Below are positions 1 through 64,000 of a stretch of 64,000 bases of DNA, in pieces. The notes below the pieces were generated by a model. The model worked only from the letters and a program-made list of their open reading frames with translations, had not been told where the DNA came from and made no database searches. Source of the DNA: Chloroflexota bacterium (GTDB taxonomy: Bacteria; Chloroflexota; UBA11872); NCBI GenBank assembly GCA_026706485.1, contig JAPOYR010000003.1, positions 1 through 64,000 on the forward strand, written 5' to 3'. Positions within the stretch are counted from its first letter, which is position 1, and every line of letters begins with the position of its first letter. Made by a program: the position numbers and the translations under genes.

Positions 1-101
1 GGCAGCCCGTGGCCTTCCGCCCCACGGCAATCGACGGTCGCTGGACCATCCACTTCCTGACCGATGAACTGGACGTCGTGGACCTGCGGGATCCCGCCTA
101 A
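1..101 (+). CDS. C-terminal end of an unidentified protein (partial)
   Basis: The window opens inside a reading frame that runs 32 codons from base 3 and stops at TAA 99-101. The tail has ordinary protein-like composition and ends in LRDPA. Too little is present to name a family. Confidence 0.5.
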   Translation, partial: QPVAFRPTAIDGRWTIHFLTDELDVVDLRDPA

Positions 102-487
102 ATGTGTAAACGATGTCTCCGAACACCCGTAAACCATCTACCCGGTCTAAACAGGAGAGGGAGTCAGACGTTGCTCGTTCGGCGCCGGTCCGGTCCCTTC
201 TCCCCTGGTGGCAGAAGGCTACGATGAGGGGGATTCGGGAACGGCCGAAGGGATTCGCACAGGCTTCCCTTTCTGGGATTGACGAAAGGATCCGGCCGCC
301 CACAGATGAACTGCGAATCCCCGCCGAGCAACCACTCCGCGCGGACCATCATGCTGGTGATGGCGGACCAGCTGTCGGCGCGCTGGGTGGAGGCGTGTCT
401 GGCTGACGCGGCGCAATCTACGCGACCGGCTGCTCGAAATGCTGATCGAGCAGGACTACCTACACTCGCCGCGAGGGAGTTCTGCCT
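102..487. other. gene-free stretch before the GNAT gene
   Basis: No convincing gene is seen. A plus-strand frame ending around 418-500 contains the protein-like string LRDRLLEMLIEQDYLHS but is closed on both sides by stops and has no start, so it may be a gene remnant or chance. No tRNA, terminator or repeat array was recognised. Confidence 0.4.
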
Positions 488-931
488 ATGGCGTGCTCTG
501 ACGGATCGTCCGTGATCGAGTACCGCGAGACCGCGGAGGGCCTGGAGCCTCGCCAACTGGTGGGATTCTTCGTCGATTGGCTGCGGATGCCGACGCCCGA
601 GGCGCATCTCGAAATTCTGCACGGGAGCGCGAACGTCGTGGTGGCGATCGACCAGGAGTCGGATCAGGTGGTCGGGTTCGTCACGGCCATCAGCGACGGG
701 ATCCTGAGCGCCTACATCTCGCTGCTGGAGGTGCTGCTGGACTATCAGGGTCGCGGCATCGGCTCGGAGTTGATGCGGCGGCTCCTGGACCAAACCAAGG
801 ATCTGTACATGGTGGACACGCTCTGCGATGTGGACGTGCAGCCCTACTACGAGCGCTTCGGGATGAAACGGGCGACGGGGATGCGGATTCGGCGGTATGA
901 CCGGATTCCGAGTGGGGAGACGGGCGGGTAG
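488..931 (+). CDS. GNAT family N-acetyltransferase
   Basis: A 147-aa single-domain acetyltransferase of the GNAT fold, expected to transfer an acetyl group from acetyl-CoA to an amine; the substrate is unknown. The cofactor-binding motif A is visible as YQGRGIGSELM at about residues 86-96, preceded by a strand (LEVLLD), and the C-terminal YYERFGMKR segment is typical of the family end. The length is normal for a stand-alone GNAT. The start is the ATG at 488, with GGGAG seven bases upstream. It stands alone, facing away from the minus-strand operon that ends at 1299. Confidence 0.85.
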   Translation: MACSDGSSVIEYRETAEGLEPRQLVGFFVDWLRMPTPEAHLEILHGSANVVVAIDQESDQVVGFVTAISDGILSAYISLLEVLLDYQGRGIGSELMRRLLDQTKDLYMVDTLCDVDVQPYYERFGMKRATGMRIRRYDRIPSGETGG

Positions 932-1298
932 GTCGGACGGGCCGGTTTGAAACCGGCCCTTACAGTCAAGCAGGGCGCGTCACGACGTGGCGTAGCCCTA
1001 GTCTCGAATTGCGGACTCGGGTAGGGGCGGGTCTAAACCCGCCCGCAGGTTTCAATCGTGCGCGGCGAAGCACGGGGCCAACACACTGCCGTCCGACAGT
1101 TGAGGCCTGGATTCCGGCTCCCCGCCTGCGCGGGGACAGGCTCCGCCGGAATGACAGACAGGTCCGTTCGCCCTGAGCGACGTCGAAGGGCGCCTCACGA
1201 ACAGGCCGTGTCGGTCGTGGTTCGACAGGCTCACCACGAACGGACGTCGGTGTGCCATTCCTGAAGAGATTGGCAGCAATCCAGGTGGGGCGCTCAGG
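932..1298. repeat. intergenic block of dispersed repeats
   Basis: No gene. The block holds four repeat units: a hairpin with arms 939-948 and 950-959 (GGGCCGGTTT), a second hairpin at 1024-1044 (TAGGGGCGGGT type), a copy of the CCGGAATGAC-type repeat at about 1107-1157, and a copy of the CCGTTCG...CGAACGG repeat at about 1161-1246. The same units recur in many other gaps of this window. All lie between convergent genes. Confidence 0.75.
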
Positions 1299-2759
1299 CT
1301 AGGCCGGCGCTCCGAGGATCACGGGCAGCGTGAGGCCCACGACAAGCACGAGCGCCCAGAGGGCCGGGGCGGCGCTTTGCAGGGCCTCGCGGCGGCGTTG
1401 CAGGCGGGCTTCGTCGGCCTGGCGGCGGGCGATCCACCAGGGGTTGTGGCGCGTTTCAAACCAGTGATAGGTCAGCCCGAGCCCGGCGCCGTAGGCGAGG
1501 TGACCGACCAGGCTCGCCGTCAATGAGGCGGCGCCGGCCGCGGACCACGCCGGCGTGGCGCCGAGCAGCATGGGCATGAGGATCTGCGGGCCGAGAATCC
1601 ACAGGAAGAAGCCGTAGGAGACGCCCCAGCCCACGGCTGAGCCTGCGTCGTAGCTCTGGCGGCGAAACAGCAGGCCGTAGGCCGCGCCGAAGAGCATGGC
1701 GATGACGAGATGGATCGCGAGTCCCGCAATGTCCGACTCGCCGCCCATGAGGCCGGCCACGCCGCGCAGCGCCCCGACCTGGACCATGACAAAGGTAAAG
1801 AGCAGGCCGCCGACCACCCCGGCGGCGATGCCGCGGCCAAGGGCGCGCAGACCGCGCGTCCCCACGCCTTCCTCGTCGTCCGCGCCGCCCACCTCGTCGA
1901 ACAGCACGCGCCAGAACCCGCGCAGCCACTGATAGCCCACGCCGAGAAACCCGCCAAAGACGAGATAGGCCAGCAGCGCGGGGTAGGCGTCCGCGGCGGC
2001 GGCTACCGACCAGGCGAGATCCCCGTCCAGGACGAGCGGCAGGATCGTGAGCCGCACCACGACCCAGAGTAGGAATCCGTACATCGCGCCGCGCACCAGT
2101 CCGGCCCCGGCGCTGTCGCTGGGGCGCTGGGCCAACGCCGCAAATCCCGCCCCGGCGACCGCGCCGATGAGCAGCGCGGCCAGCCAGGCCAGCAGACCGG
2201 CGGAGTCGGAAGGCAGCGCGGCGAACGTGGGCGTCTGGCCCTGATCGTTCAGCAGACCGGCCGCGATGGCGCCCGCCGCGAGTCCCGCCGCAGCCCCGAG
2301 ACCCAGGCCGGTCAGCGAGGGCCGGCGCACGACCGGCCGGCTGAGGACCAACAACGCCAAGCCCGTCGTCGCGCCAAACAGCAGGAAGCCGAGCAGCAAG
2401 TCGAACGACGATTGCGCCGCGGCCAGCGACCAGGTGACCGGCTGGCCGGACGTGAGCGGGTAGAGCGTGAGGGGGTCGAGGAACCACACGACCGCGCCGT
2501 AGGCCAAGCCCCAGAAGACCAGGGCGTCGTTGCGGCGCGCCTGGTTGCGCACGAGGGCCGCGAACAGCACGCCGAAGACCGCCGACAGCGCGAAGTGCAC
2601 CACTAGCCCGACACCCAGCGACTCGCGGGCGGTGACGATCAGCGCCATCGAGGCCATCATCCCGAGCTTCAGCATGGCGAGGGCCAGCACCACGCCGCCC
2701 ACCAGCCCGGCCACCGCGCCGGTCAGCAGCCACGCGGCGAGGCGCTCGGAGCGGATCAT
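1299..2759 (-). CDS. multi-pass membrane protein with three copies of one domain
   Basis: A 486-aa, very hydrophobic protein of unknown function. Three related units of about 130 residues lie at roughly 1-140, 150-282 and 305-434. Each ends in the same pattern: YG-x-x-x-W, a PL/P pair, an invariant W-S followed by alanines, then a LxFG-x-x-LG helix. The C-terminus has a charged stretch and a last helix. Its start overlaps the stop of the upstream NADH dehydrogenase gene by 4 nt (ATGA), so the two are translationally coupled. That enzyme carries one copy of the same unit at its N-terminus. A role as membrane partner of the quinone reductase is inference. Confidence 0.8.
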   Translation of the reverse strand: MIRSERLAAWLLTGAVAGLVGGVVLALAMLKLGMMASMALIVTARESLGVGLVVHFALSAVFGVLFAALVRNQARRNDALVFWGLAYGAVVWFLDPLTLYPLTSGQPVTWSLAAAQSSFDLLLGFLLFGATTGLALLVLSRPVVRRPSLTGLGLGAAAGLAAGAIAAGLLNDQGQTPTFAALPSDSAGLLAWLAALLIGAVAGAGFAALAQRPSDSAGAGLVRGAMYGFLLWVVVRLTILPLVLDGDLAWSVAAAADAYPALLAYLVFGGFLGVGYQWLRGFWRVLFDEVGGADDEEGVGTRGLRALGRGIAAGVVGGLLFTFVMVQVGALRGVAGLMGGESDIAGLAIHLVIAMLFGAAYGLLFRRQSYDAGSAVGWGVSYGFFLWILGPQILMPMLLGATPAWSAAGAASLTASLVGHLAYGAGLGLTYHWFETRHNPWWIARRQADEARLQRRREALQSAAPALWALVLVVGLTLPVILGAPA

Positions 2760-4570
2760 CGGGCGGATTCTCCTGGCGCGACCGGCTTGGGTTTCGGGCG
2801 GGAGCTTGGCTCGGCAGCCTCGAACGGTCCGGGCAGCAGCACGATGTCACGCGGGAACAGCAGGTCGATGGCCCAGTCCAGCGCCACCCGCACCTTGCGG
2901 TCCATGCCCGGCAGCTTGGTGAAGTAGATCGTGCGCCACATGACCCAGGCGACGAAGCCGGAGAATTTGCGGCCGGCCACTTCGGCGGCGGCGGTGCGCG
3001 ATCCGAGCGCGACCAGCGAGCCGATGGCGCGGTAGCTGAACGGCTTGGGCGCCTGCCCGCGCGCGACGGCCACCACGTTGTCGGCCACGGCCTTGCCCTG
3101 GCGGATCGCGTGCTGCGCGGTGGGCGGGTGAAAGGCGCCGGGCCGGTGCACGTCGGGCACCTGCGCGCCGTCGCCCAGGGCCCACACGCCATCGAGCCCC
3201 GGCACTTGCAGGGTGGTTTCAACGACGAGCTGGCCGCGCCGGTTGCGCTCGCAGGGCATCCCGCGCAACAGCGGGCTCGGCTGGTTGCCGGCGGTCCATA
3301 CCAGCGTGCGCGTCGGAATCCGGGAGTCGTCGTCCAGGGTCACGCTCATGGCGTCGGCGGCAGCCACGCGCTGGCCGAGCACGAACTCGATGCCGCGGCG
3401 CTCTAGCCTTTCGCGCGCGTAGTCGCCCAGCTCCCGGCTCAGCTCGGGGATGATGCGGTCGCTGGAGTGCACCAGCACGAACCGCGGCTCCTCGCGCCCG
3501 ATACCGGGGTAGTAGCGCCGCACGCTGCGCACGAGGTCGAAGAGCTCGGCGATAGCCTCGGTGCCGGCGAACCCGCCTCCCGCCACGGCGAACGTCAGCA
3601 GCGCCTCGCGCGCGGGACCGTCGGCCTGCTGCTCCGCGGTCTCCAGCGCCGTGATGACGTGGTTGCGCAGGCGGGCCGCGTCTTCGAGGGTCTTGAGGGT
3701 GAAGGCGTGCTCGGCGAGCCCCGGGAGGCCGTAAAACGCGGGCACGGAACCGACCGCCACGATCAAGTGGTCGTAGGCGATCCGCTCGGTCCGATCGGAG
3801 CCGATGGGGACGGCGGTGATGCACCTGGCGTCGGCGTCGACCGCCTGGACATCGGCGTGGCGAAATCGCGTGTGCGGGCAGGCGACGCGGATCGGGGCGG
3901 AGATGGCCTGGGCGTCCAATCCGCTCGACGCCACCTCCGCGAGCATCGGGGTAAAGAGCAGGAAGTTGCTGCGGCTCACCAGGGTCACGTCGAGCGGCAC
4001 GTCCCTGCGATGCAGCTCTTCGAAGCGCTGCGCGGCCCCCAGGCCGGCAAACCCGCCGCCCACAATCACGACGCGGACGGGCTGGTCGGACACTCGGGAG
4101 GCGGCTGGAGCTTCAGCGCCCTGGCCGACCCCCACGCGAGTCGCCAACGCCAGCAGCACGCCAAGTCCCCCGCCGAACATCAGGTGCGCGATGAGGCTGG
4201 GAAAGTGCCGCGACGCGGCCTCGACCGACCAGGTGGGGGCGTCGCCGTCGAGCGCCGGACCGATGGTGAGCGGACCGACGACCCAGAGGATCAGCCCCGT
4301 CATGAGGGCCAGCGTGATGCGCGAGGCGTGCTCGCCGCGCCGGCGCAGCGGAATCACGCGCGCATAAATCGCCCCCGTCGCGGCCCCGATGACTAGGTGC
4401 ACGGCCAGCAACGCGTCGTCGACCGGCGAACCCAGCAGTCCGTCGAACCCGCCCATGGGCGACGCCGGAACCAGGAACACGAGCGCCGCCGCGGCGCCCG
4501 CCAGGGCGCCGATCAGCACAGGCTCACGCGCGAGGCGCGTCACCAGGCGACCGGCGCGCCGGCGGCGCAC
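2756..4570 (-). CDS. type II NADH dehydrogenase fused to an N-terminal membrane domain
   Basis: A 604-aa protein. Residues 1-150 form a membrane unit of the same kind as those in the following gene (W-V-V-G-P-L...TWSVEAA...LMFGGGLG). Residues 165-604 are a two-dinucleotide-binding-domain flavoprotein: the FAD motif is VGGGFAGLGAA at 170-180 and the NADH motif is AGGGFAGTEA in the middle, followed by GDGAQVPD, the FAD-contacting signature. This matches NDH-2, which oxidises NADH and reduces quinone without pumping protons. Usual NDH-2 proteins are about 400-450 aa and attach peripherally, so the N-terminal fusion is unusual. The start is GTG at 4570, one base after the stop of the DM13 gene. 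Confidence 0.88.
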   Translation of the reverse strand: MRRRRAGRLVTRLAREPVLIGALAGAAAALVFLVPASPMGGFDGLLGSPVDDALLAVHLVIGAATGAIYARVIPLRRRGEHASRITLALMTGLILWVVGPLTIGPALDGDAPTWSVEAASRHFPSLIAHLMFGGGLGVLLALATRVGVGQGAEAPAASRVSDQPVRVVIVGGGFAGLGAAQRFEELHRRDVPLDVTLVSRSNFLLFTPMLAEVASSGLDAQAISAPIRVACPHTRFRHADVQAVDADARCITAVPIGSDRTERIAYDHLIVAVGSVPAFYGLPGLAEHAFTLKTLEDAARLRNHVITALETAEQQADGPAREALLTFAVAGGGFAGTEAIAELFDLVRSVRRYYPGIGREEPRFVLVHSSDRIIPELSRELGDYARERLERRGIEFVLGQRVAAADAMSVTLDDDSRIPTRTLVWTAGNQPSPLLRGMPCERNRRGQLVVETTLQVPGLDGVWALGDGAQVPDVHRPGAFHPPTAQHAIRQGKAVADNVVAVARGQAPKPFSYRAIGSLVALGSRTAAAEVAGRKFSGFVAWVMWRTIYFTKLPGMDRKVRVALDWAIDLLFPRDIVLLPGPFEAAEPSSRPKPKPVAPGESAR

Positions 4571-4571
4571 G

Positions 4572-5297
4572 TTACGCGGGGAGGGTCGCGGTCGCGAACA
4601 CGACGTGGAACGGCACGCAGTAGATGACGACGCTGTTGTACGTCGACAGGTCGGTGCCGGCCGGGATCTCGTAGTTCTGGTTGCCGATGTTGCCCTTCAA
4701 CGCACCCACGTCGATGTAGTCGCCCAGCTGCTGGCTAGACGCCGGCGCGGGCGCCGACGACAGCAGCACGCTCAGCGCCGGACCGTTGGTGACCATAAAG
4801 TCGGTGAGGCGCAGCACCAGCTTGTCGTCGGGCGTGCGGAAGATGGTGGCGGTTCCGGAGCCGCGGTGAAAGTCGTCGGCGCCGCGGAACTGGCCCTCGC
4901 GCAAGAGCTCAGGCTGCGGCGCGGCTTCCGCCTGCGGCGTGGCCTCGGGCTTCGGCGTGGCCGCCGGCTCTGGCATGGCGGGCATCGGCTCGTCCATCAT
5001 GGTGTCGGGCATGGCGGCGGCCGCCTCCATCACCCGCTCCTGGACCACCATGCGGTCCGCTTCGGCCAGCTCCTCGATCTCCATCAGCGTGGGGACGGCG
5101 GCCTCGAATTCGGCGGCCATCTCCTGCTTCTCTTCCTCGGTCATGGTCTCCATGGCGGCGGGTTCCGGAAGCTCGAAGGGGAACGCCTCGTCAACCACGG
5201 TGTCACGAAAGAGCGGCGAGATCAGCCACCAGGCAATCGCCACCGCAACGATGATTCCGACTAGTCCACCGCCGATCAGCACTCGTCGTCGAGTCAT
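4572..5297 (-). CDS. DM13-domain protein with N-terminal membrane anchor
   Basis: A 241-aa protein. Residues 5-30 form one transmembrane helix, residues 35-125 are an acidic, Ala/Glu/Met-rich linker, and about 130-241 are a DM13 domain (F-R-G-A-D-D-F-H-R-G-S-G at the start, then a conserved Cys in VVIYCVPFHV near the end). DM13 domains are predicted redox or electron-transfer modules related to cytochrome-like DOMON domains. It is the first gene of the operon with NDH-2 and the repeat membrane protein; GGAGG lies five bases before its ATG. An extracytoplasmic electron-transfer role is inferred from this context. Confidence 0.82.
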   Translation of the reverse strand: MTRRRVLIGGGLVGIIVAVAIAWWLISPLFRDTVVDEAFPFELPEPAAMETMTEEEKQEMAAEFEAAVPTLMEIEELAEADRMVVQERVMEAAAAMPDTMMDEPMPAMPEPAATPKPEATPQAEAAPQPELLREGQFRGADDFHRGSGTATIFRTPDDKLVLRLTDFMVTNGPALSVLLSSAPAPASSQQLGDYIDVGALKGNIGNQNYEIPAGTDLSTYNSVVIYCVPFHVVFATATLPA

Positions 5298-5389
5298 GTC
5301 AGCCTCCTTCGTACCGCCCTACGTTCGGCTGCCGCGGGCAGATTCCGTTGGACGTAGTGTGTACCTCCGACACCATACGCTGCCAGCCG

Positions 5390-6151
5390 CTAGGCGACGG
5401 TGTCTCCCACCACACTCAGCGCCAGATCGAGGCGCGACGTCGTGAATTGGTCCACATCGCATTCGATGGCTCGTGCGATGGCTGTCGCGTCGTTCACATT
5501 GGCGCCGTGCACCTGCATGCCCGCACCGTGCAACCGTCCGACGAAGTCCGCGTCGATCATGCCGATGGGCAGATGCGCGATTCGAGCGCCGGCCAACGAC
5601 ATCAGCTCCATGACCTGTCGGTGGCCCAACTCCGGTCCCATCCACTTCGGCCACGGGTCAACGAAAAACATGCCGGTGGGAATGCGCGGCTCGCGGCAAT
5701 GCATGTGCCACAAGAGCGGCCGGTGCCCGGTCGTCAACTCCACCGAGCCAACGGCGTCGGCGGCTCGGATGGCTTCGAGCACCCGCTCCAGGAACGCCAG
5801 CGTGGTCCCCTTGAGCTCGATCTCAAGGCGCACGCGCCCGGCGGCGAGGCTGAGCACCTCCTCGAGCGTGGGAAGGCGCTCGCCGGCAAACGCCTCGCCG
5901 AACCACGCGCCGGCGTCCAGCGCCCGCAGCTCCGCGAGGGTGTGGTCAGTGACGAGCCCCGCGCCGTTGGTGGTGCGCGCGAGGTAGTAGTCGTGGTGGA
6001 CCACCGGCGCTCCGTCGCGGCTCGGGTGGACGTCCAGCTCGATGCCGTCCGCCCCGGCGTCGATCGCGGCGGCGAAGGCCGGCAGCGTGTTCTCGGGACC
6101 CGCCGCCGTGTCGCCGCGATGCGCGATGACCAGCGGCTTGCGGGGCGCCAT
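5390..6151 (-). CDS. ugpQ: glycerophosphodiester phosphodiesterase
   Basis: A 253-aa GDPD-family TIM-barrel enzyme that hydrolyses glycerophosphodiesters to glycerol-3-phosphate and an alcohol. The catalytic signature is near the N-terminus: HRG at 11-13, ENTLPAF at 20-26, then GIELDVHPSRDG and HHD, supplying the metal-binding Glu/Asp and the general acid-base His pair. The length is that of the cytoplasmic UgpQ-type enzyme and no signal peptide is seen. It follows the helicase gene by 29 bp on the same strand. Confidence 0.9.
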   Translation of the reverse strand: MAPRKPLVIAHRGDTAAGPENTLPAFAAAIDAGADGIELDVHPSRDGAPVVHHDYYLARTTNGAGLVTDHTLAELRALDAGAWFGEAFAGERLPTLEEVLSLAAGRVRLEIELKGTTLAFLERVLEAIRAADAVGSVELTTGHRPLLWHMHCREPRIPTGMFFVDPWPKWMGPELGHRQVMELMSLAGARIAHLPIGMIDADFVGRLHGAGMQVHGANVNDATAIARAIECDVDQFTTSRLDLALSVVGDTVA

Positions 6152-6180
6152 GCGCTTGCCGCCCTCGGATCCCGGTACGA

Positions 6181-7587
6181 CTAACGGTTGCCGGCCGCCT
6201 CAGCCCCCGCCTTGCGCGGACGGCGTCGGCGTCGGTTGGACCGGGGTGCGCGGCCGTTTGCGCCGTTGGCTTTCGCCTTGCCGCCGCTCAGGCGTTCGCC
6301 GGGCATCACGCGGCGACCGTTGGCAGCCGCGGGTGTTTCGGCGGGTTCGTCGTCAGCCGGCAGAAACTCGGTCTTGATTTCGTCCCAGTAGCGACGCGGG
6401 ATACGGCGCTCGAGCGAGTACTCGATCGAGGCCAGCCGGTCGAGTCCGGCGCCGCTGACGAGGGTGACGGAACGACCCGCGCGGCCCATGCGGCCGGTGC
6501 GGCCGGTGCGGTGGGTGAACATGTCGGGGTGATCGGGAATGTCGTAGTTGATCACCTGGGCCAGACCCATGATGTCCAGGCCGCGGGCGGCGACGTCGGT
6601 GGCAATCAGCACATCGATCTCTTCTTGGCGGAACCGATCCATCACGCGCTGCCGCGAGGGCTGGGGCATACCGCCCTGAATGGCGTCCACCCTAAGACCG
6701 CGGCGGCGCAAACGGTCGCGCAGAAGGTCGACGCCGCGGCGGGTGCGACCAAACACAATTGTGGGCACGCCGGGCGACTGCTGAAGGATGCCCTCAACTG
6801 CCGTGGCTTTTTCCATCTCGGGCACGACCCAGATCTCGTGGTCGATTTCGGGCAGATCTTCGGGCCGGGTGTCCAGCGCCACGTGCTCGGGGTCGCGCAG
6901 GTGGCGCAGGGTGAGCCGCGCAACCCAGCCCGGCACGGTGGCCGAGAACAGCGCCGTCTGCCGCGAGGCCGGCGAATAGCGCAGGATCGACTCGACCTGG
7001 GGCGCCATGCCGATGTCGAACATGCGGTCGGCCTCGTCGATCACGAGCACGCGCAGATCGTCGACATTCAGGTCGCGGCTTTCGATCAGGTCCAGCACGC
7101 GTCCCGGCGTGCCCACCACGACCTGCGCGCCCTGGGCGAGCGCGCGGCGCTGTGGGGTGTAGCTGAGCCCACCGACGATGCGCACCGACGGCGGGGCGCT
7201 CGGACCGAGCAAGGGATCGATGACGGTGCCGATTTGCTCGGCAAGCTCGCGGGTCGGCGCCAGCACCAGGGCCTGGACGCGCGGCAAATCGGGGTCAAGG
7301 CCTTCGACGAGCGGGATGGCGTAGGCCAGGGTCTTGCCGGAGCCGGTTCGGGCTTGCCCGACGACGTCGCGGCCTTCGAGCAAGTGCGGAATGCAGGCGG
7401 CTTGGATGGGGGTGGGACTGGTGATCTCGTCGGCCGCCAGCGCGTCGACGAGATCGGGTCGAACGCGCAGCGCGGTAAAACTCTCGATAGCGGGGGCCCT
7501 TCTGCTGCAACTGGCGCCCGCGGTGGGCCGATCGTTATCTGCGGCCCGCGCCCTACGTGGTGCGCTGGGCGCCTCTAGCTTTCTCAA
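6181..7587 (-). CDS. DEAD-box ATP-dependent RNA helicase (RhlE-like)
   Basis: All superfamily-2 helicase motifs are present: Q motif SPTPIQ, Walker A ARTGSGKT, PTRELAEQ, the DEAD box in VIDEADRM, SAT in FSATVPGW, ATDVAARGLD and HRTGRTGRMGR. The C-terminal 80 residues are basic and Arg/Lys-rich, as in RhlE-like enzymes that bind structured RNA. The start is uncertain: the frame stays open to 7680, but that would overlap the divergent gene at 7665. The TTG at 7587 (468 aa) avoids this; the helicase core begins only at IESFTALRV. Probably co-transcribed with gdpD. Confidence 0.88.
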   Translation of the reverse strand: MRKLEAPSAPRRARAADNDRPTAGASCSRRAPAIESFTALRVRPDLVDALAADEITSPTPIQAACIPHLLEGRDVVGQARTGSGKTLAYAIPLVEGLDPDLPRVQALVLAPTRELAEQIGTVIDPLLGPSAPPSVRIVGGLSYTPQRRALAQGAQVVVGTPGRVLDLIESRDLNVDDLRVLVIDEADRMFDIGMAPQVESILRYSPASRQTALFSATVPGWVARLTLRHLRDPEHVALDTRPEDLPEIDHEIWVVPEMEKATAVEGILQQSPGVPTIVFGRTRRGVDLLRDRLRRRGLRVDAIQGGMPQPSRQRVMDRFRQEEIDVLIATDVAARGLDIMGLAQVINYDIPDHPDMFTHRTGRTGRMGRAGRSVTLVSGAGLDRLASIEYSLERRIPRRYWDEIKTEFLPADDEPAETPAAANGRRVMPGERLSGGKAKANGANGRAPRSNRRRRRPRKAGAEAAGNR

Positions 7588-7664
7588 CCATACACAATCG
7601 CCAGCCCGCCGCGCAGTAGTATCGTGGCACCGGCGCGCCACCCGACGGACACGAGGGCCCTGCG

Positions 7665-8180
7665 ATGACCGTGCCGCCAATGCCCGCCGCGGATGTCGAA
7701 GCGCTGTTCAAGGCCTCGATGGCGGCCCTGGCCTCCGGCGTCGCGGTGGTGACGGGCGCGACCGCCGACGGCTCGCCGCGCGGGCTCACCGTCACGTCGA
7801 TCGCGTCGTACTCCGCCCATCCGCCCTCGGTGATTGTCTGCGTCGACGAGACCTGCAACAGCTATACCGCGCTCACGACGGGGAGCCATTTCGCGGCGCA
7901 TCTGCTGCAGGCGGAGCAGGCCGACGTGGCCGCGCTGTTCGCCTCCAGCGCCATCGATAAGTTCGACCGCGTGTCGTGGAGGCTCTGGGACGACCGGCTG
8001 CCCGTCCTGCGCGACGTGCTGGCGGTGGTGATCTGCCGCCGCATCAGCACCACGGTGCTCGGGGACCACGCGATCCTGGTGGGCGAGGTGGTGGACGGGT
8101 CGATGCAGGACGCGCAGCCGCTGGTCTACTGGCGCCGCGGGTTCTACGAGGGGCCGGGCACGCCGATGGACGGCGGCTAG
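7665..8180 (+). CDS. flavin reductase-like FMN-binding protein
   Basis: A 171-aa protein of the flavin-reductase-like domain family (split-barrel FMN binder). Such proteins supply reduced flavin to monooxygenases or act as NAD(P)H:flavin oxidoreductases. Family features are the early GVAVVTG strand, the GLTVTSI-A-S-Y-S-A-HPP-S segment that contacts FMN, NSYTAL, and the C-terminal PLVYWRRGFY. The length is typical. It is divergent from the helicase and followed by a glycosidase-like gene after 62 bp; no partner monooxygenase is adjacent. Confidence 0.85.
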   Translation: MTVPPMPAADVEALFKASMAALASGVAVVTGATADGSPRGLTVTSIASYSAHPPSVIVCVDETCNSYTALTTGSHFAAHLLQAEQADVAALFASSAIDKFDRVSWRLWDDRLPVLRDVLAVVICRRISTTVLGDHAILVGEVVDGSMQDAQPLVYWRRGFYEGPGTPMDGG

Positions 8181-8192
8181 GGGGATTCGCAC

Positions 8193-8217
8193 GGGCAGCC
8201 AAAAGGCTGCCCCTACA
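8193..8217 (+). repeat. hairpin repeat (GGGCAGCC / GGCTGCCC, then CTACA)
   Basis: A perfect 8-bp inverted repeat (8193-8200 and 8205-8212) with an AAAA loop, followed by CTACAGGG. It is a member of the dispersed hairpin family also found near 939, 1024, 10056, 13152, 20371 and 45161. It lies between two same-strand genes. Confidence 0.7.
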
Positions 8218-8242
8218 GGGACTTCAGCGGGGAGCGGGAGCA

Positions 8243-10030
8243 ATGGCTGCAACAGCGCGTGATCTTTTGGCCGACCGAGGCTATGCGGCGGATCCCATCT
8301 ATCTGACCGATCTGGACCGCGTCACGCCGGCCTCGGCGCTGGCGACCGAGCTGCGTCCACGCACCTGGCAAACGCTGCCCTACGAGACCGAACATTTGCG
8401 CGGCGTGCTGCTGTGGGCGGGATTCGAGTCACAGGCGCCCGCGGTCAGCTATCCGCTCGATCGGCGCGGCTGGCACGCCATCAGCGTGGGATTTCACCCG
8501 ACCACTGAGGACCAGGGCTGGCTGGAGCAGGTGCTGGTGAAGCTGAGCGGCGATGACACCTACTCGATGCTGCGCTGGGAGCCGCCGCGGGGGCTGGACG
8601 GGCATGAGCGCCGGCTCCGGTTCGAGGAGCTCTTCTGGCGCGTAGCCAAGCTCGACGGCCAGGACCTGGTGTTCGAGCAGATCACCCGGCGCCTGGCGGC
8701 GGGCGACGGCCCGGGGACGGTTCAGGGCGAGTCGACCAAGATCGCCTACGTCAAGCTCGTGCCGCTCTCGGACGCCGAGGCGGCGGCGCACGAGCGGGAC
8801 CTGCGCGACGCCTCCACCCGCCGGCTGTTTGGACACAACGACGCGTTCTATCCCTACACCTATCGCACGACGACCGCCGAGGAGATCCGGCGCGAGGTGG
8901 AGCCCTACCGCGAGACGGACTTCGGGCGCATCTATTGGGAGGTCGGCGGCGGCGACAAGCTCTACTACGACACCGCCGTGGGGCGCAATCCGGCCGATCT
9001 CGACCTGCAGGGCTACAGCCGGCTGGGCGAGCGCTTGCTGGTGGAGAGCTTTCGCGAGTTCAGGCGCAAGGGCATCGATCCGGTGGACGTGGCGCTGCGG
9101 CACACCCACGACCTGGGGATGGAGTTCCACGCCAGCTACCGGCTGGCGGCGTGGACCTATCCGCCGACCACCATGGAGGGGTATTTCACCGGCGGGTATT
9201 TCGAGCGTCACCCGGAGCTGCACTGCATCGACCGGCAGGGACGAATCCTGCCGCGGCTGTCATACGCGTTTCCGGAAACCCAGGAGTTTTGCCTGGCCGT
9301 GCTGCGCGAGATGGCGGCCTATCCGGTCGACGGCGTTGCGCTGCTGTTCAACCGGAGGCCGCCGTACCTGGACTACGAGGCGCCGCTGGTCGAGAGCTTC
9401 ACGCGCGAGTTCGGCGAGGACCCGCACGACCTGGACGAGCGCGATCCCCGCTGGCTGGCCCACCGCGCCGCCGTGCTCACGGCGTTCATGCGGCGGCTGC
9501 GCGCCGAGATGGACGCCGCCAGCGCCGCGCGCCAGGGCAAGCGGATCGGCATTTCCGTGTGCGTGCTGGGCACCCAGGCCGACAACGACTTCTTTGGCCT
9601 GGACGTGGCCACCTGGGCGCGCGAGGGCCTGATCGACACGCTGATTCCCTACAGCCCCGCGCCGCTGGCCCTGCCGGTGGCCGAAGACACGTGGAATTCG
9701 GGCGAGCAGATCCAGCCGTTCGTCGAGGCGGTGCGCGGGACTCCCTGCCTCATGGCGCCCAACCTGATGCCGCGCGACCTGAGCGCCGAGGACTACCGCC
9801 GCATGGCCTCCATGCTCTACGGCGCCGGGGCCGAGCATCTGTTCGTGTGGGACTGCGCGGGCTCGTGGTTCCGCGCCAACCACCAGTCGCACTGGAACGC
9901 GCTGCGCCGGCTGGGTCACCGGGACGAGATCGAGGCCTGGCGGCAAGGAGGCGAGCCCAGCCTGGCGAACCCCACCATTCCCCTCCGCACCCTGGGCGGC
10001 TGGGACATGACCACCATCGCCCCGGGCTAA
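8243..10030 (+). CDS. putative glycoside hydrolase-like TIM-barrel protein
   Basis: A 595-aa protein. Residues 1-190 look like a beta-sandwich (alternating short strands), and about 200-560 resemble a TIM barrel of the glycosyl-hydrolase-like family 10 type: HxHDLGMEFHASYR, GYFTGGYF, PVDGVALLFNRRPP (strand-loop with acidic and basic residues), then VATWAREGLIDTLIPYS and GAEHLFVWDC near the end. There is no signal peptide, so a cytoplasmic enzyme acting on an imported carbohydrate is likely. The start chosen is ATG 8243 after GGGGAGCGGGAG. It sits next to DUF2961 and Gfo/Idh/MocA genes on the other strand, a common sugar-catabolic grouping. The substrate is unknown. Confidence 0.65.
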   Translation: MAATARDLLADRGYAADPIYLTDLDRVTPASALATELRPRTWQTLPYETEHLRGVLLWAGFESQAPAVSYPLDRRGWHAISVGFHPTTEDQGWLEQVLVKLSGDDTYSMLRWEPPRGLDGHERRLRFEELFWRVAKLDGQDLVFEQITRRLAAGDGPGTVQGESTKIAYVKLVPLSDAEAAAHERDLRDASTRRLFGHNDAFYPYTYRTTTAEEIRREVEPYRETDFGRIYWEVGGGDKLYYDTAVGRNPADLDLQGYSRLGERLLVESFREFRRKGIDPVDVALRHTHDLGMEFHASYRLAAWTYPPTTMEGYFTGGYFERHPELHCIDRQGRILPRLSYAFPETQEFCLAVLREMAAYPVDGVALLFNRRPPYLDYEAPLVESFTREFGEDPHDLDERDPRWLAHRAAVLTAFMRRLRAEMDAASAARQGKRIGISVCVLGTQADNDFFGLDVATWAREGLIDTLIPYSPAPLALPVAEDTWNSGEQIQPFVEAVRGTPCLMAPNLMPRDLSAEDYRRMASMLYGAGAEHLFVWDCAGSWFRANHQSHWNALRRLGHRDEIEAWRQGGEPSLANPTIPLRTLGGWDMTTIAPG

Positions 10031-10298
10031 ACGGTGTAGGGGCTGAGTGGTGTAGGGGCGGTTCGCGAACCGCCCGTCCTATCCGTCATTCCGGCGGAAG
10101 CCGGAATCCAGGTCGGGACTTGTTAGCGGCCACAATGCGTCGGCAGAGGATGTCGGCGAATTCCGGTGGCAGAGCTCTAAGCGGGCTGCTGGCTCCGCCC
10201 CAATCCGTTCGCCCTGAGCTTGTCGAAGGGCCGGTCATGGTTCGACAGGCTCACCACGAACGGGATGCGTAGCCCTCCGACGCAGGCTCCAACTGCCG
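10031..10298. repeat. intergenic repeats between convergent genes
   Basis: No gene. It contains a hairpin repeat at 10056-10075 (GGGCGGTTCG / CGAACCGCCC), an inverted CCGGCGGAAGCCGG-type repeat at about 10084-10113, and a CCGTTCG...CGAACGG repeat at about 10205-10263. All belong to families found elsewhere in the window. Confidence 0.7.
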
Positions 10299-11858
10299 CT
10301 ACTCACCCCGCTCCGGATGCAGCGCGAGCTCCCGCCCGCGGTCGTCGATCGCGCGCAGCGCGAAGACCCAGGATCCCCACGCGTGCCGGGCCAGCCCGTC
10401 ATCGGGGTTGTCGAGCTTCACCTGGAGCCGATTCCAGCCGGCCCGCAACGCCAGCCGACGCTCGCGATTGCGGAAGTAATCGTTTCGGCCCAGCGACGCC
10501 CAGGGGCCGTTGCCGATGCGCAGGCGCAAGTCGTTGACCCAACCGGCTTGCAGCGTGACGGCGGCGTCAGCCTCGACGTACAGCCAGGTTTGCGCCAGCC
10601 CGATCGCCGGATAGGTGAGCGAGTTCTCGGGTCCAATGGGGCGGAAGGTCAGCGAGAAGTCCACGAAGCCGTTGATGTCGGCGGCCGGCGCCCAGCGCGC
10701 GACGTGCCGATCGCCCCGGCGCCAGGGTGAGTCGGGCGAGTAGCCCATCTCGGCGAAGCGCTCGGCGGCATCGGCACGGTCGGCGGCAGCGTCCAACGCC
10801 GCTTCGTGATCCGGATGGAACGGGCCCATCAGCTGCCAGCGCGGTTCCGGCTCCGCGGCGCCGGTGGCGTCGTACGGCAGCTCCGATCCGAGCAGGAGTT
10901 GGTGCCAGTCCGGCATGCGGACGAACGGCCGGTGCGGCGGTTCCTGGTACCAGTACGCCGTGCTGCAAATGTCGTTGGCCATGGAGCCGAAGCGCACCTG
11001 GAGCGATTGGCCGAAGGGGATGGCGTCCGCCTCGAAGAAGCGGTAGGCCGCCAGCGTGTGCCGGGCGAGGGCGGGACCGAGGTCCTCCTGGGCGTAGTAG
11101 GGCACGCCCTGATCGAAATGCGTGGAGGGCCGGTGCAGCACGCCGCCGTTGGAGGCGCCAAACGCGTCCTCGCCGCCCGCGCCGCGCAGATGGGCGAATG
11201 GCCCCTCGGGCGCGTCGGCGGAATTCGTGACATAGATGTTCTCGGCGCCCGCGTGGGACCAGCGCGCCCGGTCGTCGCGCACGGCCACGCCGTAGTTGAA
11301 GCCCAGGAAACGACCGCGGCCGACCGCATCCAGCACCAGGTAGTTCCGTCCGAAGGCCTCGCAGGGGTTCTCGCGCCGGAACTGCGCGTGGAAGCGCAGC
11401 GGCTCCGTGAAGGATTCCGGCGGGTAGGCGTGCCAATCGGTCTGCAGCAGAATCCCGTCGTCACCCACGTCCGGGCCTGCCACGGCCTCGATGCGCGCCC
11501 CCTCCTGAAAGGGCATGGGAAACGTGGCCGTGTATCCGGCGTGGGCCTGCATGGTGAGGTAGCGCGAGTCGAGCGAGTAGGGCGGCAAGCCGTGGAGTTG
11601 GCCGAAGAAGTCGCCGAGCGGCGCCTCGACGGCAGGCGCGTCCGCGCCGTCCCAGAACATGCGCAGCACAATCTGGCGCTGGTGCGCCGGCGTCGGATGG
11701 CGCACGCTGGCGGCCCAGATGCGGCGGATGCAGCCGGGGCCGTCGAGCCGGGCCAACGTGACGGGAGTGTCGGGCGGCAGGGCCTGGTACGTGGTGACGC
11801 GCGAGGGTACGAAGTGGTCGGGCAGCGTTAGCCACGCCGGTTCCATCGACGGCATCAC
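10299..11858 (-). CDS. DUF2961-family protein (glycoside hydrolase-like)
   Basis: A 519-aa protein. The central signature of the DUF2961 family is visible around residues 60-85: RMFWDGADAPAVEAPLGDFFG. Conserved family segments follow: MPMPFQEGA-type, HAQFRRENP and GRFLGFNYGV. The C-terminal 130 residues (W-R-R-G-D...LRIGNGPW...W-N-R-L-Q-V-K-L) resemble a jelly-roll accessory domain. DUF2961 proteins are related to fructan- and arabinan-acting hydrolases; the activity here is not determined. It overlaps the upstream oxidoreductase gene by 4 nt, so the pair is an operon. No signal peptide is seen. Confidence 0.8.
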   Translation of the reverse strand: MMPSMEPAWLTLPDHFVPSRVTTYQALPPDTPVTLARLDGPGCIRRIWAASVRHPTPAHQRQIVLRMFWDGADAPAVEAPLGDFFGQLHGLPPYSLDSRYLTMQAHAGYTATFPMPFQEGARIEAVAGPDVGDDGILLQTDWHAYPPESFTEPLRFHAQFRRENPCEAFGRNYLVLDAVGRGRFLGFNYGVAVRDDRARWSHAGAENIYVTNSADAPEGPFAHLRGAGGEDAFGASNGGVLHRPSTHFDQGVPYYAQEDLGPALARHTLAAYRFFEADAIPFGQSLQVRFGSMANDICSTAYWYQEPPHRPFVRMPDWHQLLLGSELPYDATGAAEPEPRWQLMGPFHPDHEAALDAAADRADAAERFAEMGYSPDSPWRRGDRHVARWAPAADINGFVDFSLTFRPIGPENSLTYPAIGLAQTWLYVEADAAVTLQAGWVNDLRLRIGNGPWASLGRNDYFRNRERRLALRAGWNRLQVKLDNPDDGLARHAWGSWVFALRAIDDRGRELALHPERGE

Positions 11859-12865
11859 GGCGCCTCGGCAAAGGGGCCTTTGTGGCTAGCGTATATGGCC
11901 TCGCACAGCCGCATGGTCACCAGGGCGTCCTCCAGCGTGCTCCAGGGGCGGCGGCCATTGAGGATGCAGTCGGCGAAGTGGCGCGTCTCGTTGAAGTGCG
12001 GGCCGCCCTCGGGCGCGAGGTCGAGCGGCGCTTCGTAAGGATCGCCGTCGGCGAAGAGCTCAAAGGTGTCGGGCCGGTGCGCCTCTTCGGGCGGGCTCAT
12101 GCGGGTGAGGTCCATGTAGGCCGAGAAGTCCTCGGCGTGCAGCTCGGCCCGCTGGATGCGGGTGCCCACGCCAAAGTGCGACATCAGCACGGCGCGCGCG
12201 CCGTTGGCGAAGGTGATCACGGCGTTGTGCCGCTCGCGCGCGGGGCTGGAGCGGTAGGTCTCGGCGTGGACATGGGTGACGACGCCGGTCGTCTCCATCG
12301 TGTCGCCCGCCAGCCAGCGCAGCAGGTCGACGTGGTGGATCGAGTCGCAGATCAACGCCGGCGGCATCAGGCCGCGACGCATGTTCTCGACTACGCGATC
12401 GCTCGGGTTCTTGTTGTAGGTCGCGGCGGCGTGCACGGGGCCGCCGCGGGCAAGCGTGAGTCGCTTCACGGCGAGGATCTGCGGAAAGTAGCGCCGGTTG
12501 AAGGAGGCGATGGCCATGGCGCTGCTGGCGGTCTCGGCCTCGATCATGGCCGCCGTGTCCGCGCTGGTGTTGCCCGGAGATTTTTCGACGGACGTGTGAA
12601 TACCGCGCTCCAGGCACTCGCGCACGATGGGTAGCAGCTGTCCGGGCAGGGTGACCACGTAGACCACGTCGGGGCGCGCGCGGTCGAGCATCTCGCGGTA
12701 GTCGGTGACGGCGACTTCGGGTTTGTGTACAGCCGCCGCGGCCAGTCGCTGCTCGTCGAGGTCCGCCACGCCGACGAGTCGCATCTCGGGTTCGTCGGCA
12801 ATCATCTGGAGGTGACCGCTGCCGTGATTGCCGGCCCCGATCACCGCCGCCTTGAGGGAGGCCAT
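11855..12865 (-). CDS. Gfo/Idh/MocA family oxidoreductase
   Basis: A 336-aa NAD(P)-dependent dehydrogenase of the glucose-fructose oxidoreductase family. The Rossmann motif GAGNHGSGH is at residues 10-18, VADLDEQR closes the second strand, and the sugar-contacting EKSPGN near residue 94 replaces the common EKP. The C-terminal half has HHVDLLRWLAGD, the usual dimer-domain His motif. The family oxidises or reduces sugars and inositols. It is the first gene of a two-gene operon with the DUF2961 protein, preceded by GAGGAG about 12 bases before the ATG. A role in sugar or polyol catabolism is inferred. Confidence 0.88.
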   Translation of the reverse strand: MASLKAAVIGAGNHGSGHLQMIADEPEMRLVGVADLDEQRLAAAAVHKPEVAVTDYREMLDRARPDVVYVVTLPGQLLPIVRECLERGIHTSVEKSPGNTSADTAAMIEAETASSAMAIASFNRRYFPQILAVKRLTLARGGPVHAAATYNKNPSDRVVENMRRGLMPPALICDSIHHVDLLRWLAGDTMETTGVVTHVHAETYRSSPARERHNAVITFANGARAVLMSHFGVGTRIQRAELHAEDFSAYMDLTRMSPPEEAHRPDTFELFADGDPYEAPLDLAPEGGPHFNETRHFADCILNGRRPWSTLEDALVTMRLCEAIYASHKGPFAEAP

Positions 12866-13204
12866 GGCGCTCGCTCCTCATATCTACAGGCCGTAGTGAA
12901 AGGCCATTGACGCATAATGGCGCGATTTGCGCCGCCGCGGGGAGCCTCCGTGTAGGGGCGTCCTTCCCGGCCCTGCGGTGATACCGTTCGCCCTGAGCTT
13001 GTCAAAGGGCCGTTCATGGTTCGACTGAGCCTGTCCTGAGCCTGCCGAAGGGCTCACCACGAACGGCTTGCGTGGGCGCCCGGCCGCAACCGACGCCGGG
13101 GAGGTAAAACCGATGACCGACTCCGATCGCGAACGCCTGCGCCTCCGTGTAGGGGCGTCCCTTGTGGGCGCCCCGCCGTACTCGGCGTCTGGGGGGTGAG
13201 ACTC
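12866..13204. repeat. repeat mosaic upstream of pyrE
   Basis: This gap is built from repeat pieces. A 20-nt unit (GCCTCCGTGTAGGGG...) occurs at 12944-12963 and again at 13141-13160. A CCGTTCG...CGAACGG repeat lies at about 12984-13067. Bases 13113-13143 repeat the first 31 nt of pyrE (13205-13235) with one mismatch. It appears to have been assembled by insertion and duplication events. Confidence 0.7.
13113..13199 (+). CDS. 28-codon ORF duplicating the pyrE start (possible leader peptide)
   Basis: An ATG with a strong GGGGAGG Shine-Dalgarno opens a 28-codon frame whose first ten residues (MTDSDRERLR) equal the start of PyrE except for one residue. The remainder is read from a hairpin repeat (13152-13174), and the frame stops at TGA 13197-13199, five bases before the pyrE ATG. 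It may be a non-functional duplicate of the original pyrE start or may act as a translated leader. The sequence shows the duplication directly; any function is inference. Confidence 0.4.
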   Translation: MTDSDRERLRLRVGASLVGAPPYSASGG

Positions 13205-13804
13205 ATGGCCGACTCCGATCGCGAACGCCTGCGCCGGATGCTCCAGGAACGCTCCTTCATCTCGGGCACGTTCAAGCTCTCGTCCGGCCAAACCAGCTCC
13301 TACTTCTTCGACGGCAAGCAGGTCGTGCTGGACCCTGTCGGCGCGCACCTGGCCGGCAACGCCGTGCTCGAGCTGATTCGAGAGCGGGCGCCCGAGGCCA
13401 ACGCCGTGGCGGGCCCCACCGTGGGCGCGGACCCCATCGTGACCGCGGCCATGCTCCTGAGCGCCGGCACCGACCAGCCGCTGGCGGGGCTGTTCGTCCG
13501 GAGCGAGCGCAAGGACCACGGCACGGAGCGCATCATCGAAGGCCCGCTCCAGCGCGGCATGCGGGTGGTCATCGTCGACGACGCCGCAACCACCGGCGGG
13601 TCGCTGGTTCACACAACCCGCTGCCTGCGCGAAGCCGGCCTGGACCTCGAAGTCGTCCTCGCCATCGCGCTCGTCGACCGCCTGGCCGGCTACGAGGCCG
13701 CCATGAACGAAATCGGCGTCCCCGCGGCAAGCGTGTTCACCCTCGACGACTTCACGCCGCCGGAGGCCGCGAACTCGCCAGAGCCCGCGGAAACCAGTCG
13801 TTAG
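13205..13804 (+). CDS. pyrE: orotate phosphoribosyltransferase
   Basis: A 199-aa enzyme joining orotate to PRPP to give OMP in pyrimidine synthesis. The PRPP-binding loop VVIVDDAATTGGS is at 121-133, the N-terminal FKLSSGQTSSYFFDGK block at about 23-38 is the orotate-side signature, and VRSERKDHGT at about 98-107 is the flexible catalytic loop. The length is normal. A GTG at 13196 would add three residues; ATG 13205 is chosen because the same ATG context is duplicated upstream. It is followed after 15 bp by the McrB-like gene on the same strand. Confidence 0.93.
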   Translation: MADSDRERLRRMLQERSFISGTFKLSSGQTSSYFFDGKQVVLDPVGAHLAGNAVLELIRERAPEANAVAGPTVGADPIVTAAMLLSAGTDQPLAGLFVRSERKDHGTERIIEGPLQRGMRVVIVDDAATTGGSLVHTTRCLREAGLDLEVVLAIALVDRLAGYEAAMNEIGVPAASVFTLDDFTPPEAANSPEPAETSR

Positions 13805-13819
13805 GTAGGCAACGGAACT

Positions 13820-16576
13820 ATGGCCAGGCGAGCCGAGGCGGAAAAAGCCGGCGTATACGCGGCTGCACAGCAGTGGGTTGACGCCGCCCTTCGTAGCGAC
13901 GACTCGCTCTTTACGCCCGGTGAACCGGTCTGGACACTTCAAAACATCGATGACATTGGTCACCGATTCTCCGCTCCTGATGCCGGGCAAGGTGGATTCT
14001 GGTATCGCCTTGAACAGCAGCTCAAAGACGCACCACCGAGAGCCGTCCAATTGGTCGCTGAGTCATTTTACGTCCGTCTCCTAATCGACGACGCAAGACT
14101 CAAGAGCACCACTAAGCGAGACCAGATCAAGCGGATTCTAGGTTGGGCTGACGCAGGAATCGTTCTTCCTGACCAACTTAGTCAGGTGCTTGATGTGGGC
14201 ATTTGCGATCCTGGCACAGCATTTAATATGCGTGTCCATCACGGTTTGCAACTGATAGTACATCTATCCCAAAACCTCAAGCAGACGTCACAAGATCACC
14301 GAGATAGTGTGCTTGCCGGTCCGTGGGAGTTCCAGAATGCACTGCTCAAGATCACAACCTCTGCGTATTACAATCAAGCATCGGCACTGTTGCACCTCGT
14401 ATATCCAGATACATTCGAGCGCATCGTCTCAAGAGACCACAAGGATCGAATCGTAAATGCCTTCGCCGATCACCTGAACAAGAAAACCAACGATCACGAC
14501 CGCGATTTGCTTGCGATCCGCGGGGTGCTATCGGAGATCTATGGACGAGATTTCGACTTCTACGACGATGACGTTTGGCCTGTGTGGGATCACAGTCGTC
14601 AACCTGACACATCAAAGTGGGCACCAATCATTCGCTGGGCTAAGCCATTCGTCGAGCATCCTGACTTCGACCGACGAGAGCGCGACTACAAGCTCACAAT
14701 TGCAGACAATCTTAAGAGAGCTCGATCAGCAGTTGAAGACAAATTGGATCATTGGCCGCGTGTGCTGCAACAGGCATTGCGACCTTCCAGCATCACCCCT
14801 GATCGGTCAGTCGAGGAACGGGTGCGCACAACAGCACAGCTCTATCGTGAAGAACAGAATCGCCTCACAGCGCTTGGACGGCGTCGAGAGGCCAAAGAAT
14901 ATGCCAGCCGAGCCAGTTTGCTTGAGACTACGATCGCTCCAATGGAATCGAGAGGCACGTTCCGGCGGGCGGCAGGCGGGCGCTGGCAATGCCGTGTGTG
15001 GTCACAGCGGCTGGGGCGGCAGATTGGCGCGACGGCCGATACACGCGAAGAGGCGCAAAGCCTAGCCCACAGACGCCGAGCGGAGCTTGAAGCCGACACA
15101 ATTGCGGAGGGTGTATCTCCTGACAATGACCTGGTCCACCTTGCAGTAGTTGACCCCTTTCTCTTGTGGAGCGACGAACATCCGTCAGAGGCAAGAACCG
15201 CGCTGCTCGAGCTCTGGAGCGAGCCGAAAGATTTTGAAGAAGCAGTGCGCGGCTTTCTCCATCGTCTTCCGGCAGATGTTGTTGGTGAATCCGGTGCGAG
15301 GACAAATCTTGCCTCATTCTTGGCAATGGCCGTCGATCCCCGCCGCTACCCTCCATACCGAGAAATGCCGTACGCCACTGGATACAAGCTGACCGGGCAT
15401 CCAACGTTGGGCGAAGGTGCCGATGAAGCCGCTACTTACCGCCACGCTCTGGGGTTCTTGGATAGCCTCATCGCGGAAGCATCGGCTCGCGGACTCGCGC
15501 TCCGGGATCGGCTGGACGCGGAGTCTGTGCTCTGGTCAATGTTTGCTTCAGGTGACTGGTACAAGGAAGTCCTTTCCAGAGATGAGCACGAAGCCTTCGC
15601 CGACCTTCTGAAGCGGGGTCGCGTGATGGATCCTGAGGAAGGAGTTGAGCCGCCGCCCATAACTCTTCACGACCTCGCTAGCGAGTTGCTCTGGGACGTC
15701 AGCTACCTCGAAGAAATCGAGCGGTTGCTGGAGGACAAGCACCAAGTGGTCTTCTACGGCCCGCCGGGTACGGGCAAGACCTACGTGGCGCAAGAGCTCG
15801 CGGAGTATTTCGCCGGCGAGCACGGCTCACTCGATCTGGTGCAGTTCCACCCGTCCTACGCCTATGAGGATTTCATCGAAGGCTTTCGCCCGGCCCTAGT
15901 CGACGACCAGCCGGGCTTCGAGCTCAAAGACGGACCTTTGAAGCGGATCGCTGACCGCGCGCGAAGCGAGCCGAACGCGAAGCACGTGTTGGTGATCGAC
16001 GAGATCAATCGCGGCAATCTCGCCAAGGTCTTCGGCGAGCTGTATTTCCTGCTTGAGTACCGCGACCGTGAGATTTCGCTCCAATACGCCGATGAGCCGT
16101 TCACGCTGCCCGAGAACCTGTGGATCATCGCGACGATGAACACGGCCGACCGCTCGATCGCGCTGGTGGACGCGGCGCTGCGGCGGCGCTTCTTCTTCGT
16201 GCCGTTCTTTCCCGACGAGCCGCCAGTGGAGGGCCTCCTTCGCCGCTGGCTCTTGGAAGAAAAGCCCACAATGCTCTGGGTCGCCGACGTAGTGGACGCG
16301 GCAAACCAGATTCTCAAGGACTTGGACAAGCGGGACATGGCCGTCGGTCCCAGCCACTTCATGAACAAGAAGCTAGACGAGGAGTGGGTGAGACGAATCT
16401 GGAAGCACTCAATCCTGCCCTACGTCGAGGAACAGCTCTTTGGGCAAACCGATCGCATCGGGGAGTTCGAGCTCGACAAGCTCCGCGCCGCAGTTCAACG
16501 GCCGACTGCCGCCGAGGAAGAAGCGGCTACTGCCAACGGGCAAGCCGATGCAGCGCCTGAGCCTGCCGACGCCTAG
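13820..16576 (+). CDS. McrB-like AAA+ restriction ATPase with inserted DNA-binding-like domain
   Basis: A 918-aa protein. The C-terminal 280 residues are an McrB-type AAA+ motor: Walker A GPPGTGKT at 647-654, Walker B VIDEINRGN, and the McrB-family signature ATMNTADRSI followed by ALRRRFFF. McrB translocates on DNA and activates the McrC nuclease, usually against modified DNA. Residues 1-370 are an unfamiliar specificity region (with YYNQASALLHLVYP), and about 383-425 (GRWQCRVW...TADTREEAQSLAHRRRAE) resembles an AP2-like or integrase arm DNA-binding module. The first 1.8 kb is visibly more A+T-rich than neighbouring genes, a sign of transfer. The McrC gene follows. Confidence 0.85.
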   Translation: MARRAEAEKAGVYAAAQQWVDAALRSDDSLFTPGEPVWTLQNIDDIGHRFSAPDAGQGGFWYRLEQQLKDAPPRAVQLVAESFYVRLLIDDARLKSTTKRDQIKRILGWADAGIVLPDQLSQVLDVGICDPGTAFNMRVHHGLQLIVHLSQNLKQTSQDHRDSVLAGPWEFQNALLKITTSAYYNQASALLHLVYPDTFERIVSRDHKDRIVNAFADHLNKKTNDHDRDLLAIRGVLSEIYGRDFDFYDDDVWPVWDHSRQPDTSKWAPIIRWAKPFVEHPDFDRRERDYKLTIADNLKRARSAVEDKLDHWPRVLQQALRPSSITPDRSVEERVRTTAQLYREEQNRLTALGRRREAKEYASRASLLETTIAPMESRGTFRRAAGGRWQCRVWSQRLGRQIGATADTREEAQSLAHRRRAELEADTIAEGVSPDNDLVHLAVVDPFLLWSDEHPSEARTALLELWSEPKDFEEAVRGFLHRLPADVVGESGARTNLASFLAMAVDPRRYPPYREMPYATGYKLTGHPTLGEGADEAATYRHALGFLDSLIAEASARGLALRDRLDAESVLWSMFASGDWYKEVLSRDEHEAFADLLKRGRVMDPEEGVEPPPITLHDLASELLWDVSYLEEIERLLEDKHQVVFYGPPGTGKTYVAQELAEYFAGEHGSLDLVQFHPSYAYEDFIEGFRPALVDDQPGFELKDGPLKRIADRARSEPNAKHVLVIDEINRGNLAKVFGELYFLLEYRDREISLQYADEPFTLPENLWIIATMNTADRSIALVDAALRRRFFFVPFFPDEPPVEGLLRRWLLEEKPTMLWVADVVDAANQILKDLDKRDMAVGPSHFMNKKLDEEWVRRIWKHSILPYVEEQLFGQTDRIGEFELDKLRAAVQRPTAAEEEAATANGQADAAPEPADA

Positions 16577-16602
16577 ATTCCCGCCTTCGCGGGAATGACG
16601 GA
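16577..16602 (+). repeat. short inverted repeat before mcrC
   Basis: ATTCCCGC and GCGGGAAT flank a short centre and are followed by GACGG, the same unit as in other gaps (near 1107 and 10084). It supplies one of the possible ATG starts (16595) of the McrC frame. Confidence 0.55.
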
Positions 16603-16609
16603 TGGGGCA

Positions 16610-17857
16610 ATGCAGCCAATGGCGCGACTTTTTCTCACCGAGTACGAGCGAAGGGAGCGCGTCCGGCTAACGCGCGATCAACTCGACGCGCTGCAAGGCA
16701 TGGACCCGTCGCCCTCGATCGACGTGCGGCCCACGCCGGGCGAGCAGGGCGTGTACGACCTGACGCCGGGATCGATGGTGGGGGTGGTGCGCCTGCCGGA
16801 CCTCACGATTGAGATCGCACCCAAGGTATCCGTCCAGCAGGTGATCTTCCTGATCTCTTACGCGCTCGGACAGTTGCACCTGCTTCCCACGCGCGTTGAC
16901 GTCGGGATTGCCGATCTGGTGGAGGCCATGGTCCGCCTGTTCCACGACCGAGTGCATCGGGCCACGCACCGCGGACTCTTGCACGGCTACGAGACCCGCG
17001 AGGAAGCGCTGCACGTCGTGCGCGGGCGCATCCGCATCGACGACCAGCTGCGCCAGCGATTTGGCGTGGCGGTGCCAATCGAGGTGAGCTACGACGAATT
17101 CACCCCCGATATTCCGGCCAATCAGCTGCTCAAGGCGGCGGTGCGCCGTCTGGCGCGCCTGCCCCTGCGCTCGCGAGAGTCCCGTCGGCTGCTCGGCGCC
17201 ATGCGGGCCGTGTTCGTCAACGTCTCGGACATCGAGTATCGGCGCTCGGACACCCTCCCCGATCCACCGCTCAACCCGCTGAATGCGCATTACCAGCCCG
17301 CGTTGGGCCTGGCCCGGCTGATCCTCAAATCGACGAGCTTCGAGTTGGCTCAGGGCAAGGTACGCGCGGCGTCGTTTCTCATCGACATGAACAGGGTCTT
17401 CGAGGACTTCGTGGTCGTTGCCCTGCGCGAGGCGCTGGAACTGACGGCGGGCGTATTCCCCCAAGGAGCGCAGAATCGCAGGCTGTGCCTCGACCGGGAG
17501 GAGCGCGTGAGGTTGGAGCCCGACATTTCGTGGTGGGAGAACAGCCGCTGCACCTTCGTCGGCGACACGAAGTACAAGCGCGCGTTTGGGAACGACGCGC
17601 GCAACGCCGACATCTATCAAGTCCTGGCCTACGCCATGGCCGCCAGACTCCCCAGCGCGTTGCTGATTTACGCCGCCGCCGATGACGCGGACGAGGAGGC
17701 AGGCGCCGTCTACCGCCTCGTGGACGGACGACTCGTGGAGCAGGCGGTGCTGGACTTGCGAGGCGATTCGGATCAGGTGCTCAATCGCGTCACGGCGCTG
17801 GCCGCCAAAGTCCGCGAGCATCGGGCGCGGGCCAGTCTCGTGAATCGTGCGGCCTGA
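16610..17857 (+). CDS. mcrC: McrC-like restriction nuclease subunit
   Basis: A 415-aa McrC-family protein. The N-terminal half (Y-D-L-T-P-G-S-M-V-G-V-V) is the McrB-binding region. The C-terminal third carries a PD-(D/E)xK nuclease core: LEPDISWW followed by FVGDTKYKR, with the catalytic Asp and D-x-K, then IYQVLAYAMA, the usual core helix. With the preceding McrB it forms a Type IV-like restriction system, cutting modified foreign DNA. Starts at 16595, 16610 and 16619 are all in frame; 16610 has the better upstream GGATGGGG. The gap to mcrB holds a dispersed repeat. Confidence 0.88.
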   Translation: MQPMARLFLTEYERRERVRLTRDQLDALQGMDPSPSIDVRPTPGEQGVYDLTPGSMVGVVRLPDLTIEIAPKVSVQQVIFLISYALGQLHLLPTRVDVGIADLVEAMVRLFHDRVHRATHRGLLHGYETREEALHVVRGRIRIDDQLRQRFGVAVPIEVSYDEFTPDIPANQLLKAAVRRLARLPLRSRESRRLLGAMRAVFVNVSDIEYRRSDTLPDPPLNPLNAHYQPALGLARLILKSTSFELAQGKVRAASFLIDMNRVFEDFVVVALREALELTAGVFPQGAQNRRLCLDREERVRLEPDISWWENSRCTFVGDTKYKRAFGNDARNADIYQVLAYAMAARLPSALLIYAAADDADEEAGAVYRLVDGRLVEQAVLDLRGDSDQVLNRVTALAAKVREHRARASLVNRAA

Positions 17858-17932
17858 CGGCGGCTGAATCGCTCCGGCGGCGCTGGTTCGTTTTGCCCGA
17901 GGCTGGACGCCGAGACAAACGCGCAATCCAAG

Positions 17933-17985
17933 CAAACTGTTTGTTTGACGGAGGAAAGTTCATCTGACAATTTAACTGTTGTCAG
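17933..17985. promoter_or_regulatory. paired inverted repeats upstream of the toxin-antitoxin genes
   Basis: Two perfect inverted repeats lie in an A+T-rich stretch 33-85 bp before the antitoxin start: CAAAC-5-GTTTG at 17933-17947 and CTGACAA-8-TTGTCAG at 17964-17985. Antitoxins of this class commonly bind palindromes over their own promoter, so an autoregulatory operator is likely by inference. Confidence 0.55.
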
Positions 17986-18017
17986 GCAGATTCTCCTCAA
18001 ATCCGGGAGCCTTGCTG

Positions 18018-18515
18018 ATGGCGACGCACGCCTACGACTACGAACGGCAGCCTGCGGAGCAGGTCGTTGTCGGCCTGACGACCAAGTCCGACAAGATCCG
18101 CGCGCTGTTTCGCGCCGGTTACAGCCGGTCGGAGATTGCCCGCAGCCTCGGCATCCGCTACCAGCATGTCCGCAACGTGCTGGTGCAGTCGGGCTATATG
18201 GAAACCCAGTTGAGCCGACCCTTGCCGGACGAAGACGCGGCAGCCGCGGCTTCGGCGCCTGAGCAAGTCCTAGCCACGATCGGAGCGGGAGGGAGGGTGG
18301 TGATCCCGGCGGCATACCGCGCGTCCCTCGGAATCAAGGACGGCGACGCTGTGATCTTGCGGTTGGAAGGCGAAGAGCTGCGCCTCGTGAGCTACGACAC
18401 CGAAACCCGTCTGATTCGCGAGATGATCGCCCGTTATGTGCCCGAGGGTGTGAGCCTGGTGGACGAGTTAATCAAAGAGCGCCGCCGTGAGGCCGCCGCC
18501 GAGGAGTCCATGTGA
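18018..18515 (+). CDS. antitoxin with helix-turn-helix and SpoVT/AbrB domains
   Basis: A 165-aa protein. Residues 23-55 read as a helix-turn-helix (IRALFRAGYSRSEIARSLGI, then RYQHVRNVL), and 84-130 are a SpoVT/AbrB swapped-hairpin DNA-binding domain (GAGGRVVIPAAYRASLGIKDGDAVIL). The C-terminal charged tail would be the toxin-binding part. The start is ATG 18018 with GGGAG upstream; a longer frame from 17979 overlaps the inverted repeat. It overlaps the PIN toxin gene by 4 nt, the standard antitoxin-first layout. A VapB-type antitoxin usually has only the AbrB part, so the extra HTH is notable. Confidence 0.85.
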   Translation: MATHAYDYERQPAEQVVVGLTTKSDKIRALFRAGYSRSEIARSLGIRYQHVRNVLVQSGYMETQLSRPLPDEDAAAAASAPEQVLATIGAGGRVVIPAAYRASLGIKDGDAVILRLEGEELRLVSYDTETRLIREMIARYVPEGVSLVDELIKERRREAAAEESM

Positions 18516-18901
18516 GCCGCGCCGTGCTGGATGCGTCGGCGATGGTGGCCTTCATACGCGGCGAACCGGGCGATGAAATCGTGAACGGATATGTGGGCGA
18601 CGCGCTGGCCTCGGCGGTGAACGTCGCCGAGACCGCCGCCCGGCTCGTCGATCTTGGCCTTTCGCTCACCGAAGTCGAACGCTCCATCGCCCACCTGTTC
18701 TTGGACATCGTCCCTTTCGACGAGGAACAGGCCCTTGCCACCGCCGCCACCCGCCGCACCACTCGCCACCGCGGGCTCTCGCTTGGCGACCGGGCCTGTC
18801 TGGAATTGGCGGCGCGCCGGCGGCTGCCGGCGGTGACGGCGGATCGGGCTTGGGCGGAGCTCGACGTGGATGTCGAGGTGCGGCTGATTCGCGGGGCATA
18901 G
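18512..18901 (+). CDS. PIN-domain ribonuclease toxin (VapC family)
   Basis: A 129-aa PIN-domain protein, a Mg-dependent ribonuclease toxin that in known cases cuts tRNA or rRNA. The acidic cluster is visible: Asp in VLDASA near residue 7, Glu in NVAETAARL near 41, Asp in LSLGDRACLELA and Asp in VTADRAW. The start is GTG 18512, overlapping the antitoxin stop (GTGA). The length is normal for VapC. Together with the preceding gene it forms a type II toxin-antitoxin module in the accessory stretch next to McrBC. Confidence 0.87.
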   Translation: MSRAVLDASAMVAFIRGEPGDEIVNGYVGDALASAVNVAETAARLVDLGLSLTEVERSIAHLFLDIVPFDEEQALATAATRRTTRHRGLSLGDRACLELAARRRLPAVTADRAWAELDVDVEVRLIRGA

Positions 18902-19072
18902 GCCGGGCACAAGGCCCGCCCCTACACGGATCTTGCGTTCCGCGGCCGAGATCGAACGGCTGGGATTCCTCGCTGGCGCTCGGAATGCCAAAGAGGGGGC
19001 GCTCGGAGTGACGGAATGCGCGCGCGGGTGCCACGATGGGGCCGTGCCTGGCGCAGCTCGGGGGTGAGGCCG
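18902..19072. repeat. short gap with dispersed repeats
   Basis: A hairpin-type repeat (GGCCGGGC...GGCCCGCCCCTACA) covers about 18901-18928 and part of the GGATTCCTCGCTGGCGCTCGGAATG unit lies at about 18963-18990. No gene is seen. Confidence 0.55.
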
Positions 19073-20296
19073 ATGTCGTCGAGCAATCGCGCGCAGCTGA
19101 TGCGCGATGGATATCTGGTCAAGCGCGACGTGATCCCAGAGGACCAGCTGGCGTCGCTGCGCGTGACCTTCGAGACGCTGCTCGATCGTCAGCGCGCGGT
19201 GTGGCGGCGCGAGCGCGGGCCCGACGACCCGCCGGGCGGCATCTGGGACAGCGCGATGCAGCCGCGGCTGAGCAATACCGAAACGTTCATCGACGCGGAT
19301 ACGGCCGAGGCGGTGGAGATTTGGGTCTCGGAGCCGATTCGCGGTCTGGCCGCGGAGTTGCTCGACGACGAGCACGCCGGAATCAGCGCGATGCAGATGA
19401 TGTGCAACCCCACCTTTGACTACGGTCCGGCGCCGTGGCATCGCGACATTCACCCCATCGACATGGGGCCCATGCAGTCGATGCAGGACAGCCTGGTGGA
19501 AGACGGGCCCAACTACATGCAGTGGAACATTCCGCTGTACGACGACAGCGTCTTCTGGATCGTCCCCGGCAGCCACACGCGGATCAATACCGAGGCCGAG
19601 AATCGCAGCCTGTTGGAAAACGCCCGCGTGCCGATTCCCGGCGGCGAGCAGGTCGAACTGCGCGCCGGCGACGTGCTGGTCTATGTCAACTATTTGATCC
19701 ACTGGGGCAGCCGCTACATGAGCGAGCCCACGCGCCGCACCCTGCACGGCGGACACACCATCTATCCGCACTGGGAGGACCTGGACTTCACGCAGCATCT
19801 CTCGGCCGAGGCGCGCGGCTGGTTCGAGCTGTGGGCCGCGCGCACGGCCAGGCTGAAGGACGACACCGAGCGCGCACTGCGGGCGGTGCTGGACCGCGAC
19901 GGGGATTCCTATTCGAAGGCGCTGGAGGCGCTGCGGCCCGGCGCGGGCGCCGCCACCAAGCTGCAGCTGACGATCTGGCTCTGCAAGGCCGCCATGCACA
20001 TCCACAACCTCAAGCGGCCGGACTACGCCAGCCTGCCGGCCGAGTTCCGCCGCCGCGCTGAATACAGTCACGGCATCTCGCTCAACTGGGGGCCGGCGTT
20101 TGCGGAGCGGTTCACCAAACCCGAGGCGGACGCGATTTGGCAGCGGTTCGGCGCGCTCGAGGACCATCTGCTGGCGCCGGGCGGCGAGGACTACGTGCCC
20201 GGCTACCAGTCGGGTCCGATTCCCTATTCCCTCGAGCGGATGCACGCCGGCATCACCGTCGGCGAGTTCATCGCCAGTTGGGGGCACGCGGCGTAG
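19073..20296 (+). CDS. phytanoyl-CoA dioxygenase (PhyH) family protein
   Basis: A 407-aa Fe(II)/2-oxoglutarate-dependent oxygenase of the PhyH family. The metal triad is visible as H123-x-D125 in PWHRDIHP and H210 in YLIHWGS, with a downstream Arg-rich RRTLHGGH segment for 2-oxoglutarate. Substrate and product are unknown; in marine Chloroflexota such genes are often expanded, and roles in degrading recalcitrant organics are proposed. The start is ATG 19073 with GGGGTGAGG upstream; a longer frame from 19016 lacks a clear ribosome site. It stands alone between the toxin-antitoxin pair and a tRNA gene. Confidence 0.85.
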   Translation: MSSSNRAQLMRDGYLVKRDVIPEDQLASLRVTFETLLDRQRAVWRRERGPDDPPGGIWDSAMQPRLSNTETFIDADTAEAVEIWVSEPIRGLAAELLDDEHAGISAMQMMCNPTFDYGPAPWHRDIHPIDMGPMQSMQDSLVEDGPNYMQWNIPLYDDSVFWIVPGSHTRINTEAENRSLLENARVPIPGGEQVELRAGDVLVYVNYLIHWGSRYMSEPTRRTLHGGHTIYPHWEDLDFTQHLSAEARGWFELWAARTARLKDDTERALRAVLDRDGDSYSKALEALRPGAGAATKLQLTIWLCKAAMHIHNLKRPDYASLPAEFRRRAEYSHGISLNWGPAFAERFTKPEADAIWQRFGALEDHLLAPGGEDYVPGYQSGPIPYSLERMHAGITVGEFIASWGHAA

Positions 20297-20370
20297 GAAG
20301 GGCCGAGCACCCTCACCTCAATCCTCTCCCATCAAGGGAGAGGAGGCCGGACGGGGCGGGGTGATCCATC

Positions 20371-20397
20371 GGGCGGCCACGAGGGCCGCCCCTACGC
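20371..20397 (+). repeat. hairpin repeat before tRNA-Leu
   Basis: GGGCGGCC and GGGCCGCCC arms around ACGA, followed by CTACG. It belongs to the dispersed hairpin family. Confidence 0.6.
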
Positions 20398-20435
20398 GGA
20401 ATCAGAGCCGTTTCCGTACTCTGCAACACATCCGT

Positions 20436-20516
<81 letters not shown>

Positions 20517-20735
20517 CCGGCGTTGTCGCGGCGAAGCCCCCGCTCGGTCGATCCCAAATCGGCCGGCCCACGGCTGCGCGCGTCCAATGCGTCCCTGGCA
20601 ATGTTCCGGCAGGTGGATCGACCGTCCCTACAAGGGGTCAGTCTGGGTCGGCTGGGGTAGGGTAACGGAGACCAACTTGGCGGCCCAAGAGGCGGCCGAG
20701 GGAGTTCAGCGGATCGCAATACGGATGAACTACCG

Positions 20736-22493
20736 ATGACGATGCCGTACAGCGACGACCTGATCCGGCGCCAATTGCGCTTGGGTGAGGACAACGGGTG
20801 GGAGTTCAAGGAGGTCGACTTCAGTAGCGCCCGACGGATCCGACAGCGGCGGGACGACTGGGCCGATGAGATTGCCGCATTCGCAAATGCCCGTGGCGGT
20901 GTGCTCCTGCTCGGCGTCACCGATGGCGGTGAGGTTCCGGGAATGTCCCGCGAGCGTCTGGACGAATTGGAACGACTCGTAGGAGACATTTGCAGGGATT
21001 CCATAACGCCGGCGATCCGAGTCGAGGCCTACCGTCGCGAGCTGGATCAGCGGTCGTTCCTGCTGGTCTCGGTTCCCGAGGGCCATTCCCAGCACGACAG
21101 CCCCGGCGGGAGCTATGTGCGCGTTGGCAGTTCGAAGCTCCCAATGACGCCCGACGAACGGATGCGTCTCGCGCAACGGCGAGGCCAAGCCCGCTACGCC
21201 GGCGTCGACAAGCAGACGGTTGCCGCCACCGGGTTTGCCACGCTTGATGAGCGGCTGTGGAAACCATTGCTCAGTGCCGAGAGCTTGGCTGCTCCGGAGG
21301 TGGGACTGGAGAAGCTCGCGCTGCTTGGCACAGACGTGCATGGCGCTACCCGGGCCACGGTAGCCGGTGTGCTGCTCTGCACCGAGAACCCTGCACAGTT
21401 TCTCCCAAACGCCGTCATCACGGCCGTGCGTTACCGAGGCACAGACCGCGCATCTGGGCAGATCGACGCGCAGGAGATCAGCGGGCCGATCAACCGCCAG
21501 ATCACGCAGGCACTCGCATTCGCTACACGCAACATGCGCGTCGGTGCGCGCAAGGCTCCCGCCCGTGAAGACTTGCCCGAATACAGCGCCCGTGCGCTGT
21601 TCGAGGGCTTAGTGAACGCGGTCGTGCACCGCGACTATTCGATCAGAGGGAGCCGAATCCGGCTGTCGATCTTCGCCGACCGCCTCGAACTCCGCTCTCC
21701 AGGCGCTCTCCCAAACAACCTGACGATCGAGAGCATGGGCGAACGGCAATCGACCCGAAACGAGGTGCTGACGTCGGTGCTCGGCAGAATGGACGCCAGC
21801 GGAGTCGAAGGCGCGGGAGGCAGGCAGTATTTCATGGAACGGCGCGGCGACGGCGTCCCTATCATTCGCCGCGAGACGAAGGCACTCACCGGGAAAGAAC
21901 CGACGTTCCGGCTGATTGACGACGCGGAACTCTGCCTCACGTTACCGGCTGCCGAGCTTGACTCCGGACCTGCGACCGTCACGATCACGGTGCGCCGGGA
22001 CAGTCGACCGCTCGCAGGCGCGGACGTGCTGGCGCTGTTTCCAAACAAGACATGGAAGCGAACGTCCACGGACAGCCACGGCGAAGCGCGCCTCGAACTG
22101 CATTCAACTCATCTGCCTATGACAGTGTTCGCGGCCGCCGACGGTTCCGTCGCATACGTCGAGCGGGAATGGGTCCCGGCGGAACGAGCGCTCGCCATTG
22201 AACTAACCCCGCTGCCTGGCGGCGGTTCGGTCGTGTTCGCTGAAGAGACAGGTTGCGTCCCCGGACTTGTGGGCCGCCTGAATCCAATCCTCGATACGAG
22301 CAACAGAACGTATCTCTACGCATCCAACATCGCCATAAACGGAGGGCGCCAACAGCCGGTCTCGTTCGTCCCAGGCGTGGAAGACCTGCACTTGATGGAC
22401 GCCAACGGCAACGATTTGCTCGTGCGCGTGGCAGCGATTGTCGGACGGTCATCGCTCCTCGAGTACCGCCCGATCGAGGTGAAGCCGGGGTAG
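20736..22493 (+). CDS. AlbA/Schlafen-domain ATP-binding protein with C-terminal extension
   Basis: A 585-aa protein. Residues about 15-145 form an AlbA_2 (Schlafen-like) domain: GWEFKEVDF, then AFANARGGVLLLGVTDGGEV. Residues about 270-400 match the associated HATPase-like C-terminal part: ALFEGLVNAVVHRDYS and LELRSPGALPNNLT. The last 170 residues begin with a carboxypeptidase-regulatory-like beta domain (PLAGADVLALFPNKTW) and end in an unrecognised region. Such proteins are often DNA-binding regulators or defence components. The gene is less G+C-rich than its neighbours and lies just after tRNA-Leu, suggesting transfer. ATG at 20742 is an alternative start. Confidence 0.75.
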   Translation: MTMPYSDDLIRRQLRLGEDNGWEFKEVDFSSARRIRQRRDDWADEIAAFANARGGVLLLGVTDGGEVPGMSRERLDELERLVGDICRDSITPAIRVEAYRRELDQRSFLLVSVPEGHSQHDSPGGSYVRVGSSKLPMTPDERMRLAQRRGQARYAGVDKQTVAATGFATLDERLWKPLLSAESLAAPEVGLEKLALLGTDVHGATRATVAGVLLCTENPAQFLPNAVITAVRYRGTDRASGQIDAQEISGPINRQITQALAFATRNMRVGARKAPAREDLPEYSARALFEGLVNAVVHRDYSIRGSRIRLSIFADRLELRSPGALPNNLTIESMGERQSTRNEVLTSVLGRMDASGVEGAGGRQYFMERRGDGVPIIRRETKALTGKEPTFRLIDDAELCLTLPAAELDSGPATVTITVRRDSRPLAGADVLALFPNKTWKRTSTDSHGEARLELHSTHLPMTVFAAADGSVAYVEREWVPAERALAIELTPLPGGGSVVFAEETGCVPGLVGRLNPILDTSNRTYLYASNIAINGGRQQPVSFVPGVEDLHLMDANGNDLLVRVAAIVGRSSLLEYRPIEVKPG

Positions 22494-22562
22494 AAGAGAG
22501 CCGCCGGCGTCGCGATCAACTCGAATGTCGCAGGCGGAACGTGCTACCCGCCCTTACGCAAT

Positions 22563-23300
22563 TCAGACCGCTTCACCTCCGAATTCGCGATTGACGCGCT
22601 CGTACTCGTCGGGGCTGCCGATGTCGAACCAGCGCCCGTGAAACGCCTGGCCGATCACCCGGCGCCGGGTGTGGAGCCACTCCATGACCGACCCGAACTT
22701 GTCGGTGCTGCCGCCGTCGGCCAGGTAGGCGTCGAAGTCGGCCAGGTTGGCGCGCGGGAAGCCGTAGATGCCGGTCGCGGCAAGCGTCGAACGCGGCGCC
22801 TCCGGCTTTTCGACGAACGAGACGATCCGATCATCGTCGTCCAGTTCGACGATGCCGTAGCGCGTCGCCAATTCCAACGACTCGACGTCGTACAGCCCCA
22901 CCACGATGTCGCTGACGGCTCGCGCCGCCAGCGGCCGCAGGTCGAAGTCGAACACGTTGTCGCCCAGCACGATGATGAGATCGTCGTCGGGGTGCGCGGT
23001 GTCCAGGAAGTATTTGATGTCGCCGATGGAGCCCAGCTTGGTCGCTTCGGTGGTGGTCTGATCGTTGTGCAGCGTCAGGCGCGGGGCCAGGTCGTGCGCC
23101 GCGGCCCAGTCGACGAACTGGGGGAAAAAGACATCGTGGGTAATGACGTGGACCTGCTGCATGTCGTCGACGGCGGCCAGTCGCTCGACCACGAAATCCA
23201 AGCTGCAGCGCGTGCCGATGGGCAACAAGTGCTTGGGCGTGGCGCGGGCGAGATCGCCCATGCGCGTGGCCCAGCCGGCGGCGAGGATCAACGCTTGCAT
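22563..23300 (-). CDS. sugar nucleotidyltransferase
   Basis: A 245-aa nucleotidyltransferase of the RfbA/GlmU type, transferring a nucleotide to a sugar phosphate. The signature is at the N-terminus, LILAAGWATRMG...PKHLLPIG, with Trp where many members have Gly or Tyr. VLGDNVFDFDL supplies the metal-binding Asp, followed by FVEKPEAPRS and GRWFDIGSPDEY at the end. The length equals the stand-alone enzyme. ATG 23300 is preferred over a longer frame because the domain starts there. Divergent from the LysM gene. The sugar is unknown. Confidence 0.85.
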   Translation of the reverse strand: MQALILAAGWATRMGDLARATPKHLLPIGTRCSLDFVVERLAAVDDMQQVHVITHDVFFPQFVDWAAAHDLAPRLTLHNDQTTTEATKLGSIGDIKYFLDTAHPDDDLIIVLGDNVFDFDLRPLAARAVSDIVVGLYDVESLELATRYGIVELDDDDRIVSFVEKPEAPRSTLAATGIYGFPRANLADFDAYLADGGSTDKFGSVMEWLHTRRRVIGQAFHGRWFDIGSPDEYERVNREFGGEAV

Positions 23301-23437
23301 GCCGCCGATGATAGCGCCGGCCGCAAGCGCGGACGCGTGCGCCGCTATACTCGGCGACACCGCGAACGAGACTCCGCGCCGACATCCCGCTGCGGATGGG
23401 CTACGGGGATGAGCCGCCAGCCGGGAGAGTGGCGCGC

Positions 23438-24022
23438 GTGACCGATGCACGCCGTGAATTGATCTTCGGAGCGCTCGGTCTCGCCATTCTCGCGGTCGTG
23501 GCCGTGGTCCTGGTCACACAGGCTTCCGATAGCTTCCCCGGAACGGGCGGCGAGTCGCCTTCAGACGAAACTTCCCCTGGGGTGACGGTGCCGCCGCTGC
23601 CTTCGCCGACGCCCACGCCCACCCGTGTCCCAACCCCCACGCCCACGCCCCTGCCGCAGACCTACACCGTGCAAAGCGGGGACACGCTGGCGCTGATCGC
23701 CGAGCGTTTCAACGTCACGATCGAGGATCTGGCCGCGAAGAACGGGATTCTGGATCCGAACAACATCTTCGCGGGGCAGAAGCTCGAGCTTCCCCAGCCG
23801 GACGAGCGGGTGACGCCCGCGGCGCCAACGGGATCCGACGACGAGGTCTACGTCGTGAAGGCCGGCGACACGCTGTTCGCCATTGCGCAGGAGCTGGGGG
23901 TGACCGTGGAAGACCTGGCTGATATCAACGAGATCGCCGACCCGTCGCAGCTCTTCGTCGGCCGGCCGCTCAGGATCCCCGAGCGCCAGATCACGCCCCC
24001 CACACCCCGTCCATCGCCCTAG
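23438..24022 (+). CDS. membrane-anchored protein with two LysM domains
   Basis: A 194-aa protein from GTG 23438 (GGGAGAG upstream). A single transmembrane helix is at about 7-27, a Pro/Thr-rich linker (repeated PTPTP) at about 46-73, LysM 1 at about 75-119 (YTVQSGDTLALIAERFNV) and LysM 2 at about 136-180 (YVVKAGDTLFAIAQELGV). LysM binds N-acetylglucosamine polymers such as peptidoglycan, so it is an envelope protein facing outward. No catalytic domain is present; it could anchor or recruit others. An upstream ATG at 23396 is possible but lacks a ribosome site. Confidence 0.83.
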   Translation: MTDARRELIFGALGLAILAVVAVVLVTQASDSFPGTGGESPSDETSPGVTVPPLPSPTPTPTRVPTPTPTPLPQTYTVQSGDTLALIAERFNVTIEDLAAKNGILDPNNIFAGQKLELPQPDERVTPAAPTGSDDEVYVVKAGDTLFAIAQELGVTVEDLADINEIADPSQLFVGRPLRIPERQITPPTPRPSP

Positions 24023-24168
24023 TCGCCCCGGGGGCGATGACGGTTGGAGCGCAGCGCCGATGTCCGGATGACCGAGAGAGCGCGACCCCGGACTGAACCG
24101 GGCCGCCTACCGAGGCTGAACCGCCGCTCTCTATAATCGGGCGTCGCCAGATTCGCGCTACCGGAACC

Positions 24169-24570
24169 ATGTCAATCACGTCAACGGTCATCAAGCGCGC
24201 CGTCCGCCAAGCTCCGACGGAGGCGTTGACGCTCGTCGAGCGCGCGGTCAAGCGGCCGCTATTCGGCTGCCAGATGTGCGGGCACTGCATCCTGCAGGAC
24301 ACGGCCTTCATCTGTCCGATGGCTTGCCCGAAGGGGCTGCGCGACGGGCCATGCGGCGGGACCGACATGCACGGCATGTGCGAAACCGATCCCTCGATGC
24401 CCTGCGTGTGGCTGCGGATTTATGAACGCGCGGAGCGCCTGGGGCGCGTCGACCGGCTGATGAAGCTGCAGGACGATTTGGACTGGCGCGGCCAGGGCAC
24501 GTCGTCGTGGATCAGCCTCGTGAAGCGGGCCGCCGATCGCATGCATCCGGCGGCGCGGGAGAAGTCCTAG
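24169..24570 (+). CDS. stand-alone methylenetetrahydrofolate reductase C-terminal domain protein
   Basis: A 133-aa, Cys-rich protein of the MTHFR C-terminal domain family. The Cys block spans about residues 34-65: GCQMCGHCILQ, FICPMACPKGLRDGPCGG. Further Cys residues follow in HGMCETDPSMPC. Such domains occur in MetV-type partners of the MetF reductase in anaerobes and as fusions; the Cys pattern suggests an iron-sulfur or zinc site. No metF is nearby in this window. Its TAG stop shares the palindrome CTAG (24567-24570) with the stop of the convergent DedA gene. Confidence 0.83.
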   Translation: MSITSTVIKRAVRQAPTEALTLVERAVKRPLFGCQMCGHCILQDTAFICPMACPKGLRDGPCGGTDMHGMCETDPSMPCVWLRIYERAERLGRVDRLMKLQDDLDWRGQGTSSWISLVKRAADRMHPAAREKS

Positions 24571-25217
24571 CGAGCAGATTCGCGGCGGCGGAAGATGCGC
24601 CGCCGGAGTCGGAAGATCGCGAAAGCCAAGAGCACAACGCCGGCGACTACCGCGAGGCTGACCCCAATGCTCACGTTCTCCTCGATGGCCTCGACCAGAA
24701 GCTCGTATTCATCGCCGAGCGCCCATCCGAGGCCCACGAATATGCAGGCCCAGATGGTGGCTGAGATGGCCACCGACGGCACGAACAGCCGAAAGTCAAC
24801 GCGCGACACGCCGCACACCAGCGTCAAAATGACGCGGAATCCCGGGACCAGGCGAAGCAAGATCACCGCCCAGAACTGGTAACGGCGGAGCCAGACCTCG
24901 ATTCGCTCCTGGCGTTCGTGGCTGAGGCGAAAGATGCCCCGCAGCCGGTTGATGAGCCGAGTGCCGAAATATCGTCCGAGCCAGTATTGAATGGACGCCC
25001 CGAGGGTGGCCGATCCGACGGTGACCAGCAGCACGAGCAGCGGGTGCGCCTCGCCGCGGGATATCTGATAGCCCATGAGCACCAGCAAGGTATCGGCCGG
25101 CACTGGAAAGGGAATGCCGACCTCTTCGATGCCCACATACAGGGCTAAGCCCAGGTACTGGCTGACACCCAGAAAGGCCGACAGGGCCTCGCGGAAGGCA
25201 TCGAACCCTTCACCCAT
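24567..25217 (-). CDS. DedA family membrane protein
   Basis: A 216-aa integral membrane protein of the DedA/SNARE-associated family, members of which act as proton-coupled lipid transporters (for example undecaprenyl phosphate recycling). The family signatures are E-x-x-G-I-P-F-P-V-P-A-D-T in the N-terminal half and RLVPGFRVILTLVCG in the central part, the latter containing the essential Arg. Four to five hydrophobic stretches are visible, and the C-terminal tail is Arg-rich. It ends tail-to-tail with the MTHFR-C gene. Confidence 0.9.
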   Translation of the reverse strand: MGEGFDAFREALSAFLGVSQYLGLALYVGIEEVGIPFPVPADTLLVLMGYQISRGEAHPLLVLLVTVGSATLGASIQYWLGRYFGTRLINRLRGIFRLSHERQERIEVWLRRYQFWAVILLRLVPGFRVILTLVCGVSRVDFRLFVPSVAISATIWACIFVGLGWALGDEYELLVEAIEENVSIGVSLAVVAGVVLLAFAIFRLRRRIFRRRESAR

Positions 25218-25478
25218 TCAAGGCCCCAACCCGGCGAACGGACGTCTCGATCAGCATGCGCGCGCCTGGCGCCGACCCACCCTGGGTGAGGGCGCCTGGC
25301 CGGCGCCAACCGGCCGGAACGCGATTCGATCTGATGGGTCACGGGCGACGCCCCGCTCTCTCGACTTCCGCCACACCACGGGCGATCTCCTGCCGTTGCG
25401 CGCGTGCATGGCGTCCGGGACGCACGCTGCTGGGGTGAGGCCGCTTAGTCTACGCGCGGCCGCCGCGACGGGGACATT
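25218..25478. other. gap with G+C-rich inverted repeats
   Basis: A 261-bp gap between two minus-strand genes. It contains short self-complementary segments (for example around 25285-25318, GGCGCC and CCGG cores) but no T-run or recognised gene. Confidence 0.35.
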
Positions 25479-26222
25479 CTAGGCGGCGCGTCCGGCCGCT
25501 CCATACCTGCCGAGGGTAAACCGGATCCGAATGCGCACCAGGTCCCGCAGGACACCGAAGGCAACGAGCGTGGGCCGGAGACGCGATCCGGGATGGTCCC
25601 GCCAGGCGACGGGGATCTGCGCCACGCGGTAGCCGCGGTGCACGGCGAGCCGCAGCACCTCGACATCGAACACCCAGCGCTCGATCAGCGTGCCGCCGAA
25701 CAGATCCTTGGCCGCTTCCCGACGAAAGAACTTGAATCCGCACTGACTATCGGGGAATCCGCGCAGCCCGGCGATCGTCGGCGTAATGGCGCGAAACATC
25801 CGGGCGCCGACCCGCCGGGCCGCGGTCTGGGCGCGGAGGGTGCGACTGCGAGGCATCGCGCGCGAACCGATGACGACGTCGTAGCCGCGGTCGAAGGCTT
25901 CCAGCGCCCGGGGCAGTTCATCGAGCGGGGTTGACAGGTCCGCATCCACGAAACCGATGACGTCCGCGTCTGCGGCCAGCATCCCCGCACGCACGGCCGC
26001 ACCCTTGCCCCGCTGTCCCGGAAGAGTGATGACATCCACGGGGCGGTCTGACACCGCGTGGCTCAGGGCGACGTCGGCGGTGGCGTCGGCGCTGCCGTCA
26101 TCCACCACGATGACGTTGGCGTCGATTCCGGCCTGCGACAGGTAAGCCGCCATCGTGTCGAGGGTGTCGCCCAGGCGCCGCGCCTCGTTGTACGCCGGGA
26201 TGACGAGGGTCAGCGTGGGCAT
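25479..26222 (-). CDS. family 2 glycosyltransferase (dolichyl-phosphate mannosyltransferase-like)
   Basis: A 247-aa GT-A-fold glycosyltransferase. VIPAYNEARRL opens the domain, IVVDDGSADATADVA is the nucleotide-binding acidic motif, FVDADLSTP carries the D-x-D metal site, and GSRAMPRS and CGFKFFRREA are typical of the DPM1/GtrB-like subgroup, which moves a sugar onto a polyprenyl phosphate. No C-terminal transmembrane helices are seen, so it resembles the soluble DPM1 form. It starts at ATG 26222, 99 bp after the stop of herA on the same strand. Confidence 0.87.
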   Translation of the reverse strand: MPTLTLVIPAYNEARRLGDTLDTMAAYLSQAGIDANVIVVDDGSADATADVALSHAVSDRPVDVITLPGQRGKGAAVRAGMLAADADVIGFVDADLSTPLDELPRALEAFDRGYDVVIGSRAMPRSRTLRAQTAARRVGARMFRAITPTIAGLRGFPDSQCGFKFFRREAAKDLFGGTLIERWVFDVEVLRLAVHRGYRVAQIPVAWRDHPGSRLRPTLVAFGVLRDLVRIRIRFTLGRYGAAGRAA

Positions 26223-26321
26223 CAGCGACACGCCAAGGCGAAGCGCGTCCGGCTCGCAGCGGCCAGCAACGCGAAAGCGGTGGACATTAAGACCCTGCCT
26301 CAAGACGCGGCGCGACCGCGA

Positions 26322-28007
26322 TCACTGTATCGAGCCGAACAACCGTTCCTCGGGCGTGCGTGCGGACTCCGGGTCAGCCGCCTCGAGCGAGCGATCGACG
26401 GGCGGCAATTGTGACCGCGCCCGCCGCCATGCGTCCACCACGTCGGGCGACTCGCCGCCGTGGGGCGTGAGCCGCGGACGCACGCGACACAGCACCGTCG
26501 TGTTGACCGCCGCCCCCGCCACGATGGCCTGTCCTTTGCTCAGCGCCGGCAGCTCGGCCAGCAGCTCGCGTCCGGCGCTCTCGACCGCGCCCGCAATGGC
26601 CTGCTGATCGACGGGATTCACCACGCGCAGGATGCACTGGGTCATGCACTGGCTCAGCACATCCTGGTCGAGCTTGCCGGGACGCTGCGAAATCAGTCCC
26701 ACGGCAAACCCGAACTTGCGGCCCTCGGCCAGGATCTGCTTGAGCAGGTTGGTGGTGGGCACCTCCTCGCTAGCCGGCGCGAAGTGGTGGGCTTCCTCGA
26801 CGAGGGTGAACACCGGCGCCGGGAGGTGCTGCTCCTCGCCCGAGCCGATGCGCCCCTTGGCGGTGCCCACGCGACCGTCGAACGAGCGCCGCAGCAACGT
26901 GGCGGCGATGACTTGCTGCTCCTCGCGCGGCACTTCGTTGAGTTGCACCACGGTGCACTGTCCGGGGCGAATCAGCTCCTGCAGCGACGTGTGCTCGTAG
27001 TCGTCGAAGATGCCGTCCTGGCGGCCCAGGGTGGCGTTGAGGCGCCACATCAACGCGCGCTTGACGAGCATGTAGTCGGCGCCCTCGTCGCCGGCGTTGC
27101 GCGGGCCGCCGCTCAGCTCGACGTCGTTGACGGCTTCCGTGAGCTGCCGATACGTCCAGCGGAGTCCGCGGTCGATGCCAACGGCTCGCAGCGCCAGCCT
27201 GAGGACCTCGCGCTGCGGTCCGGACAGGCCGTGGGTCGAGCCGACAAGCTGATAGATGTCGCTCGGGTGCAGGAGGTCGCGGCGGATCTTGATCTGCTCC
27301 GGGCGCACCACCAGCGTCCGCGCGCGATAGCCCTCACCGCGGAAGCCCGGGTGGTTGGCAATCTCCTCGAGCGTGCCGTACTCCCCGTGGGGGTCGACGA
27401 TGACAACCGCCGCGCCCACCGATGGCTGCATCAACTCCTCGACGATCACGCCCGCGAGGTAGCTCTTGCCGGCGCCGGTGCCCGCGATGATGGCCAGGTG
27501 CGTGCTGGCGAACTCGTTCATGTCGAGCGTGATGGGCACGCGATCCCTGGCGCGCGTGAGCAGACTGCCGACATGTGCCGCGCCAGGCTTTCCATGCGGA
27601 TTCCGGGAGAGCGCGTGCGCCAGGTCGTCGTCCGGCACCAGATAGACGGGCCGTCCGGCGCGGGGCGCGACCCGCGGATTCACAAAGCCCAGCGCGTCGT
27701 CGAAGTAGCCCAGGACGGCGACGTCGAACTCATACAGCTCCGGCGTCGCGTGATCGAACCCGATAAGCTCCGCCACCCGGCTGGGCGGCACCTGCGGATC
27801 GGCCATGAAGGCGTCGGGATAGAGCTTGAGCGGGCGGCGCGCGTCGATGCGTCCGAGCACGGAGCGCAACTCTCCATCGACACGAGCGTCGTATGCCACG
27901 AACTCACCGATCTTGAGCTGGTCGTCGGCGTCAGGGGCGACCAGGGTGTAGGTATGCGGGGACTCACCCGGTCCCTTGGTGGTGCCGACGGGCACGGCGC
28001 CGCTCAT
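26322..28007 (-). CDS. herA: HerA-type DNA translocase/helicase
   Basis: A 561-aa hexameric ATPase of the FtsK-HerA superfamily that drives DNA-end resection with NurA. Residues about 15-120 look like the HAS-barrel (NurA docking) domain. Walker A GTGAGKS is at 176-182, Walker B VVIVDPHGEY at 201-210, the sensor strand TLVEEAHHFAP at 401-411, and LISQRPGKLD at 438-447 supplies the Arg finger region. The length and order match archaeal HerA. It is the last gene of a five-gene operon, overlapping the previous gene by 4 nt. Confidence 0.92.
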   Translation of the reverse strand: MSGAVPVGTTKGPGESPHTYTLVAPDADDQLKIGEFVAYDARVDGELRSVLGRIDARRPLKLYPDAFMADPQVPPSRVAELIGFDHATPELYEFDVAVLGYFDDALGFVNPRVAPRAGRPVYLVPDDDLAHALSRNPHGKPGAAHVGSLLTRARDRVPITLDMNEFASTHLAIIAGTGAGKSYLAGVIVEELMQPSVGAAVVIVDPHGEYGTLEEIANHPGFRGEGYRARTLVVRPEQIKIRRDLLHPSDIYQLVGSTHGLSGPQREVLRLALRAVGIDRGLRWTYRQLTEAVNDVELSGGPRNAGDEGADYMLVKRALMWRLNATLGRQDGIFDDYEHTSLQELIRPGQCTVVQLNEVPREEQQVIAATLLRRSFDGRVGTAKGRIGSGEEQHLPAPVFTLVEEAHHFAPASEEVPTTNLLKQILAEGRKFGFAVGLISQRPGKLDQDVLSQCMTQCILRVVNPVDQQAIAGAVESAGRELLAELPALSKGQAIVAGAAVNTTVLCRVRPRLTPHGGESPDVVDAWRRARSQLPPVDRSLEAADPESARTPEERLFGSIQ

Positions 28008-28588
28008 CCGGCCGCCTCGATGCGCGTGCGCCAGGCGATGGAATCCCGCAGCACGGCCACCGCGCCCGCGTGAGCCGGAAACGCTTCGACCAGGCGCTGG
28101 GTGATCGCCAGGGCCAGCTCCGAGGTCAGCGGGTGTCCGTGGGCCAGCAGCAGCGGCAGATAGGCCGCCCGCAACCCGTTGTCCGCGCTATGGAAGGCCT
28201 CGAACTCGGCATCGTCCAACCGGTGAACCGCATCCCCGACGCTGAGGGCATGGGCCACCACGCCCTGGGTGACCTCGCCGGCGGCGGACCGCGAGCCGAG
28301 GAGCAGCACCCCGATCAGGGTTGCGGTTTCGGGCAACTGGTCGGGGGCGAGCGTTTGCAGCTCGGTGCTGGTGGTCAACCGGGGCCCGAGCGCGCCAAAC
28401 TCGGGGTTGACCAGCGTGGCGTCGAACACGACGCCGATGGCCGAGTCGCCGGCGGACCGCGGAACGGCCACGAAGGTGCCGAAGGCGTAGTCGCCGGGCT
28501 CGGGTGCGACATCGACCTCGCCGGGGCGATCAACCTGCGCCACGTACTCCACGTGCGAGTTGGATTTCACGATCCTCGCGAGCTTCAT
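28004..28588 (-). CDS. unassigned 194-aa protein between nurA and herA, HAS-barrel-like N-terminus
   Basis: A 194-aa protein with no recognised family. The first 100 residues are rich in short beta strands (LARIVKSNSHVEYVAQV, then GDYAFGTFVAVP and IGVVFDATLVNPEFG) and resemble in pattern the HAS-barrel seen at the start of HerA. The second half is helical, ending in AFPAHAGAVAVLRDSIAWRTRI. There is no Walker or nuclease motif. It overlaps nurA and herA by 4 nt on each side, so all three are coupled and a structural or regulatory role in the resection complex is likely by inference. The start is ATG 28588; the longer frame to 28786 is an antisense-like extension. Confidence 0.75.
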   Translation of the reverse strand: MKLARIVKSNSHVEYVAQVDRPGEVDVAPEPGDYAFGTFVAVPRSAGDSAIGVVFDATLVNPEFGALGPRLTTSTELQTLAPDQLPETATLIGVLLLGSRSAAGEVTQGVVAHALSVGDAVHRLDDAEFEAFHSADNGLRAAYLPLLLAHGHPLTSELALAITQRLVEAFPAHAGAVAVLRDSIAWRTRIEAAG

Positions 28589-29757
28589 CGGCGCCGCCGC
28601 TTGCTCGCCGATTTCCCGGACAGATAGGCGTCCAGGCCGTTGCGGTCGGCGAACTCCTGGAACAGCGCGTGGAACCGGTCGCGGTCGGCCTGGGTCAGCA
28701 CCGCCAGCGCGTCGGCAGTCTCGGCGGCATAGGGGTAGCCGTCGGCCTGGGCCACGATCTCGGCGCGGACGACGTCGGTCATCCATTCAGTGCGGTCGGC
28801 CTCGACCACCCAGCGGGGAAACTCGAGCCGCGCGGGGCGGCGGCGGGACGAGGCGCGCAGGTAGAGAAAAGCCACCGACCGCTCGTGCTCGCCATAGCCT
28901 TCCAAGCCCGTGTCGCGCGCGCTGATGAACGCCGGCGTGCGCGCGCCCCACGGGGCGTGCGGCAGCCAGACACCGTCGGTGACGCGGCGCGGCGGCTCGA
29001 TGTTGCGCGCCGCCGCCACCATGGCGCCCAGGTCCCGCGCGCGGCTGGCGTCGATATATCCCACCACCGGCACCGCAAACGTTTCGGAGGCTTCCAGCAA
29101 GCGCACCACCGCCGCCACGTAACGCCGGCGCAGGTCAGGGTTCCTGACGAACGAGGCGATCAGACTGCCGTCGAAAATCGCTACCCGCTCCGACTCCGCG
29201 CCGGAGTCTTCGATCCACTCGGTCAGGGCCGCGCACTCGGCCTCGAACCGGCGCAGGTCCACGAGCTCGCGCGGATGGCTCTCCTGGTTGTCGGCGCCGT
29301 AGAGGTCCGTGGCCGGGATGGCCTCGAAGTGCAGGTCCTTGGAGTAGGCGTCCTTGGCGTGACCGTTCACGAAACGGCCGATCTGCACCGCGCCCACGTC
29401 GATCGACCACTCAGAGGATGGGTAGATCTGGCTCCCGTCCACGGCGCAGGTGGTGACGCCGGTGAGCGTGCGCATGGCCCAGGCGCGCCAGGATTCATGG
29501 GTGTCGCCGGCGTTGGCGGTGAATGGCCGCCACCACGCGCCGCCGGGCGTCGTGTCCCATTCATGGGTGGGATAGGCGCCCTCGGCCTCATCAAGGCCCC
29601 CGAGCGCATCGCCAAGCGCCTGGGCCGTGAGGCCGCGCACAACTCCCGCGCTGCGGCGCAGGCCGCCAAGCTCGTGCGCAAACGCCTGGTCGAGGGTGAG
29701 GAAGTCATCGCGCCGGCTCTCCAGCGCCTCGATCACTTTGGTCCGCGACAGCGTCAT
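28585..29757 (-). CDS. nurA: NurA-type nuclease
   Basis: A 390-aa protein of the NurA family, a Mn-dependent 5'-3' exonuclease working with HerA. The first catalytic Asp is in CAVDGSQIYP (DGSQ 107-110), the second conserved block is VAIFDGSLIASF at about 192-203, and GYIDASRARDL follows. The C-terminal region contains RLEFPRWV, the conserved closing strand, and ends in a basic tail. It overlaps rad50 upstream (29754-29757) and the 194-aa gene downstream, both by 4 nt. Confidence 0.88.
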   Translation of the reverse strand: MTLSRTKVIEALESRRDDFLTLDQAFAHELGGLRRSAGVVRGLTAQALGDALGGLDEAEGAYPTHEWDTTPGGAWWRPFTANAGDTHESWRAWAMRTLTGVTTCAVDGSQIYPSSEWSIDVGAVQIGRFVNGHAKDAYSKDLHFEAIPATDLYGADNQESHPRELVDLRRFEAECAALTEWIEDSGAESERVAIFDGSLIASFVRNPDLRRRYVAAVVRLLEASETFAVPVVGYIDASRARDLGAMVAAARNIEPPRRVTDGVWLPHAPWGARTPAFISARDTGLEGYGEHERSVAFLYLRASSRRRPARLEFPRWVVEADRTEWMTDVVRAEIVAQADGYPYAAETADALAVLTQADRDRFHALFQEFADRNGLDAYLSGKSASKRRRR

Positions 29758-32687
29758 GCGACTTCGACCCGACTCTCGCCGTTGACCTTGCGCACGTGAA
29801 TCACGTGGTCGAGCATCCGCTCGAAGCTGTCGTCGTGGGTGATGACCACGAGCTGCTTGAAGCCGCGCACGCGGAGGATCTGCTCGGCCAGGTTGGTGCG
29901 GCGGGTGTCGTCGAGATTTTGCGTCGGCTCGTCGAAGAAGGCGACGTCAATGTGGAGCAGCTCGCGCAGCAGCGCCAGCCGCACCGCCAGTGCGGCGGTC
30001 ATCTGCTCGCCCCCGGAAAGCTGGGTGAAGCCGCGGGTGTGCCCGCCGCGCTCCAAGACGATGTCGTAGTCGGGGGTCCAGCGAAGGCGTCCGGCACGGT
30101 CGCCGAGCACTTCGCCGAAGATCTCGTCCGCCGCCTCGCTCACGTCGGCCAGCAACGCCTCGGTGACCAAAGGGCCGGCAGTCCGCAGCACGCCGCGCAT
30201 AAGCTCCGTGCGCTCGCGCAAGGCCTTCGCTCGGGCGACCGCACGGTTCTCGACATCCAGCCGGCGCGCGACTTCCAAGAGTTTGTCCAGTACCTCTTGG
30301 CGCTCGGCTATCCGATCGGCGAGGGTCTTGGATTGGCGGTTGAGGTCCGCCACGTATTCAATGGCCGCCTTGTGAGCTTCGCGCGCCGACTCCCGCGCCG
30401 CGGGATCGGCCAAGGCGCCCAGCCTGGCCGCCACGCCCCAGGCGTCCGCCGTGCTGGTCACAGCGTCGCGGACCTGCGCCTGGATTTGCCGGAGGCGCTC
30501 GGCGCGCCGCTCGGTCTCACCCGCCAGGCGCTCGTGCTGGAGATAGCGCTCGTGGCCGGCGCGAGATGCGTGCAACTTCCGTTGGGCAGCCTGGACCTCC
30601 GCGAGGCGCGGTTCGAGCTCGCGCAGCGCCGCGTCGGCGGCGACCCGCGCCGCACTGGCTAGCTCGGCCGCTGCGTCCGCTTGCTGCGCGGCCTGCGCTC
30701 TGGCGTCCCGCTCGCCAGCCAGCGCCTGGGCCTGGACCAACCTGCCCTGAGCGCCGACATGGGGCTGGAGGGCTTGCTCCGCGTCCGCCAGCTCGCCGGT
30801 CAGCCGCGCGGCCTCGTCGGCGGCTTGCCGGAATTCCGCCAGCGATTCAAGCGCGCCGAGCAGTCGCCGAGCCGCGCCGAGCAGGTGATCGGGCCGCACC
30901 TCGGGCGGCAACTTGATTTCAGCCGATTCGGTGGCCGCGGCGAGCGCCTCCGCGTCCTCCCCCTGGGCCGCCGTCGACACCGGGCCCAGGGCCTCGAGCA
31001 CGGCCTGCGCCGCGGCACGGTTGCGCTGCGCGGCTTCCAGGGCATCGTGGCGCGCCGGCAAATCGCCCATGCGCCGCTCGGCATCCTCGGCGTCGCGCAC
31101 CGCCGTCTGCGCGGCAGCCTCACCGTTCGCCAACTGCTCGAGGCGGCGCTGGTGGCTCGAGGCGCGCTGCCGGAAGACCAGCGCCACATCCGGAACATCC
31201 GCCAGATTGCGGCATTCGGAGTCGAAGAAGGGACAGACGCGCGTTTGTTCCAGCAGCGCCGCCGCCTCGTCGTCAGCCTCCATGACCGCCGTCACGCTGG
31301 CGCGTTGGGCTCGCACCTGCTGCAGGGCCTCATGCCGCGTGGCGAGCTGATCGACGAGCGGCTTCAACCCGGACGCCTCGTCCCACTCGGCTTCGAGTCG
31401 TCGGACCTGCGCTTGCGCTGTCTCGACGTCCGCGGCGAAGCGCCTGAACCCCTCATCGAAATCGACTCGCGCTTCTGCAACCTGCGCTTGTGCGCGGTCG
31501 GCGCTAGCCGCGGTCGCTCGCGCCACCGCGAGGCGACCGTTCAGTTCTTGGACGGTTGCCGCCGCTTCCGTCTCCGCGGCGGCGGCATCGGCAAGCGCCC
31601 CTAGCCCATCGGCGGCCGCCTTGGCCTCTAGCAGCGACTGCCGCGCCTGATCGCGGGCAACCGAGGCGCGGGTTTCGTCCGCCTGCAGCGACGAGAGCCA
31701 TTCGCGCAGGACATCGCGCTCGCCGCCCACGTCCCCCAGCTTCCTGATCTCGTCCTGCGCCGCGGCATAGGCCGCATGGTCGGTGCGGGACGCGTCGACC
31801 TCGTCCGCCGCGCGTCGCGCCTCGGCCACCTGGCGCTCGGCGTCGCGCGCGGCCTGCTGAAGCATCAGGAGCTGCGAGTCGGCAAGCTCGGCCGCTGCGA
31901 ATCCGGCCTTGGCCGCGTCCGCATCCGCGTCATGTCGCTGCGCGGCCGCTTGGGCCTGGTCCAGCTTGCCCTGGGCTTCAGTGCGCTGCTGTGCGACGTC
32001 CCGGCCCTCGCGCTGCGCTTCGGCCAGCGCCGATTCCGCCTCGGGCCGGCGCTGCAATTGGAGCTCGAGTTCGTTGGCCGTGGTTTCGTGCGCGACGCGC
32101 CGCTTGTCGAAGTGGTTGAGCAGCGGGCGAAGGTCATCGACCGCCCGCTTGAACTCGTCGACGCGCAGGATCGGGTCGAAGCGCTCGCGGCGCAGGCTCG
32201 GGGTATCCAGGAAGTCCGCGGTGAGCCGGCCCTGCGGCACGCCGACGACGCGGTCGAACACCTCGTCCGGCCCGGTGAATCCCGCCACGCCCAGATGCTG
32301 CGCCAGGAACGCCTCCACGTCGTCGGCGCGTTCCTCGAACACGCGTCGCTGCTCGACGTCGAAAATCTCCGAGTCCATCGACGCGTGGGGCGACAGCGCC
32401 CCGGTGCCGCGGGCGCGCGTGCGGTGCAGACTGCGGGTCACGCGGTAGCGCCGCTCGTCCAGCCCCGAGGTGAACTCGATCGCTATCGAGGCATCCGTCG
32501 CGCCATGTCGCATGACGCTGGCAAGGGGGCGTGGGCGGGCATCGAACACGCCGAGTCCAATGGCCTGGAGAATCGCCGTCTTACCCGCGCCGTTGTCGCC
32601 CACGATGGCGGTGAGGCCGGACGCCATGTCGATGACCGCCGAGGCGAAGCTCTTGAAGTTGGTGAGTTCGATGCGGTGGATCAGCAT
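29754..32687 (-). CDS. Rad50/SbcC-like SMC ATPase
   Basis: A 977-aa ABC-type SMC protein. The N-terminal Walker A is GDNGAGKT (30-37), with a Q-loop VGVPQGRLTADFL near 150. A long coiled coil of about 190-850 is rich in Ala, Gln, Glu and Arg. Near its middle lies CPFFDSEC (485-492), in the place of the Rad50 zinc hook but with six residues between the cysteines. The C-terminal signature is LSGGEQ (890-895), with Walker B AFFDEPTQNLDD and the D-loop. Its partner Mre11 is encoded one base upstream. It tethers DNA ends and gates the nuclease. The start is ATG 32687, not the longer frame to 32900. Confidence 0.92.
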   Translation of the reverse strand: MLIHRIELTNFKSFASAVIDMASGLTAIVGDNGAGKTAILQAIGLGVFDARPRPLASVMRHGATDASIAIEFTSGLDERRYRVTRSLHRTRARGTGALSPHASMDSEIFDVEQRRVFEERADDVEAFLAQHLGVAGFTGPDEVFDRVVGVPQGRLTADFLDTPSLRRERFDPILRVDEFKRAVDDLRPLLNHFDKRRVAHETTANELELQLQRRPEAESALAEAQREGRDVAQQRTEAQGKLDQAQAAAQRHDADADAAKAGFAAAELADSQLLMLQQAARDAERQVAEARRAADEVDASRTDHAAYAAAQDEIRKLGDVGGERDVLREWLSSLQADETRASVARDQARQSLLEAKAAADGLGALADAAAAETEAAATVQELNGRLAVARATAASADRAQAQVAEARVDFDEGFRRFAADVETAQAQVRRLEAEWDEASGLKPLVDQLATRHEALQQVRAQRASVTAVMEADDEAAALLEQTRVCPFFDSECRNLADVPDVALVFRQRASSHQRRLEQLANGEAAAQTAVRDAEDAERRMGDLPARHDALEAAQRNRAAAQAVLEALGPVSTAAQGEDAEALAAATESAEIKLPPEVRPDHLLGAARRLLGALESLAEFRQAADEAARLTGELADAEQALQPHVGAQGRLVQAQALAGERDARAQAAQQADAAAELASAARVAADAALRELEPRLAEVQAAQRKLHASRAGHERYLQHERLAGETERRAERLRQIQAQVRDAVTSTADAWGVAARLGALADPAARESAREAHKAAIEYVADLNRQSKTLADRIAERQEVLDKLLEVARRLDVENRAVARAKALRERTELMRGVLRTAGPLVTEALLADVSEAADEIFGEVLGDRAGRLRWTPDYDIVLERGGHTRGFTQLSGGEQMTAALAVRLALLRELLHIDVAFFDEPTQNLDDTRRTNLAEQILRVRGFKQLVVITHDDSFERMLDHVIHVRKVNGESRVEVA

Positions 32688-32688
32688 G

Positions 32689-33978
32689 TCAGGGCAGCGT
32701 GGCCTCCACGATCGACGCCAGGGCCTCCTCGTCTTGCCCCTCGAGGACCGTGCGCTTGAGCTCCAGCGTGCGCTCGGCCAGCGTCTCGGCCTGGGCCGCC
32801 ACAGCCGGCTCTTGGGCCAGCAGCTCGCGCACGACGTCACGCTCAATCTGTTCCCGCGACCCGCTGCCGACGCGCACCCCGGCGCCCAGCGTGCGCTCAA
32901 CGTCCAGGGTCACGCGGGCGTGCAGCGGATCGAAGTGCTCCTGGACGAGCTCTAGCAGCGCCGCCTGATCCAGCGCCGCCCGCTCAAACCCCAGCTCCCC
33001 GCGCAGCACAATTTCGACCATCGGACGAGGTCCCGAGGTCGCCGACGGCGGATCGAGGGCCACGGCGACTCTCTCCCGCAGCGCCGCAGAGCTTTCGGCG
33101 CCGGTGACGTCGATGGCGAGACGCACGAACGGCCGGCGCTCGACCACGTCGTCGCGAAACCGCGCGTCGACTCGCGGGCGATCCCCAAATTCCACCGTGA
33201 CGTCGTACAGCCCGCGCTCGCGTCCCGCGCCGGCCAAGCCTGGCTCGCCCATCAGCCCTTCCGTGACGCTGTGGGCCTCGAGCGCGCCGGGGTTGAAGAT
33301 CCAGGGATCCGCGACGGGAACCTCGTAGCGGTAGTGGATGTGCCCCAGGGCCAGGTGGTCGGCGACGCCGCGCAGTTTCAGCACGTCGGCGGCGCCGACG
33401 CCTCCCTGACCGCCTGGCGACTCTTCATCCACCCCCGTGTGCAGCACGCCGACGCGGAACTGCACGCCGTCCGCGGGCGCCGCCTGCGCCGCCTCGATCA
33501 CCCGGGGCAGGTGGTCGGCCAAACGCGCGCCCAGGTATTCCACGCCGAAGATGCGCACCGGCCCGATGTCCGTATAGGCCCCGTGACCGCGCTCGGCGGT
33601 CCAGGGCCGCCACTTCAGCCCTTCGCGCTCCGGATCGACCTGCTGCAGCAAGCGGAGCCGGTTGCTCCGGCTGAGTTGCCAGAGCCAGGAGCGCTCGCCG
33701 CGGCGAAACCAGCGCTCGTGGTTGCCCTCGACGGCGACCACCGGGATCCCGTCGTGCGCGAGCAGGGCCAGGCCGGCGTCGGCGTCGGCATAGGTTCGCG
33801 GATCGATGGACTTGGAGTCGAACAGGTCGCCGGCCAGGATCACGAAGTCCGGCCGCACCTCACGGCAATACGCAATGACGCTGCCAAAGGCGCGGGTGAA
33901 ATCCTCGGCGCGCTCGGCCAGGCCGTATTGCCGAAAGCCCAGGTGCACGTCGGCGAAATGGACGAATCGAACCTGCAT
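32689..33978 (-). CDS. Mre11/SbcD-like nuclease
   Basis: A 429-aa metallophosphoesterase nuclease. All five motifs are seen: ADVHLG (9-14), GDLFDS (50-55), GNHER (85-89), LHTG (179-182) and GHIH (212-215), giving the two-metal site. The region after residue 260 is the capping domain, and the C-terminal helices would bind the Rad50 coiled-coil base. It acts as 3'-5' exonuclease and endonuclease in double-strand break processing. It is the first gene of the mre11-rad50-nurA-orf-herA operon; only one base separates its TGA from the rad50 ATG. Confidence 0.92.
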   Translation of the reverse strand: MQVRFVHFADVHLGFRQYGLAERAEDFTRAFGSVIAYCREVRPDFVILAGDLFDSKSIDPRTYADADAGLALLAHDGIPVVAVEGNHERWFRRGERSWLWQLSRSNRLRLLQQVDPEREGLKWRPWTAERGHGAYTDIGPVRIFGVEYLGARLADHLPRVIEAAQAAPADGVQFRVGVLHTGVDEESPGGQGGVGAADVLKLRGVADHLALGHIHYRYEVPVADPWIFNPGALEAHSVTEGLMGEPGLAGAGRERGLYDVTVEFGDRPRVDARFRDDVVERRPFVRLAIDVTGAESSAALRERVAVALDPPSATSGPRPMVEIVLRGELGFERAALDQAALLELVQEHFDPLHARVTLDVERTLGAGVRVGSGSREQIERDVVRELLAQEPAVAAQAETLAERTLELKRTVLEGQDEEALASIVEATLP

Positions 33979-34077
33979 CCCGCGCTACGGTATCACGCCG
34001 AACATAAAACGAACGCCACGCCGCCGGGAGCACGCCGACAGCCGGCTGGTCGCCCCGCGAAGGCCGGACCCGCGGCT

Positions 34078-34638
34078 CTAGCCGCGGTCGATGACACCGC
34101 AGGCGACGCGGTCGCCGGCGCCTGGGTCTTCGCCATAGCTGTCCGGCTTGGCGTGAACGATGATGGCCGAACCGTCGTCGTCCAAGATGGACTTCAGCGA
34201 CGCCTGGGTGTTGAAGACGTTGGCGCGCGCGGTTCCGTCGGCCCCCGCGTAGATGTTGGGCATGTCACCGGGATGGTTGGGGCCGTGGAGAAAGCCGTGC
34301 CCCTTGTCGTCGGGATTCAGGTGCCCGCCCGCCGCCGAGAAGTCCGGCGCGCAACTGCCGGTCTCGTGAATGTGGAAGCCGTGCCAGCCCTCGGTCAAGC
34401 CGCTCAGGTCCGCCGAGACCAACATGCCGTTTGGCCCCTGGGTCAGCGCGACGGAGCCCATGGAGGCGCCGTCCGGCCCGCCCATCGCGGCGACCACGGT
34501 GACACCGAGGTCCGCTTCGTCGACCGCCTGGCCGTCGCAGGCAGTCAGCGCCAGCAGCGCGATGCCCAGGGCGAGGATGAGCCAAGCGCCACGCCATGCT
34601 CGGGGCTGTTTCCGCAGGTCACCCATTGCGTGTCTCAT
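34078..34638 (-). CDS. sodC: Cu/Zn superoxide dismutase, lipoprotein
   Basis: A 186-aa protein converting superoxide to peroxide and oxygen outside the cytoplasm. A hydrophobic signal ends in LTAC (Cys34), a lipobox. The metal ligands are visible in WHGFHIHETGSC and GGHLNPDDKGHG, plus HGPNHPGD and HAKPDSYGEDPGAGDRVACGVI, where the two cysteines form the disulfide. The length is as expected. Starts at 34644 (TTG), 34638 and 34626 are all possible. It lies 99 bp from the Mre11 start and is transcribed toward the same side. Confidence 0.88.
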   Translation of the reverse strand: MRHAMGDLRKQPRAWRGAWLILALGIALLALTACDGQAVDEADLGVTVVAAMGGPDGASMGSVALTQGPNGMLVSADLSGLTEGWHGFHIHETGSCAPDFSAAGGHLNPDDKGHGFLHGPNHPGDMPNIYAGADGTARANVFNTQASLKSILDDDGSAIIVHAKPDSYGEDPGAGDRVACGVIDRG

Positions 34639-34768
34639 CTCCAAATCCGCTTCGCGCCCTGCCCGCAGGCAACTCTCAATGCCCAGTCTATGCGGCCGGT
34701 CGGAGCCGATTCGGGATTAGGCGTATGCTGCGCGGCGTGTGAGGCGGGCCGCCGATGGGAGAGGGCCT

Positions 34769-35542
34769 ATGCAGCTTCCCGTGCGCTATCACGTGATGGA
34801 GAGCGTTGGCCCCGACGACAATTCCGAGGCCAACATCACGCACGCCGCCGAGACCGTCGAATTGGACGTGGCCGAGGTCGCCATCGTGCTCGTGGACACG
34901 TGGGCCGGGCATCCGATGCCGTCGCACCTGGAACGCACGGGCGCAATCTGCCGCACGCGCATACGTCCCATGCTGGACGCGGCGCGCGCCGCCGGCGCCA
35001 CGGTGATTTACGCCCCGTCGCCGCGGGTCGCGCCGGATTTCGAAGCTCTTCGCCAAGACATCCGCGAGTCCGCGCCGCCGTCACCGCCCGTCGACGACTG
35101 GCCGCCCCAGGAGTACCGCGACACCACGGGTCGCTATGGCTCGCTGCGAAAGCGCCCCGGCGAGCTTCCGGAGGACTACGACGGACCCATTCCCGACTGG
35201 TTCCCCATTCATGGCATCGACCCGTCGATCTCGCCGATGCGGGGAGACGTGGTGGTGGCGACCGGCGCGGAGCTGCACGCGGCCTGCAAGGCGCGCGGCC
35301 TGGTGCACCTGATCTACGCGGGCTTCGCCACCAACATCTGCATCCGGTTCCGCGACTACGGCCTGCACGCCATGCGCGATCGCGGCTATGCGCCGATCCT
35401 GCTGCGCGACGCCACCAGCGCCATCGAGACGCGGGCCACGATCGGCAGCCTGAGCCTCACGCGCGCCGTAATTCTCGACCTCGAACGCTGGTTCTACACC
35501 GCGCTCACGGACGACCTGATCGCGGCGTTGGGCGAGGGGTAG
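34769..35542 (+). CDS. isochorismatase-like cysteine hydrolase
   Basis: A 257-aa hydrolase of the isochorismatase fold. The catalytic set is visible as Asp43 in IVLVDTWAGH and Cys191 in GFATNICIRFRD, with a Lys in the centre. The family hydrolyses amides, nicotinamide, ureides or vinyl ethers; the substrate is not apparent. A 50-residue insertion (about 90-150, Pro-rich) separates the two catalytic strands. It starts at ATG 34769 with GGGAGAGGG upstream. It stands alone, facing a repeat-filled gap. Confidence 0.83.
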   Translation: MQLPVRYHVMESVGPDDNSEANITHAAETVELDVAEVAIVLVDTWAGHPMPSHLERTGAICRTRIRPMLDAARAAGATVIYAPSPRVAPDFEALRQDIRESAPPSPPVDDWPPQEYRDTTGRYGSLRKRPGELPEDYDGPIPDWFPIHGIDPSISPMRGDVVVATGAELHAACKARGLVHLIYAGFATNICIRFRDYGLHAMRDRGYAPILLRDATSAIETRATIGSLSLTRAVILDLERWFYTALTDDLIAALGEG

Positions 35543-35744
35543 TCGGCTCCTGCCACTCCGAGCCGCGCCTGCCCGTCATTCCGAGCCTCCCCTTTCTGTC
35601 ATTCCGAGCCGCAGGCGAGGAATCTAAGGGGCGTGGAGCCTGCACCAACGTACCTAGATTTCTCACTTCGTTCGAAATGACATAGGGGTGCGTTCGAAGT
35701 GACGCGGACGTGCGAAACGACTTGGGAATTCAGGTGCTGGCGCA
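35543..35744. repeat. intergenic repeats (GTCATTCCGAGC type)
   Basis: Three copies of the TCATTCCGAGC unit and one each of AGGAATCTAAGG and TTCGAAATGACATAGGGG lie at about 35565-35700. This family also occurs at 18963 and 36885. The gap separates convergent genes; no gene is seen. Confidence 0.65.
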
Positions 35745-36626
35745 CTACCCCTCGCCGCCGTTCGAGGCGAACTCGGCTTCGAGCGCGTTGAACCTATCGA
35801 GCCCGATGAGCGTCTTGAACTCCTCGAGACCCGTCATGGGGCCCGCGCCGTTCGTCGTGCCGGTGGCGTGCAGCGCGTCGTAGACGCCGCGCAGCACAGC
35901 GGCGCTGGCGAACAACCCGGAGAGCGGATAGACCACCATGCGAAAGCCGAGGTCTTGCAGCTCGGAGGCCGACAGGAACGGCGTCGCGCCGTCCTCGATC
36001 ATGTTGGCGAAGAGCGGCACGTCGGGTGGGAAGGCGTCGCGAATCTCGCGCAGCTCGTCGCGTGAGCGCGGCGCCTCGATGAACACCACGTCGGCGCCGG
36101 CCGCGCGGTAGGCGCGACCGCGGTCGATGGCGTCGTCCATGTCGTTGACCGCGCGGGCGTCGGTGCGCGCGATGATGACCAGGTCATCGTCGCCGCGGGC
36201 GTGCACAGCGGCGCGCAGCTTCTGCACGTGGTCGTCGCGCGGGATGACCCGCTTGCCTTCCAGGTGCCCGCAGCGCTTGGGCCACTCCTGGTCCTCCAGA
36301 ATCATTCCGGCAATGTCGCCCTGCACGCACTCGGTCACCGTGCGAATCACGTTGAGCGGGCTGCCGTAGCCGGTGTCCATGTCGGCGACCAGCGGAATGT
36401 CGACGACGCTGGCGATGCGCCGGGAGCGCTCGATGATCTCCGTTTGCGTCAGCAGTCCGATATCGGGCACGCCGAGGGTGCTGGCGGCCAGACCAAACCC
36501 GGTCGTGAAGAACTGCTCGAACCCGGCCTGCTCGATCAGGGTGGCCGAGAGGGCGTCGTAGGCGCCCGGCAGCACGATGATCTCGTCGCGGTCGAGTCGC
36601 CGGCGCAGGCGGGTGGAACGACGCAT
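35745..36626 (-). CDS. isocitrate lyase/PEP mutase family lyase (methylisocitrate lyase-like)
   Basis: A 293-aa TIM-barrel lyase. Family blocks are GAYDALSATLIEQAGF, VADMDTGYGSP (metal-binding Asp pair), ILEDQEWPKRCGHLEGK with the KRCGH lyase signature at 117-121, VIIARTDARA and VVFIEAPRS. The Cys in KRCGH is the catalytic residue of C-C bond-cleaving members, so a methylisocitrate lyase or oxaloacetate-type decarboxylase is more likely than a phosphonomutase. ATG 36626 is preceded by GGAG; a longer frame runs through repeats and is rejected. Confidence 0.85.
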   Translation of the reverse strand: MRRSTRLRRRLDRDEIIVLPGAYDALSATLIEQAGFEQFFTTGFGLAASTLGVPDIGLLTQTEIIERSRRIASVVDIPLVADMDTGYGSPLNVIRTVTECVQGDIAGMILEDQEWPKRCGHLEGKRVIPRDDHVQKLRAAVHARGDDDLVIIARTDARAVNDMDDAIDRGRAYRAAGADVVFIEAPRSRDELREIRDAFPPDVPLFANMIEDGATPFLSASELQDLGFRMVVYPLSGLFASAAVLRGVYDALHATGTTNGAGPMTGLEEFKTLIGLDRFNALEAEFASNGGEG

Positions 36627-36961
36627 GCTGGTCTCCGGTCGGGGAAGCGGCTGTTGCCCCGATTGTGCCGAACCGGCCACCGTTCGTGGTGACCCGGCCA
36701 CCGTTCGTGGTGAGCTCGTCGAACCATGAACGGGGTCGCAAAACCCTCCGGTGGCCCGCCCTGTCCGGTGGCCCGCGCTGCGTGCAGCGTGGGACCGGCC
36801 GCGGTTGAATCTCCCAGGCTGCACGCAGCCTGGGCCACCGGGCTCGTCGTGAATTCAATTCTCGGATTCGAGGGGCGCTGAGATTCCCGCCTGCTCCTTA
36901 GATTCCTCGCTGCGCTCGGAATGACACTCGGGGGCGATCGGCCGGGCGCCGGGTGCTGCCG
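36627..36961. repeat. intergenic repeats upstream of the ICL-family gene
   Basis: This 335-bp gap contains three partial CCACCGTTCGTGGTGA units (36677-36730), a perfect 10-bp inverted repeat CCCAGGCTGC / GCAGCCTGGG at 36813-36834 flanked by GGTGGCCC-type ends, and a GATTCCTCGCTGCGCTCGG unit at about 36899-36925. No gene is seen. Confidence 0.65.
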
Positions 36962-38230
36962 CTAGGCCGTTTCCTCGGCGGCGCGGGCGGGTTCGGGCGC
37001 CTGGGTCACGCGGATCAGCTCCGCGTCGTCGTTGACCGCCTCCGGCGTCACGACGACGGTGCGCACGTTGCGCTCCGACGGCAGGCTGAACATCGGCTCC
37101 AGCAGCAGCTCCTCCAGCGTCGTGCGGAGGCCGCGGGCGCCGGTCTTGCTCTCCAGGGCGCGCTCGGCGATGGCCTCCAGCGCCGCGTCGGTGAATTGCA
37201 GCTCGACCTTGTCCATCGAGAACAGCTTCTGGTATTGCCGCACCAGCGACGTCTTGGGCTCGGTGAGGATCCGCACCAGGTCCTCCTTGTCGAGCGCGTC
37301 GAGCGCCGCGGCCACCGGGAGTCTGCCGACGAACTCCGGGATGAGCCCGTATTTGAGCAGGTCGTCGGCGATCACCTCGTGCACCACGTTTTCGGCCTCG
37401 CCCGTCTTCTCGCCGTCGGCGTAGCCGATCCGCGGTCCGCGACCCAGCCGGCGGCTGATGATGCGGTCCAGGCCTTCGAAAGCGCCGCCGCAGATGAACA
37501 GGATGTCGCGCGTGTCGATTTGGATGAAGTCCTGGTGGGGGTGCTTGCGCCCGCCCTGCGGCGGCACGTTGACCACCGCGCCTTCGATGATCTTGAGCAG
37601 GGCCTGCTGCACGCCCTCGCCGGACACGTCGCGCGTGATCGACGGGTTGTCGGCCTTGCGCGCGACCTTGTCGATCTCGTCCACGTAGATGATGCCCGTC
37701 TGGGCGCGGGCGATGTCGTAGTCGGCGGTTTGAATCAGCCGCAGGAGGATGTTCTCCACGTCCTCGCCGACATATCCCGCCTCGGTGAGCGCGGTGGCGT
37801 CCGTGATGCAGAAGGGCACGTTGAGGAGGCGGGCCAGGGTGCGCGCGATCTCGGTCTTGCCGACGCCCGTGGGCCCAACGAGCAGCACGTTGGTCTTCTG
37901 CAGCTCGACGTCGTCCGCCATGGGGCCGGCGGCCACGCGCTTGTAGTGGTTGTAGACGGCGACCGACACGATCTTCTTGGCGCGGTCCTGCCCGATGACG
38001 TATTCGCTCAGCTGCTCGAAGATGCGCTCGGGCGTGGGAATGCCGCCGGTGAGCGGCCGCGGCCCGGGGGTACGCGCCTGCTCGTCGTTGATGATGCTGG
38101 TGCAAAAGTCCACGCACTCGTTGCAGATGTAGACGCCGGCGGACCCGGTGATCAGCCGGCGCACTTGCTCCTGGGTCTTGCCGCAGAAAGAGCAGCTATA
38201 GCTGGTGCGGGGCGTGCGGCCGCGGGCCAT
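36962..38230 (-). CDS. clpX: ATP-dependent Clp protease ATP-binding subunit ClpX
   Basis: A 422-aa AAA+ unfoldase that feeds substrates to ClpP. The N-terminal zinc-binding domain has CSFC and CNEC (four cysteines within about residues 13-42). Walker A is [11 protein letters not shown], the pore loop GYVGEDVEN follows, and Walker B is [11 protein letters not shown]. The length is typical (E. coli 424). It lies 42 bp after clpP on the same strand, and trigger factor precedes clpP, the usual tig-clpP-clpX order. Confidence 0.96.
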
Positions 38231-38272
38231 TAGGGTTTCCCGTGCGGCCGAGGGGCGCGCCTCGGCGATGCG

Positions 38273-38899
38273 CTACTCGGCACCGTCGGCGGAAAGCTCG
38301 GCGGCGGCTTCGCGCGGCGCCATGATGTCGTCGATGATCCCGTACTCAACCGCTTCGGGCGCCGTCAGGTAGTAGTCCCGGTCGGTGTCCTGGTGGATGC
38401 GCTCCTTGGGCTGCCCGGTCGCCTCAACCAGAATGTTCTCCAGCCGTTCGCGCACCTTGATGATCTCGCGCGTGCGGATTTCCAGATCGGTGGCTTGCAC
38501 GAAACCCTCGATGCCCTGCGCGGGCTGGTGGAGCAGCATGGTGCTGTTCGGCAGCGCGTAGCGCTTGCCCTTGGCGCCGCCCGCCAGGATCACGCACCCC
38601 ATGCTGGCGGCCAGGCCGATGCAATAGGTGGATACCTGGTTCGGCACGTGCTGCATGGTGTCGTAGATGGCGAGGCCGGCCGCCACGCTGCCGCCCGGCG
38701 AGTTGATGTACATGTAGATATCGGCCTCGGAGTCCTCGCTGGTCAGCAGCAGGAGCTGGGCGATGACCGTGTTCGCCACCGCGTCGTCGATCGGCGTCCC
38801 GAGGAAGATGATCCGGTCCCGGAGCAAGCGCGAGTAGATGTCCATGCCGCGCTCGCCGCGGTCGGTGGTCTCGATGACGTAGGGGACGAGAAAACCCAT
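38273..38899 (-). CDS. clpP: ATP-dependent Clp protease proteolytic subunit ClpP
   Basis: A 208-aa serine peptidase forming the tetradecameric chamber. The catalytic Ser is at 99 in GLAASMGCV, His at 124 in LLHQPAQG, and the Asp follows in [10 protein letters not shown]. The oxyanion segment NSPGGSV is present. Translation begins at ATG 38899, 27 bp after the trigger factor stop. Second gene of tig-clpP-clpX. Confidence 0.96.
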
Positions 38900-38926
38900 T
38901 CCGGTAACTCTTTCTGTTGCCGTTGG

Positions 38927-40336
38927 CTAGGGTGTCGCGGATTCCGACTCGGCGGCTTCGCCCGGTTCGGCTTCCGCCGCCGCGGCGTCCGCCACCGCTG
39001 CAACGTCGGGGTCCGGCTCGTGCGCCGACTGATGGTCGTGCGCGGGCCCGGCCTGGCCGGTCACCGCCTCCACAAGCTTAGCTAACGCCTTGCGATTTCG
39101 AATGGCGGATTCGATCCGCGCCCGGCCGTCATCGCGGGCCAGCGAGCGGCGCACGGTATCGCGTCGAGCCTCCGGGTAGCTGGCCGCCACGCGATCGGTT
39201 TCCTCGGCGACTTCGTCGTCGTCCGCCTGAATCTCCTCGGCGTCGGCGTAGTGCTCCAGCACGACGCCGCGATTCACGCGCAACACGGCCTGCTGGCGCC
39301 AGTGTTCCTCCCATTCGGACCGGGTCTGGCCGATCGAGCCAAGGTAGGTATCGACCGCAATGCCGCGCGACACCATGGCCTGCGTTTCTCGTTCCATGAG
39401 CGCCCCGTGCTCCTGCTCCACCAGCACGGCCGGCACCTCGAAGGTGGAGGCGCCGACGAGCGCGTCGAGCACGTCGTCCTCGAGCTTGCCCTGGACCGCG
39501 AGGCGGCGTTGCTCCAGCAGCCGCTCGCGGATATCGCCGCGCAGCGCGTCCATGGTGTCCAGCCCCGCCATGGTCTGGGCGAAGGCGTCGTCCAGGTCCG
39601 GCAGGCGCGCCTCGCTGACGCTCTGCACAGCACCGCTGAACGTCACGCGCTGCCCGCGCAAGTCCGGGTTGGGATCGTCGAGCGGAATCTCGCTTTCGAA
39701 GGCGAACTCGTCGCCCGCCGAGGTGCCGGTGAGCTCTTGGTCGAACTCAGCCGGAAAGCCGTTTTGGCCCAGCCGCACGGAGTAGACCTGCGGTTCGCTT
39801 TCGGGGACGCCGGGGGCGTTGATGGAAATCTCGACGCCGACCACGTCCTCGAGCTGCGCCGGCCGCTCGACCGGGTCCCAGGTGGTGCGCATCTCCCGCA
39901 GCTCCGCCACCTGGGTCTCCACGTCCTCGTCGGACACCTCGGGCGTTTCGGCCTCAACCTCGAGCGCGGCCACGTCGCCCAACTCGACCTCGGGCGCGAC
40001 GGCGACCTCGGCGGAGAATACGAGTGGCGCGTCCAGGGACGGCACGTCGGGCAGGTCGAGCTCGGGCTGATCGAGCGGCTCGACGCCCGTCTGCTCCACG
40101 GCGTCGGTGTAGGCCCGCGGAACCACGTGCTCGACCATCTCACGCATGACCGCCTCGGCCCCGACGTAGCTCTCCACGATCGGGCGCGGCGCCTTGCCGC
40201 GGCGGAAGCCGGGAATGCTCACCCGACCCGAGACGCGACGGATGGCGCGCGCGTATTCCCGCTGGAGGTCCTCGGGACCTACCTCAACATCAAGCCGGAC
40301 GCGACTGCCTTCGAGCTTGCTGGCGGTGGCCTGCAT
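38927..40336 (-). CDS. tig: trigger factor
   Basis: A 469-aa ribosome-associated chaperone and peptidyl-prolyl isomerase. The N-terminal ribosome-binding domain has VSIPGFRRGKAPRPIVE at about 38-54. The PPIase domain is in the middle (GQNGFPAEFDQELTGTSAGDEF), and the long helical C-terminal region follows. The last 40 residues are an Ala/Glu-rich acidic tail after a His-containing stretch (HDHQSAHEPD), longer than in many homologues. It heads the tig-clpP-clpX cluster, with tRNA-Leu just upstream. Confidence 0.94.
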   Translation of the reverse strand: MQATASKLEGSRVRLDVEVGPEDLQREYARAIRRVSGRVSIPGFRRGKAPRPIVESYVGAEAVMREMVEHVVPRAYTDAVEQTGVEPLDQPELDLPDVPSLDAPLVFSAEVAVAPEVELGDVAALEVEAETPEVSDEDVETQVAELREMRTTWDPVERPAQLEDVVGVEISINAPGVPESEPQVYSVRLGQNGFPAEFDQELTGTSAGDEFAFESEIPLDDPNPDLRGQRVTFSGAVQSVSEARLPDLDDAFAQTMAGLDTMDALRGDIRERLLEQRRLAVQGKLEDDVLDALVGASTFEVPAVLVEQEHGALMERETQAMVSRGIAVDTYLGSIGQTRSEWEEHWRQQAVLRVNRGVVLEHYADAEEIQADDDEVAEETDRVAASYPEARRDTVRRSLARDDGRARIESAIRNRKALAKLVEAVTGQAGPAHDHQSAHEPDPDVAAVADAAAAEAEPGEAAESESATP

Positions 40337-40387
40337 GGGTGCTCACACGCTCCAACGCGCCCCGCGACGGGCGGCGGGGTGCTCAGG

Positions 40388-40471
40388 TGGGGAAGGAGAG
40401 ACTCGAACTCTCACGGAGAAATCTCCACGTGATCCTAAATCACGCTCGTCTACCAGTTCCGACACTTCCCC
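40388..40471 (-). tRNA. tRNA-Leu (anticodon UAG)
   Basis: An 84-nt minus-strand tRNA. Acceptor arms GGGGAAG and CTTCCCC pair perfectly; the anticodon stem CGTGA/TCACG holds loop TTTAGGA with TAG; the variable arm is long; the T arm contains TTCGAGT. Discriminator A, CCA not encoded. It lies 51 bp upstream of tig on the same strand and reads CUA-type leucine codons. Confidence 0.95.
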
Positions 40472-40651
40472 GCTCGACCCGAGCCGTACGAGGGCTGGAT
40501 TCTGGACCGGGGCGTGTGCACGGCACCGCGGCAAGTATACGGGCGCCGCGCAAGTTTTCGTGCATCTGTATCGGCAGGCTACGATTGGTCACCATTCGCA
40601 CCGCATCCGACCCGCTTTGGGTCCACGTGCCCGCCTGGCGAGGAGACCCGC

Positions 40652-41257
40652 ATGGCCTATGAACTGCCGCCGCTGCCGTATGCCTTCGACGCGCTGGAGC
40701 CGCATATCGACGCGCGGACGATGGAGATCCATCACGATCGACACCACGCGACCTACATCATGAACGCGAACAACGCGCTGGCCGACCACCCGGACCTGGC
40801 CGCGATGAGCGCGGAGGACCTGATTTCTAACCTGAGCGCAGTGCCGGAAGGCATCCGCACCGCCGTGCGCAACAACGCGGGCGGGCACGCCAATCACAGC
40901 CTCTTCTGGACGGTGCTCGGCCCGGGCGGCGGGGCGCCCAGCGGCGCCCTGGCCGCGGCCATCGACAGCGCCTTCGGGAGCTTGGACGCGTTCAAGGAAG
41001 AGTTCGCCCAGGCTGCGACCACCCGATTCGGCTCCGGCTGGGCCTGGCTGGTTAAGCAGGCGGATGGCTCGCTGGCCGTCACCAGCACGCCGAACCAGGA
41101 CAGCCCGCTGATGGACGGCTCCGGGACGCCGATCCTGGGGCTGGACGTGTGGGAGCACGCCTACTACCTCAACTACCAGAACAAGCGGCCGGACTACATC
41201 GCGGCGTGGTGGAACGTCGTGAATTGGGACGAGGCCGCTCGCCGCTTCGGCGGCTGA
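40652..41257 (+). CDS. Fe/Mn superoxide dismutase
   Basis: A 201-aa cytoplasmic SOD. Metal ligands are His27 (MEIHHDRHH), His82 ([10 protein letters not shown]), Asp165 and His169 ([12 protein letters not shown]). The GSGWAWLV and N-Q-D-S-P-L-M segments are typical; the residues around the second shell do not settle Mn versus Fe. It starts at ATG 40652 after GGAGAC, and a strong intrinsic-type hairpin follows its stop. Confidence 0.94.
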
Positions 41258-41272
41258 GGCGGACACTCGGCG

Positions 41273-41318
41273 GCGCGGGGGCAACATCTTGAGTTGCCCC
41301 CGCGCGCCGCGCCTTTCT
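41273..41318 (+). terminator. intrinsic-type terminator after the Fe/Mn-SOD gene
   Basis: A perfect 13-bp stem, GCGCGGGGGCAAC (41273-41285) with GTTGCCCCCGCGC (41293-41305), loop ATCTTGA, then GCCGCGCCTTTCT. The T-run is short, so strength is uncertain. Confidence 0.65.
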
Positions 41319-41372
41319 ATGCTCCCCGCGCGGCGCCGGCCGCCTCCGCCCCTGAATCGACAGGCCTAGTTC

Positions 41373-42182
41373 GTGTTTGCGCTGTTCCGGCGGCTTCCGT
41401 GGATCTACCAGATCGTCCTCATCGTCGTGCTGGTGGCCGCGCTGGTGATCTTGGGATTCCTGGCGCTGCAGCAATTCCAGGCGGGGGCGATACCCGAGGA
41501 AGAAGAAGTCTCGGCAACCGTTGACGTTGGCGGCCTGCCGCAGTTCTTGCCGCCGGAGCAGCCGCAGGGTGTGCACGTCGTCGGCGTGGGGGAGCTGGTG
41601 CGCACGCCGGATTTGGCCATCGTCGTCTTCAGCGTCGAGGCCAATGCGGCCTCGGCCGCCGCCGCGGCGGGCAATGCGGAAGAGGCCGCGGGCGCCGTGG
41701 TGGAGGCCATCAGAGACCTCGACGACCTCGGCCTCAACGACCATGACGTGCAGATCGGCGGCGTCGCCCTTACGCCCACCTACCAGGCCGGAGAGCGCGC
41801 AGGCGCGCCGGCCGGCTACGTCGGCACGACGACGACGAGGATTCGCGTCGCGAAGCTCGATCGCGTGGCGGATGTGGTGGACGCGGGATTCGCGGCCGGC
41901 GCCGACGCCTTGCACTCGCTGACCTACACCCTGGCCGACGAGGGGGCGCACACCGAGGACGCGCTGCGTGTGGCAACCATCGCCGCCGCCAACAAGGCCC
42001 GGGCCATCGCCGAGGCGCTGCAGGGCCGGGTGGCGGGCTTGATCAACATTCAAGAACAGGTCGACGTACTCCCGGCAACGGCCAAGAAGGTGGATCCGGC
42101 GCTCGCGAAGCAAGCCGCCACGGCGCAGCCCGGACAGGTGACGATCCGAGCCGTGGTGCGGGCCAACTTCGCCTTCGAGTAG
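41373..42182 (+). CDS. membrane-anchored SIMPL-domain (DUF541) protein
   Basis: A 269-aa protein from a GTG start. A transmembrane helix lies at about 10-34 (IYQIVLIVVLVAALVILGFLA core), an acidic linker follows, and a SIMPL/DUF541 domain covers about 66-267: VVGVGELVRTPDLAIVVFSVEA, then NKARAIAEALQGRVAG near the end. SIMPL proteins such as BP26 and YggE are envelope proteins linked to stress responses; the biochemical function is unsettled. The domain faces outside the membrane by prediction. Confidence 0.83.
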   Translation: MFALFRRLPWIYQIVLIVVLVAALVILGFLALQQFQAGAIPEEEEVSATVDVGGLPQFLPPEQPQGVHVVGVGELVRTPDLAIVVFSVEANAASAAAAAGNAEEAAGAVVEAIRDLDDLGLNDHDVQIGGVALTPTYQAGERAGAPAGYVGTTTTRIRVAKLDRVADVVDAGFAAGADALHSLTYTLADEGAHTEDALRVATIAAANKARAIAEALQGRVAGLINIQEQVDVLPATAKKVDPALAKQAATAQPGQVTIRAVVRANFAFE

Positions 42183-42349
42183 ACGGCGCGCGCTTCGCCG
42201 GGTACGCACGGCGCGCCACGAGCCGGTCCACCGACGCCTCTCTCGCCGGCATTCCAGAGACGCCGCGCGCTAAACGGCGCATCATGGTCCGGCGCGAGAC
42301 ATCATGCGGACCGTGACAGCCGCTACCCGGCGTCGGATTTGGGGGTGGG

Positions 42350-43795
42350 ATGAGCCTTAGCCGTCGCGGCGCGCCCGGGATCCCCGAGCCCCTGGGGCTG
42401 TCGGATCGCGTGGTCACGCTGCGTCGCCGGGCGACGCAACGCCTGCAAGGCGGCAAGCGCGCCCGCGCGCCCGGCACCGCGCGGCCGGGCGTGACCCTGG
42501 CCGCGGGCTTTGCGGGCCTGATCACCGTCGGCACCGTCTTGCTGATGCTGCCCTTCGCCAGCGAGAGCGGCGGCACCGACCTCATCACGGCGCTCTTCAC
42601 CGCCACCTCGGCCGTGTGCGTGACGGGTTTGACCGTCGTGTCCACCGCGGATCATTGGACCGCCTTCGGCGAGGGCGTGATCCTGGTGCTGATCGAGGTC
42701 GGTGCGCTGGGATTCGTGACCGGCGCGGTGGTGATCCTGACGCTGGCCGGGCGGCGCACCTCGTCGCGCGAGCATCTGCTCTTCGGTCAGCCGTTGGGCC
42801 TCGACCAGCCCGGCGGACTGCTGGGGCTGATCTGGCGCGTCGCCGCGTTGACGCTGTTCGCCCAGGCCGTGGGGTTCGGATTCGTGCTGTGGTACGCGAC
42901 CGGCGACACGGCCATCGAGAACCCCCTGTGGTGGTCCGCCTTCCACGCCATCTCGGCCTTCACCAACGCCGGTTTCAACGTGGAGCCCGGTACCGCCAGC
43001 ATGGGCCGGCTGGTGGAAGCCACGAACGTGCTGGCTGCGTTTGGCGTCCTCAGCGTCCTCGGCGGCGTGGGATTCACCGTGATCTTCGACGGACTGCGCC
43101 GGCGCTCGTGGCGCCGCCTCTCGCTGGAGAGCAAGCTCGTGCTGACCACCATGCTCGTCGTGTCGCTGGTCGGGTTCGTGGTCTTGTGGATCCTCACGCC
43201 GACCTTTGGCGGCGCCATCGCCGACGACGACCTGGGCGGGCGGACGGTCACGGCCGCCTTTCACACCATCAACCGCACCGCGGGCCTGACGACGGTCGAT
43301 TTGGGCGCGCTGGGATTGGACGCGTGGACCGCCATTATGTTGCTCATGTTCATCGGCGGGGCCTCCGCGTCGGTGGCCGGCGGCGTCACGCTCAACACGG
43401 TGGGCGTGCTGGCCGTGGCCGCCGTCTCCCACATTCGAGGACACCGCTCACCCACGGCGTTCGGTCGCACCATCGCCACGGTTTCGGTGACGCGGGCGCT
43501 CACCGTGGTGCTGCTGTCGGCGATGGCCGTGTTCCTCGCCACGCTGGTGATGAGCGTGGCCGAGCGCGAGTCGGGCCACCCACTGGGCAACCTCCTCTTT
43601 GAGTCGATCTCGGCCTTTGCGGTAGTGGGATACTCAACCGGAATCACGCCCGACCTCTCGGTCGTCTCGAAGACGGTGCTCGTGATCGCCATGTTCGTCG
43701 GCCGGCTGGGCGCGCTGACCCTGGCGCAGGCGCTGGTGACGCGCGAGCGGCCCGAGTTGATCCGGTTTCCGGAAGAAACGATCAAAGTTGGCTAG
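42350..43795 (+). CDS. TrkH/KtrB potassium transporter
   Basis: A 481-aa membrane protein with the TrkH/Ktr four-fold pore. Selectivity-filter-like repeats are visible as SAVCVTGLTV, SAFTNAGFNV, HTINRTAGLTTVD and SAFAVVGYSTG, each in a helix-loop-helix unit. A basic N-terminus (about 25 Arg/Lys-rich residues) precedes the first helix. It mediates K+ uptake, probably Na+- or H+-coupled, gated by the cytoplasmic RCK ring encoded by the next gene 21 bp downstream. GGGGGTGGG precedes the ATG. Confidence 0.92.
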   Translation: MSLSRRGAPGIPEPLGLSDRVVTLRRRATQRLQGGKRARAPGTARPGVTLAAGFAGLITVGTVLLMLPFASESGGTDLITALFTATSAVCVTGLTVVSTADHWTAFGEGVILVLIEVGALGFVTGAVVILTLAGRRTSSREHLLFGQPLGLDQPGGLLGLIWRVAALTLFAQAVGFGFVLWYATGDTAIENPLWWSAFHAISAFTNAGFNVEPGTASMGRLVEATNVLAAFGVLSVLGGVGFTVIFDGLRRRSWRRLSLESKLVLTTMLVVSLVGFVVLWILTPTFGGAIADDDLGGRTVTAAFHTINRTAGLTTVDLGALGLDAWTAIMLLMFIGGASASVAGGVTLNTVGVLAVAAVSHIRGHRSPTAFGRTIATVSVTRALTVVLLSAMAVFLATLVMSVAERESGHPLGNLLFESISAFAVVGYSTGITPDLSVVSKTVLVIAMFVGRLGALTLAQALVTRERPELIRFPEETIKVG

Positions 43796-43816
43796 CCACC
43801 CGCGAGCGGTATCCGC

Positions 43817-44470
43817 ATGCACATTCTCGTAACCGGGCTCGGGCGGTTCGGCCGCAACCTGGCCATCAACCTCACGCGCCTGGGTCATGACGTGATTGCG
43901 ATCGACCAGGACCAGGGGGAGGTGCAAGACATCGCCCCCGACATCGAGTCCGCGGTCACCGGCGACGCCACCGACGAGGACGTCCTGCTTGAGATCGGGG
44001 CGCCGGACGTGCAGCTGGCGATCGTGGCCATGGCGGAGGTCGAGGCCAGCGTGCTGATCACCACGCATCTCAAGAACCTCAAGGTGCCGATGGTGTTTGC
44101 CAAGGCGTCGAGCGACGTGCACCGCACCATCCTGGAGCGGGTCGGGGCGGACCGCGTGATCTTCCCCGAGCAGGAGATGGCCGTGCGCCTGGCCCAGTCC
44201 GTCGAGGCCCCGCGCGCGATGGACTATTTCGAGCTGCTGCCGCACCTGGGCATCGCCCAAATCCCCGCCGCGGCTTTCGCCGGCCGCACCCTGGCCAGCA
44301 TGGACCTGCGCGGGCGCTACAACGCCGCCGTGCTGGCGATCAAGCGCGGCAACGAGTTGGTGGTGATGCCGGAGCTGACCGACCGGGTGCAGGACGACGA
44401 CGTTCTGGTGGTGGTGGGTCGCGACGACCAGCTCGCGGAGATCGTGGACGCCAGCGCCGGCGACGATTAA
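43817..44470 (+). CDS. TrkA/KtrA potassium uptake regulatory subunit
   Basis: A 217-aa RCK protein. The N-terminal Rossmann motif GLGRFGRNLA (8-17) and the Asp at the second strand end (IAIDQD) indicate NAD(H)/ATP binding, followed by TGDATDEDVL. The C-terminal RCK_C domain covers about 135-215. It forms the gating ring on the TrkH/KtrB channel and is cotranscribed with it. Confidence 0.92.
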   Translation: MHILVTGLGRFGRNLAINLTRLGHDVIAIDQDQGEVQDIAPDIESAVTGDATDEDVLLEIGAPDVQLAIVAMAEVEASVLITTHLKNLKVPMVFAKASSDVHRTILERVGADRVIFPEQEMAVRLAQSVEAPRAMDYFELLPHLGIAQIPAAAFAGRTLASMDLRGRYNAAVLAIKRGNELVVMPELTDRVQDDDVLVVVGRDDQLAEIVDASAGDD

Positions 44471-44479
44471 TTCCTCAGG

Positions 44480-44700
44480 CCTGTGGATAGCTGGTGGACG
44501 GCCCTGGACGGGCTGTTAGGCGCCTAGTCGCGCTCACGGGCGCCGCTTCAAGTCCGATACGAGCGTTGCTGACCGTGCTCGACCAAACGCTCCCCATTTC
44601 TGGTGACAGAACCATGTCCACAGCGTGGACGCACCATATATAGGTCGCGATGCGTTAGTGCACCTAGATGTTGTGCACTATTGGCCGAAGGCGGTAGCAT
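44480..44700. promoter_or_regulatory. candidate control region ahead of the nrdJ cluster
   Basis: The 341-bp gap 44471-44811 has no gene. It holds a 16-bp site at 44631-44646 (CACCATATATAGG core) close to the NrdR-box consensus, two DnaA-box-like 9-mers (TATCCACAG read on the minus strand at 44481-44489 and ATGTCCACA at 44614-44622), and a possible promoter TTGTGC-18-TAGCAT at 44671-44700. These are sequence resemblances only. Confidence 0.4.
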
Positions 44701-44811
44701 ACGCCCTACCGAGTCGCATCTTGCGGCCGGCGCGGGGGGCAGTCGCGCCGTAGGCGTAGTGAAAGGCGTGGGTTTTCGTCTCGGGCATGCAGCCGGGGCG
44801 TCGGGGCAACC

Positions 44812-45144
44812 ATGATTCAGATCATCGGGGAGATGCACAAAACGCGTGACGGGCGATCCTTCTTCATCGATTACGCCGAGTTCATTCCGGAGGCCGGGGC
44901 CTATGACCTCGTGCTCTTCGGGCTGCGGCGGGATGAGCAGGATTTCTCGATGACGGTGGCGTTCCCCGAAGAATCGATGAGCGCGTGGGGCGCGCGCGAC
45001 TTCCTCGTCCGCGAGGGGCTGGCGCACGTCCGCGCCCAACTGGATCACGGGGTCGAAGAGGACGGCTCGTTGATCGAGGCGCCCTCGGCGGCCAGCGGAC
45101 CGACGTTTCGGATTTCCATGCCGCGACGCCCGCACCGGGCGTAG
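44812..45144 (+). CDS. hypothetical 110-aa protein
   Basis: An unrecognised small protein. It begins MIQIIGEMHKTRDGRSFFID and has alternating beta-like segments (AYDLVLFGLRR, DFSMTVAFPEE), a helix (ARDFLVREGLAHVRAQL) and a basic C-terminus. No signal peptide or membrane segment. Codon use is like its neighbours, which supports a real gene. It sits 120 bp before nrdJ on the same strand, but a terminator-like hairpin lies between them. Confidence 0.6.
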   Translation: MIQIIGEMHKTRDGRSFFIDYAEFIPEAGAYDLVLFGLRRDEQDFSMTVAFPEESMSAWGARDFLVREGLAHVRAQLDHGVEEDGSLIEAPSAASGPTFRISMPRRPHRA

Positions 45145-45160
45145 TTCGTCATTCGGTAGG

Positions 45161-45186
45161 GGCGCTGCGGAGGCAGCGCCTTTGTT
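45161..45186 (+). terminator. intrinsic terminator or hairpin repeat before nrdJ
   Basis: A perfect 8-bp stem GGCGCTGC / GCAGCGCC with loop GGAG is followed by TTTGTT, an intrinsic terminator arrangement. The preceding GGTAGG also fits the dispersed TGTAGGGGC hairpin family, so it may be a repeat used as a terminator. A DnaA-box-like TTGTCCACA follows at 45185-45193. Confidence 0.55.
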
Positions 45187-45264
45187 GTCCACAATGAAAT
45201 ACAGGGAAGCGGGCGACGCTTCCGCCGGAGCAGGGTCTCCGGTCGAACGGGGGAGAGGGAAAGG

Positions 45265-47898
45265 ATGCTAGAGACAAGGGCTACCGCTCCGACCACGCCG
45301 CAGAGCGCCGCGGCCTGGCCAGCCTTGTCCGACAACGCTCTCGCGGTGCTGAAAAAGCGCTATTTCCTCAAGGACCGCGTGGACCATCCCATTGAAGATG
45401 TCGACCAGTTTTTCGAGCGCGTGACGCGCGGCGTGATCGACATCGAGCGTGAGCGGGACTGGGTGGACGACGCCAGCCATCGCGAGCTCTTCGACGACAT
45501 GTACGGGCTGCTGCGCGGGCTGCGGTTCGTGCCCAACAGCCCCTGCCTGATGAACGCGGGCAAGCCCGGCGGCTACGCCCAGCTGGCGGCGTGCTTTGTG
45601 CTGCCGATCGACGACGACCTGCGCAGCATCAAGACCACGGACATGAACGCCGCCATCATTCACCAGACGGGCGGCGGCACCGGCTTCAACTTCTCGCGCA
45701 TCCGGCCGCGCGGCGACTTCGTCCGCAGCTCGGGCGGCGTGGCCAGCGGACCGGTGAGCTTCATGTCCATGATCGACTACTCCTGCGGCGAGATTAAGCA
45801 GGGGGGCACGCGCCGGGGCGCCAACATGGGCATCCTCAACGTCGATCACCCCGACATCGAAGATTTCATTCGCTGCAAGACCAGCGACGGGCGGATTGCC
45901 AACTTCAACATCTCGGTTGGCGTGACCGACGCCTTCATGGCGGCGGTCGAAACCGGCGGGGACTACGACCTGGTGAATCCGCGCACGGGCGCGACGCACG
46001 TGGACCCGGCCACCGAGACGCCCGCCCGCGCCAGCGCGCCCGACATCTGGCACAAGCTGGTGGACGGCGCCTGGCTGAACGGCGAACCCGGCATGATCTT
46101 CCTGGACCGGCTGGAGCGCACCAATCCCACGCCGTCGGTCGCGCGGCAGGACACGACGAATCCCTGCGGCGAGCAGCCGCTGCTGCCCTACGAGGCGTGC
46201 GTGCTCGGCAGCCTGAATCTCACCAAGCACCTGACCGCCGACGGCGCCGCGATCGACTGGAGCGCGCTGCGCCGCGACGTGCAGCTGTCCATCCGCTTCC
46301 TGGACGACATGGTGGAGGCTTCGAACTTCCCGATTGAGGACATCGACGCCATCGTCAAGCACGGCAACCGCCGCGTGGGCCTGGGAATCATGGGCTGGGC
46401 GGACATCCTCTTCACCCTGGGCATCGCCTACGACAGCCCCGAGGCGGAGGAACTGGGCGAGCGGGTGATGCAGTGCATCAACGACGAAGGCCGGCGCGCC
46501 TCCGAGGCGCTGGCCGAGGCGCGCGGCGCGTTCCCGAACTTCGAGGGCTCGCTCTGGGACTCGCAGGGCCACGCCCCGCGCCGCAACGCCACGGTCACGA
46601 CCATCGCGCCCACCGGCACGATCAGCATGATCGCGGACTGCTCCAGCGGCATCGAGCCGCTCTTCGCGCTGATCTTCTGGAAGAACGTGATGCGCGACGG
46701 CGACGACAACGCAGCCACCTCGCTGCGCTACGTCAATCCGCAGTTCGAGCAGTATGCCCGCGCGCACGGGTTCTACAGCGACGCGCTGCTGGACGCCATC
46801 ACCGACAACCACGGCAGCTTGCGCATCACCGAGCACACGCCGGACTCGGCGCGGCAGGCGCTGGAGACGGTGCCCGAGGAGGCCCGCCGCCTCTTCGTGA
46901 CGGCGCACGACGTGACGCCGGATTGGCACATCCGGGTGCAAGCGGCGTTCCAGCGTCACACCGAGAACGCCGTGTCCAAGACCATCAATTTCCCCTATGA
47001 GGCAACGCGGGAAGACGTGGAGCGCGGCTATCGCCTCGCCTACACCCTGGGCTGCAAGGGCGTGACGGTCTATCGCGACGGCAGCCGTGACTTGCAGGTG
47101 CTGACCACCAGCGACGCCGGCGACAAGACCCGGCGGGACGACGCTCCGGCCGAGGAGGCCCCGGCAGTGGTCGAGGCGGCCACGAACGGTCACGCCGCCG
47201 CGCCGGCAGAGGCGTCCAACGGGCATCCCGCGCCCGCGCCGCCGGCCGCCGCTCCCGAGCCGCTGCCGATGGTTGCGGCGCAGGAACGCGAGCGCCCGGA
47301 CCAGATCCACGGCACCACCACGCGCATCCGCACCGGCTGCGGACCGCTGTTCGTCACGGTGAACGACGATGAGCGGGGGTCCCCGTTCGAGCTATTCGCC
47401 ACGCTGGGCAAGGCCGGCGGGTGCGCGGCGGCGCAAACAGAGGCCATCGGGCGGCTCGTCTCGCTGGCGCTGCGCTCGGGCGCGCCCGTGGACGTCGTCC
47501 ACAGCCACCTGCGCGGCATCACGTGTCACCGGCCAACCGGATTCGGGCCCACCCGCGTCCTGTCGTGCGGCGACGCCATCGCGCAAGTCGTCGCGCTGCG
47601 CATGAGCTCGCAGCCCGAGGGCTACGTGCCGATGGTCGACCTGCAGGGCGAAGGCACCTACGCCCCGCCGAGCGTGACGCTGGAGGGCGACCGGTCGGAG
47701 CACGTGCCGGTTGCCGCCGCCACGCCGGCCCCGCCGGCAGGTCCGGCGGCCATGGGACACGCCGAAGCGCAGCCGACGATGTCGGCGGCGGCGGGAATGT
47801 CGTTCGCCGGCGCCTGCCCCTCCTGCGGCAGCAGCCACCTGGTGTCGGCGGAGGGATGCCTCAAGTGCATCTCATGCGGCTACAGCGACTGCGGCTGA
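45265..47898 (+). CDS. nrdJ: adenosylcobalamin-dependent ribonucleotide reductase (class II)
   Basis: An 877-aa class II reductase making deoxyribonucleotides. The substrate-site region FVPNSPCLMNAG is at about 88-99 and AACFVLP at 108-114 carries one of the redox cysteines. QTGGGTGFNFSRIRP is the conserved loop, and the active-site motif NPCGEQPLLPYE is at 299-310, with Cys301 and Glu303. After a low-complexity Ala/Pro linker (about 635-670) comes a TSCPD domain (TGCGPLFVTVND...GGCAAAQTEAIGRL). The C-terminus ends in a zinc-ribbon-like CPSCGS...CLKCISCGYSDCG that supplies the thiols for re-reduction. No nrdA/nrdB is seen. Confidence 0.95.
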   Translation: MLETRATAPTTPQSAAAWPALSDNALAVLKKRYFLKDRVDHPIEDVDQFFERVTRGVIDIERERDWVDDASHRELFDDMYGLLRGLRFVPNSPCLMNAGKPGGYAQLAACFVLPIDDDLRSIKTTDMNAAIIHQTGGGTGFNFSRIRPRGDFVRSSGGVASGPVSFMSMIDYSCGEIKQGGTRRGANMGILNVDHPDIEDFIRCKTSDGRIANFNISVGVTDAFMAAVETGGDYDLVNPRTGATHVDPATETPARASAPDIWHKLVDGAWLNGEPGMIFLDRLERTNPTPSVARQDTTNPCGEQPLLPYEACVLGSLNLTKHLTADGAAIDWSALRRDVQLSIRFLDDMVEASNFPIEDIDAIVKHGNRRVGLGIMGWADILFTLGIAYDSPEAEELGERVMQCINDEGRRASEALAEARGAFPNFEGSLWDSQGHAPRRNATVTTIAPTGTISMIADCSSGIEPLFALIFWKNVMRDGDDNAATSLRYVNPQFEQYARAHGFYSDALLDAITDNHGSLRITEHTPDSARQALETVPEEARRLFVTAHDVTPDWHIRVQAAFQRHTENAVSKTINFPYEATREDVERGYRLAYTLGCKGVTVYRDGSRDLQVLTTSDAGDKTRRDDAPAEEAPAVVEAATNGHAAAPAEASNGHPAPAPPAAAPEPLPMVAAQERERPDQIHGTTTRIRTGCGPLFVTVNDDERGSPFELFATLGKAGGCAAAQTEAIGRLVSLALRSGAPVDVVHSHLRGITCHRPTGFGPTRVLSCGDAIAQVVALRMSSQPEGYVPMVDLQGEGTYAPPSVTLEGDRSEHVPVAAATPAPPAGPAAMGHAEAQPTMSAAAGMSFAGACPSCGSSHLVSAEGCLKCISCGYSDCG

Positions 47899-47934
47899 CC
47901 TCGACCAGCGGCGGCCGCACCGCGGCGTAGGCCG

Positions 47935-48528
47935 ATGGACGACGCGACGCTGCGTCTGCTCGTCAATCGAATGGTCCGCGCGGCGAAGCTCCAGCGGGGT
48001 CTCTATGCGGAGGTCGCGGCGGACATCACGGCGACGCGCCAGGCGGTGGCGGTCGTCGTCATCACGGCCCTGGCGGCGTTCATCAGCGATCAGATCGGAC
48101 CGCCGGACCTCTCGTGGCTTGGCATCCCGGCCGAAGCTGACGGCGGGTCGTCCTTTGGCATTCTGCTGCTCATCATCGGCCCCATCCTGGCCATCGTTGC
48201 GTGGCTGGCGTGGTCGGTCGTCGCCTGGTACGTCGGCACGCGAATGATCGCCCAAGACAGTCAGGACGTGCAGTTCCTGGAGGTCGCGCGGGCCATCGGA
48301 TTCGCGCAGACGCCAAGCGTCCTCGGCGTGACGCTGTTCATCCCCGTCCTTGGACTCATCATTCAAGTCGGCGTGCTGTTTTGGGTGTTGGCAACCGGCT
48401 TCATCGCGATCCGCGAGTCCATGCGACTCACCGATGGCCAGGCCGCCGGGACGATGGTCGTCAGCGTCATCGCTTTCTTCGTCATGACCGCCATGACAAC
48501 CGCGATCGTCGGCCTAGCGATCCCCTGA
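47935..48528 (+). CDS. Yip1-like membrane protein
   Basis: A 197-aa membrane protein of the Yip1-like class. Four to five hydrophobic segments are visible after an amphipathic N-terminal 35 residues; VAWYVGTRMIAQDSQD and FAQTPSVLGV are typical of bacterial YIP1-domain proteins. Function is unknown. It follows nrdJ by 36 bp and may be its operon partner. Confidence 0.65.
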   Translation: MDDATLRLLVNRMVRAAKLQRGLYAEVAADITATRQAVAVVVITALAAFISDQIGPPDLSWLGIPAEADGGSSFGILLLIIGPILAIVAWLAWSVVAWYVGTRMIAQDSQDVQFLEVARAIGFAQTPSVLGVTLFIPVLGLIIQVGVLFWVLATGFIAIRESMRLTDGQAAGTMVVSVIAFFVMTAMTTAIVGLAIP

Positions 48529-48606
48529 GCGCCCTCAGCTCCCCGGCAGTGCGGCCTTAAGCGCTGGACCAGTGCGAGCCCCGCGATGCCGCGGCGCGGT
48601 ATAGTA

Positions 48607-48676
48607 CCGGAGTGTGGCCAGGGGATCGGGCGGCCGCCTGCTAGAGTCGCAACGATCCCGCTGGCACACACTCCGG
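48607..48676 (+). ncRNA. 70-nt long imperfect hairpin between convergent genes
   Basis: CCGGAGTGTGGCCAG (48607-48621) pairs with CTGGCACACACTCCGG (48661-48676) with one bulged base, and inside it GGGATCG (48622-48628) pairs with CGATCCC (48653-48659). The apical part holds a GGCGGCCGCC palindrome. TATAGT lies just upstream (48600-48605). It lacks a T-run, so it is not a standard terminator, and it lacks tRNA loops. It may be a structured RNA or a processed repeat; the structure is read by eye. Confidence 0.4.
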
Positions 48677-48816
48677 CGCGCCCAGTCTAGCCAGGGAAGG
48701 CGCGCGCTTTGGGCCTCGTTCTCGCTTCATAGTTCGCGCGAATCCTGCTTGCGCCGGTATGGCCGCGGCCTTAACGCTTCGAATGGCGCGCGGGGCGAGG
48801 GCGGAGGCGTCGGGCC

Positions 48817-50424
<1,608 letters not shown>

Positions 50425-50513
50425 GAAGCGGCCTCCTGAGTTCGGTGGCGGGCGCCCCATCGGCCCCCAGGGCCGTGCGCCACAACCGGACGAAGCTACC
50501 GCCCGGCCCACCG

Positions 50514-51377
50514 ATGGTACAGATTCGCGCCGCGCGGCGACGGTTGCCGCTGGATGAGGCGCTGGCCACAATGCGGGGCGGCGCGTTCGACGGGAGCCCG
50601 TGCATGCCGATTCCCCTGAGCCGGATCGACGGGATGCCCCCGTCGTCGCCCTACTTTCCGCGTCCGCCCGCGCGCTATCGCGGGATGCGCGCGCAGACGG
50701 TGCTGTTCCGCGCGGACCCAGGCCGCGTGGCCGATCTGCTGCCCGAGTGCCTGACGCCGGCGCCCGACGGCGCCTGCGCCGCCATTGGCGTGGACGCGCC
50801 GTGGTCGAGCCACTACGGCGCGTTTCAGGCCATCGTCGTCGCGGCGGGCTGCCAATTCGAGGGACGTTCGGGCTACTACGTCGTGGTGCAGTACGTGAAC
50901 TCGCGCGGGAGCATTCCGGCGGGCCGCGAGATTTGGGGCACCCCCAAGGTCTGGGCCGACATGCGCGTGGAGCAGGCGGAGCGGGTGATGGCCACCACCG
51001 CCTCGGTCGGCGGGGTGGATATCGCCGCCGTGCGCTCGACGGCTTACCTGCCGTGCGAGCCCGCCGATCTGCCCAACCTGACGCCGATGTGGCGTCTCAA
51101 GGTGATTCCCCGCGCCGACGGCAACGGGCTGGACGTGCTGCAGCTGGTGTCCGGCGGTCGCCAGGGTGCGGACACTGTGGTCCACGTCAGCCGCGCGGGC
51201 GACGGGGTTGTCGAATTCCGCCCGTCGCCGGTGTTCGACGTGATGGGGCTGCAGCCGCGGGAGTTCACGGGGGCGTTCTACGCGGAGTCCGATTTCACCG
51301 AGGACTTTGGGGTTGTTGATCGGGACTTTCTGCAGGAGCCGTGGGACGGGGGCCCGGGAATGACGGACTCAACGTAG
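50514..51377 (+). CDS. acetoacetate decarboxylase-like protein
   Basis: About 287 aa, of the acetoacetate decarboxylase-like fold. The catalytic block is [15 protein letters not shown], with the Lys of TPK in the position of the Schiff-base Lys. [23 protein letters not shown] opens the core and [21 protein letters not shown] closes it. Members decarboxylate beta-keto acids or act as related aldolase-dehydratases, so the substrate is open. The start could be 50514, 50571 or 50604. It shares a short divergent promoter region with pckA. Confidence 0.78.
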
Positions 51378-51601
51378 CCCCCTTCCCGCACGTCGCCGCG
51401 TTCGCCTGTTCGGTATTTGTATGGTATCCTCACGTACCGTGTGAGGAGGTCCCGCGCGCGGTGGCTGCGTCGTCGCCCCGGCAGGCTGGGCGTAATCCCC
51501 TGCCATCGCCGCCTGCGAGAGCGACGCGAACCGCCGGCATCGCTGCATCCGCCGCGTCCGCGGGGCCTCTTCCGCGCGGTTCGGATCCCGCGGACTCCGC
51601 G

Positions 51602-52102
51602 CTAGCCGTCGGCCTCGTGACGCTCCATCAGCGCCCAAAGATCCTTGCTCTCCGGCCACTCGAGCGAGTGCCGCCCCACGAACACCTCACGCACGATGCC
51701 GGTGGGATCAATGAGGACCACGGAGGGCCGCGCCATGTTCCACGACTCGAAGTTGATGCGGACGTAGACGCCGTAGTCGCGGACCATTCGCCGCTCGGGA
51801 TCGACCAGCACCGGGAACGGAAGCGCTTCACGCTCGGCGAAGGCGTCGACAACCTTGAGGCCCTGCGCAAAGACGAAGGCCACAGCCACGTCCCGCCTCG
51901 TCCACTCGTCCAGCTCGACCTCGAGCCGCGCCATGTAGCCATGGCAGCTCAGTCACCAGACATGCCGCAGAAAGACCAGGTAGAGCCAGCGGTCGGCAAA
52001 ATCCTGCAAGACGGTGCGCTTGCCGGTTCCGGCGATATGGGCGTGGAAATCGGGCGCAGGTTCGCCGATGGTGAGTGTCGTCGAGCCCTTGGCGCGCGGC
52101 AT
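51602..52102 (-). CDS. redoxin/peroxiredoxin-like protein with in-frame TGA: candidate selenoprotein (UxxC)
   Basis: From ATG 52102 (TAGGAG upstream) the frame runs 166 codons to the stop at 51602 with one internal TGA at 51955-51953, codon 50. The N-terminal part reads TIGEPAPDFHAHIAG and WLYLVFLRHVW, a thioredoxin-fold beginning; after TGA come LSCHGYMARLEVELDEW and the redoxin end (SVVLIDPTGIVREVFVG). The TGA falls where AhpC/TSA-type relatives have their active-site Cys (FLRHxxCxxC), giving U50-L-S-C53. A hairpin with a G-first loop follows at 51950-51923. Reading TGA as selenocysteine is inference; a broken gene or sequence error is the alternative. It starts 9 bp after the ABC permease gene. 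Confidence 0.7.
51923..51950 (-). promoter_or_regulatory. candidate SECIS hairpin after the in-frame TGA
   Basis: On the coding strand GAGC (51950-51947) pairs with GCTC (51926-51923) and GCCATG (51945-51940) with CATGGC (51935-51930). They enclose loop GCTA, whose first base is G, and leave a bulged U on the 5' side. Bacterial SECIS elements have such a loop G and often a bulged U. The loop is 13 nt after the TGA, slightly closer than the usual 16-37 nt. Confidence 0.45.
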
Positions 52103-52111
52103 TTCGAGCTC

Positions 52112-52930
52112 CTACGTCACGATGTCCCGGCGTCGAAATAGTACGACCGCCAGGCCGGTAGCGACGACGGCGGCTGCCGCCAGCACCACCGCTTCCGTCC
52201 AGGCGAACTCCCCGGTGGCGAATTGCTCGAGGGGCCGCCAGTAGCGAAACAGCGACACGTAGCCCAGCCACTCCAGCGGTTCGACCACCTCGGCAACCAG
52301 GTAGATCACATACATCGCCACGACGATGAGCGCGCTGACGCCGTAGGTGCGGCCCGGCTCGAGCAGCACCGTGGCCACCACCGCGGCAATTCCCGCGCAA
52401 GCCATGGCGATCAGCCAGAGCTGCACGTGCACCAGAACGATGTCGCCGGTGGGAATGGGCGTGTCGCCGGCCCAGGCGGCCACGCCGAGCAGCAGACCGA
52501 CCATCGAGCCGGCGACGATGATCGCGGCGCCCAGCGCCACCGCCGACAGCCGCGTGAGCAGAAACCGCTCGCGTGTGATCGGCTGGGCCAGCAAGACGTC
52601 GAGGGTGTGGCGGCCGTAAGCCCGGGCAATCGTGCCGCCGCCGGCCCACATGCCGAAGTAGGCGGCGAGAATCGGCAACCAGGTGGTGAGCTGCGAGCCG
52701 AGATATTGGAGGAAGGCGCTCTGCTCGATGGCGGGACTGTCGAAGCCCCGGCCCAGGAAGGCGGCACGGGCCGCTTCCGGCATGGTTTCGAGGAACGCGT
52801 CGAGATCCAGGTCGCGCGACGATGGCCAGAGCGCCATAACCAGGAGCGCGAGAATGAACAGCCCCACGGTGAACCAGAAGATGGCCAGACGCCGATGCCG
52901 CAGGGTGTGCAGCAGCAGGTGAAGCGTCAC
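52112..52930 (-). CDS. ABC-2 type transporter permease
   Basis: A 272-aa membrane protein with about six transmembrane segments and an extracytoplasmic loop after the first (about 35-85, containing MPEAARAAFLGRGF). YGRHTLDVLLAQPITRERFLLTRL is the cytoplasmic coupling loop typical of ABC-2 permeases, and a last helix ends in FRRRDIVT. It overlaps the ATPase gene by 4 nt and is followed by the redoxin gene. The substrate is unknown. Confidence 0.88.
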   Translation of the reverse strand: MTLHLLLHTLRHRRLAIFWFTVGLFILALLVMALWPSSRDLDLDAFLETMPEAARAAFLGRGFDSPAIEQSAFLQYLGSQLTTWLPILAAYFGMWAGGGTIARAYGRHTLDVLLAQPITRERFLLTRLSAVALGAAIIVAGSMVGLLLGVAAWAGDTPIPTGDIVLVHVQLWLIAMACAGIAAVVATVLLEPGRTYGVSALIVVAMYVIYLVAEVVEPLEWLGYVSLFRYWRPLEQFATGEFAWTEAVVLAAAAVVATGLAVVLFRRRDIVT

Positions 52931-53820
52931 GTCGCGGCCTGCTGGTCGTAGTAGCGCAGAAACGCGTCTTCGAGACTGGGCTCGTCGACGGTGAGGTCGG
53001 CGACCTCAAAGCGCGCCAGCGTCTTGATCACCCGGTCCACGGACCCGGTGACTTCGAAGCTGATCTCGGCGTCGGTGCGTGACACCACCGCGGCGCCCTC
53101 GAGATCGTCATCGGTGGGCGTCGGTCCCGCGAAACGGGCGTGGAAGCGTCGCACCCGGCTTTCGGTCAGCACGTCCACGCGCTCCACGGCCACGAGCCGC
53201 CCCTCGCGCAGGAGACCCACGCGGTCACACAGATGCTCGGCTTCGGACAGGATGTGGGTGGAGAGGAAAATGGTGCGGCCCTCATCGCGGTATTCGGCCA
53301 GGATGCGGCCAAACTCCTGCTGCACCAGCGGGTCGAGGCCGCGCGTAGGCTCGTCTAGGAGATAGAGCGGCACGTCCGCCTGGAGCGCGCGGACGATGGC
53401 CACCTTCTGCCGGTTGCCGGTCGAGAGGGCCTTTATCCGGCGCGAGGTGTCGAGGTCCAGCCGCTCGATCAGCTCATCGGTGCGGTGCACCGGCACGCCG
53501 CCCATGCGCGCGAAGGCCCGCAGGTAGGCCGCCACCCGCGTGGACTCATAGAGCGCATCGGCGCTGGGCTGGTAGCTCACGGAGCGCCGGGCCGCGGGAC
53601 CCTCCGCATGCACGTCCGTGCCGAAGATGCGCGCCGAGCCGCTGGTGGGCCGCATCAAGCCCAGCAGCAGACGGGCCGTGGTGGTCTTGCCGGCGCCGTT
53701 GGGTCCCAGGAAGCCGAAGATCTCCCCGCGCTCCACGGTGAGCGACAGATCGGTCAGCGCCCGCACGCTGCCATAGGACTTCGACAGCGCCTCGGTGACG
53801 ATGGGCGGCGCGTCGGTCAT
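52927..53820 (-). CDS. ABC transporter ATP-binding protein
   Basis: A 297-aa ATPase. Walker A is GPNGAGKTTTA, the Q-loop is in SYQPSADAL, the signature LSTGNRQKVA replaces the canonical LSGGQ, Walker B is LYLLDEPTRGLD, and the H-loop is STHILSEAEHLCD. The C-terminal 80 residues form the regulatory extension seen in drug or lipid exporters. It powers the downstream ABC-2 permease, giving an exporter. Confidence 0.9.
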   Translation of the reverse strand: MTDAPPIVTEALSKSYGSVRALTDLSLTVERGEIFGFLGPNGAGKTTTARLLLGLMRPTSGSARIFGTDVHAEGPAARRSVSYQPSADALYESTRVAAYLRAFARMGGVPVHRTDELIERLDLDTSRRIKALSTGNRQKVAIVRALQADVPLYLLDEPTRGLDPLVQQEFGRILAEYRDEGRTIFLSTHILSEAEHLCDRVGLLREGRLVAVERVDVLTESRVRRFHARFAGPTPTDDDLEGAAVVSRTDAEISFEVTGSVDRVIKTLARFEVADLTVDEPSLEDAFLRYYDQQAAT

Positions 53821-54564
53821 GGGCGGCGAGTCCCTCGATCAGGCCGGTGGCGGCGTAGTCCGAAGGCGACTCTACACGGCGCCGCTGCGACGTGCAGCCG
53901 TAGCCGGACCGGACACCAGGCGCCACCCCTACTCGATTGGAAGTTCCCCACGGAGCCATAGCGCACCCCGCTGGCGGATCAGCCCAGCCTGGAGCGCCGC
54001 CGCGGCGCTTCCGAGTTGCCCAAGAGTCCGAGGGCCGCTCCCGAGCCGCACCACCAATAGCGCCGTTCCACCGCGGATCGCCTCCGCCATACGGCGGCCA
54101 CACCAGGTGCGACCGAGAGCAATTTGCCCGGTACTCGGACTGGACGGCCATTGCGCTGGACAGGCCGATCGCCGGCGAGATTCGGGCGCGGCCGACGCCG
54201 TCACCGGGCGATCACGCAGATGCCTGAGCTGGGGTCCGACCGAGGGCGTGCGCAGGTGCACTTGCAGTACTATTGAAACAGCCCTCTCGCATCCTTCGAC
54301 CAAGGCCACCAGAAATGATGGGGCAAGCTGGTCTGCCGCATGCTCAGGCCTCACGCGGCCTCTTTGCCCTTAGGCACCCATCCCCGAGTCCGAGGCAAGG
54401 CGACCGAACAGCCATCGCGAGGCGAGCCGGAGCCAGATCTGGATAGCACCGCGGTGGCAGCGCGCCAAGCAGTTGGTGCGGGTTCGCTGCCCAGCACGCC
54501 GTTCGGACGCCAACGCATGCGCGGAGTTGCCGGGCGAAATTGGGACCAACCCCAGGTTGTATGA
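53821..54564. other. 744-bp stretch without a recognised gene
   Basis: No plausible gene. The longest frames are Arg/Ser/Pro-rich shadows without family features; the minus frame 53929-54354 ends in a more protein-like segment (GGTALLVVRLGSGPRTLGQLG) but is not recognised. No tRNA, RNase P RNA, tmRNA or SRP RNA signature was found. It likely includes the promoters of the two diverging operons. Confidence 0.45.
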
Positions 54565-57426
54565 GTGACCGTTGATCCAACGGTAGTTCAGGGCCTGCTA
54601 CTCCTGGCGGCCGAGTTGATCGTGCTGGCCGCCGTTGGATACGTCGTCGTCCGGCTGGCGTTGCGGCAGGCCGACGAGCGCGTCGCCCTGGCGCAGGGTC
54701 TGGTGGTCGGCCTGGCGCTCTGGGGTCTGATCGTCAACTTCGTCATGTACGCCGTCCCTGGGCTTGCCGGCGCGATCGTGGGTTGGGGCGTCGTGCTGGC
54801 GATTGGCGCGGTGCTGGTGTGGCGTGCGCCCCACCCCATTTGGCCGCAACCGCGGGTGGCGGCGGGGTTTGCCGTGGCCTTGCTGGTGCTGCTGTGGATC
54901 GCGCTGGCCAGCCGGCAGTTGCTGTCCATTCCTGATCCGGGAGTTCGTCTGGGGCTGGCGGCCTCGATCCGCGCCGGCATCTTTCCGCCGGAGCTGTCCT
55001 GGAACCCTGGGACGCCGGTGTTCTATCACCACGGGGTGCCGCTGTTGGCCGGGCTGCTTACGCCGCCGGTTGGGCCCGATTTGGCGTTCGTGACCGAGCT
55101 GCTGGGCGCCTACGCCTGGGCGAGCTTCGCCTTGGTGGTTACGACGATGCTGTGGCAGCGCTCGTCGAGATTCGCCGCGACGGTCACCGCTCCGCTGTTG
55201 CTCGCCGCCGGCGCCTGGACCTTCACCTGGGTGGGCGACGGCCTCGTGACGGCCCCGGTCCCCGTGGGCCTACCGGCAGCCGGCCTGCGCACTTCCTTGG
55301 CAGACATCTATTGGCCGTCGGTGGATCTTTCATGGGCCGTCTACGTCTGGGAGTTTCGCGAAACGGCGCTTGCCAACATCTGGAAGCCTGGGTTTCTCCT
55401 GGCCTACGCGCTGGTCCTTGTCGTGCTGGAGCGGGCCTCGCGGGCGACCGACGGGTCGTGGCGAGGCGAGCTGACGCTCGCAGGGTTGGTTGGCTTCGTC
55501 GGCCTCTTGACGACGACGCTGGCCCCGGTGGCGCTGGCGCTATGGACCGGATTGAACGCGGTGAGCCTCAGCCGCGGCAAACGCGTCGGGATGTTGGCCC
55601 CGGGCGTCGTCCTCCGGTCCGGAGCCGGACCCGCGCTCGCCGTTCTCCTGCTGCTCGGCAGTGGCGGAGTGCTTGCCGGGACTCTTTGGGGTGACGCGTC
55701 ACCGAGCTTGGCCTTGGCGTGGAACGCGCACCAACAGGGCGGGCAACTCTTGGGCCAACTGGACTCACGGCCCGGCGGAGTGGGTCTGCTGGGCGTGGGG
55801 CCGGTGGTCTTGGCGGGCGCCGCCGTGCTGCTGGCTCGCCGCGACCGCTTGGTGCTCACGCTGGCCATCGGAACCGGCGTGCTGGCGGTCGCCTACATGG
55901 TGCTGGACCGTCCACCGGCGTCCCATGACACCGGTCGCTTGGCGGGACACGCCCGCAACCTGGCGTTGGCAGCTCTGCTGCTGGCGCTGAGCGTCCGCCT
56001 GGCGCGCTTGCCACAGCGGTGGCGCTATGTCGCAAGCGGGCTGCTGATCGCCCTGGTTGTCTGGCCGACGATCGCGGGGCCTCTGCGCCACCTGGGCGGA
56101 GCGGTCTCGCAGGGAACCGAGGTGGCGAATGCTGCCCGCGAGCCTCGCGAGTGGATGCAGGGGCGATATTCGCTCGACAGCCGTTTCCCATCCGACCAAA
56201 TCGCGACCTATATCCGGAACCACACGCCCGTGGATGCGCGCGTGTTGACGATCGAGCCGCCCTATACGGCCGTGGCATTCGCCACCGGCCGCCCGAGCGG
56301 GGCCGGGTTCATCGGGCATCTCCACTTCGACACGAAACCGGGCCCTGAGTATCTTGACGCCGTACGCCATCTCGAGCCAACGGCCCTGCGCCGGCTGAGC
56401 ATTGCCTACGTGCATGCCACGGATGCGTGGATCGCCGAGCTGACGGATCAGGCCGCAGGTTGGCTCAATGACCCGCGGCTGTTCGAGCCGCTGATTCGCA
56501 GCGAGGGCGAGGCGCTCTACCGCGTGCGGCCGGCGTTCGTGGACCTGGCGGCGGTACCCGCGCCGGCGTCGTTCGAGGCGCTGCGTCAGGCGGTGCCCGC
56601 GTCCGCGTCGGCCTACTTTCCCGCCGAATTCGCGTCGCCAGCGCAGCATCGCGTGGCGGCGGCGCTCGCCCACGCTCGATTGCTCGGCGACATTGATCCG
56701 CGTGTGCTGTATTTGCTCACGCCGTGGCCCTCCGAACCACTCGGCGACCGAGTGTCGGACCTCGTAGTCCTGCCGCTGTCCGTCGAGCCGTGGATGCTGC
56801 CGCCCGAGGGCCGGCAACCCATCTGGTGGAATGCGCAGGATGGCATCGCGGTGTACGCGCCCAACGGGGCCGTTGCGCCGATCATGGCGCCGCCCGCCAG
56901 CATGCAGTCGCCAGAGCCATCGCCGGTCGGCGTGCAGGTGTCCGACGTTGGCACGACCGATGGCCGGCTCACCTTCACGGTGACGATCGACGACCTCGCC
57001 CCGGACCAGTGGAGTGGGCAAGACTGGCAACTCCTCGCCGGCGAGGAGTCGCCCTGGGCGATCCCCACCGAGCTTGAGCCGGACGGCCGCACGCCCGTCG
57101 TCGCGCAGTGGTTCGCCGGCCAGATGGCGCCACGGCGGGACGTGACCACCTACCAGTACGTCTTCGACCCACGGACACCCCGTCTGGCGGTCGGTGAGCG
57201 CGGTCAGGCGACCGATGTCGCATCCGCGGGCGACGGCGTTGGCGAGGGGATCTGGATGCTGTCCCTGCGGCTGATCCAGGAGGTGGATCGAGGCACCTAC
57301 GTGGCGCAGGAGGACATCGCCGTCATTCCCCTGCTGCAGATCGAGATATCGGAGACCGGTGACGTGACCGTGTTCGTCTACGACGACGCGCGAGGAGTCG
57401 ACGCGGAGCCAGCGGTCAAGCCCTAA
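54565..57426 (+). CDS. large membrane protein with C-terminal extracytoplasmic region
   Basis: A 953-aa protein from a GTG start. Residues 1-510 contain about twelve hydrophobic helices, with loops rich in Pro/Trp (SWNPGTPVFYHHGVPLLAG, near residue 150) that resemble GT-C type membrane glycosyltransferases. Residues 530-690 form a soluble domain (TPVDARVLTIEPPYTAVAF, RRLSIAYVHATDAWI), and residues 700-950 a beta-rich region. No catalytic D-x-D is certain, so the GT-C idea is tentative. It may act in surface polysaccharide or lipid modification. Confidence 0.65.
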   Translation: MTVDPTVVQGLLLLAAELIVLAAVGYVVVRLALRQADERVALAQGLVVGLALWGLIVNFVMYAVPGLAGAIVGWGVVLAIGAVLVWRAPHPIWPQPRVAAGFAVALLVLLWIALASRQLLSIPDPGVRLGLAASIRAGIFPPELSWNPGTPVFYHHGVPLLAGLLTPPVGPDLAFVTELLGAYAWASFALVVTTMLWQRSSRFAATVTAPLLLAAGAWTFTWVGDGLVTAPVPVGLPAAGLRTSLADIYWPSVDLSWAVYVWEFRETALANIWKPGFLLAYALVLVVLERASRATDGSWRGELTLAGLVGFVGLLTTTLAPVALALWTGLNAVSLSRGKRVGMLAPGVVLRSGAGPALAVLLLLGSGGVLAGTLWGDASPSLALAWNAHQQGGQLLGQLDSRPGGVGLLGVGPVVLAGAAVLLARRDRLVLTLAIGTGVLAVAYMVLDRPPASHDTGRLAGHARNLALAALLLALSVRLARLPQRWRYVASGLLIALVVWPTIAGPLRHLGGAVSQGTEVANAAREPREWMQGRYSLDSRFPSDQIATYIRNHTPVDARVLTIEPPYTAVAFATGRPSGAGFIGHLHFDTKPGPEYLDAVRHLEPTALRRLSIAYVHATDAWIAELTDQAAGWLNDPRLFEPLIRSEGEALYRVRPAFVDLAAVPAPASFEALRQAVPASASAYFPAEFASPAQHRVAAALAHARLLGDIDPRVLYLLTPWPSEPLGDRVSDLVVLPLSVEPWMLPPEGRQPIWWNAQDGIAVYAPNGAVAPIMAPPASMQSPEPSPVGVQVSDVGTTDGRLTFTVTIDDLAPDQWSGQDWQLLAGEESPWAIPTELEPDGRTPVVAQWFAGQMAPRRDVTTYQYVFDPRTPRLAVGERGQATDVASAGDGVGEGIWMLSLRLIQEVDRGTYVAQEDIAVIPLLQIEISETGDVTVFVYDDARGVDAEPAVKP

Positions 57427-57489
57427 GGCGCGGCACTCGATCGCGCTTCGCTGCGGGCCGGTCGCCGCCCAGGGTCGCTAGACTCAACC

Positions 57490-58122
57490 ATGCAGTTGGA
57501 CCTGTTTCCCCTCCACACGGTGCTGTTTCCGCACATGCGGCTGCCGCTGCATATCTTCGAGCCGCGGTACCGCGTGATGATTCGAGCCTGCATCGACGAG
57601 GAGCGCCCGTTCGGCGTGGCGCTGATCCGCTCCGGAGATGAGGTTGGCGGGCCGGCGGAGCCGCATCCGGTGGGGACCACCGCGCGCATCACGCAGCACG
57701 AGACGCTGCCCGATGGCCGCATGAACATCGAGGCGGTGGGCGAGCAGCGCTTTCGCATCGATGCGCTGGAGCAGCAGGAGCCGCACCTGACGGCGTCGGT
57801 GACATTGGACGCGATGCCAGTGACGGATCCGCGCAATACGGCATCGCTGGCGGCTAGCGTGCGCGAGGACTACCGCCAGGCGCTGCGGCTCACGCTGGAG
57901 CTGCAGGGCGCGTTCGGCACCCACGAGGAACTGCCGCGCGATCCGGAGCGCTTCGCCTATTTCACCGCGTCCGCCCTGCCGGCCACCGCCAGCACCCGCC
58001 AGAACCTACTCGAATCGCCGAGCGTGGAGGAGCTGCTGGCCCGCGAGGCCAAGCTGATGCAGCGGTTGCTGCGCGACCTCAGGGAGCTATTGGAGACGCG
58101 GCAGAACTCGCGCCTGAATTAG
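57490..58122 (+). CDS. Lon-protease N-terminal (LON substrate-binding) domain protein
   Basis: A 210-aa stand-alone LON-N (PUA-like) domain protein without the AAA+ and peptidase domains. The family start is LDLFPLHTVLFPHMRLPLHIFEPRYRVM, then RFGVALI-like and VGTTARITQHETLPDGRMNIEAVGEQRFRI. The C-terminal helix bundle is Leu/Arg-rich. Such single-domain proteins are common; the function is unclear. Alone on its strand between two membrane protein genes. Confidence 0.85.
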   Translation: MQLDLFPLHTVLFPHMRLPLHIFEPRYRVMIRACIDEERPFGVALIRSGDEVGGPAEPHPVGTTARITQHETLPDGRMNIEAVGEQRFRIDALEQQEPHLTASVTLDAMPVTDPRNTASLAASVREDYRQALRLTLELQGAFGTHEELPRDPERFAYFTASALPATASTRQNLLESPSVEELLAREAKLMQRLLRDLRELLETRQNSRLN

Positions 58123-58211
58123 GCCGTGGGCATCCGCGCCATGGTCACCGCCTCTACACTGGCCGCATCGTGCCTTGTGAACGGGCACCGCAACGAAGCG
58201 AGGGCTGACGC

Positions 58212-58526
58212 ATGGTCAATCCATCCCCCTATCCGGTGAACATCACCGCCGAGTACCCGGAGCGCAGCTCGCGATTGCTCGCCTTCTGCGGACTGACCTT
58301 CCTGATCAAGGGGCTATTGCTCCTCCCGCACCTCATCGTGCTTTACTTCCTGTCGATCGTGGCGGTGTTGGCCCAACTGGTGGGTTACGTCGCCATCATC
58401 ATCACCGGCTGGTATCCGCGGGGGCTCTTCGACTTCCAGGTCGGCGTGCTGCGCTGGAATCTGCGCACGAGCGCCTGGTTCCTCTCGATCGTCGACGAGT
58501 ACCCGCCGTTCCGGCTGCAGGATTAG
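58212..58526 (+). CDS. DUF4389 small membrane protein
   Basis: A 104-aa protein with two transmembrane segments (about 26-45 and 50-68) and the family end FDFQVGVLRWNLRTSAWFLSIVDEYPPF. The N-terminus has PVNITAEYPER, typical of DUF4389. Function unknown. GCGAGGG precedes the ATG. Confidence 0.82.
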   Translation: MVNPSPYPVNITAEYPERSSRLLAFCGLTFLIKGLLLLPHLIVLYFLSIVAVLAQLVGYVAIIITGWYPRGLFDFQVGVLRWNLRTSAWFLSIVDEYPPFRLQD

Positions 58527-58602
58527 GGCAGGCGCTACCCTGACCTAGGCCCGTCCGCCTAACCGGCTGCCCCGTGTTCGCGCGGGGACGCCGCTCGCGT
58601 CC

Positions 58603-60930
58603 ATGCTTGCGTCCGATCTGTCCGCCGACCGTCTTGAGCTGCCCGAGATCCTGGCGCAGGCCAGCACGTATGCCGGATTCGAGCCGGGTCGCGCCCATGT
58701 CCGCGCGCTCCGACCGACCACCGATCATGCCGAGGCGCGCGCCCGGCTGACGGCCACCGCCCAGGCGCGCTGGCTGCTGGGCGAGGCGCCTGGATTCAGC
58801 GTCGGCGGCGCGCAGGACGTTCGCGCGGCGGCCGATGCGGCCGCCCGAGGATCGCGCCTCAGCCCCACGGACTTGCAGGCCGTGGCCGCGCAGCTTCGCG
58901 CGGTGCGCCTGACCCGACGCACCGTGGAGACCCACCGCGCGGACGCGCCGGCGCTCTGGCGCATCGTCGCGCCGCTGGCGGACCACCCCGAGCTGGGCTC
59001 GCGCATCGACGCGACGTTCGACGAGCAAGGCCGGGTCGCCGACGCGGCCTCGCCTGAACTGCAATCGCTGCGCCGCCAGCTGCGTCAGGCCACGGCGGCA
59101 GTGCACGCGATCATGCAGCAGCAGCTCCGGTCGCCCGCCGCGCGCGGCGTGCTGCAGGAAGCCCTCATCACCGAGCGCGCGGGGCGCCAGGTGGTGCCGG
59201 TCAAGCAGGAGCACCAGGGCAGCTTCCCCGGCATCGTGCACGACACCTCCGCCAGTGGCGCCACGGTGTACATGGAGCCGCTGGCGGCCGTGCCGGCCAA
59301 CAATCGCGTGCGGGAGCTCGAGGCGGCCGAGCGACACGAGATCGACCGGATTCTGCGGGCGCTGAGCGCCGACGTCGGCGCGCTGAGGCACGAAATCGTG
59401 GCGGGAGTCGACGGCCTGGGGGTGCTCGACGGCCTGCTGGCGCTGGCCCGGTTCGCGGATGCGCACGAGGCCGTGGAGCCAAGCATCGCGCCGGACGCGG
59501 GGTTCCAACTGAAGGAGGCGCGGCACCCCCTGCTGGAAGGCGACGTCGTACCCATCGACATCGAGATTCCAGCCGGCGGATCGCAGGCGATCGTGATCAC
59601 CGGTCCGAACACCGGCGGCAAGACCGTGGCGCTGAAGACGGTGGGGCTGCTGCACCTGATGGCGGCCTGCGGCCTGCACGTGCCGGCCGCCGGCGCGCGG
59701 CTTGCGGTCTACGACCCCGTGCTGGCGGATATCGGCGACGAGCAGAGCATCGAGCAAAGTCTCAGCACCTTCGCCTCGCACATGCGCAACTTGGTGGCGA
59801 TGGTGCGTGCGGCGGGACCGCGCGCGCTGGTGCTGACCGACGAGCTTGGCGCGGGCACGGATCCCACCGAGGGCGCGGCGCTGGGCCAAGCCATCCTCGA
59901 ACGGCTGCTCGACGCCGGGGCCGTGGCGGTGGTGACCACGCATCATCCCGAGCTCAAGCTGTTCGCCCACCGGCACCCGCGCGCCCGAAACGCCAGCGTG
60001 GACTTCGATGCCGCCACCCTGCGTCCGACCTATCGCCTGCTGATGGACGTGCCCGGTCGCAGCAATGCCTTCGACATCGCCACCGGGTTGGGGCTCGATG
60101 CGGAGATCGTCGAGGCCGCGCGGGCCAAGCTCTCGGCGGAGTTTCGCGACGTTGAGGGGTTGATCGGCGCGCTGCAGCACGAACGACGGGAGCTGTCGGA
60201 GGCTCGGGCAACCGTGGCCGACGAGTTCGCACGGCTCACCGCGGCGCAGCACGACCTCGACGAGCGATTGGCGGGTGTCGACGCCGAGCGTGAGCGCGTG
60301 GTGGGCGATGCCCGGCGCGAGGCTCGCGCGCTGCTGCGGAAAACTCGCGCCGCGCTGCGGCAGGCCGAGCAGGCGGCGCGGCAGACGCCCGGCGCCTCGA
60401 CCGATGTCGCCCGCCAGCGCATGCGGAATCTCGAAGCGAAGCTCGATGCGGCGAGTCCGCCGGCCGAGCTGCCGCGCGCGGCGCCCCTGCTCGAGATTCG
60501 GGAAGGGGACCGGGTGCGCGTGGAGGGCTACAGCCGCGAGGCGGTGGTGGTGGCGGTGGAAGACACCGAGGCAGTGATCGGCGCGGGCAACGTGCGCGCC
60601 CGAGTGCCGCGAGCGCACGTGCAGGAGGTGCTCGCGCCGCAGCCCCGACCCCGACCGCGGGCGCGCCGACGCGGTTCGGCGCTCCCAGCCGAGGTCCACG
60701 TACGCGGCGAGCGCGTGGTCGACGCCTTGGAACAGGTGGACCTGGCCCTAGACGCCGCCGTGCTGCACGGCGCGTCCGCCCTGCGGGTGGTCCATGGGGT
60801 CGGCACCGGGACGTTGCGCCGAGCAATCCGCAGCCACGTGGGCGACCATCCAAGCGTGCTGGACCTCTCCGACGCGGATCCCACCGCGGGCGGCGCCGGC
60901 GTCACCGTCGTCGCGCTGGCCGGCGGCTAA
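58603..60930 (+). CDS. mutS2: MutS2-type ATPase/endonuclease
   Basis: A 775-aa MutS2. The N-terminal clamp part (about 1-310) lacks the mismatch-recognition domain. The ATPase has Walker A GPNTGGKT at 334-341, DIGDEQSIEQSLSTFASH and LTDELGAGTDPTEGAALG (Walker B). A coiled-coil region follows, and an Smr nuclease domain is at about 697-775 (VHVRGERVVDALEQVD, VVHGVGTGTLRRAI). MutS2 acts in recombination suppression or ribosome rescue depending on the organism. The stop is followed by a repeat-rich gap. Confidence 0.94.
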   Translation: MLASDLSADRLELPEILAQASTYAGFEPGRAHVRALRPTTDHAEARARLTATAQARWLLGEAPGFSVGGAQDVRAAADAAARGSRLSPTDLQAVAAQLRAVRLTRRTVETHRADAPALWRIVAPLADHPELGSRIDATFDEQGRVADAASPELQSLRRQLRQATAAVHAIMQQQLRSPAARGVLQEALITERAGRQVVPVKQEHQGSFPGIVHDTSASGATVYMEPLAAVPANNRVRELEAAERHEIDRILRALSADVGALRHEIVAGVDGLGVLDGLLALARFADAHEAVEPSIAPDAGFQLKEARHPLLEGDVVPIDIEIPAGGSQAIVITGPNTGGKTVALKTVGLLHLMAACGLHVPAAGARLAVYDPVLADIGDEQSIEQSLSTFASHMRNLVAMVRAAGPRALVLTDELGAGTDPTEGAALGQAILERLLDAGAVAVVTTHHPELKLFAHRHPRARNASVDFDAATLRPTYRLLMDVPGRSNAFDIATGLGLDAEIVEAARAKLSAEFRDVEGLIGALQHERRELSEARATVADEFARLTAAQHDLDERLAGVDAERERVVGDARREARALLRKTRAALRQAEQAARQTPGASTDVARQRMRNLEAKLDAASPPAELPRAAPLLEIREGDRVRVEGYSREAVVVAVEDTEAVIGAGNVRARVPRAHVQEVLAPQPRPRPRARRRGSALPAEVHVRGERVVDALEQVDLALDAAVLHGASALRVVHGVGTGTLRRAIRSHVGDHPSVLDLSDADPTAGGAGVTVVALAGG

Positions 60931-61108
60931 CGACCGGCGCGCCCGCGCTCAGCAAACCCACCTCCGTTCGCCCTGAGCGAAGTCGAAGGGCGTCGTGCGT
61001 GGTTCGACAGAGCCTGTCCTGAGCCTGCCGGAGGGCTCACCACGAACGGGTTGGTCTGTAGGGACAGGTCTCAAACCCGCCCGAAATCCACCACGAGCGG
61101 AAGCGGCG
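60931..61108. repeat. dispersed repeats after mutS2
   Basis: A full CCGTTCG...CGAACGG repeat (about 60965-61049, with the internal GAGCCTGTCCTGAGCCTGCC element) and a TGTAGGGACAGGT...CCCGCCC hairpin-type unit (about 61055-61083). No gene. Confidence 0.7.
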
Positions 61109-61282
61109 CTACTGCTGCAGGATCTCGAACTCGACCTTGGGCTCGCGGCGCAGGAGCCAGCGTGCGAGGGCGCGGCGCACCGATTGATGGCGCGCGGCGA
61201 AGGCCAGGACCGACGCGGTCACGCCCAGGGCGCCGCCCACCACCAGCCCCATGCCGAGTCCGGTGCCGAATCCTCGCGACAT
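61109..61282 (-). CDS. 57-aa small membrane protein after rsfS
   Basis: A short protein beginning MSRGFGTGLGMGLVVGGALG: one glycine-rich transmembrane helix (about 6-28), then a basic amphipathic helix (HQSVRRALARWLLRREPK) and an acidic tail. GGGAGG lies six bases before the ATG, and it follows rsfS by 14 bp on the same strand. No family was recognised. It probably sits in the inner membrane with its C-terminus inside. Confidence 0.6.
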   Translation of the reverse strand: MSRGFGTGLGMGLVVGGALGVTASVLAFAARHQSVRRALARWLLRREPKVEFEILQQ

Positions 61283-61296
61283 GCGCCCTCCCGCGC

Positions 61297-61614
61297 CTAC
61301 TGCAAGCGAGCCACGACGGGGGCGTCGCTCCAGAGCTCGTCCAGCCGATAGTACGCCCGCGCCTCGGGGGCGAAGACGTGAACCACCACGCCCCCAAAGT
61401 CGGCGAGCAGCCACCCGTCCGTCACTTCACCCTCGAATTGCGGATGCGATGCGGACGGGGGAACGGGTTCGCGGTCGAGGGCATCGCGGATGGCGCGCAT
61501 CTGGACGGTGCTGCCGGCGGTGCACACGACGAAGTAGTCGGCAATGATCGTGAGCCCGCGCAGGTCCAAGAGGGCAACATCCGTGGCGCCCCTTTCCGCC
61601 AACACCTCGACCAC
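61297..61614 (-). CDS. rsfS: ribosomal silencing factor RsfS
   Basis: At least 105 aa of the RsfS (Iojap) family, which binds ribosomal protein L14 and blocks subunit joining in starvation. The signature is ALLDLRGLTIIADYFVVCTAGSTVQMRAI, then DGWLLADFGGVVVHVF near the end. The GTG at 61614 has no Shine-Dalgarno and starts late; codons upstream (LIPLERARR) also look coding but meet an in-frame TGA at 61656-61654. The ATG at 61661 (MPEHCAR) is one frame away, so a frameshift or unusual start is possible. Follows nadD, the conserved arrangement. Confidence 0.85.
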   Translation of the reverse strand: MVEVLAERGATDVALLDLRGLTIIADYFVVCTAGSTVQMRAIRDALDREPVPPSASHPQFEGEVTDGWLLADFGGVVVHVFAPEARAYYRLDELWSDAPVVARLQ

Positions 61615-61676
61615 ACGGCGCGCGCGCTCGAGCGGGATCAGCGTGCGCAGTGCTCAGGCATCATGAGGTGCCGCGA

Positions 61677-62297
61677 TTATATCCGACCCTCGGCGGCGTC
61701 CCCATTCGCGTAGAGCCCGTGTCGTTGAATGTAGTCGGCCACCGCGCCGGGCACGAGGCCTTCGAGCGACTCCTCAGCCGCGATGCGCCGCCGCACGTCC
61801 GACGCCGCGATGTCGCTGGCCGCGTCGTGGAGGATGCGAACCCGCGTCGCGGCCGCGGGATGGTCGTGGAGCAGGTCGTCGGGCAGCTCCGCGGCGTAGC
61901 CGGTCCGAGCCACCGCGACCACTTCGCTGATGGCGAAGATGGCATCCGTGTCGCGCCATGCCGCCATGGCCTCCAAGGCGTCCGTCCCGACGATGAGCGT
62001 GAACACTGCGTCCGGATGGGCCTTGGTGAGCGTTCGCAGGGTGTCAATGGTGTAGGAAGGAGCGGGTCGCGACAGCTCCAGGTCCCGAGCCTCCAGCCAT
62101 GAGCAATCCCGCACCGCCAGGCGGCACATGGCGAGGCGATGGTCGGCGGACGCGTGCGGCGCGCCGCGAAACGGGGAACGGGCGGCGGGGATGAGCCAGA
62201 CGCGGTCGAGCGCCCAGGCGTCCTTGACCTGCCGCGCCACGGCCAGGTGCCCGCAGTGCACGGGGTCGAAGGTGCCGCCGAAGAGTCCGATGCGCAT
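61677..62297 (-). CDS. nadD: nicotinate-nucleotide adenylyltransferase
   Basis: A 206-aa enzyme making deamido-NAD in NAD synthesis. The nucleotidyltransferase motif GGTFDPVHCGHL carries the HxGH-type residues at about 7-18, and the C-terminal signature SSxxR is represented by ASDVRRRIA. VGTDALEAMAAW is the conserved mid-block. The length is normal. It lies 6 bp after the Gfo/Idh/MocA-like gene and 62 bp before the rsfS GTG. Confidence 0.92.
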   Translation of the reverse strand: MRIGLFGGTFDPVHCGHLAVARQVKDAWALDRVWLIPAARSPFRGAPHASADHRLAMCRLAVRDCSWLEARDLELSRPAPSYTIDTLRTLTKAHPDAVFTLIVGTDALEAMAAWRDTDAIFAISEVVAVARTGYAAELPDDLLHDHPAAATRVRILHDAASDIAASDVRRRIAAEESLEGLVPGAVADYIQRHGLYANGDAAEGRI

Positions 62298-62303
62298 AGT
62301 CCG

Positions 62304-63203
62304 CTACCGCACGACCAGCTGGCGCGGCCGGCCGCTGCCCACCGTCGCAAGCGCGGCGCGCACGAGCGCCGCCGTGCGCAGCGCGCCGGAAAGGTTGGGC
62401 GTCTCCGGGGTCGCCTGGCCGGTGCGGACCGTCTGCACCAGGTCGCGCACCGCGTCGGAACGGCCGTCGGAAGGACGCCAATCCGCCGTCACCACTTGCG
62501 AATTCCCCACCGCCCGGAATGCGTGCTTCGTGTCCGCCGCGTCGATCTCGGCGTCGTTGAAGCCGTCGAGCGCGGCCGTGGTGAAGCCCTCCGTCAGCAT
62601 CACCATTCGCCGGCCGTCGGTGAGCTGCACGACGGCCGCGAGCCCCTCGTCAGGCCCATCCAGTCGGCTGACCGCGAATGCGGCGCTGCCATTCGGACCA
62701 AACTCCAGCGTGCCGGCCACGGTCGATGGCACGCCGGGATCGGTTGACGTCCCAGGCCCGGATTCGGCGTACACGCGATTCGGCGGCCGACCCATCAGGT
62801 GCGTCAGGATATCGAGCGTGTGGAAGGCCGCCGCGGGCAGAGAGTCGACGCCCGGCATCGTGACGTGCGCATGCATGAACTTGGGCGTTGGGAGCAGCCG
62901 TCGCGCCAGGCGCACGACGGGAGCGCTTCGCCAGGACAACGCGGCCAGTGCCGGCGTCGGCATCGCGCGCAGCGCCGCCCGCGACGCGGGGGTGGCGCCG
63001 AGCGACACCAGCGCACTGGGATCGATGAGCATGGGGAGGCCGGTTGACGCCGGCTCCGGCAGAGCTGCGGCCTCGGCAACGACGAGCGCTTGGGCCTTCG
63101 AGGGCTGGACGAGCTCCGCGTCCGCCACGGTCGCCGCGGCAACGGCGTAGCGCCCCGCCACGGGGCCTTCGCCCACCACAGCGACGCGCACGGGGCGATC
63201 CAT
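62304..63203 (-). CDS. Gfo/Idh/MocA-like oxidoreductase
   Basis: A 299-aa protein of the Gfo/Idh/MocA class, shorter than usual. The Rossmann start is VAVVGEGPVAGRY at 8-20; the second-strand segments are degenerate (VVAEAAALP). The C-terminal half has AAAFHTLDILTHLMGRPPNRVYA with the conserved His-x-x-D, and GTLEFGPNGSAAFAVSRLD. The EKP motif normally between the domains is not seen. It may be a diverged member with altered activity. First gene of the nadD-rsfS operon by spacing. Confidence 0.72.
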   Translation of the reverse strand: MDRPVRVAVVGEGPVAGRYAVAAATVADAELVQPSKAQALVVAEAAALPEPASTGLPMLIDPSALVSLGATPASRAALRAMPTPALAALSWRSAPVVRLARRLLPTPKFMHAHVTMPGVDSLPAAAFHTLDILTHLMGRPPNRVYAESGPGTSTDPGVPSTVAGTLEFGPNGSAAFAVSRLDGPDEGLAAVVQLTDGRRMVMLTEGFTTAALDGFNDAEIDAADTKHAFRAVGNSQVVTADWRPSDGRSDAVRDLVQTVRTGQATPETPNLSGALRTAALVRAALATVGSGRPRQLVVR

Positions 63204-63287
63204 AGCTATCGAATCTGCGTCCAGACCGGCGTCGCGTCAACCGCGCTACGATGCGGCGGGCAGCACAGCGAGACTCGCGGAGCGCAC

Positions 63288-64000
63288 ATGGCCACCGAAG
63301 CCCTGCGGCTGGAGGGTTGGGCTCTCATCCTGGGAGCGTCCAGCGGATTCGGCGCCACCACGGCGCGACACCTGGCGCGCTGCGGCATGAACGTGGTGGG
63401 CGTGCATCTCGACCGCCGCAACACCCAGCACCTCGCCGATGCCGTGCGCGACGACATCGAGGCCGCCGGAGGCCAGGCCAGGTTCTTCAACGTGAACGCC
63501 GCCGACGCCGATGCGCGCGCGCGGGTGCTGGACGAGGTCGCGCCCGAGCTGACGGCGCATCAGCCGCCGGTGCGCGTGGTGCTGCACTCGCTGGCCTTCG
63601 GCACGCTGCGGCCCTTCGTCGGCGAGGACGGCGAGCCCGGGATATCGTCGCGGCAGCTGGAAATGACCCTGGACGTGATGGCGAACTCCCTGGTGTATTG
63701 GACCCAGGACCTGGCGGCGCGGGACTTGCTGGGCGACGGCTCCCGCATTCTGGCGATGACCAGCGCCGGCTCCGACCGCATCTGGCCGGGATACGGCGCC
63801 GTGGGCGCGGCCAAGGCCGTCCTTGAAGCGCACGTGCGCCGGCTGGCCGTGGAATTGGCCCCGCGGCAGGTGACGGTGAACGCGCTGCGCGCCGGCGTGA
63901 CGGACACTCCCGCGCTGCGCAAGATCCCGGGGCACGAGGAGCTGGTGGCCAACGCCCAACGGGCCAATCCCGGTGGAAGGTTGACCCGAACCGAGGACGT
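63288..64000 (+). CDS. SDR-family reductase, FabI-like (partial, runs off the window)
   Basis: The frame opens at ATG 63288 (GGAG upstream) and is open to the end of the window, 237 codons so far. The Rossmann motif LGASSGFGATTARHLA is at about 14-29. The active-site Tyr and Lys are in GYGAVGAAKAVLE: six residues lie between Tyr and Lys (Yx6K), as in enoyl-ACP reductase FabI rather than the classical YxxxK. RLTRTEDV near the edge matches the FabI C-terminal region. A fatty-acid role is inferred. Confidence 0.75.
   Translation, partial: MATEALRLEGWALILGASSGFGATTARHLARCGMNVVGVHLDRRNTQHLADAVRDDIEAAGGQARFFNVNAADADARARVLDEVAPELTAHQPPVRVVLHSLAFGTLRPFVGEDGEPGISSRQLEMTLDVMANSLVYWTQDLAARDLLGDGSRILAMTSAGSDRIWPGYGAVGAAKAVLEAHVRRLAVELAPRQVTVNALRAGVTDTPALRKIPGHEELVANAQRANPGGRLTRTED

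Follow-up and report, generated by a model that had tools for sequence, protein, structure and literature searches.

A predicted stand-alone HAS-barrel protein encoded between nurA and herA in Chloroflexota

The nurA-X-herA cassette

The window, which is the whole 64,000-nucleotide stretch of a Chloroflexota genome analysed here, carries on its minus strand a cassette in the order mre11-rad50-nurA-X-herA, with the following features:

32689..33978, minus strand: mre11-like gene, with a Metallophos match
29754..32687, minus strand: rad50-like gene, with its ATG start at 32687 and SMC_N/AAA matches
28585..29757, minus strand: nurA, 390 aa, PF09376
28004..28588, minus strand: X, predicted stand-alone HAS-barrel protein, 194 aa (barrel about 1-133, C-terminal helices 144-193)
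28325..28408, minus strand: codons 61-88 of X, the β4-α1-β5 connection, putative topological equivalent of the NurA-docking element reported for HerA HAS barrels (PMC12977600)
26322..28007, minus strand: herA, 561 aa, with its own N-terminal HAS barrel at about residues 6-133 in the model

The rad50/nurA, nurA/X and X/herA junctions are alike, each an ATGA with 4 nt shared on the coding strand. An earlier note on this DNA had X overlapping both neighbours by 4 nt, which is exact, as nurA shares 28585-28588 and herA 28004-28007. The Pfam identities of NurA (PF09376, E 1e-28) and HerA (PF01935, E 1.7e-37) are secure, and the match of the window HerA to the Pfam HAS-barrel model is weak (E 0.17) and below the cut-off. 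X is a real gene and not a chance open reading frame, given that it is uninterrupted in relatives, occurs at 73 named loci and has profile matches in Chloroflexota genomes. It is intact, with no internal stop, in 16 of 61 relatives (the window's genome counted among the 16), and nurA and/or herA adjoins it in these wherever the 1.5-kb flanks reach. The protein is acidic, with a pI of 5.0 in the window and a median pI of 5.1 over 57 proteins, for which the net charge has a median of -8 and is never positive. Elsewhere in the window, positions 20736-22493 hold a 585-aa gene whose start, we presume, resembles AlbA_2/Schlafen-type DNA-binding proteins.

Homology and predicted fold of X

Direct sequence routes from X to a known family failed. 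With Pfam, X found no family up to E 10, and none was returned for L054 and L090, two of its relatives; NCBIfam gave no credible match, and neither X nor NurA matches a padloc family. Against PDB sequences, the best hit of the X profile was a peptidase (E 1.2), while the profile of a second stand-alone family, termed A5, had no match. Aligned by hhalign with the HerA N-terminal alignment (A3), the X and A5 profiles reached probabilities of 0.6 and 5.8, respectively. The link between X and the HerA barrel therefore came only via structure and via a bridge through the A5 family. The 194-aa sequence is free of a Walker A motif, and Pfam finds in it neither an ATPase family nor the NurA nuclease domain PF09376, in agreement with the lack of ATPase and nuclease motifs claimed for it earlier. 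A HerA translocase is recognised by a RecA-like ATPase with Walker A and B motifs after the HAS barrel, and by this criterion X is not one.

The A5 proteins are about 205 aa long and are encoded next to or near nurA in other Chloroflexota. The profile-profile search that the earlier note proposed for X returned a match to A5 with a probability of 96.2%, E 2.4e-9, over 157 columns. Pfam already recognises part of the A5 family by sequence: among eight proteins compared with the HAS-barrel model PF09378, two lie above the cut-off (L119 and L120), three below it (L123, L132 and L118) and three have no match, the best member scoring 57.6 bits (cut-off 25.2; E 1.4e-15). At the level of sequence profiles, X is thus shown to be homologous to stand-alone HAS proteins, some of which are recognised as PF09378. 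Of the 20 NurA loci examined, 14 have a same-strand stand-alone barrel no more than 1.6 kb from nurA; the 20 are not a random sample, since 18 of them come from genomes without an X match.

The AlphaFold2 model of X (57 sequences) has a pLDDT of 88.8 and a pTM of 0.83. When searched against the PDB with Foldseek, all 50 of the matches listed are HerA-type chains (E 7.9e-7 to 4.2e-5), taken from HerA, HerA-NurA and HerA-nuclease defence complexes; some of these entries are titled just 'bacterial protein' or 'anti-phage defense complex' and are named HerA in another listing. By VIA-align, the best match is 8wod_D (Z 12.4, rmsd 2.7 Å, 110 residues aligned), and D. radiodurans HerA 7wrw_A scores Z 10.7. 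An F1-type origin of X was considered and dropped, as the F1-ATPase crowns among the matches listed score below the HerA barrels, at Z 8.9 and less. The N-terminus of the window HerA, modelled separately (pLDDT 80.5), also has HerA chains as its best matches (Z 11.4). In the two models, strands and helices follow the same order: E2-9, E14-19, E39-43, E49-60, H74-80, E89-100, E106-108, E120-123 and H126-133 in X, and E6-13, E19-25, E36-43, E46-59, H75-81, E91-103, E107-109, E120-123 and H126-133 in HerA, with one extra short helix on each side (X 31-34, HerA 65-69). The fold of X is therefore predicted to be a HerA-type HAS barrel, and the model matches and element order make X look like the docking domain of HerA followed by C-terminal helices (144-193) in the place of the motor. 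The earlier guess of a detached HAS barrel is supported by this predicted fold together with the profile homology to stand-alone proteins of the Pfam HAS-barrel family. The three N-terminal stretches that had been named as HAS-like fall in the model on β2 (14-19), on β3 with the end of its preceding loop (32-43) and on β4 (51-61).

Distribution and co-occurrence with NurA

One scan of genome contigs yielded 73 named loci that encode X relatives at 31-97% identity. Their hosts are mostly Chloroflexota (Anaerolineae, Caldilineaceae, Ktedonobacteria and others) and Acidobacteriota, with single loci in Cloacimonetes, Nitrospinota, a Proteobacteria-labelled MAG and a Thermofilaceae MAG. A survey of the position of X in other genomes had been suggested, and in 65 of the 73 loci X is kept next to one or both of nurA and herA: 22 have nurA-X-herA, 27 X-herA only and 16 nurA-X only, and of the remaining 8, five lie at contig ends. 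An unrelated fold together with absence from homologous operons had been named as what would refute a detached barrel, and the predicted fold and the conserved gene position both came out opposite. The examined stretch also contains mre11 and rad50 in 19 of the 73 loci. When the operon splits, X keeps one partner, herA in Ktedonobacteria and nurA in Acidobacteriota. All 14 genomes reached via chosen X loci (11 loci without an adjacent herA) have a HerA match; in 13 of them it extends over the greater part of the protein at 47-54% identity, and the fourteenth, the Thermofilaceae MAG, has just partial matches of 39-46% identity besides weaker ones. A frameshifted NurA-X or X-HerA fusion was dropped as an explanation, as the gaps run from -13 to more than 900 nt between genomes, with small gaps approximate because starts were chosen by rule.

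Several loci differ in their details. One family of the same class has a gene of about 258 aa inserted between X and herA (L035:8657-9430; X-herA gaps of 924-1030 nt in L035 and L046), and the start of this gene resembles an HpcH/HpaI aldolase. In the Acidobacteriota loci (L064-L092), about 520-910 nt separate nurA from X. Ktedonobacteria X proteins (L051-L061, L063) carry a long insertion between β3 and β4 and have herA adjacent, and in genomes of that kind nurA is located elsewhere. The contig-end X labelled as a Thermofilaceae archaeon (L093:7826-8380) and that of a Nitrospinota MAG (L075:4755-5309) have identical last 30 residues, and at the Thermofilaceae locus we would sooner assume a stray or chimeric contig than an X of archaeal origin.

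Among 400 Chloroflexota genomes, at least 72 have X profile matches, at least 151 have the A5 family and 236 have NurA; the first two counts are lower bounds because at most 7-8 candidates were scored per genome, and each co-occurrence count depends on one profile search. NurA is present in 70 of the 72 X genomes, in 150 of the 151 A5 genomes and in 217 of the 220 with either stand-alone barrel. Conversely, 217 of the 236 NurA genomes have a stand-alone barrel (Fisher p 2e-85, shared ancestry ignored). Three genomes (G080, G224 and G283) belong to both barrel sets, two of them via a weak X match (2.2e-5). Among 99 genomes of the Acidobacteriota phylum, 4 carry X, and the 3 that carry NurA are all among these 4 (p 2.6e-5). 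The Ktedonobacter X, used as query in the 19 NurA genomes in which neither barrel was detected, found no match in a run without positive control, which is uninformative alone. Two of the 19 (G130 and G249) hold window-type HerA fragments in short frames (62% and 73% identity), and the others have distant or no HerA matches. Since the HerA of G130 and G249 is fragmentary, assembly loss may account for some of the missing barrels.

HerA was compared in 49 chosen genomes, comprising 10 with X, 10 with the second family, 10 with neither barrel nor NurA, and the 19 with NurA only. All 10 X genomes have a window-type HerA, namely the window's own and nine at 50-57% identity (one in two pieces). By comparison, the window HerA (P0002) finds no more than distant counterparts in the 10 second-family genomes, and none of the 10 with neither barrel nor NurA has a strong match. 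The window's genome also encodes further HerA-like ATPases away from the X locus (L001-L004; G000:C2, C10 and C11), perhaps of defence type.

Candidate roles of X and comparison with known systems

The coupling of a six-fold HerA ring to a two-fold NurA dimer is unsettled, as is the cellular function of HerA-NurA, and a 2026 Thermococcus paper casts doubt on a role in end resection (PMC12977600). In the Thermococcus complex, the HAS domain is described as touching NurA via α1 and its preceding loop (PMC12977600), and in Deinococcus, whose complex has the HAS barrels contacting NurA, an acidic patch of HerA (D78/E80/D81) is reported as required (PMC9960219). The equivalent β4-α1-β5 stretch of X, placed by secondary-structure order rather than by residue-level superposition, holds 7 of the 19 invariant and 3 of the 10 near-invariant columns of alignment A2. 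Conserved columns are enriched in residues 61-88 (10 of 28 positions versus 19 of 166; one-sided p 0.0025), a stretch chosen after the published docking description (PMC12977600), and the β1-β2 hairpin is at least as conserved. Model confidence is also lowest in this stretch (block mean pLDDT 62-69), and the stretch, being conserved yet unsettled, resembles a docking surface still lacking its partner. HerA keeps conserved residues of its own in the same connection (P64, F67, P71, P75, A79 and G83), indicating that X would add to HerA and not replace its docking domain.

That X, or a barrel like it, is nearly always found with NurA in Chloroflexota suggests that the NurA-HerA machine may include a third component not yet described. 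On balance, we favour X as a motor-less HAS barrel that docks on NurA as a third subunit and structural adaptor. The docking domain of a HerA-type protein would here be encoded separately and produced in step with NurA and HerA. X would dock the NurA dimer, most likely through the β4-α1-β5 loop and helix as HerA does, and would then complete or gate the interface between NurA and the HAS crown, allowing the six-fold ring to couple to the two-fold dimer. That X docks at this site, has NurA as its partner, acts as an adaptor and is a physical subunit of the resection complex is our inference. Against the adaptor stand the missing match of the X profile to the HerA N-terminal domain, the 19 of 236 NurA genomes in which neither barrel was detected, and the Deinococcus and Thermococcus NurA-HerA, which are reported to function as 2:6 complexes without such a protein (PMC9960219, PMC12977600).

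X might instead be a regulator that mimics the docking face of HerA, takes up its place on NurA in the absence of HerA and holds the nuclease off until HerA displaces it. The shared fold and conserved docking stretch in the models would fit, as would retention of X with nurA at the 16 loci where herA is elsewhere and the acidity of X, which recalls the reported NurA-binding face of drHerA (PMC9960219). However, the nuclease activity of drNurA by itself is reported to be low, so that the need for a keeper is not obvious (PMC12977600). Moreover, X stays with herA and not nurA at 27 loci, which is unexpected for a NurA antidote, and we consider this role rather unlikely. X could also sit in the HerA ring, as an extra or substitute barrel on the HAS crown that sets ring size or opening and meets NurA indirectly. 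F1-ATPase crowns combine non-identical barrels, and the presence of window-type HerA in all X genomes compared (10/10), against none of the second-family genomes (0/10) and none of those with neither barrel nor NurA (0/10), points the same way. However, co-occurrence with NurA is likewise near total and 16 of the 73 loci pair X with nurA and not herA, making such a placement quite unlikely.

A third possibility is that X is a small-β-barrel factor of end processing that binds DNA or guides strands, as opposed to a protein-docking subunit. A 2026 survey is reported to place HAS barrels in a DNA-binding small-β-barrel assemblage (PMC12839542), and the HAS ring is described as the putative DNA exit of HerA (PMC9960219). 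The consistently negative charge of X and its relatives nevertheless speaks against general DNA binding, and we regard this function as distinctly unlikely. Finally, the link of X to resection comes from genomic data, and eight loci, five of them at contig ends, have neither neighbour close by, as would suit an unrelated function brought along by chance or operon hitch-hiking; given that co-occurrence extends over hundreds of genomes and that one partner is retained after the operon splits, this is very improbable.

If X is an adaptor, then the HAS barrel, known as the docking domain of rotary and DNA-pumping ATPases, also works as a free subunit, and a separate barrel that tracks NurA through hundreds of genomes offers a handle on the coupling and role of HerA-NurA. 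More broadly, and more tentatively, the Chloroflexota and those Acidobacteriota that carry the system may have three-part NurA-HerA machines with an obligatory motor-less barrel, drawn from two anciently diverged families that each have their own kind of HerA. On this view it is the two-part textbook complex that would be exceptional, having lost the third part or never possessed it. Our literature search, which covered titles and the starts of abstracts, found no separate HAS-barrel gene beside nurA; Iyer et al. (2004; 10.1093/nar/gkh828), to go by the title a survey of the FtsK-HerA superfamily, may already describe stand-alone HAS barrels.

Compared with the HAS barrel of HerA (PF09378; PDB 7wrw, 9x1m and 4d2i), X is alike in predicted fold, element order, β4-β5 loop-helix and gene neighbourhood, but has no fused RecA-like ATPase, has extra C-terminal helices and is missed by the Pfam model. 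With the A5 barrels X shares its size, the HAS barrel, the nurA neighbourhood and the profile homology, but identity is 22% (L119 versus P0001), the HerA of the A5 genomes compared is only distantly similar to that of the window, and X has no counterpart to the PF09378 matches of some A5 members. The D. radiodurans and T. kodakarensis systems, like the window, combine NurA with a HerA whose HAS barrels are the docking part, but are described as two-component 2:6 complexes, with no mention of a separate HAS-barrel subunit in those descriptions (PMC9960219, PMC12977600). The structural matches that rank highest for X include HAS barrels of the HerA-SIR2 and HerA-DUF4297 defence complexes; in contrast to these systems, X and NurA match no padloc family, and the neighbours here are NurA, Rad50 and Mre11.

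Follow-up and report, generated by a model that had tools for sequence, protein, structure and literature searches.

The gene at positions 52102-51602 (minus strand) of the window, by which we mean the whole 64,000 nt stretch of Chloroflexota DNA analysed here, almost certainly encodes a selenoprotein. The UGA at codon 50 would be decoded as selenocysteine (Sec) by the organism's own SelA, SelB, SelD and tRNA-Sec. Insertion would be guided by a hairpin in the downstream coding sequence, most likely the one at 51928-51911. The predicted product is a UxxC Prx-like protein of 166 residues with a peroxiredoxin fold, whose redox pair U-L-S-C (U50 read from TGA) would be positioned at the N-terminal end of the active-site helix. 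Comparative evidence strongly supports the decoding step, whereas the chemistry is what we infer from alignments and the link to an ABC exporter from gene position.

Reading frame and conservation of the TGA codon

The minus-strand frame runs from ATG 52102 to a TAG stop at 51602 and is open except for one internal TGA (51955-51953), exactly as given in a preliminary description of this locus. Readthrough places U50 in the context W-U-L-S-C. An AGGAG Shine-Dalgarno sequence, as read from the DNA, is located at 52113-52109 (minus strand) and overlaps the TAG stop of the preceding permease gene. The domain model PF00578 (AhpC-TSA) spans the TGA and covers residues 12-139 (E 6.7e-23; 81.4 bits against a cut-off of 26). 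Because PF00578 matches across the codon and all 30 close copies keep it, the open frame on either side of the TGA by far exceeds what chance would give.

Close copies, defined by E 1.6e-44 or better, were collected by searching whole genomes of the order as well as 400 genomes from the phylum. The 30 copies, from 20 genomes within the order and 47-93% identical to the window protein, contain one TGA each, always at the same residue, and Cys is found there in none of them (0/30). Their motif is U-L-S-C, U-L-N-C or U-P-N-C without exception, and the codon of C53 is TGC in all. In a scan of contigs, 14 Chloroflexota loci with 47-93% identity to the window protein all showed TGA at codon 50 and no further internal stop; these loci largely derive from the same genomes that hold the 30 close copies.

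In distant Prx-like proteins the aligned position is occupied by U (UPNC, UPFC, ULPC, UMQC), by C or rarely by S. Homologues with Cys at the Sec site are exclusively distant ones, namely L023 (CPLC), L061 (CPQC), L062 (CYQC) and L067 (CQHC). Alignment of homologues had been proposed as a check of the selenocysteine reading, and it returned TGA or Cys at this site and not random stops. No close Cys orthologue was among the copies found; Sec/Cys exchange is seen only at about 25-30% identity. Judged by sequence, the branch is Sec-only in all copies found. Two relatives, L059 and L084, are missing both UxxC residues (WSTST and WSPAT, respectively), which suggests a redox-inactive branch.

Comparison of the window gene with its orthologues gives a dN clearly lower than dS both before and after the TGA, and both halves of the gene are under purifying selection. 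The conservation of the TGA, the alternation of U and C and the low dN relative to dS therefore rule out that the TGA is a sequencing error, the mark of a pseudogene or a genuine stop. If the TGA were nevertheless a real stop, owing to gene decay or faulty reads, only a 110-aa fragment starting at ATG 51934 would be made. This is what standard annotation would give, and the truncated ORF, already pointed out in the preliminary description, is indeed present and still matches PF00578 (E 2.2e-12). However, such a reading is extremely improbable considering the TGA in 30/30 copies from independent assemblies and the selection acting on both halves. Moreover, most orthologues have CTG or TTG in place of ATG 51934. 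It is therefore not a conserved start, and the 110-aa conventional ORF is ruled out as a real gene.

Selenocysteine machinery and genetic code

The genome (3.37 Mb, 97.9% complete) contains a complete Sec-decoding set. A tRNA-Sec was detected with 70 bits and also by ARAGORN (anticodon TCA). SelA (E 5e-124), SelB (E 5.7e-86, with the C-terminal match within the same 711-aa frame) and SelD (E 2e-112) were found as well. Hence the search for this machinery, which the preliminary description had named as a check, was successful for all four components, and its selenocysteine reading is well supported in view of the complete set and the TGA in every close copy. SelA was found in 20 of the 20 genomes with a close copy. 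A TGA-containing Prx-like relative (L066) is encoded in a genome, G040, in which SelA was not found at E 1e-30. Since this assembly is only 77% complete, the missing SelA is probably an assembly gap.

We also considered that near-cognate suppression or an altered code might turn the UGA into a codon for another amino acid, e.g. Trp. The UGA directly follows a Trp codon, and nothing else is in favour of this. TGA is the terminator of 3 of the 12 window genes examined, and the orthologues of the selenoprotein gene in L015 and L022 themselves end in TGA; the code is therefore not changed globally. In addition, the site corresponds to the redox Cys position in relatives and the full Sec machinery is present. 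Decoding as an amino acid other than Sec is thus highly unlikely, and we retain the selenocysteine reading.

Other genes of the genome contain in-frame TGA codons, too. The SelD gene (L089:1183-2268, minus strand, genome contig C1) has one within GAGUACKL, which gives the genome at least one further candidate selenoprotein, and one of a classic kind. Three tandem Prx-like genes (L088:3063-3887, 4564-5601 and 5620-6678; contig C11:503000-513000) exhibit one in-frame TGA each. Their motifs FWUGTC, FWUTTC and FWUTAC are preceded by what looks like a signal peptide and by a long linker rich in Pro and Thr, and the genes adjoin others with cytochrome-like CxxCH motifs. The tandem proteins are probably exported selenoproteins.

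Hairpins downstream of the UGA

Two hairpins follow the UGA on the minus strand (base 1 is the U of the UGA). Hairpin 1 (51945-51930) consists of the stem GCCAUG/CAUGGC (bases 11-16/21-26) and the loop GCUA, 13 nt after the UGA. Its stem begins 6-7 nt past the TGA and its role is uncertain. Hairpin 2 (51928-51911) has a stem of 7 bp, CGGCUCG/CGAGCUG (bases 28-34/39-45), and the loop AGGU (51921-51918), 31 nt after the UGA.

The model of bacterial SECIS elements comprises a stem of 4-16 bp, a loop of 3-9 nt, a G in the first two loop positions and a distance of 16-37 nt between UGA and loop (PMC13188914). Hairpin 2 agrees with this model in every family member, whereas hairpin 1 fails with respect to spacing. 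The preliminary description had put forward hairpin 1 as the SECIS. The hairpin with its G-first loop exists 13 nt after the TGA as described, but it is too close for the model. The expectation of a hairpin with a bacterial SECIS layout was correct, but this is more likely the next hairpin, which was not mentioned there. Searches against the Rfam SECIS families gave no match.

Hairpin 2 is completely paired in 17 of 17 distinct sequences, in which one-sided changes preserve pairing. Its loop varies from AGGU to CGGG whereby the first and last loop bases stay complementary. Doubly changed pairs are not observed in this helix because it hardly varies. Across 16 genomes, codons 58-64 (ARLEVEL) are free of synonymous differences (0 in 840 comparisons; 7 codons x 120 pairs), while the gene average is 35%. 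This run of seven codons is the longest invariant one in the gene (P 0.0002 by shuffling) and includes CGG, CTC and GTC, for which the window genes have more frequent synonyms. The invariant block coincides with hairpin 2, the helix of which covers codons 59-64. When the window sequence is recoded at random with synonymous codons, hairpin 2 arises in 2% of cases (P 0.02) and hairpin 1 in 26% (P 0.26). Going by model fit and codon conservation, hairpin 2 at 51928-51911 is most likely the SECIS.

Alternatively, the SECIS of the same selenoprotein might be hairpin 1 or a composite of both hairpins, which we regard as unlikely. Almost all family members have hairpin 1 (97% of cells paired, two doubly changed pairs), and in the second paralogue its pairing exceeds the expectation from codon choice (P 0.0003). 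It may thus still matter. As a SECIS, however, it lies outside the spacing of the model, one of its pairs is broken in L041, L044 and L057, and its codons vary synonymously. In the window it is hardly beyond what the coding sequence gives by codon usage. Moreover, hairpin 1 is absent from most distant relatives, which have a hairpin within the model instead.

This hairpin of the distant relatives (L058, L060, L063, L064, L066, L079-L082 and L085) is located at bases 23-28/33-38 with the loop AGUU or GGUU, 25 nt from the UGA. It covaries strongly, as 4 of its 6 pairs are changed on both sides and no shuffle reaches its covariation score. With hairpin 2 as the likely SECIS at 31 nt here and a hairpin at 25 nt in the distant relatives, the SECIS therefore seems shifted by two codons. 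Seemingly the shift preceded the split of the family's two paralogues; L058 is a sister copy that still has the hairpin at the position of the distant relatives. That within one selenoprotein family the SECIS moved by six nt (from 25 to 31 nt), with the UGA keeping its place and an additional hairpin arising near it, is a tentative proposal, to which we assign slightly less than an even chance.

Predicted fold and active site

The predicted structure is a peroxiredoxin fold (pLDDT 86.7, best Z 21.9). The active-site region is confident, and U50 directly precedes the active-site helix (residues 51-62). An obvious signal peptide is not found in the 166-residue product. U50 and C53 align with the two WCxxC cysteines of ResA in a sequence alignment. 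In the phmmer alignment C53 corresponds to the peroxidatic position of peroxiredoxins and R125 to their conserved Arg. The peroxidatic Cys, the Thr of the TxxC motif and the conserved Arg are active-site residues of peroxiredoxins, and the alignment places the putative Sec at the position of this Thr. The preliminary description had equated the codon with the first active-site Cys of relatives. This is valid for CxxC Prx-like and ResA-like relatives but not for true peroxiredoxins, which have the Thr of TxxC at this position.

The protein would act as a selenol/thiol-disulfide oxidoreductase or as a peroxidase-like enzyme. U50 would attack the substrate, C53 would resolve the resulting selenenyl-sulfide and a thiol donor would re-reduce the enzyme. 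A true Sec-assisted peroxidase, in which C53 would be the peroxidatic Cys and U50 would assist it, is conceivable but less likely. C53 and R125 align with the peroxidatic Cys and the conserved Arg, and the best fold matches are peroxiredoxins. On the other hand U replaces the Thr of TxxC, the UxxC pair resembles that of ResA with U50 aligned to its first Cys, and the known family of UxxC proteins is assigned to the thiol:disulfide oxidoreductases (PMC13188914). Disulfide oxidoreductase chemistry hence appears likelier than peroxidase chemistry.

Relation to known families

UxxC proteins with PF00578 are a listed selenoprotein family, the Prx-like thiol:disulfide oxidoreductases (PMC13188914, PMC9312934). 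The same kind was named 'Prx-like 1' in the GOS survey (PMC2398784), and Prx-like UxxC is given in PMC1088965. Due to its PF00578 domain and UxxC motif we place the window protein in this known family, with the activity itself being predicted. The family members (PF00578, UxxC/UxxU) have in common the domain, Sec as the first residue of UxxC, a SECIS within the coding region and Cys homologues at the site. The window branch differs from them by Sec alone in all copies found, from Prx-like relatives by its location mostly in an ABC exporter operon and from the more distant ones by a likely SECIS two codons further downstream.

The best NCBIfam match is NF040769, a SelL-related redox protein (E 4.7e-18), which has the same active-site region. 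However, the window protein reaches only 65.4 bits against a cut-off of 120, and the C-terminal part of the model is unmatched. In contrast to the UxxU diselenide of SelL, the second residue of the UxxC motif is C53. PrxU and typical 2-Cys peroxiredoxins share the fold (Z about 21), the Arg position and a Cys at the peroxidatic position, but unlike in PrxU (TxxU) the Sec of the window protein would be located at the Thr position of TxxC and not at the peroxidatic one. The PrxU model NF040737 gives 29.3 bits against a cut-off of 270. Likeness to ResA/TlpA thiol-disulfide oxidoreductases is found in the aligned UxxC and WCxxC pairs, but the window protein has no visible membrane anchor and stays far below the cut-off of the ResA model. 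In the literature searched, which left most subscription journals outside, no description of Chloroflexota or sponge-symbiont members was found. The same applies to a lineage with Sec alone, to the operon shared with the exporter genes and to the seemingly shifted SECIS.

ABC exporter operon and paralogues

The selenoprotein gene is the third in line after an ABC ATPase and a permease. The ATPase of the DrrA type (53820-52927, minus strand; PF00005 E 6.1e-27) overlaps the start of the permease gene and matches drrA TIGR01188 with E 1.2e-56, which is below the family cut-off. The ABC-2 family permease (52930-52112, minus strand; PF12679 E 2.4e-11) is the first upstream neighbour in the operon. 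The position within an ABC exporter operon, as noted in the preliminary description, is corroborated by the conserved upstream ATPase-permease genes at all four same-genus loci checked (L009-L012).

ABC genes also adjoin 13 of 13 copies of the second group (L055-L057, L069-L078). They are absent at ten copies (L045-L054) whose sequences resemble the window gene more closely. The operon link is hence old but not universal. Genomes of a sister genus hold two UxxC paralogues, and the ABC genes accompany the 48% identical copy but not the closer one. This pattern suggests relocation, replacement or differential loss after duplication. The position of the gene points to a function tied to the exporter, e.g. 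acting on the redox state of the exported compound or protecting the pump.

Implications

The conserved trio of ABC exporter genes and selenoredoxin has a function that is open to testing. The family moreover offers a clean comparative data set, with a putatively Sec-only state across a whole bacterial family and a seemingly displaced SECIS. If true, the displacement would serve as a natural experiment on the spacing that SelB can tolerate and on the replacement of SECIS elements under coding constraint. Standard gene callers would truncate the selenoprotein in every genome of the lineage, dropping its catalytic half, and the redox capacity of these uncultured Chloroflexota would therefore be understated.
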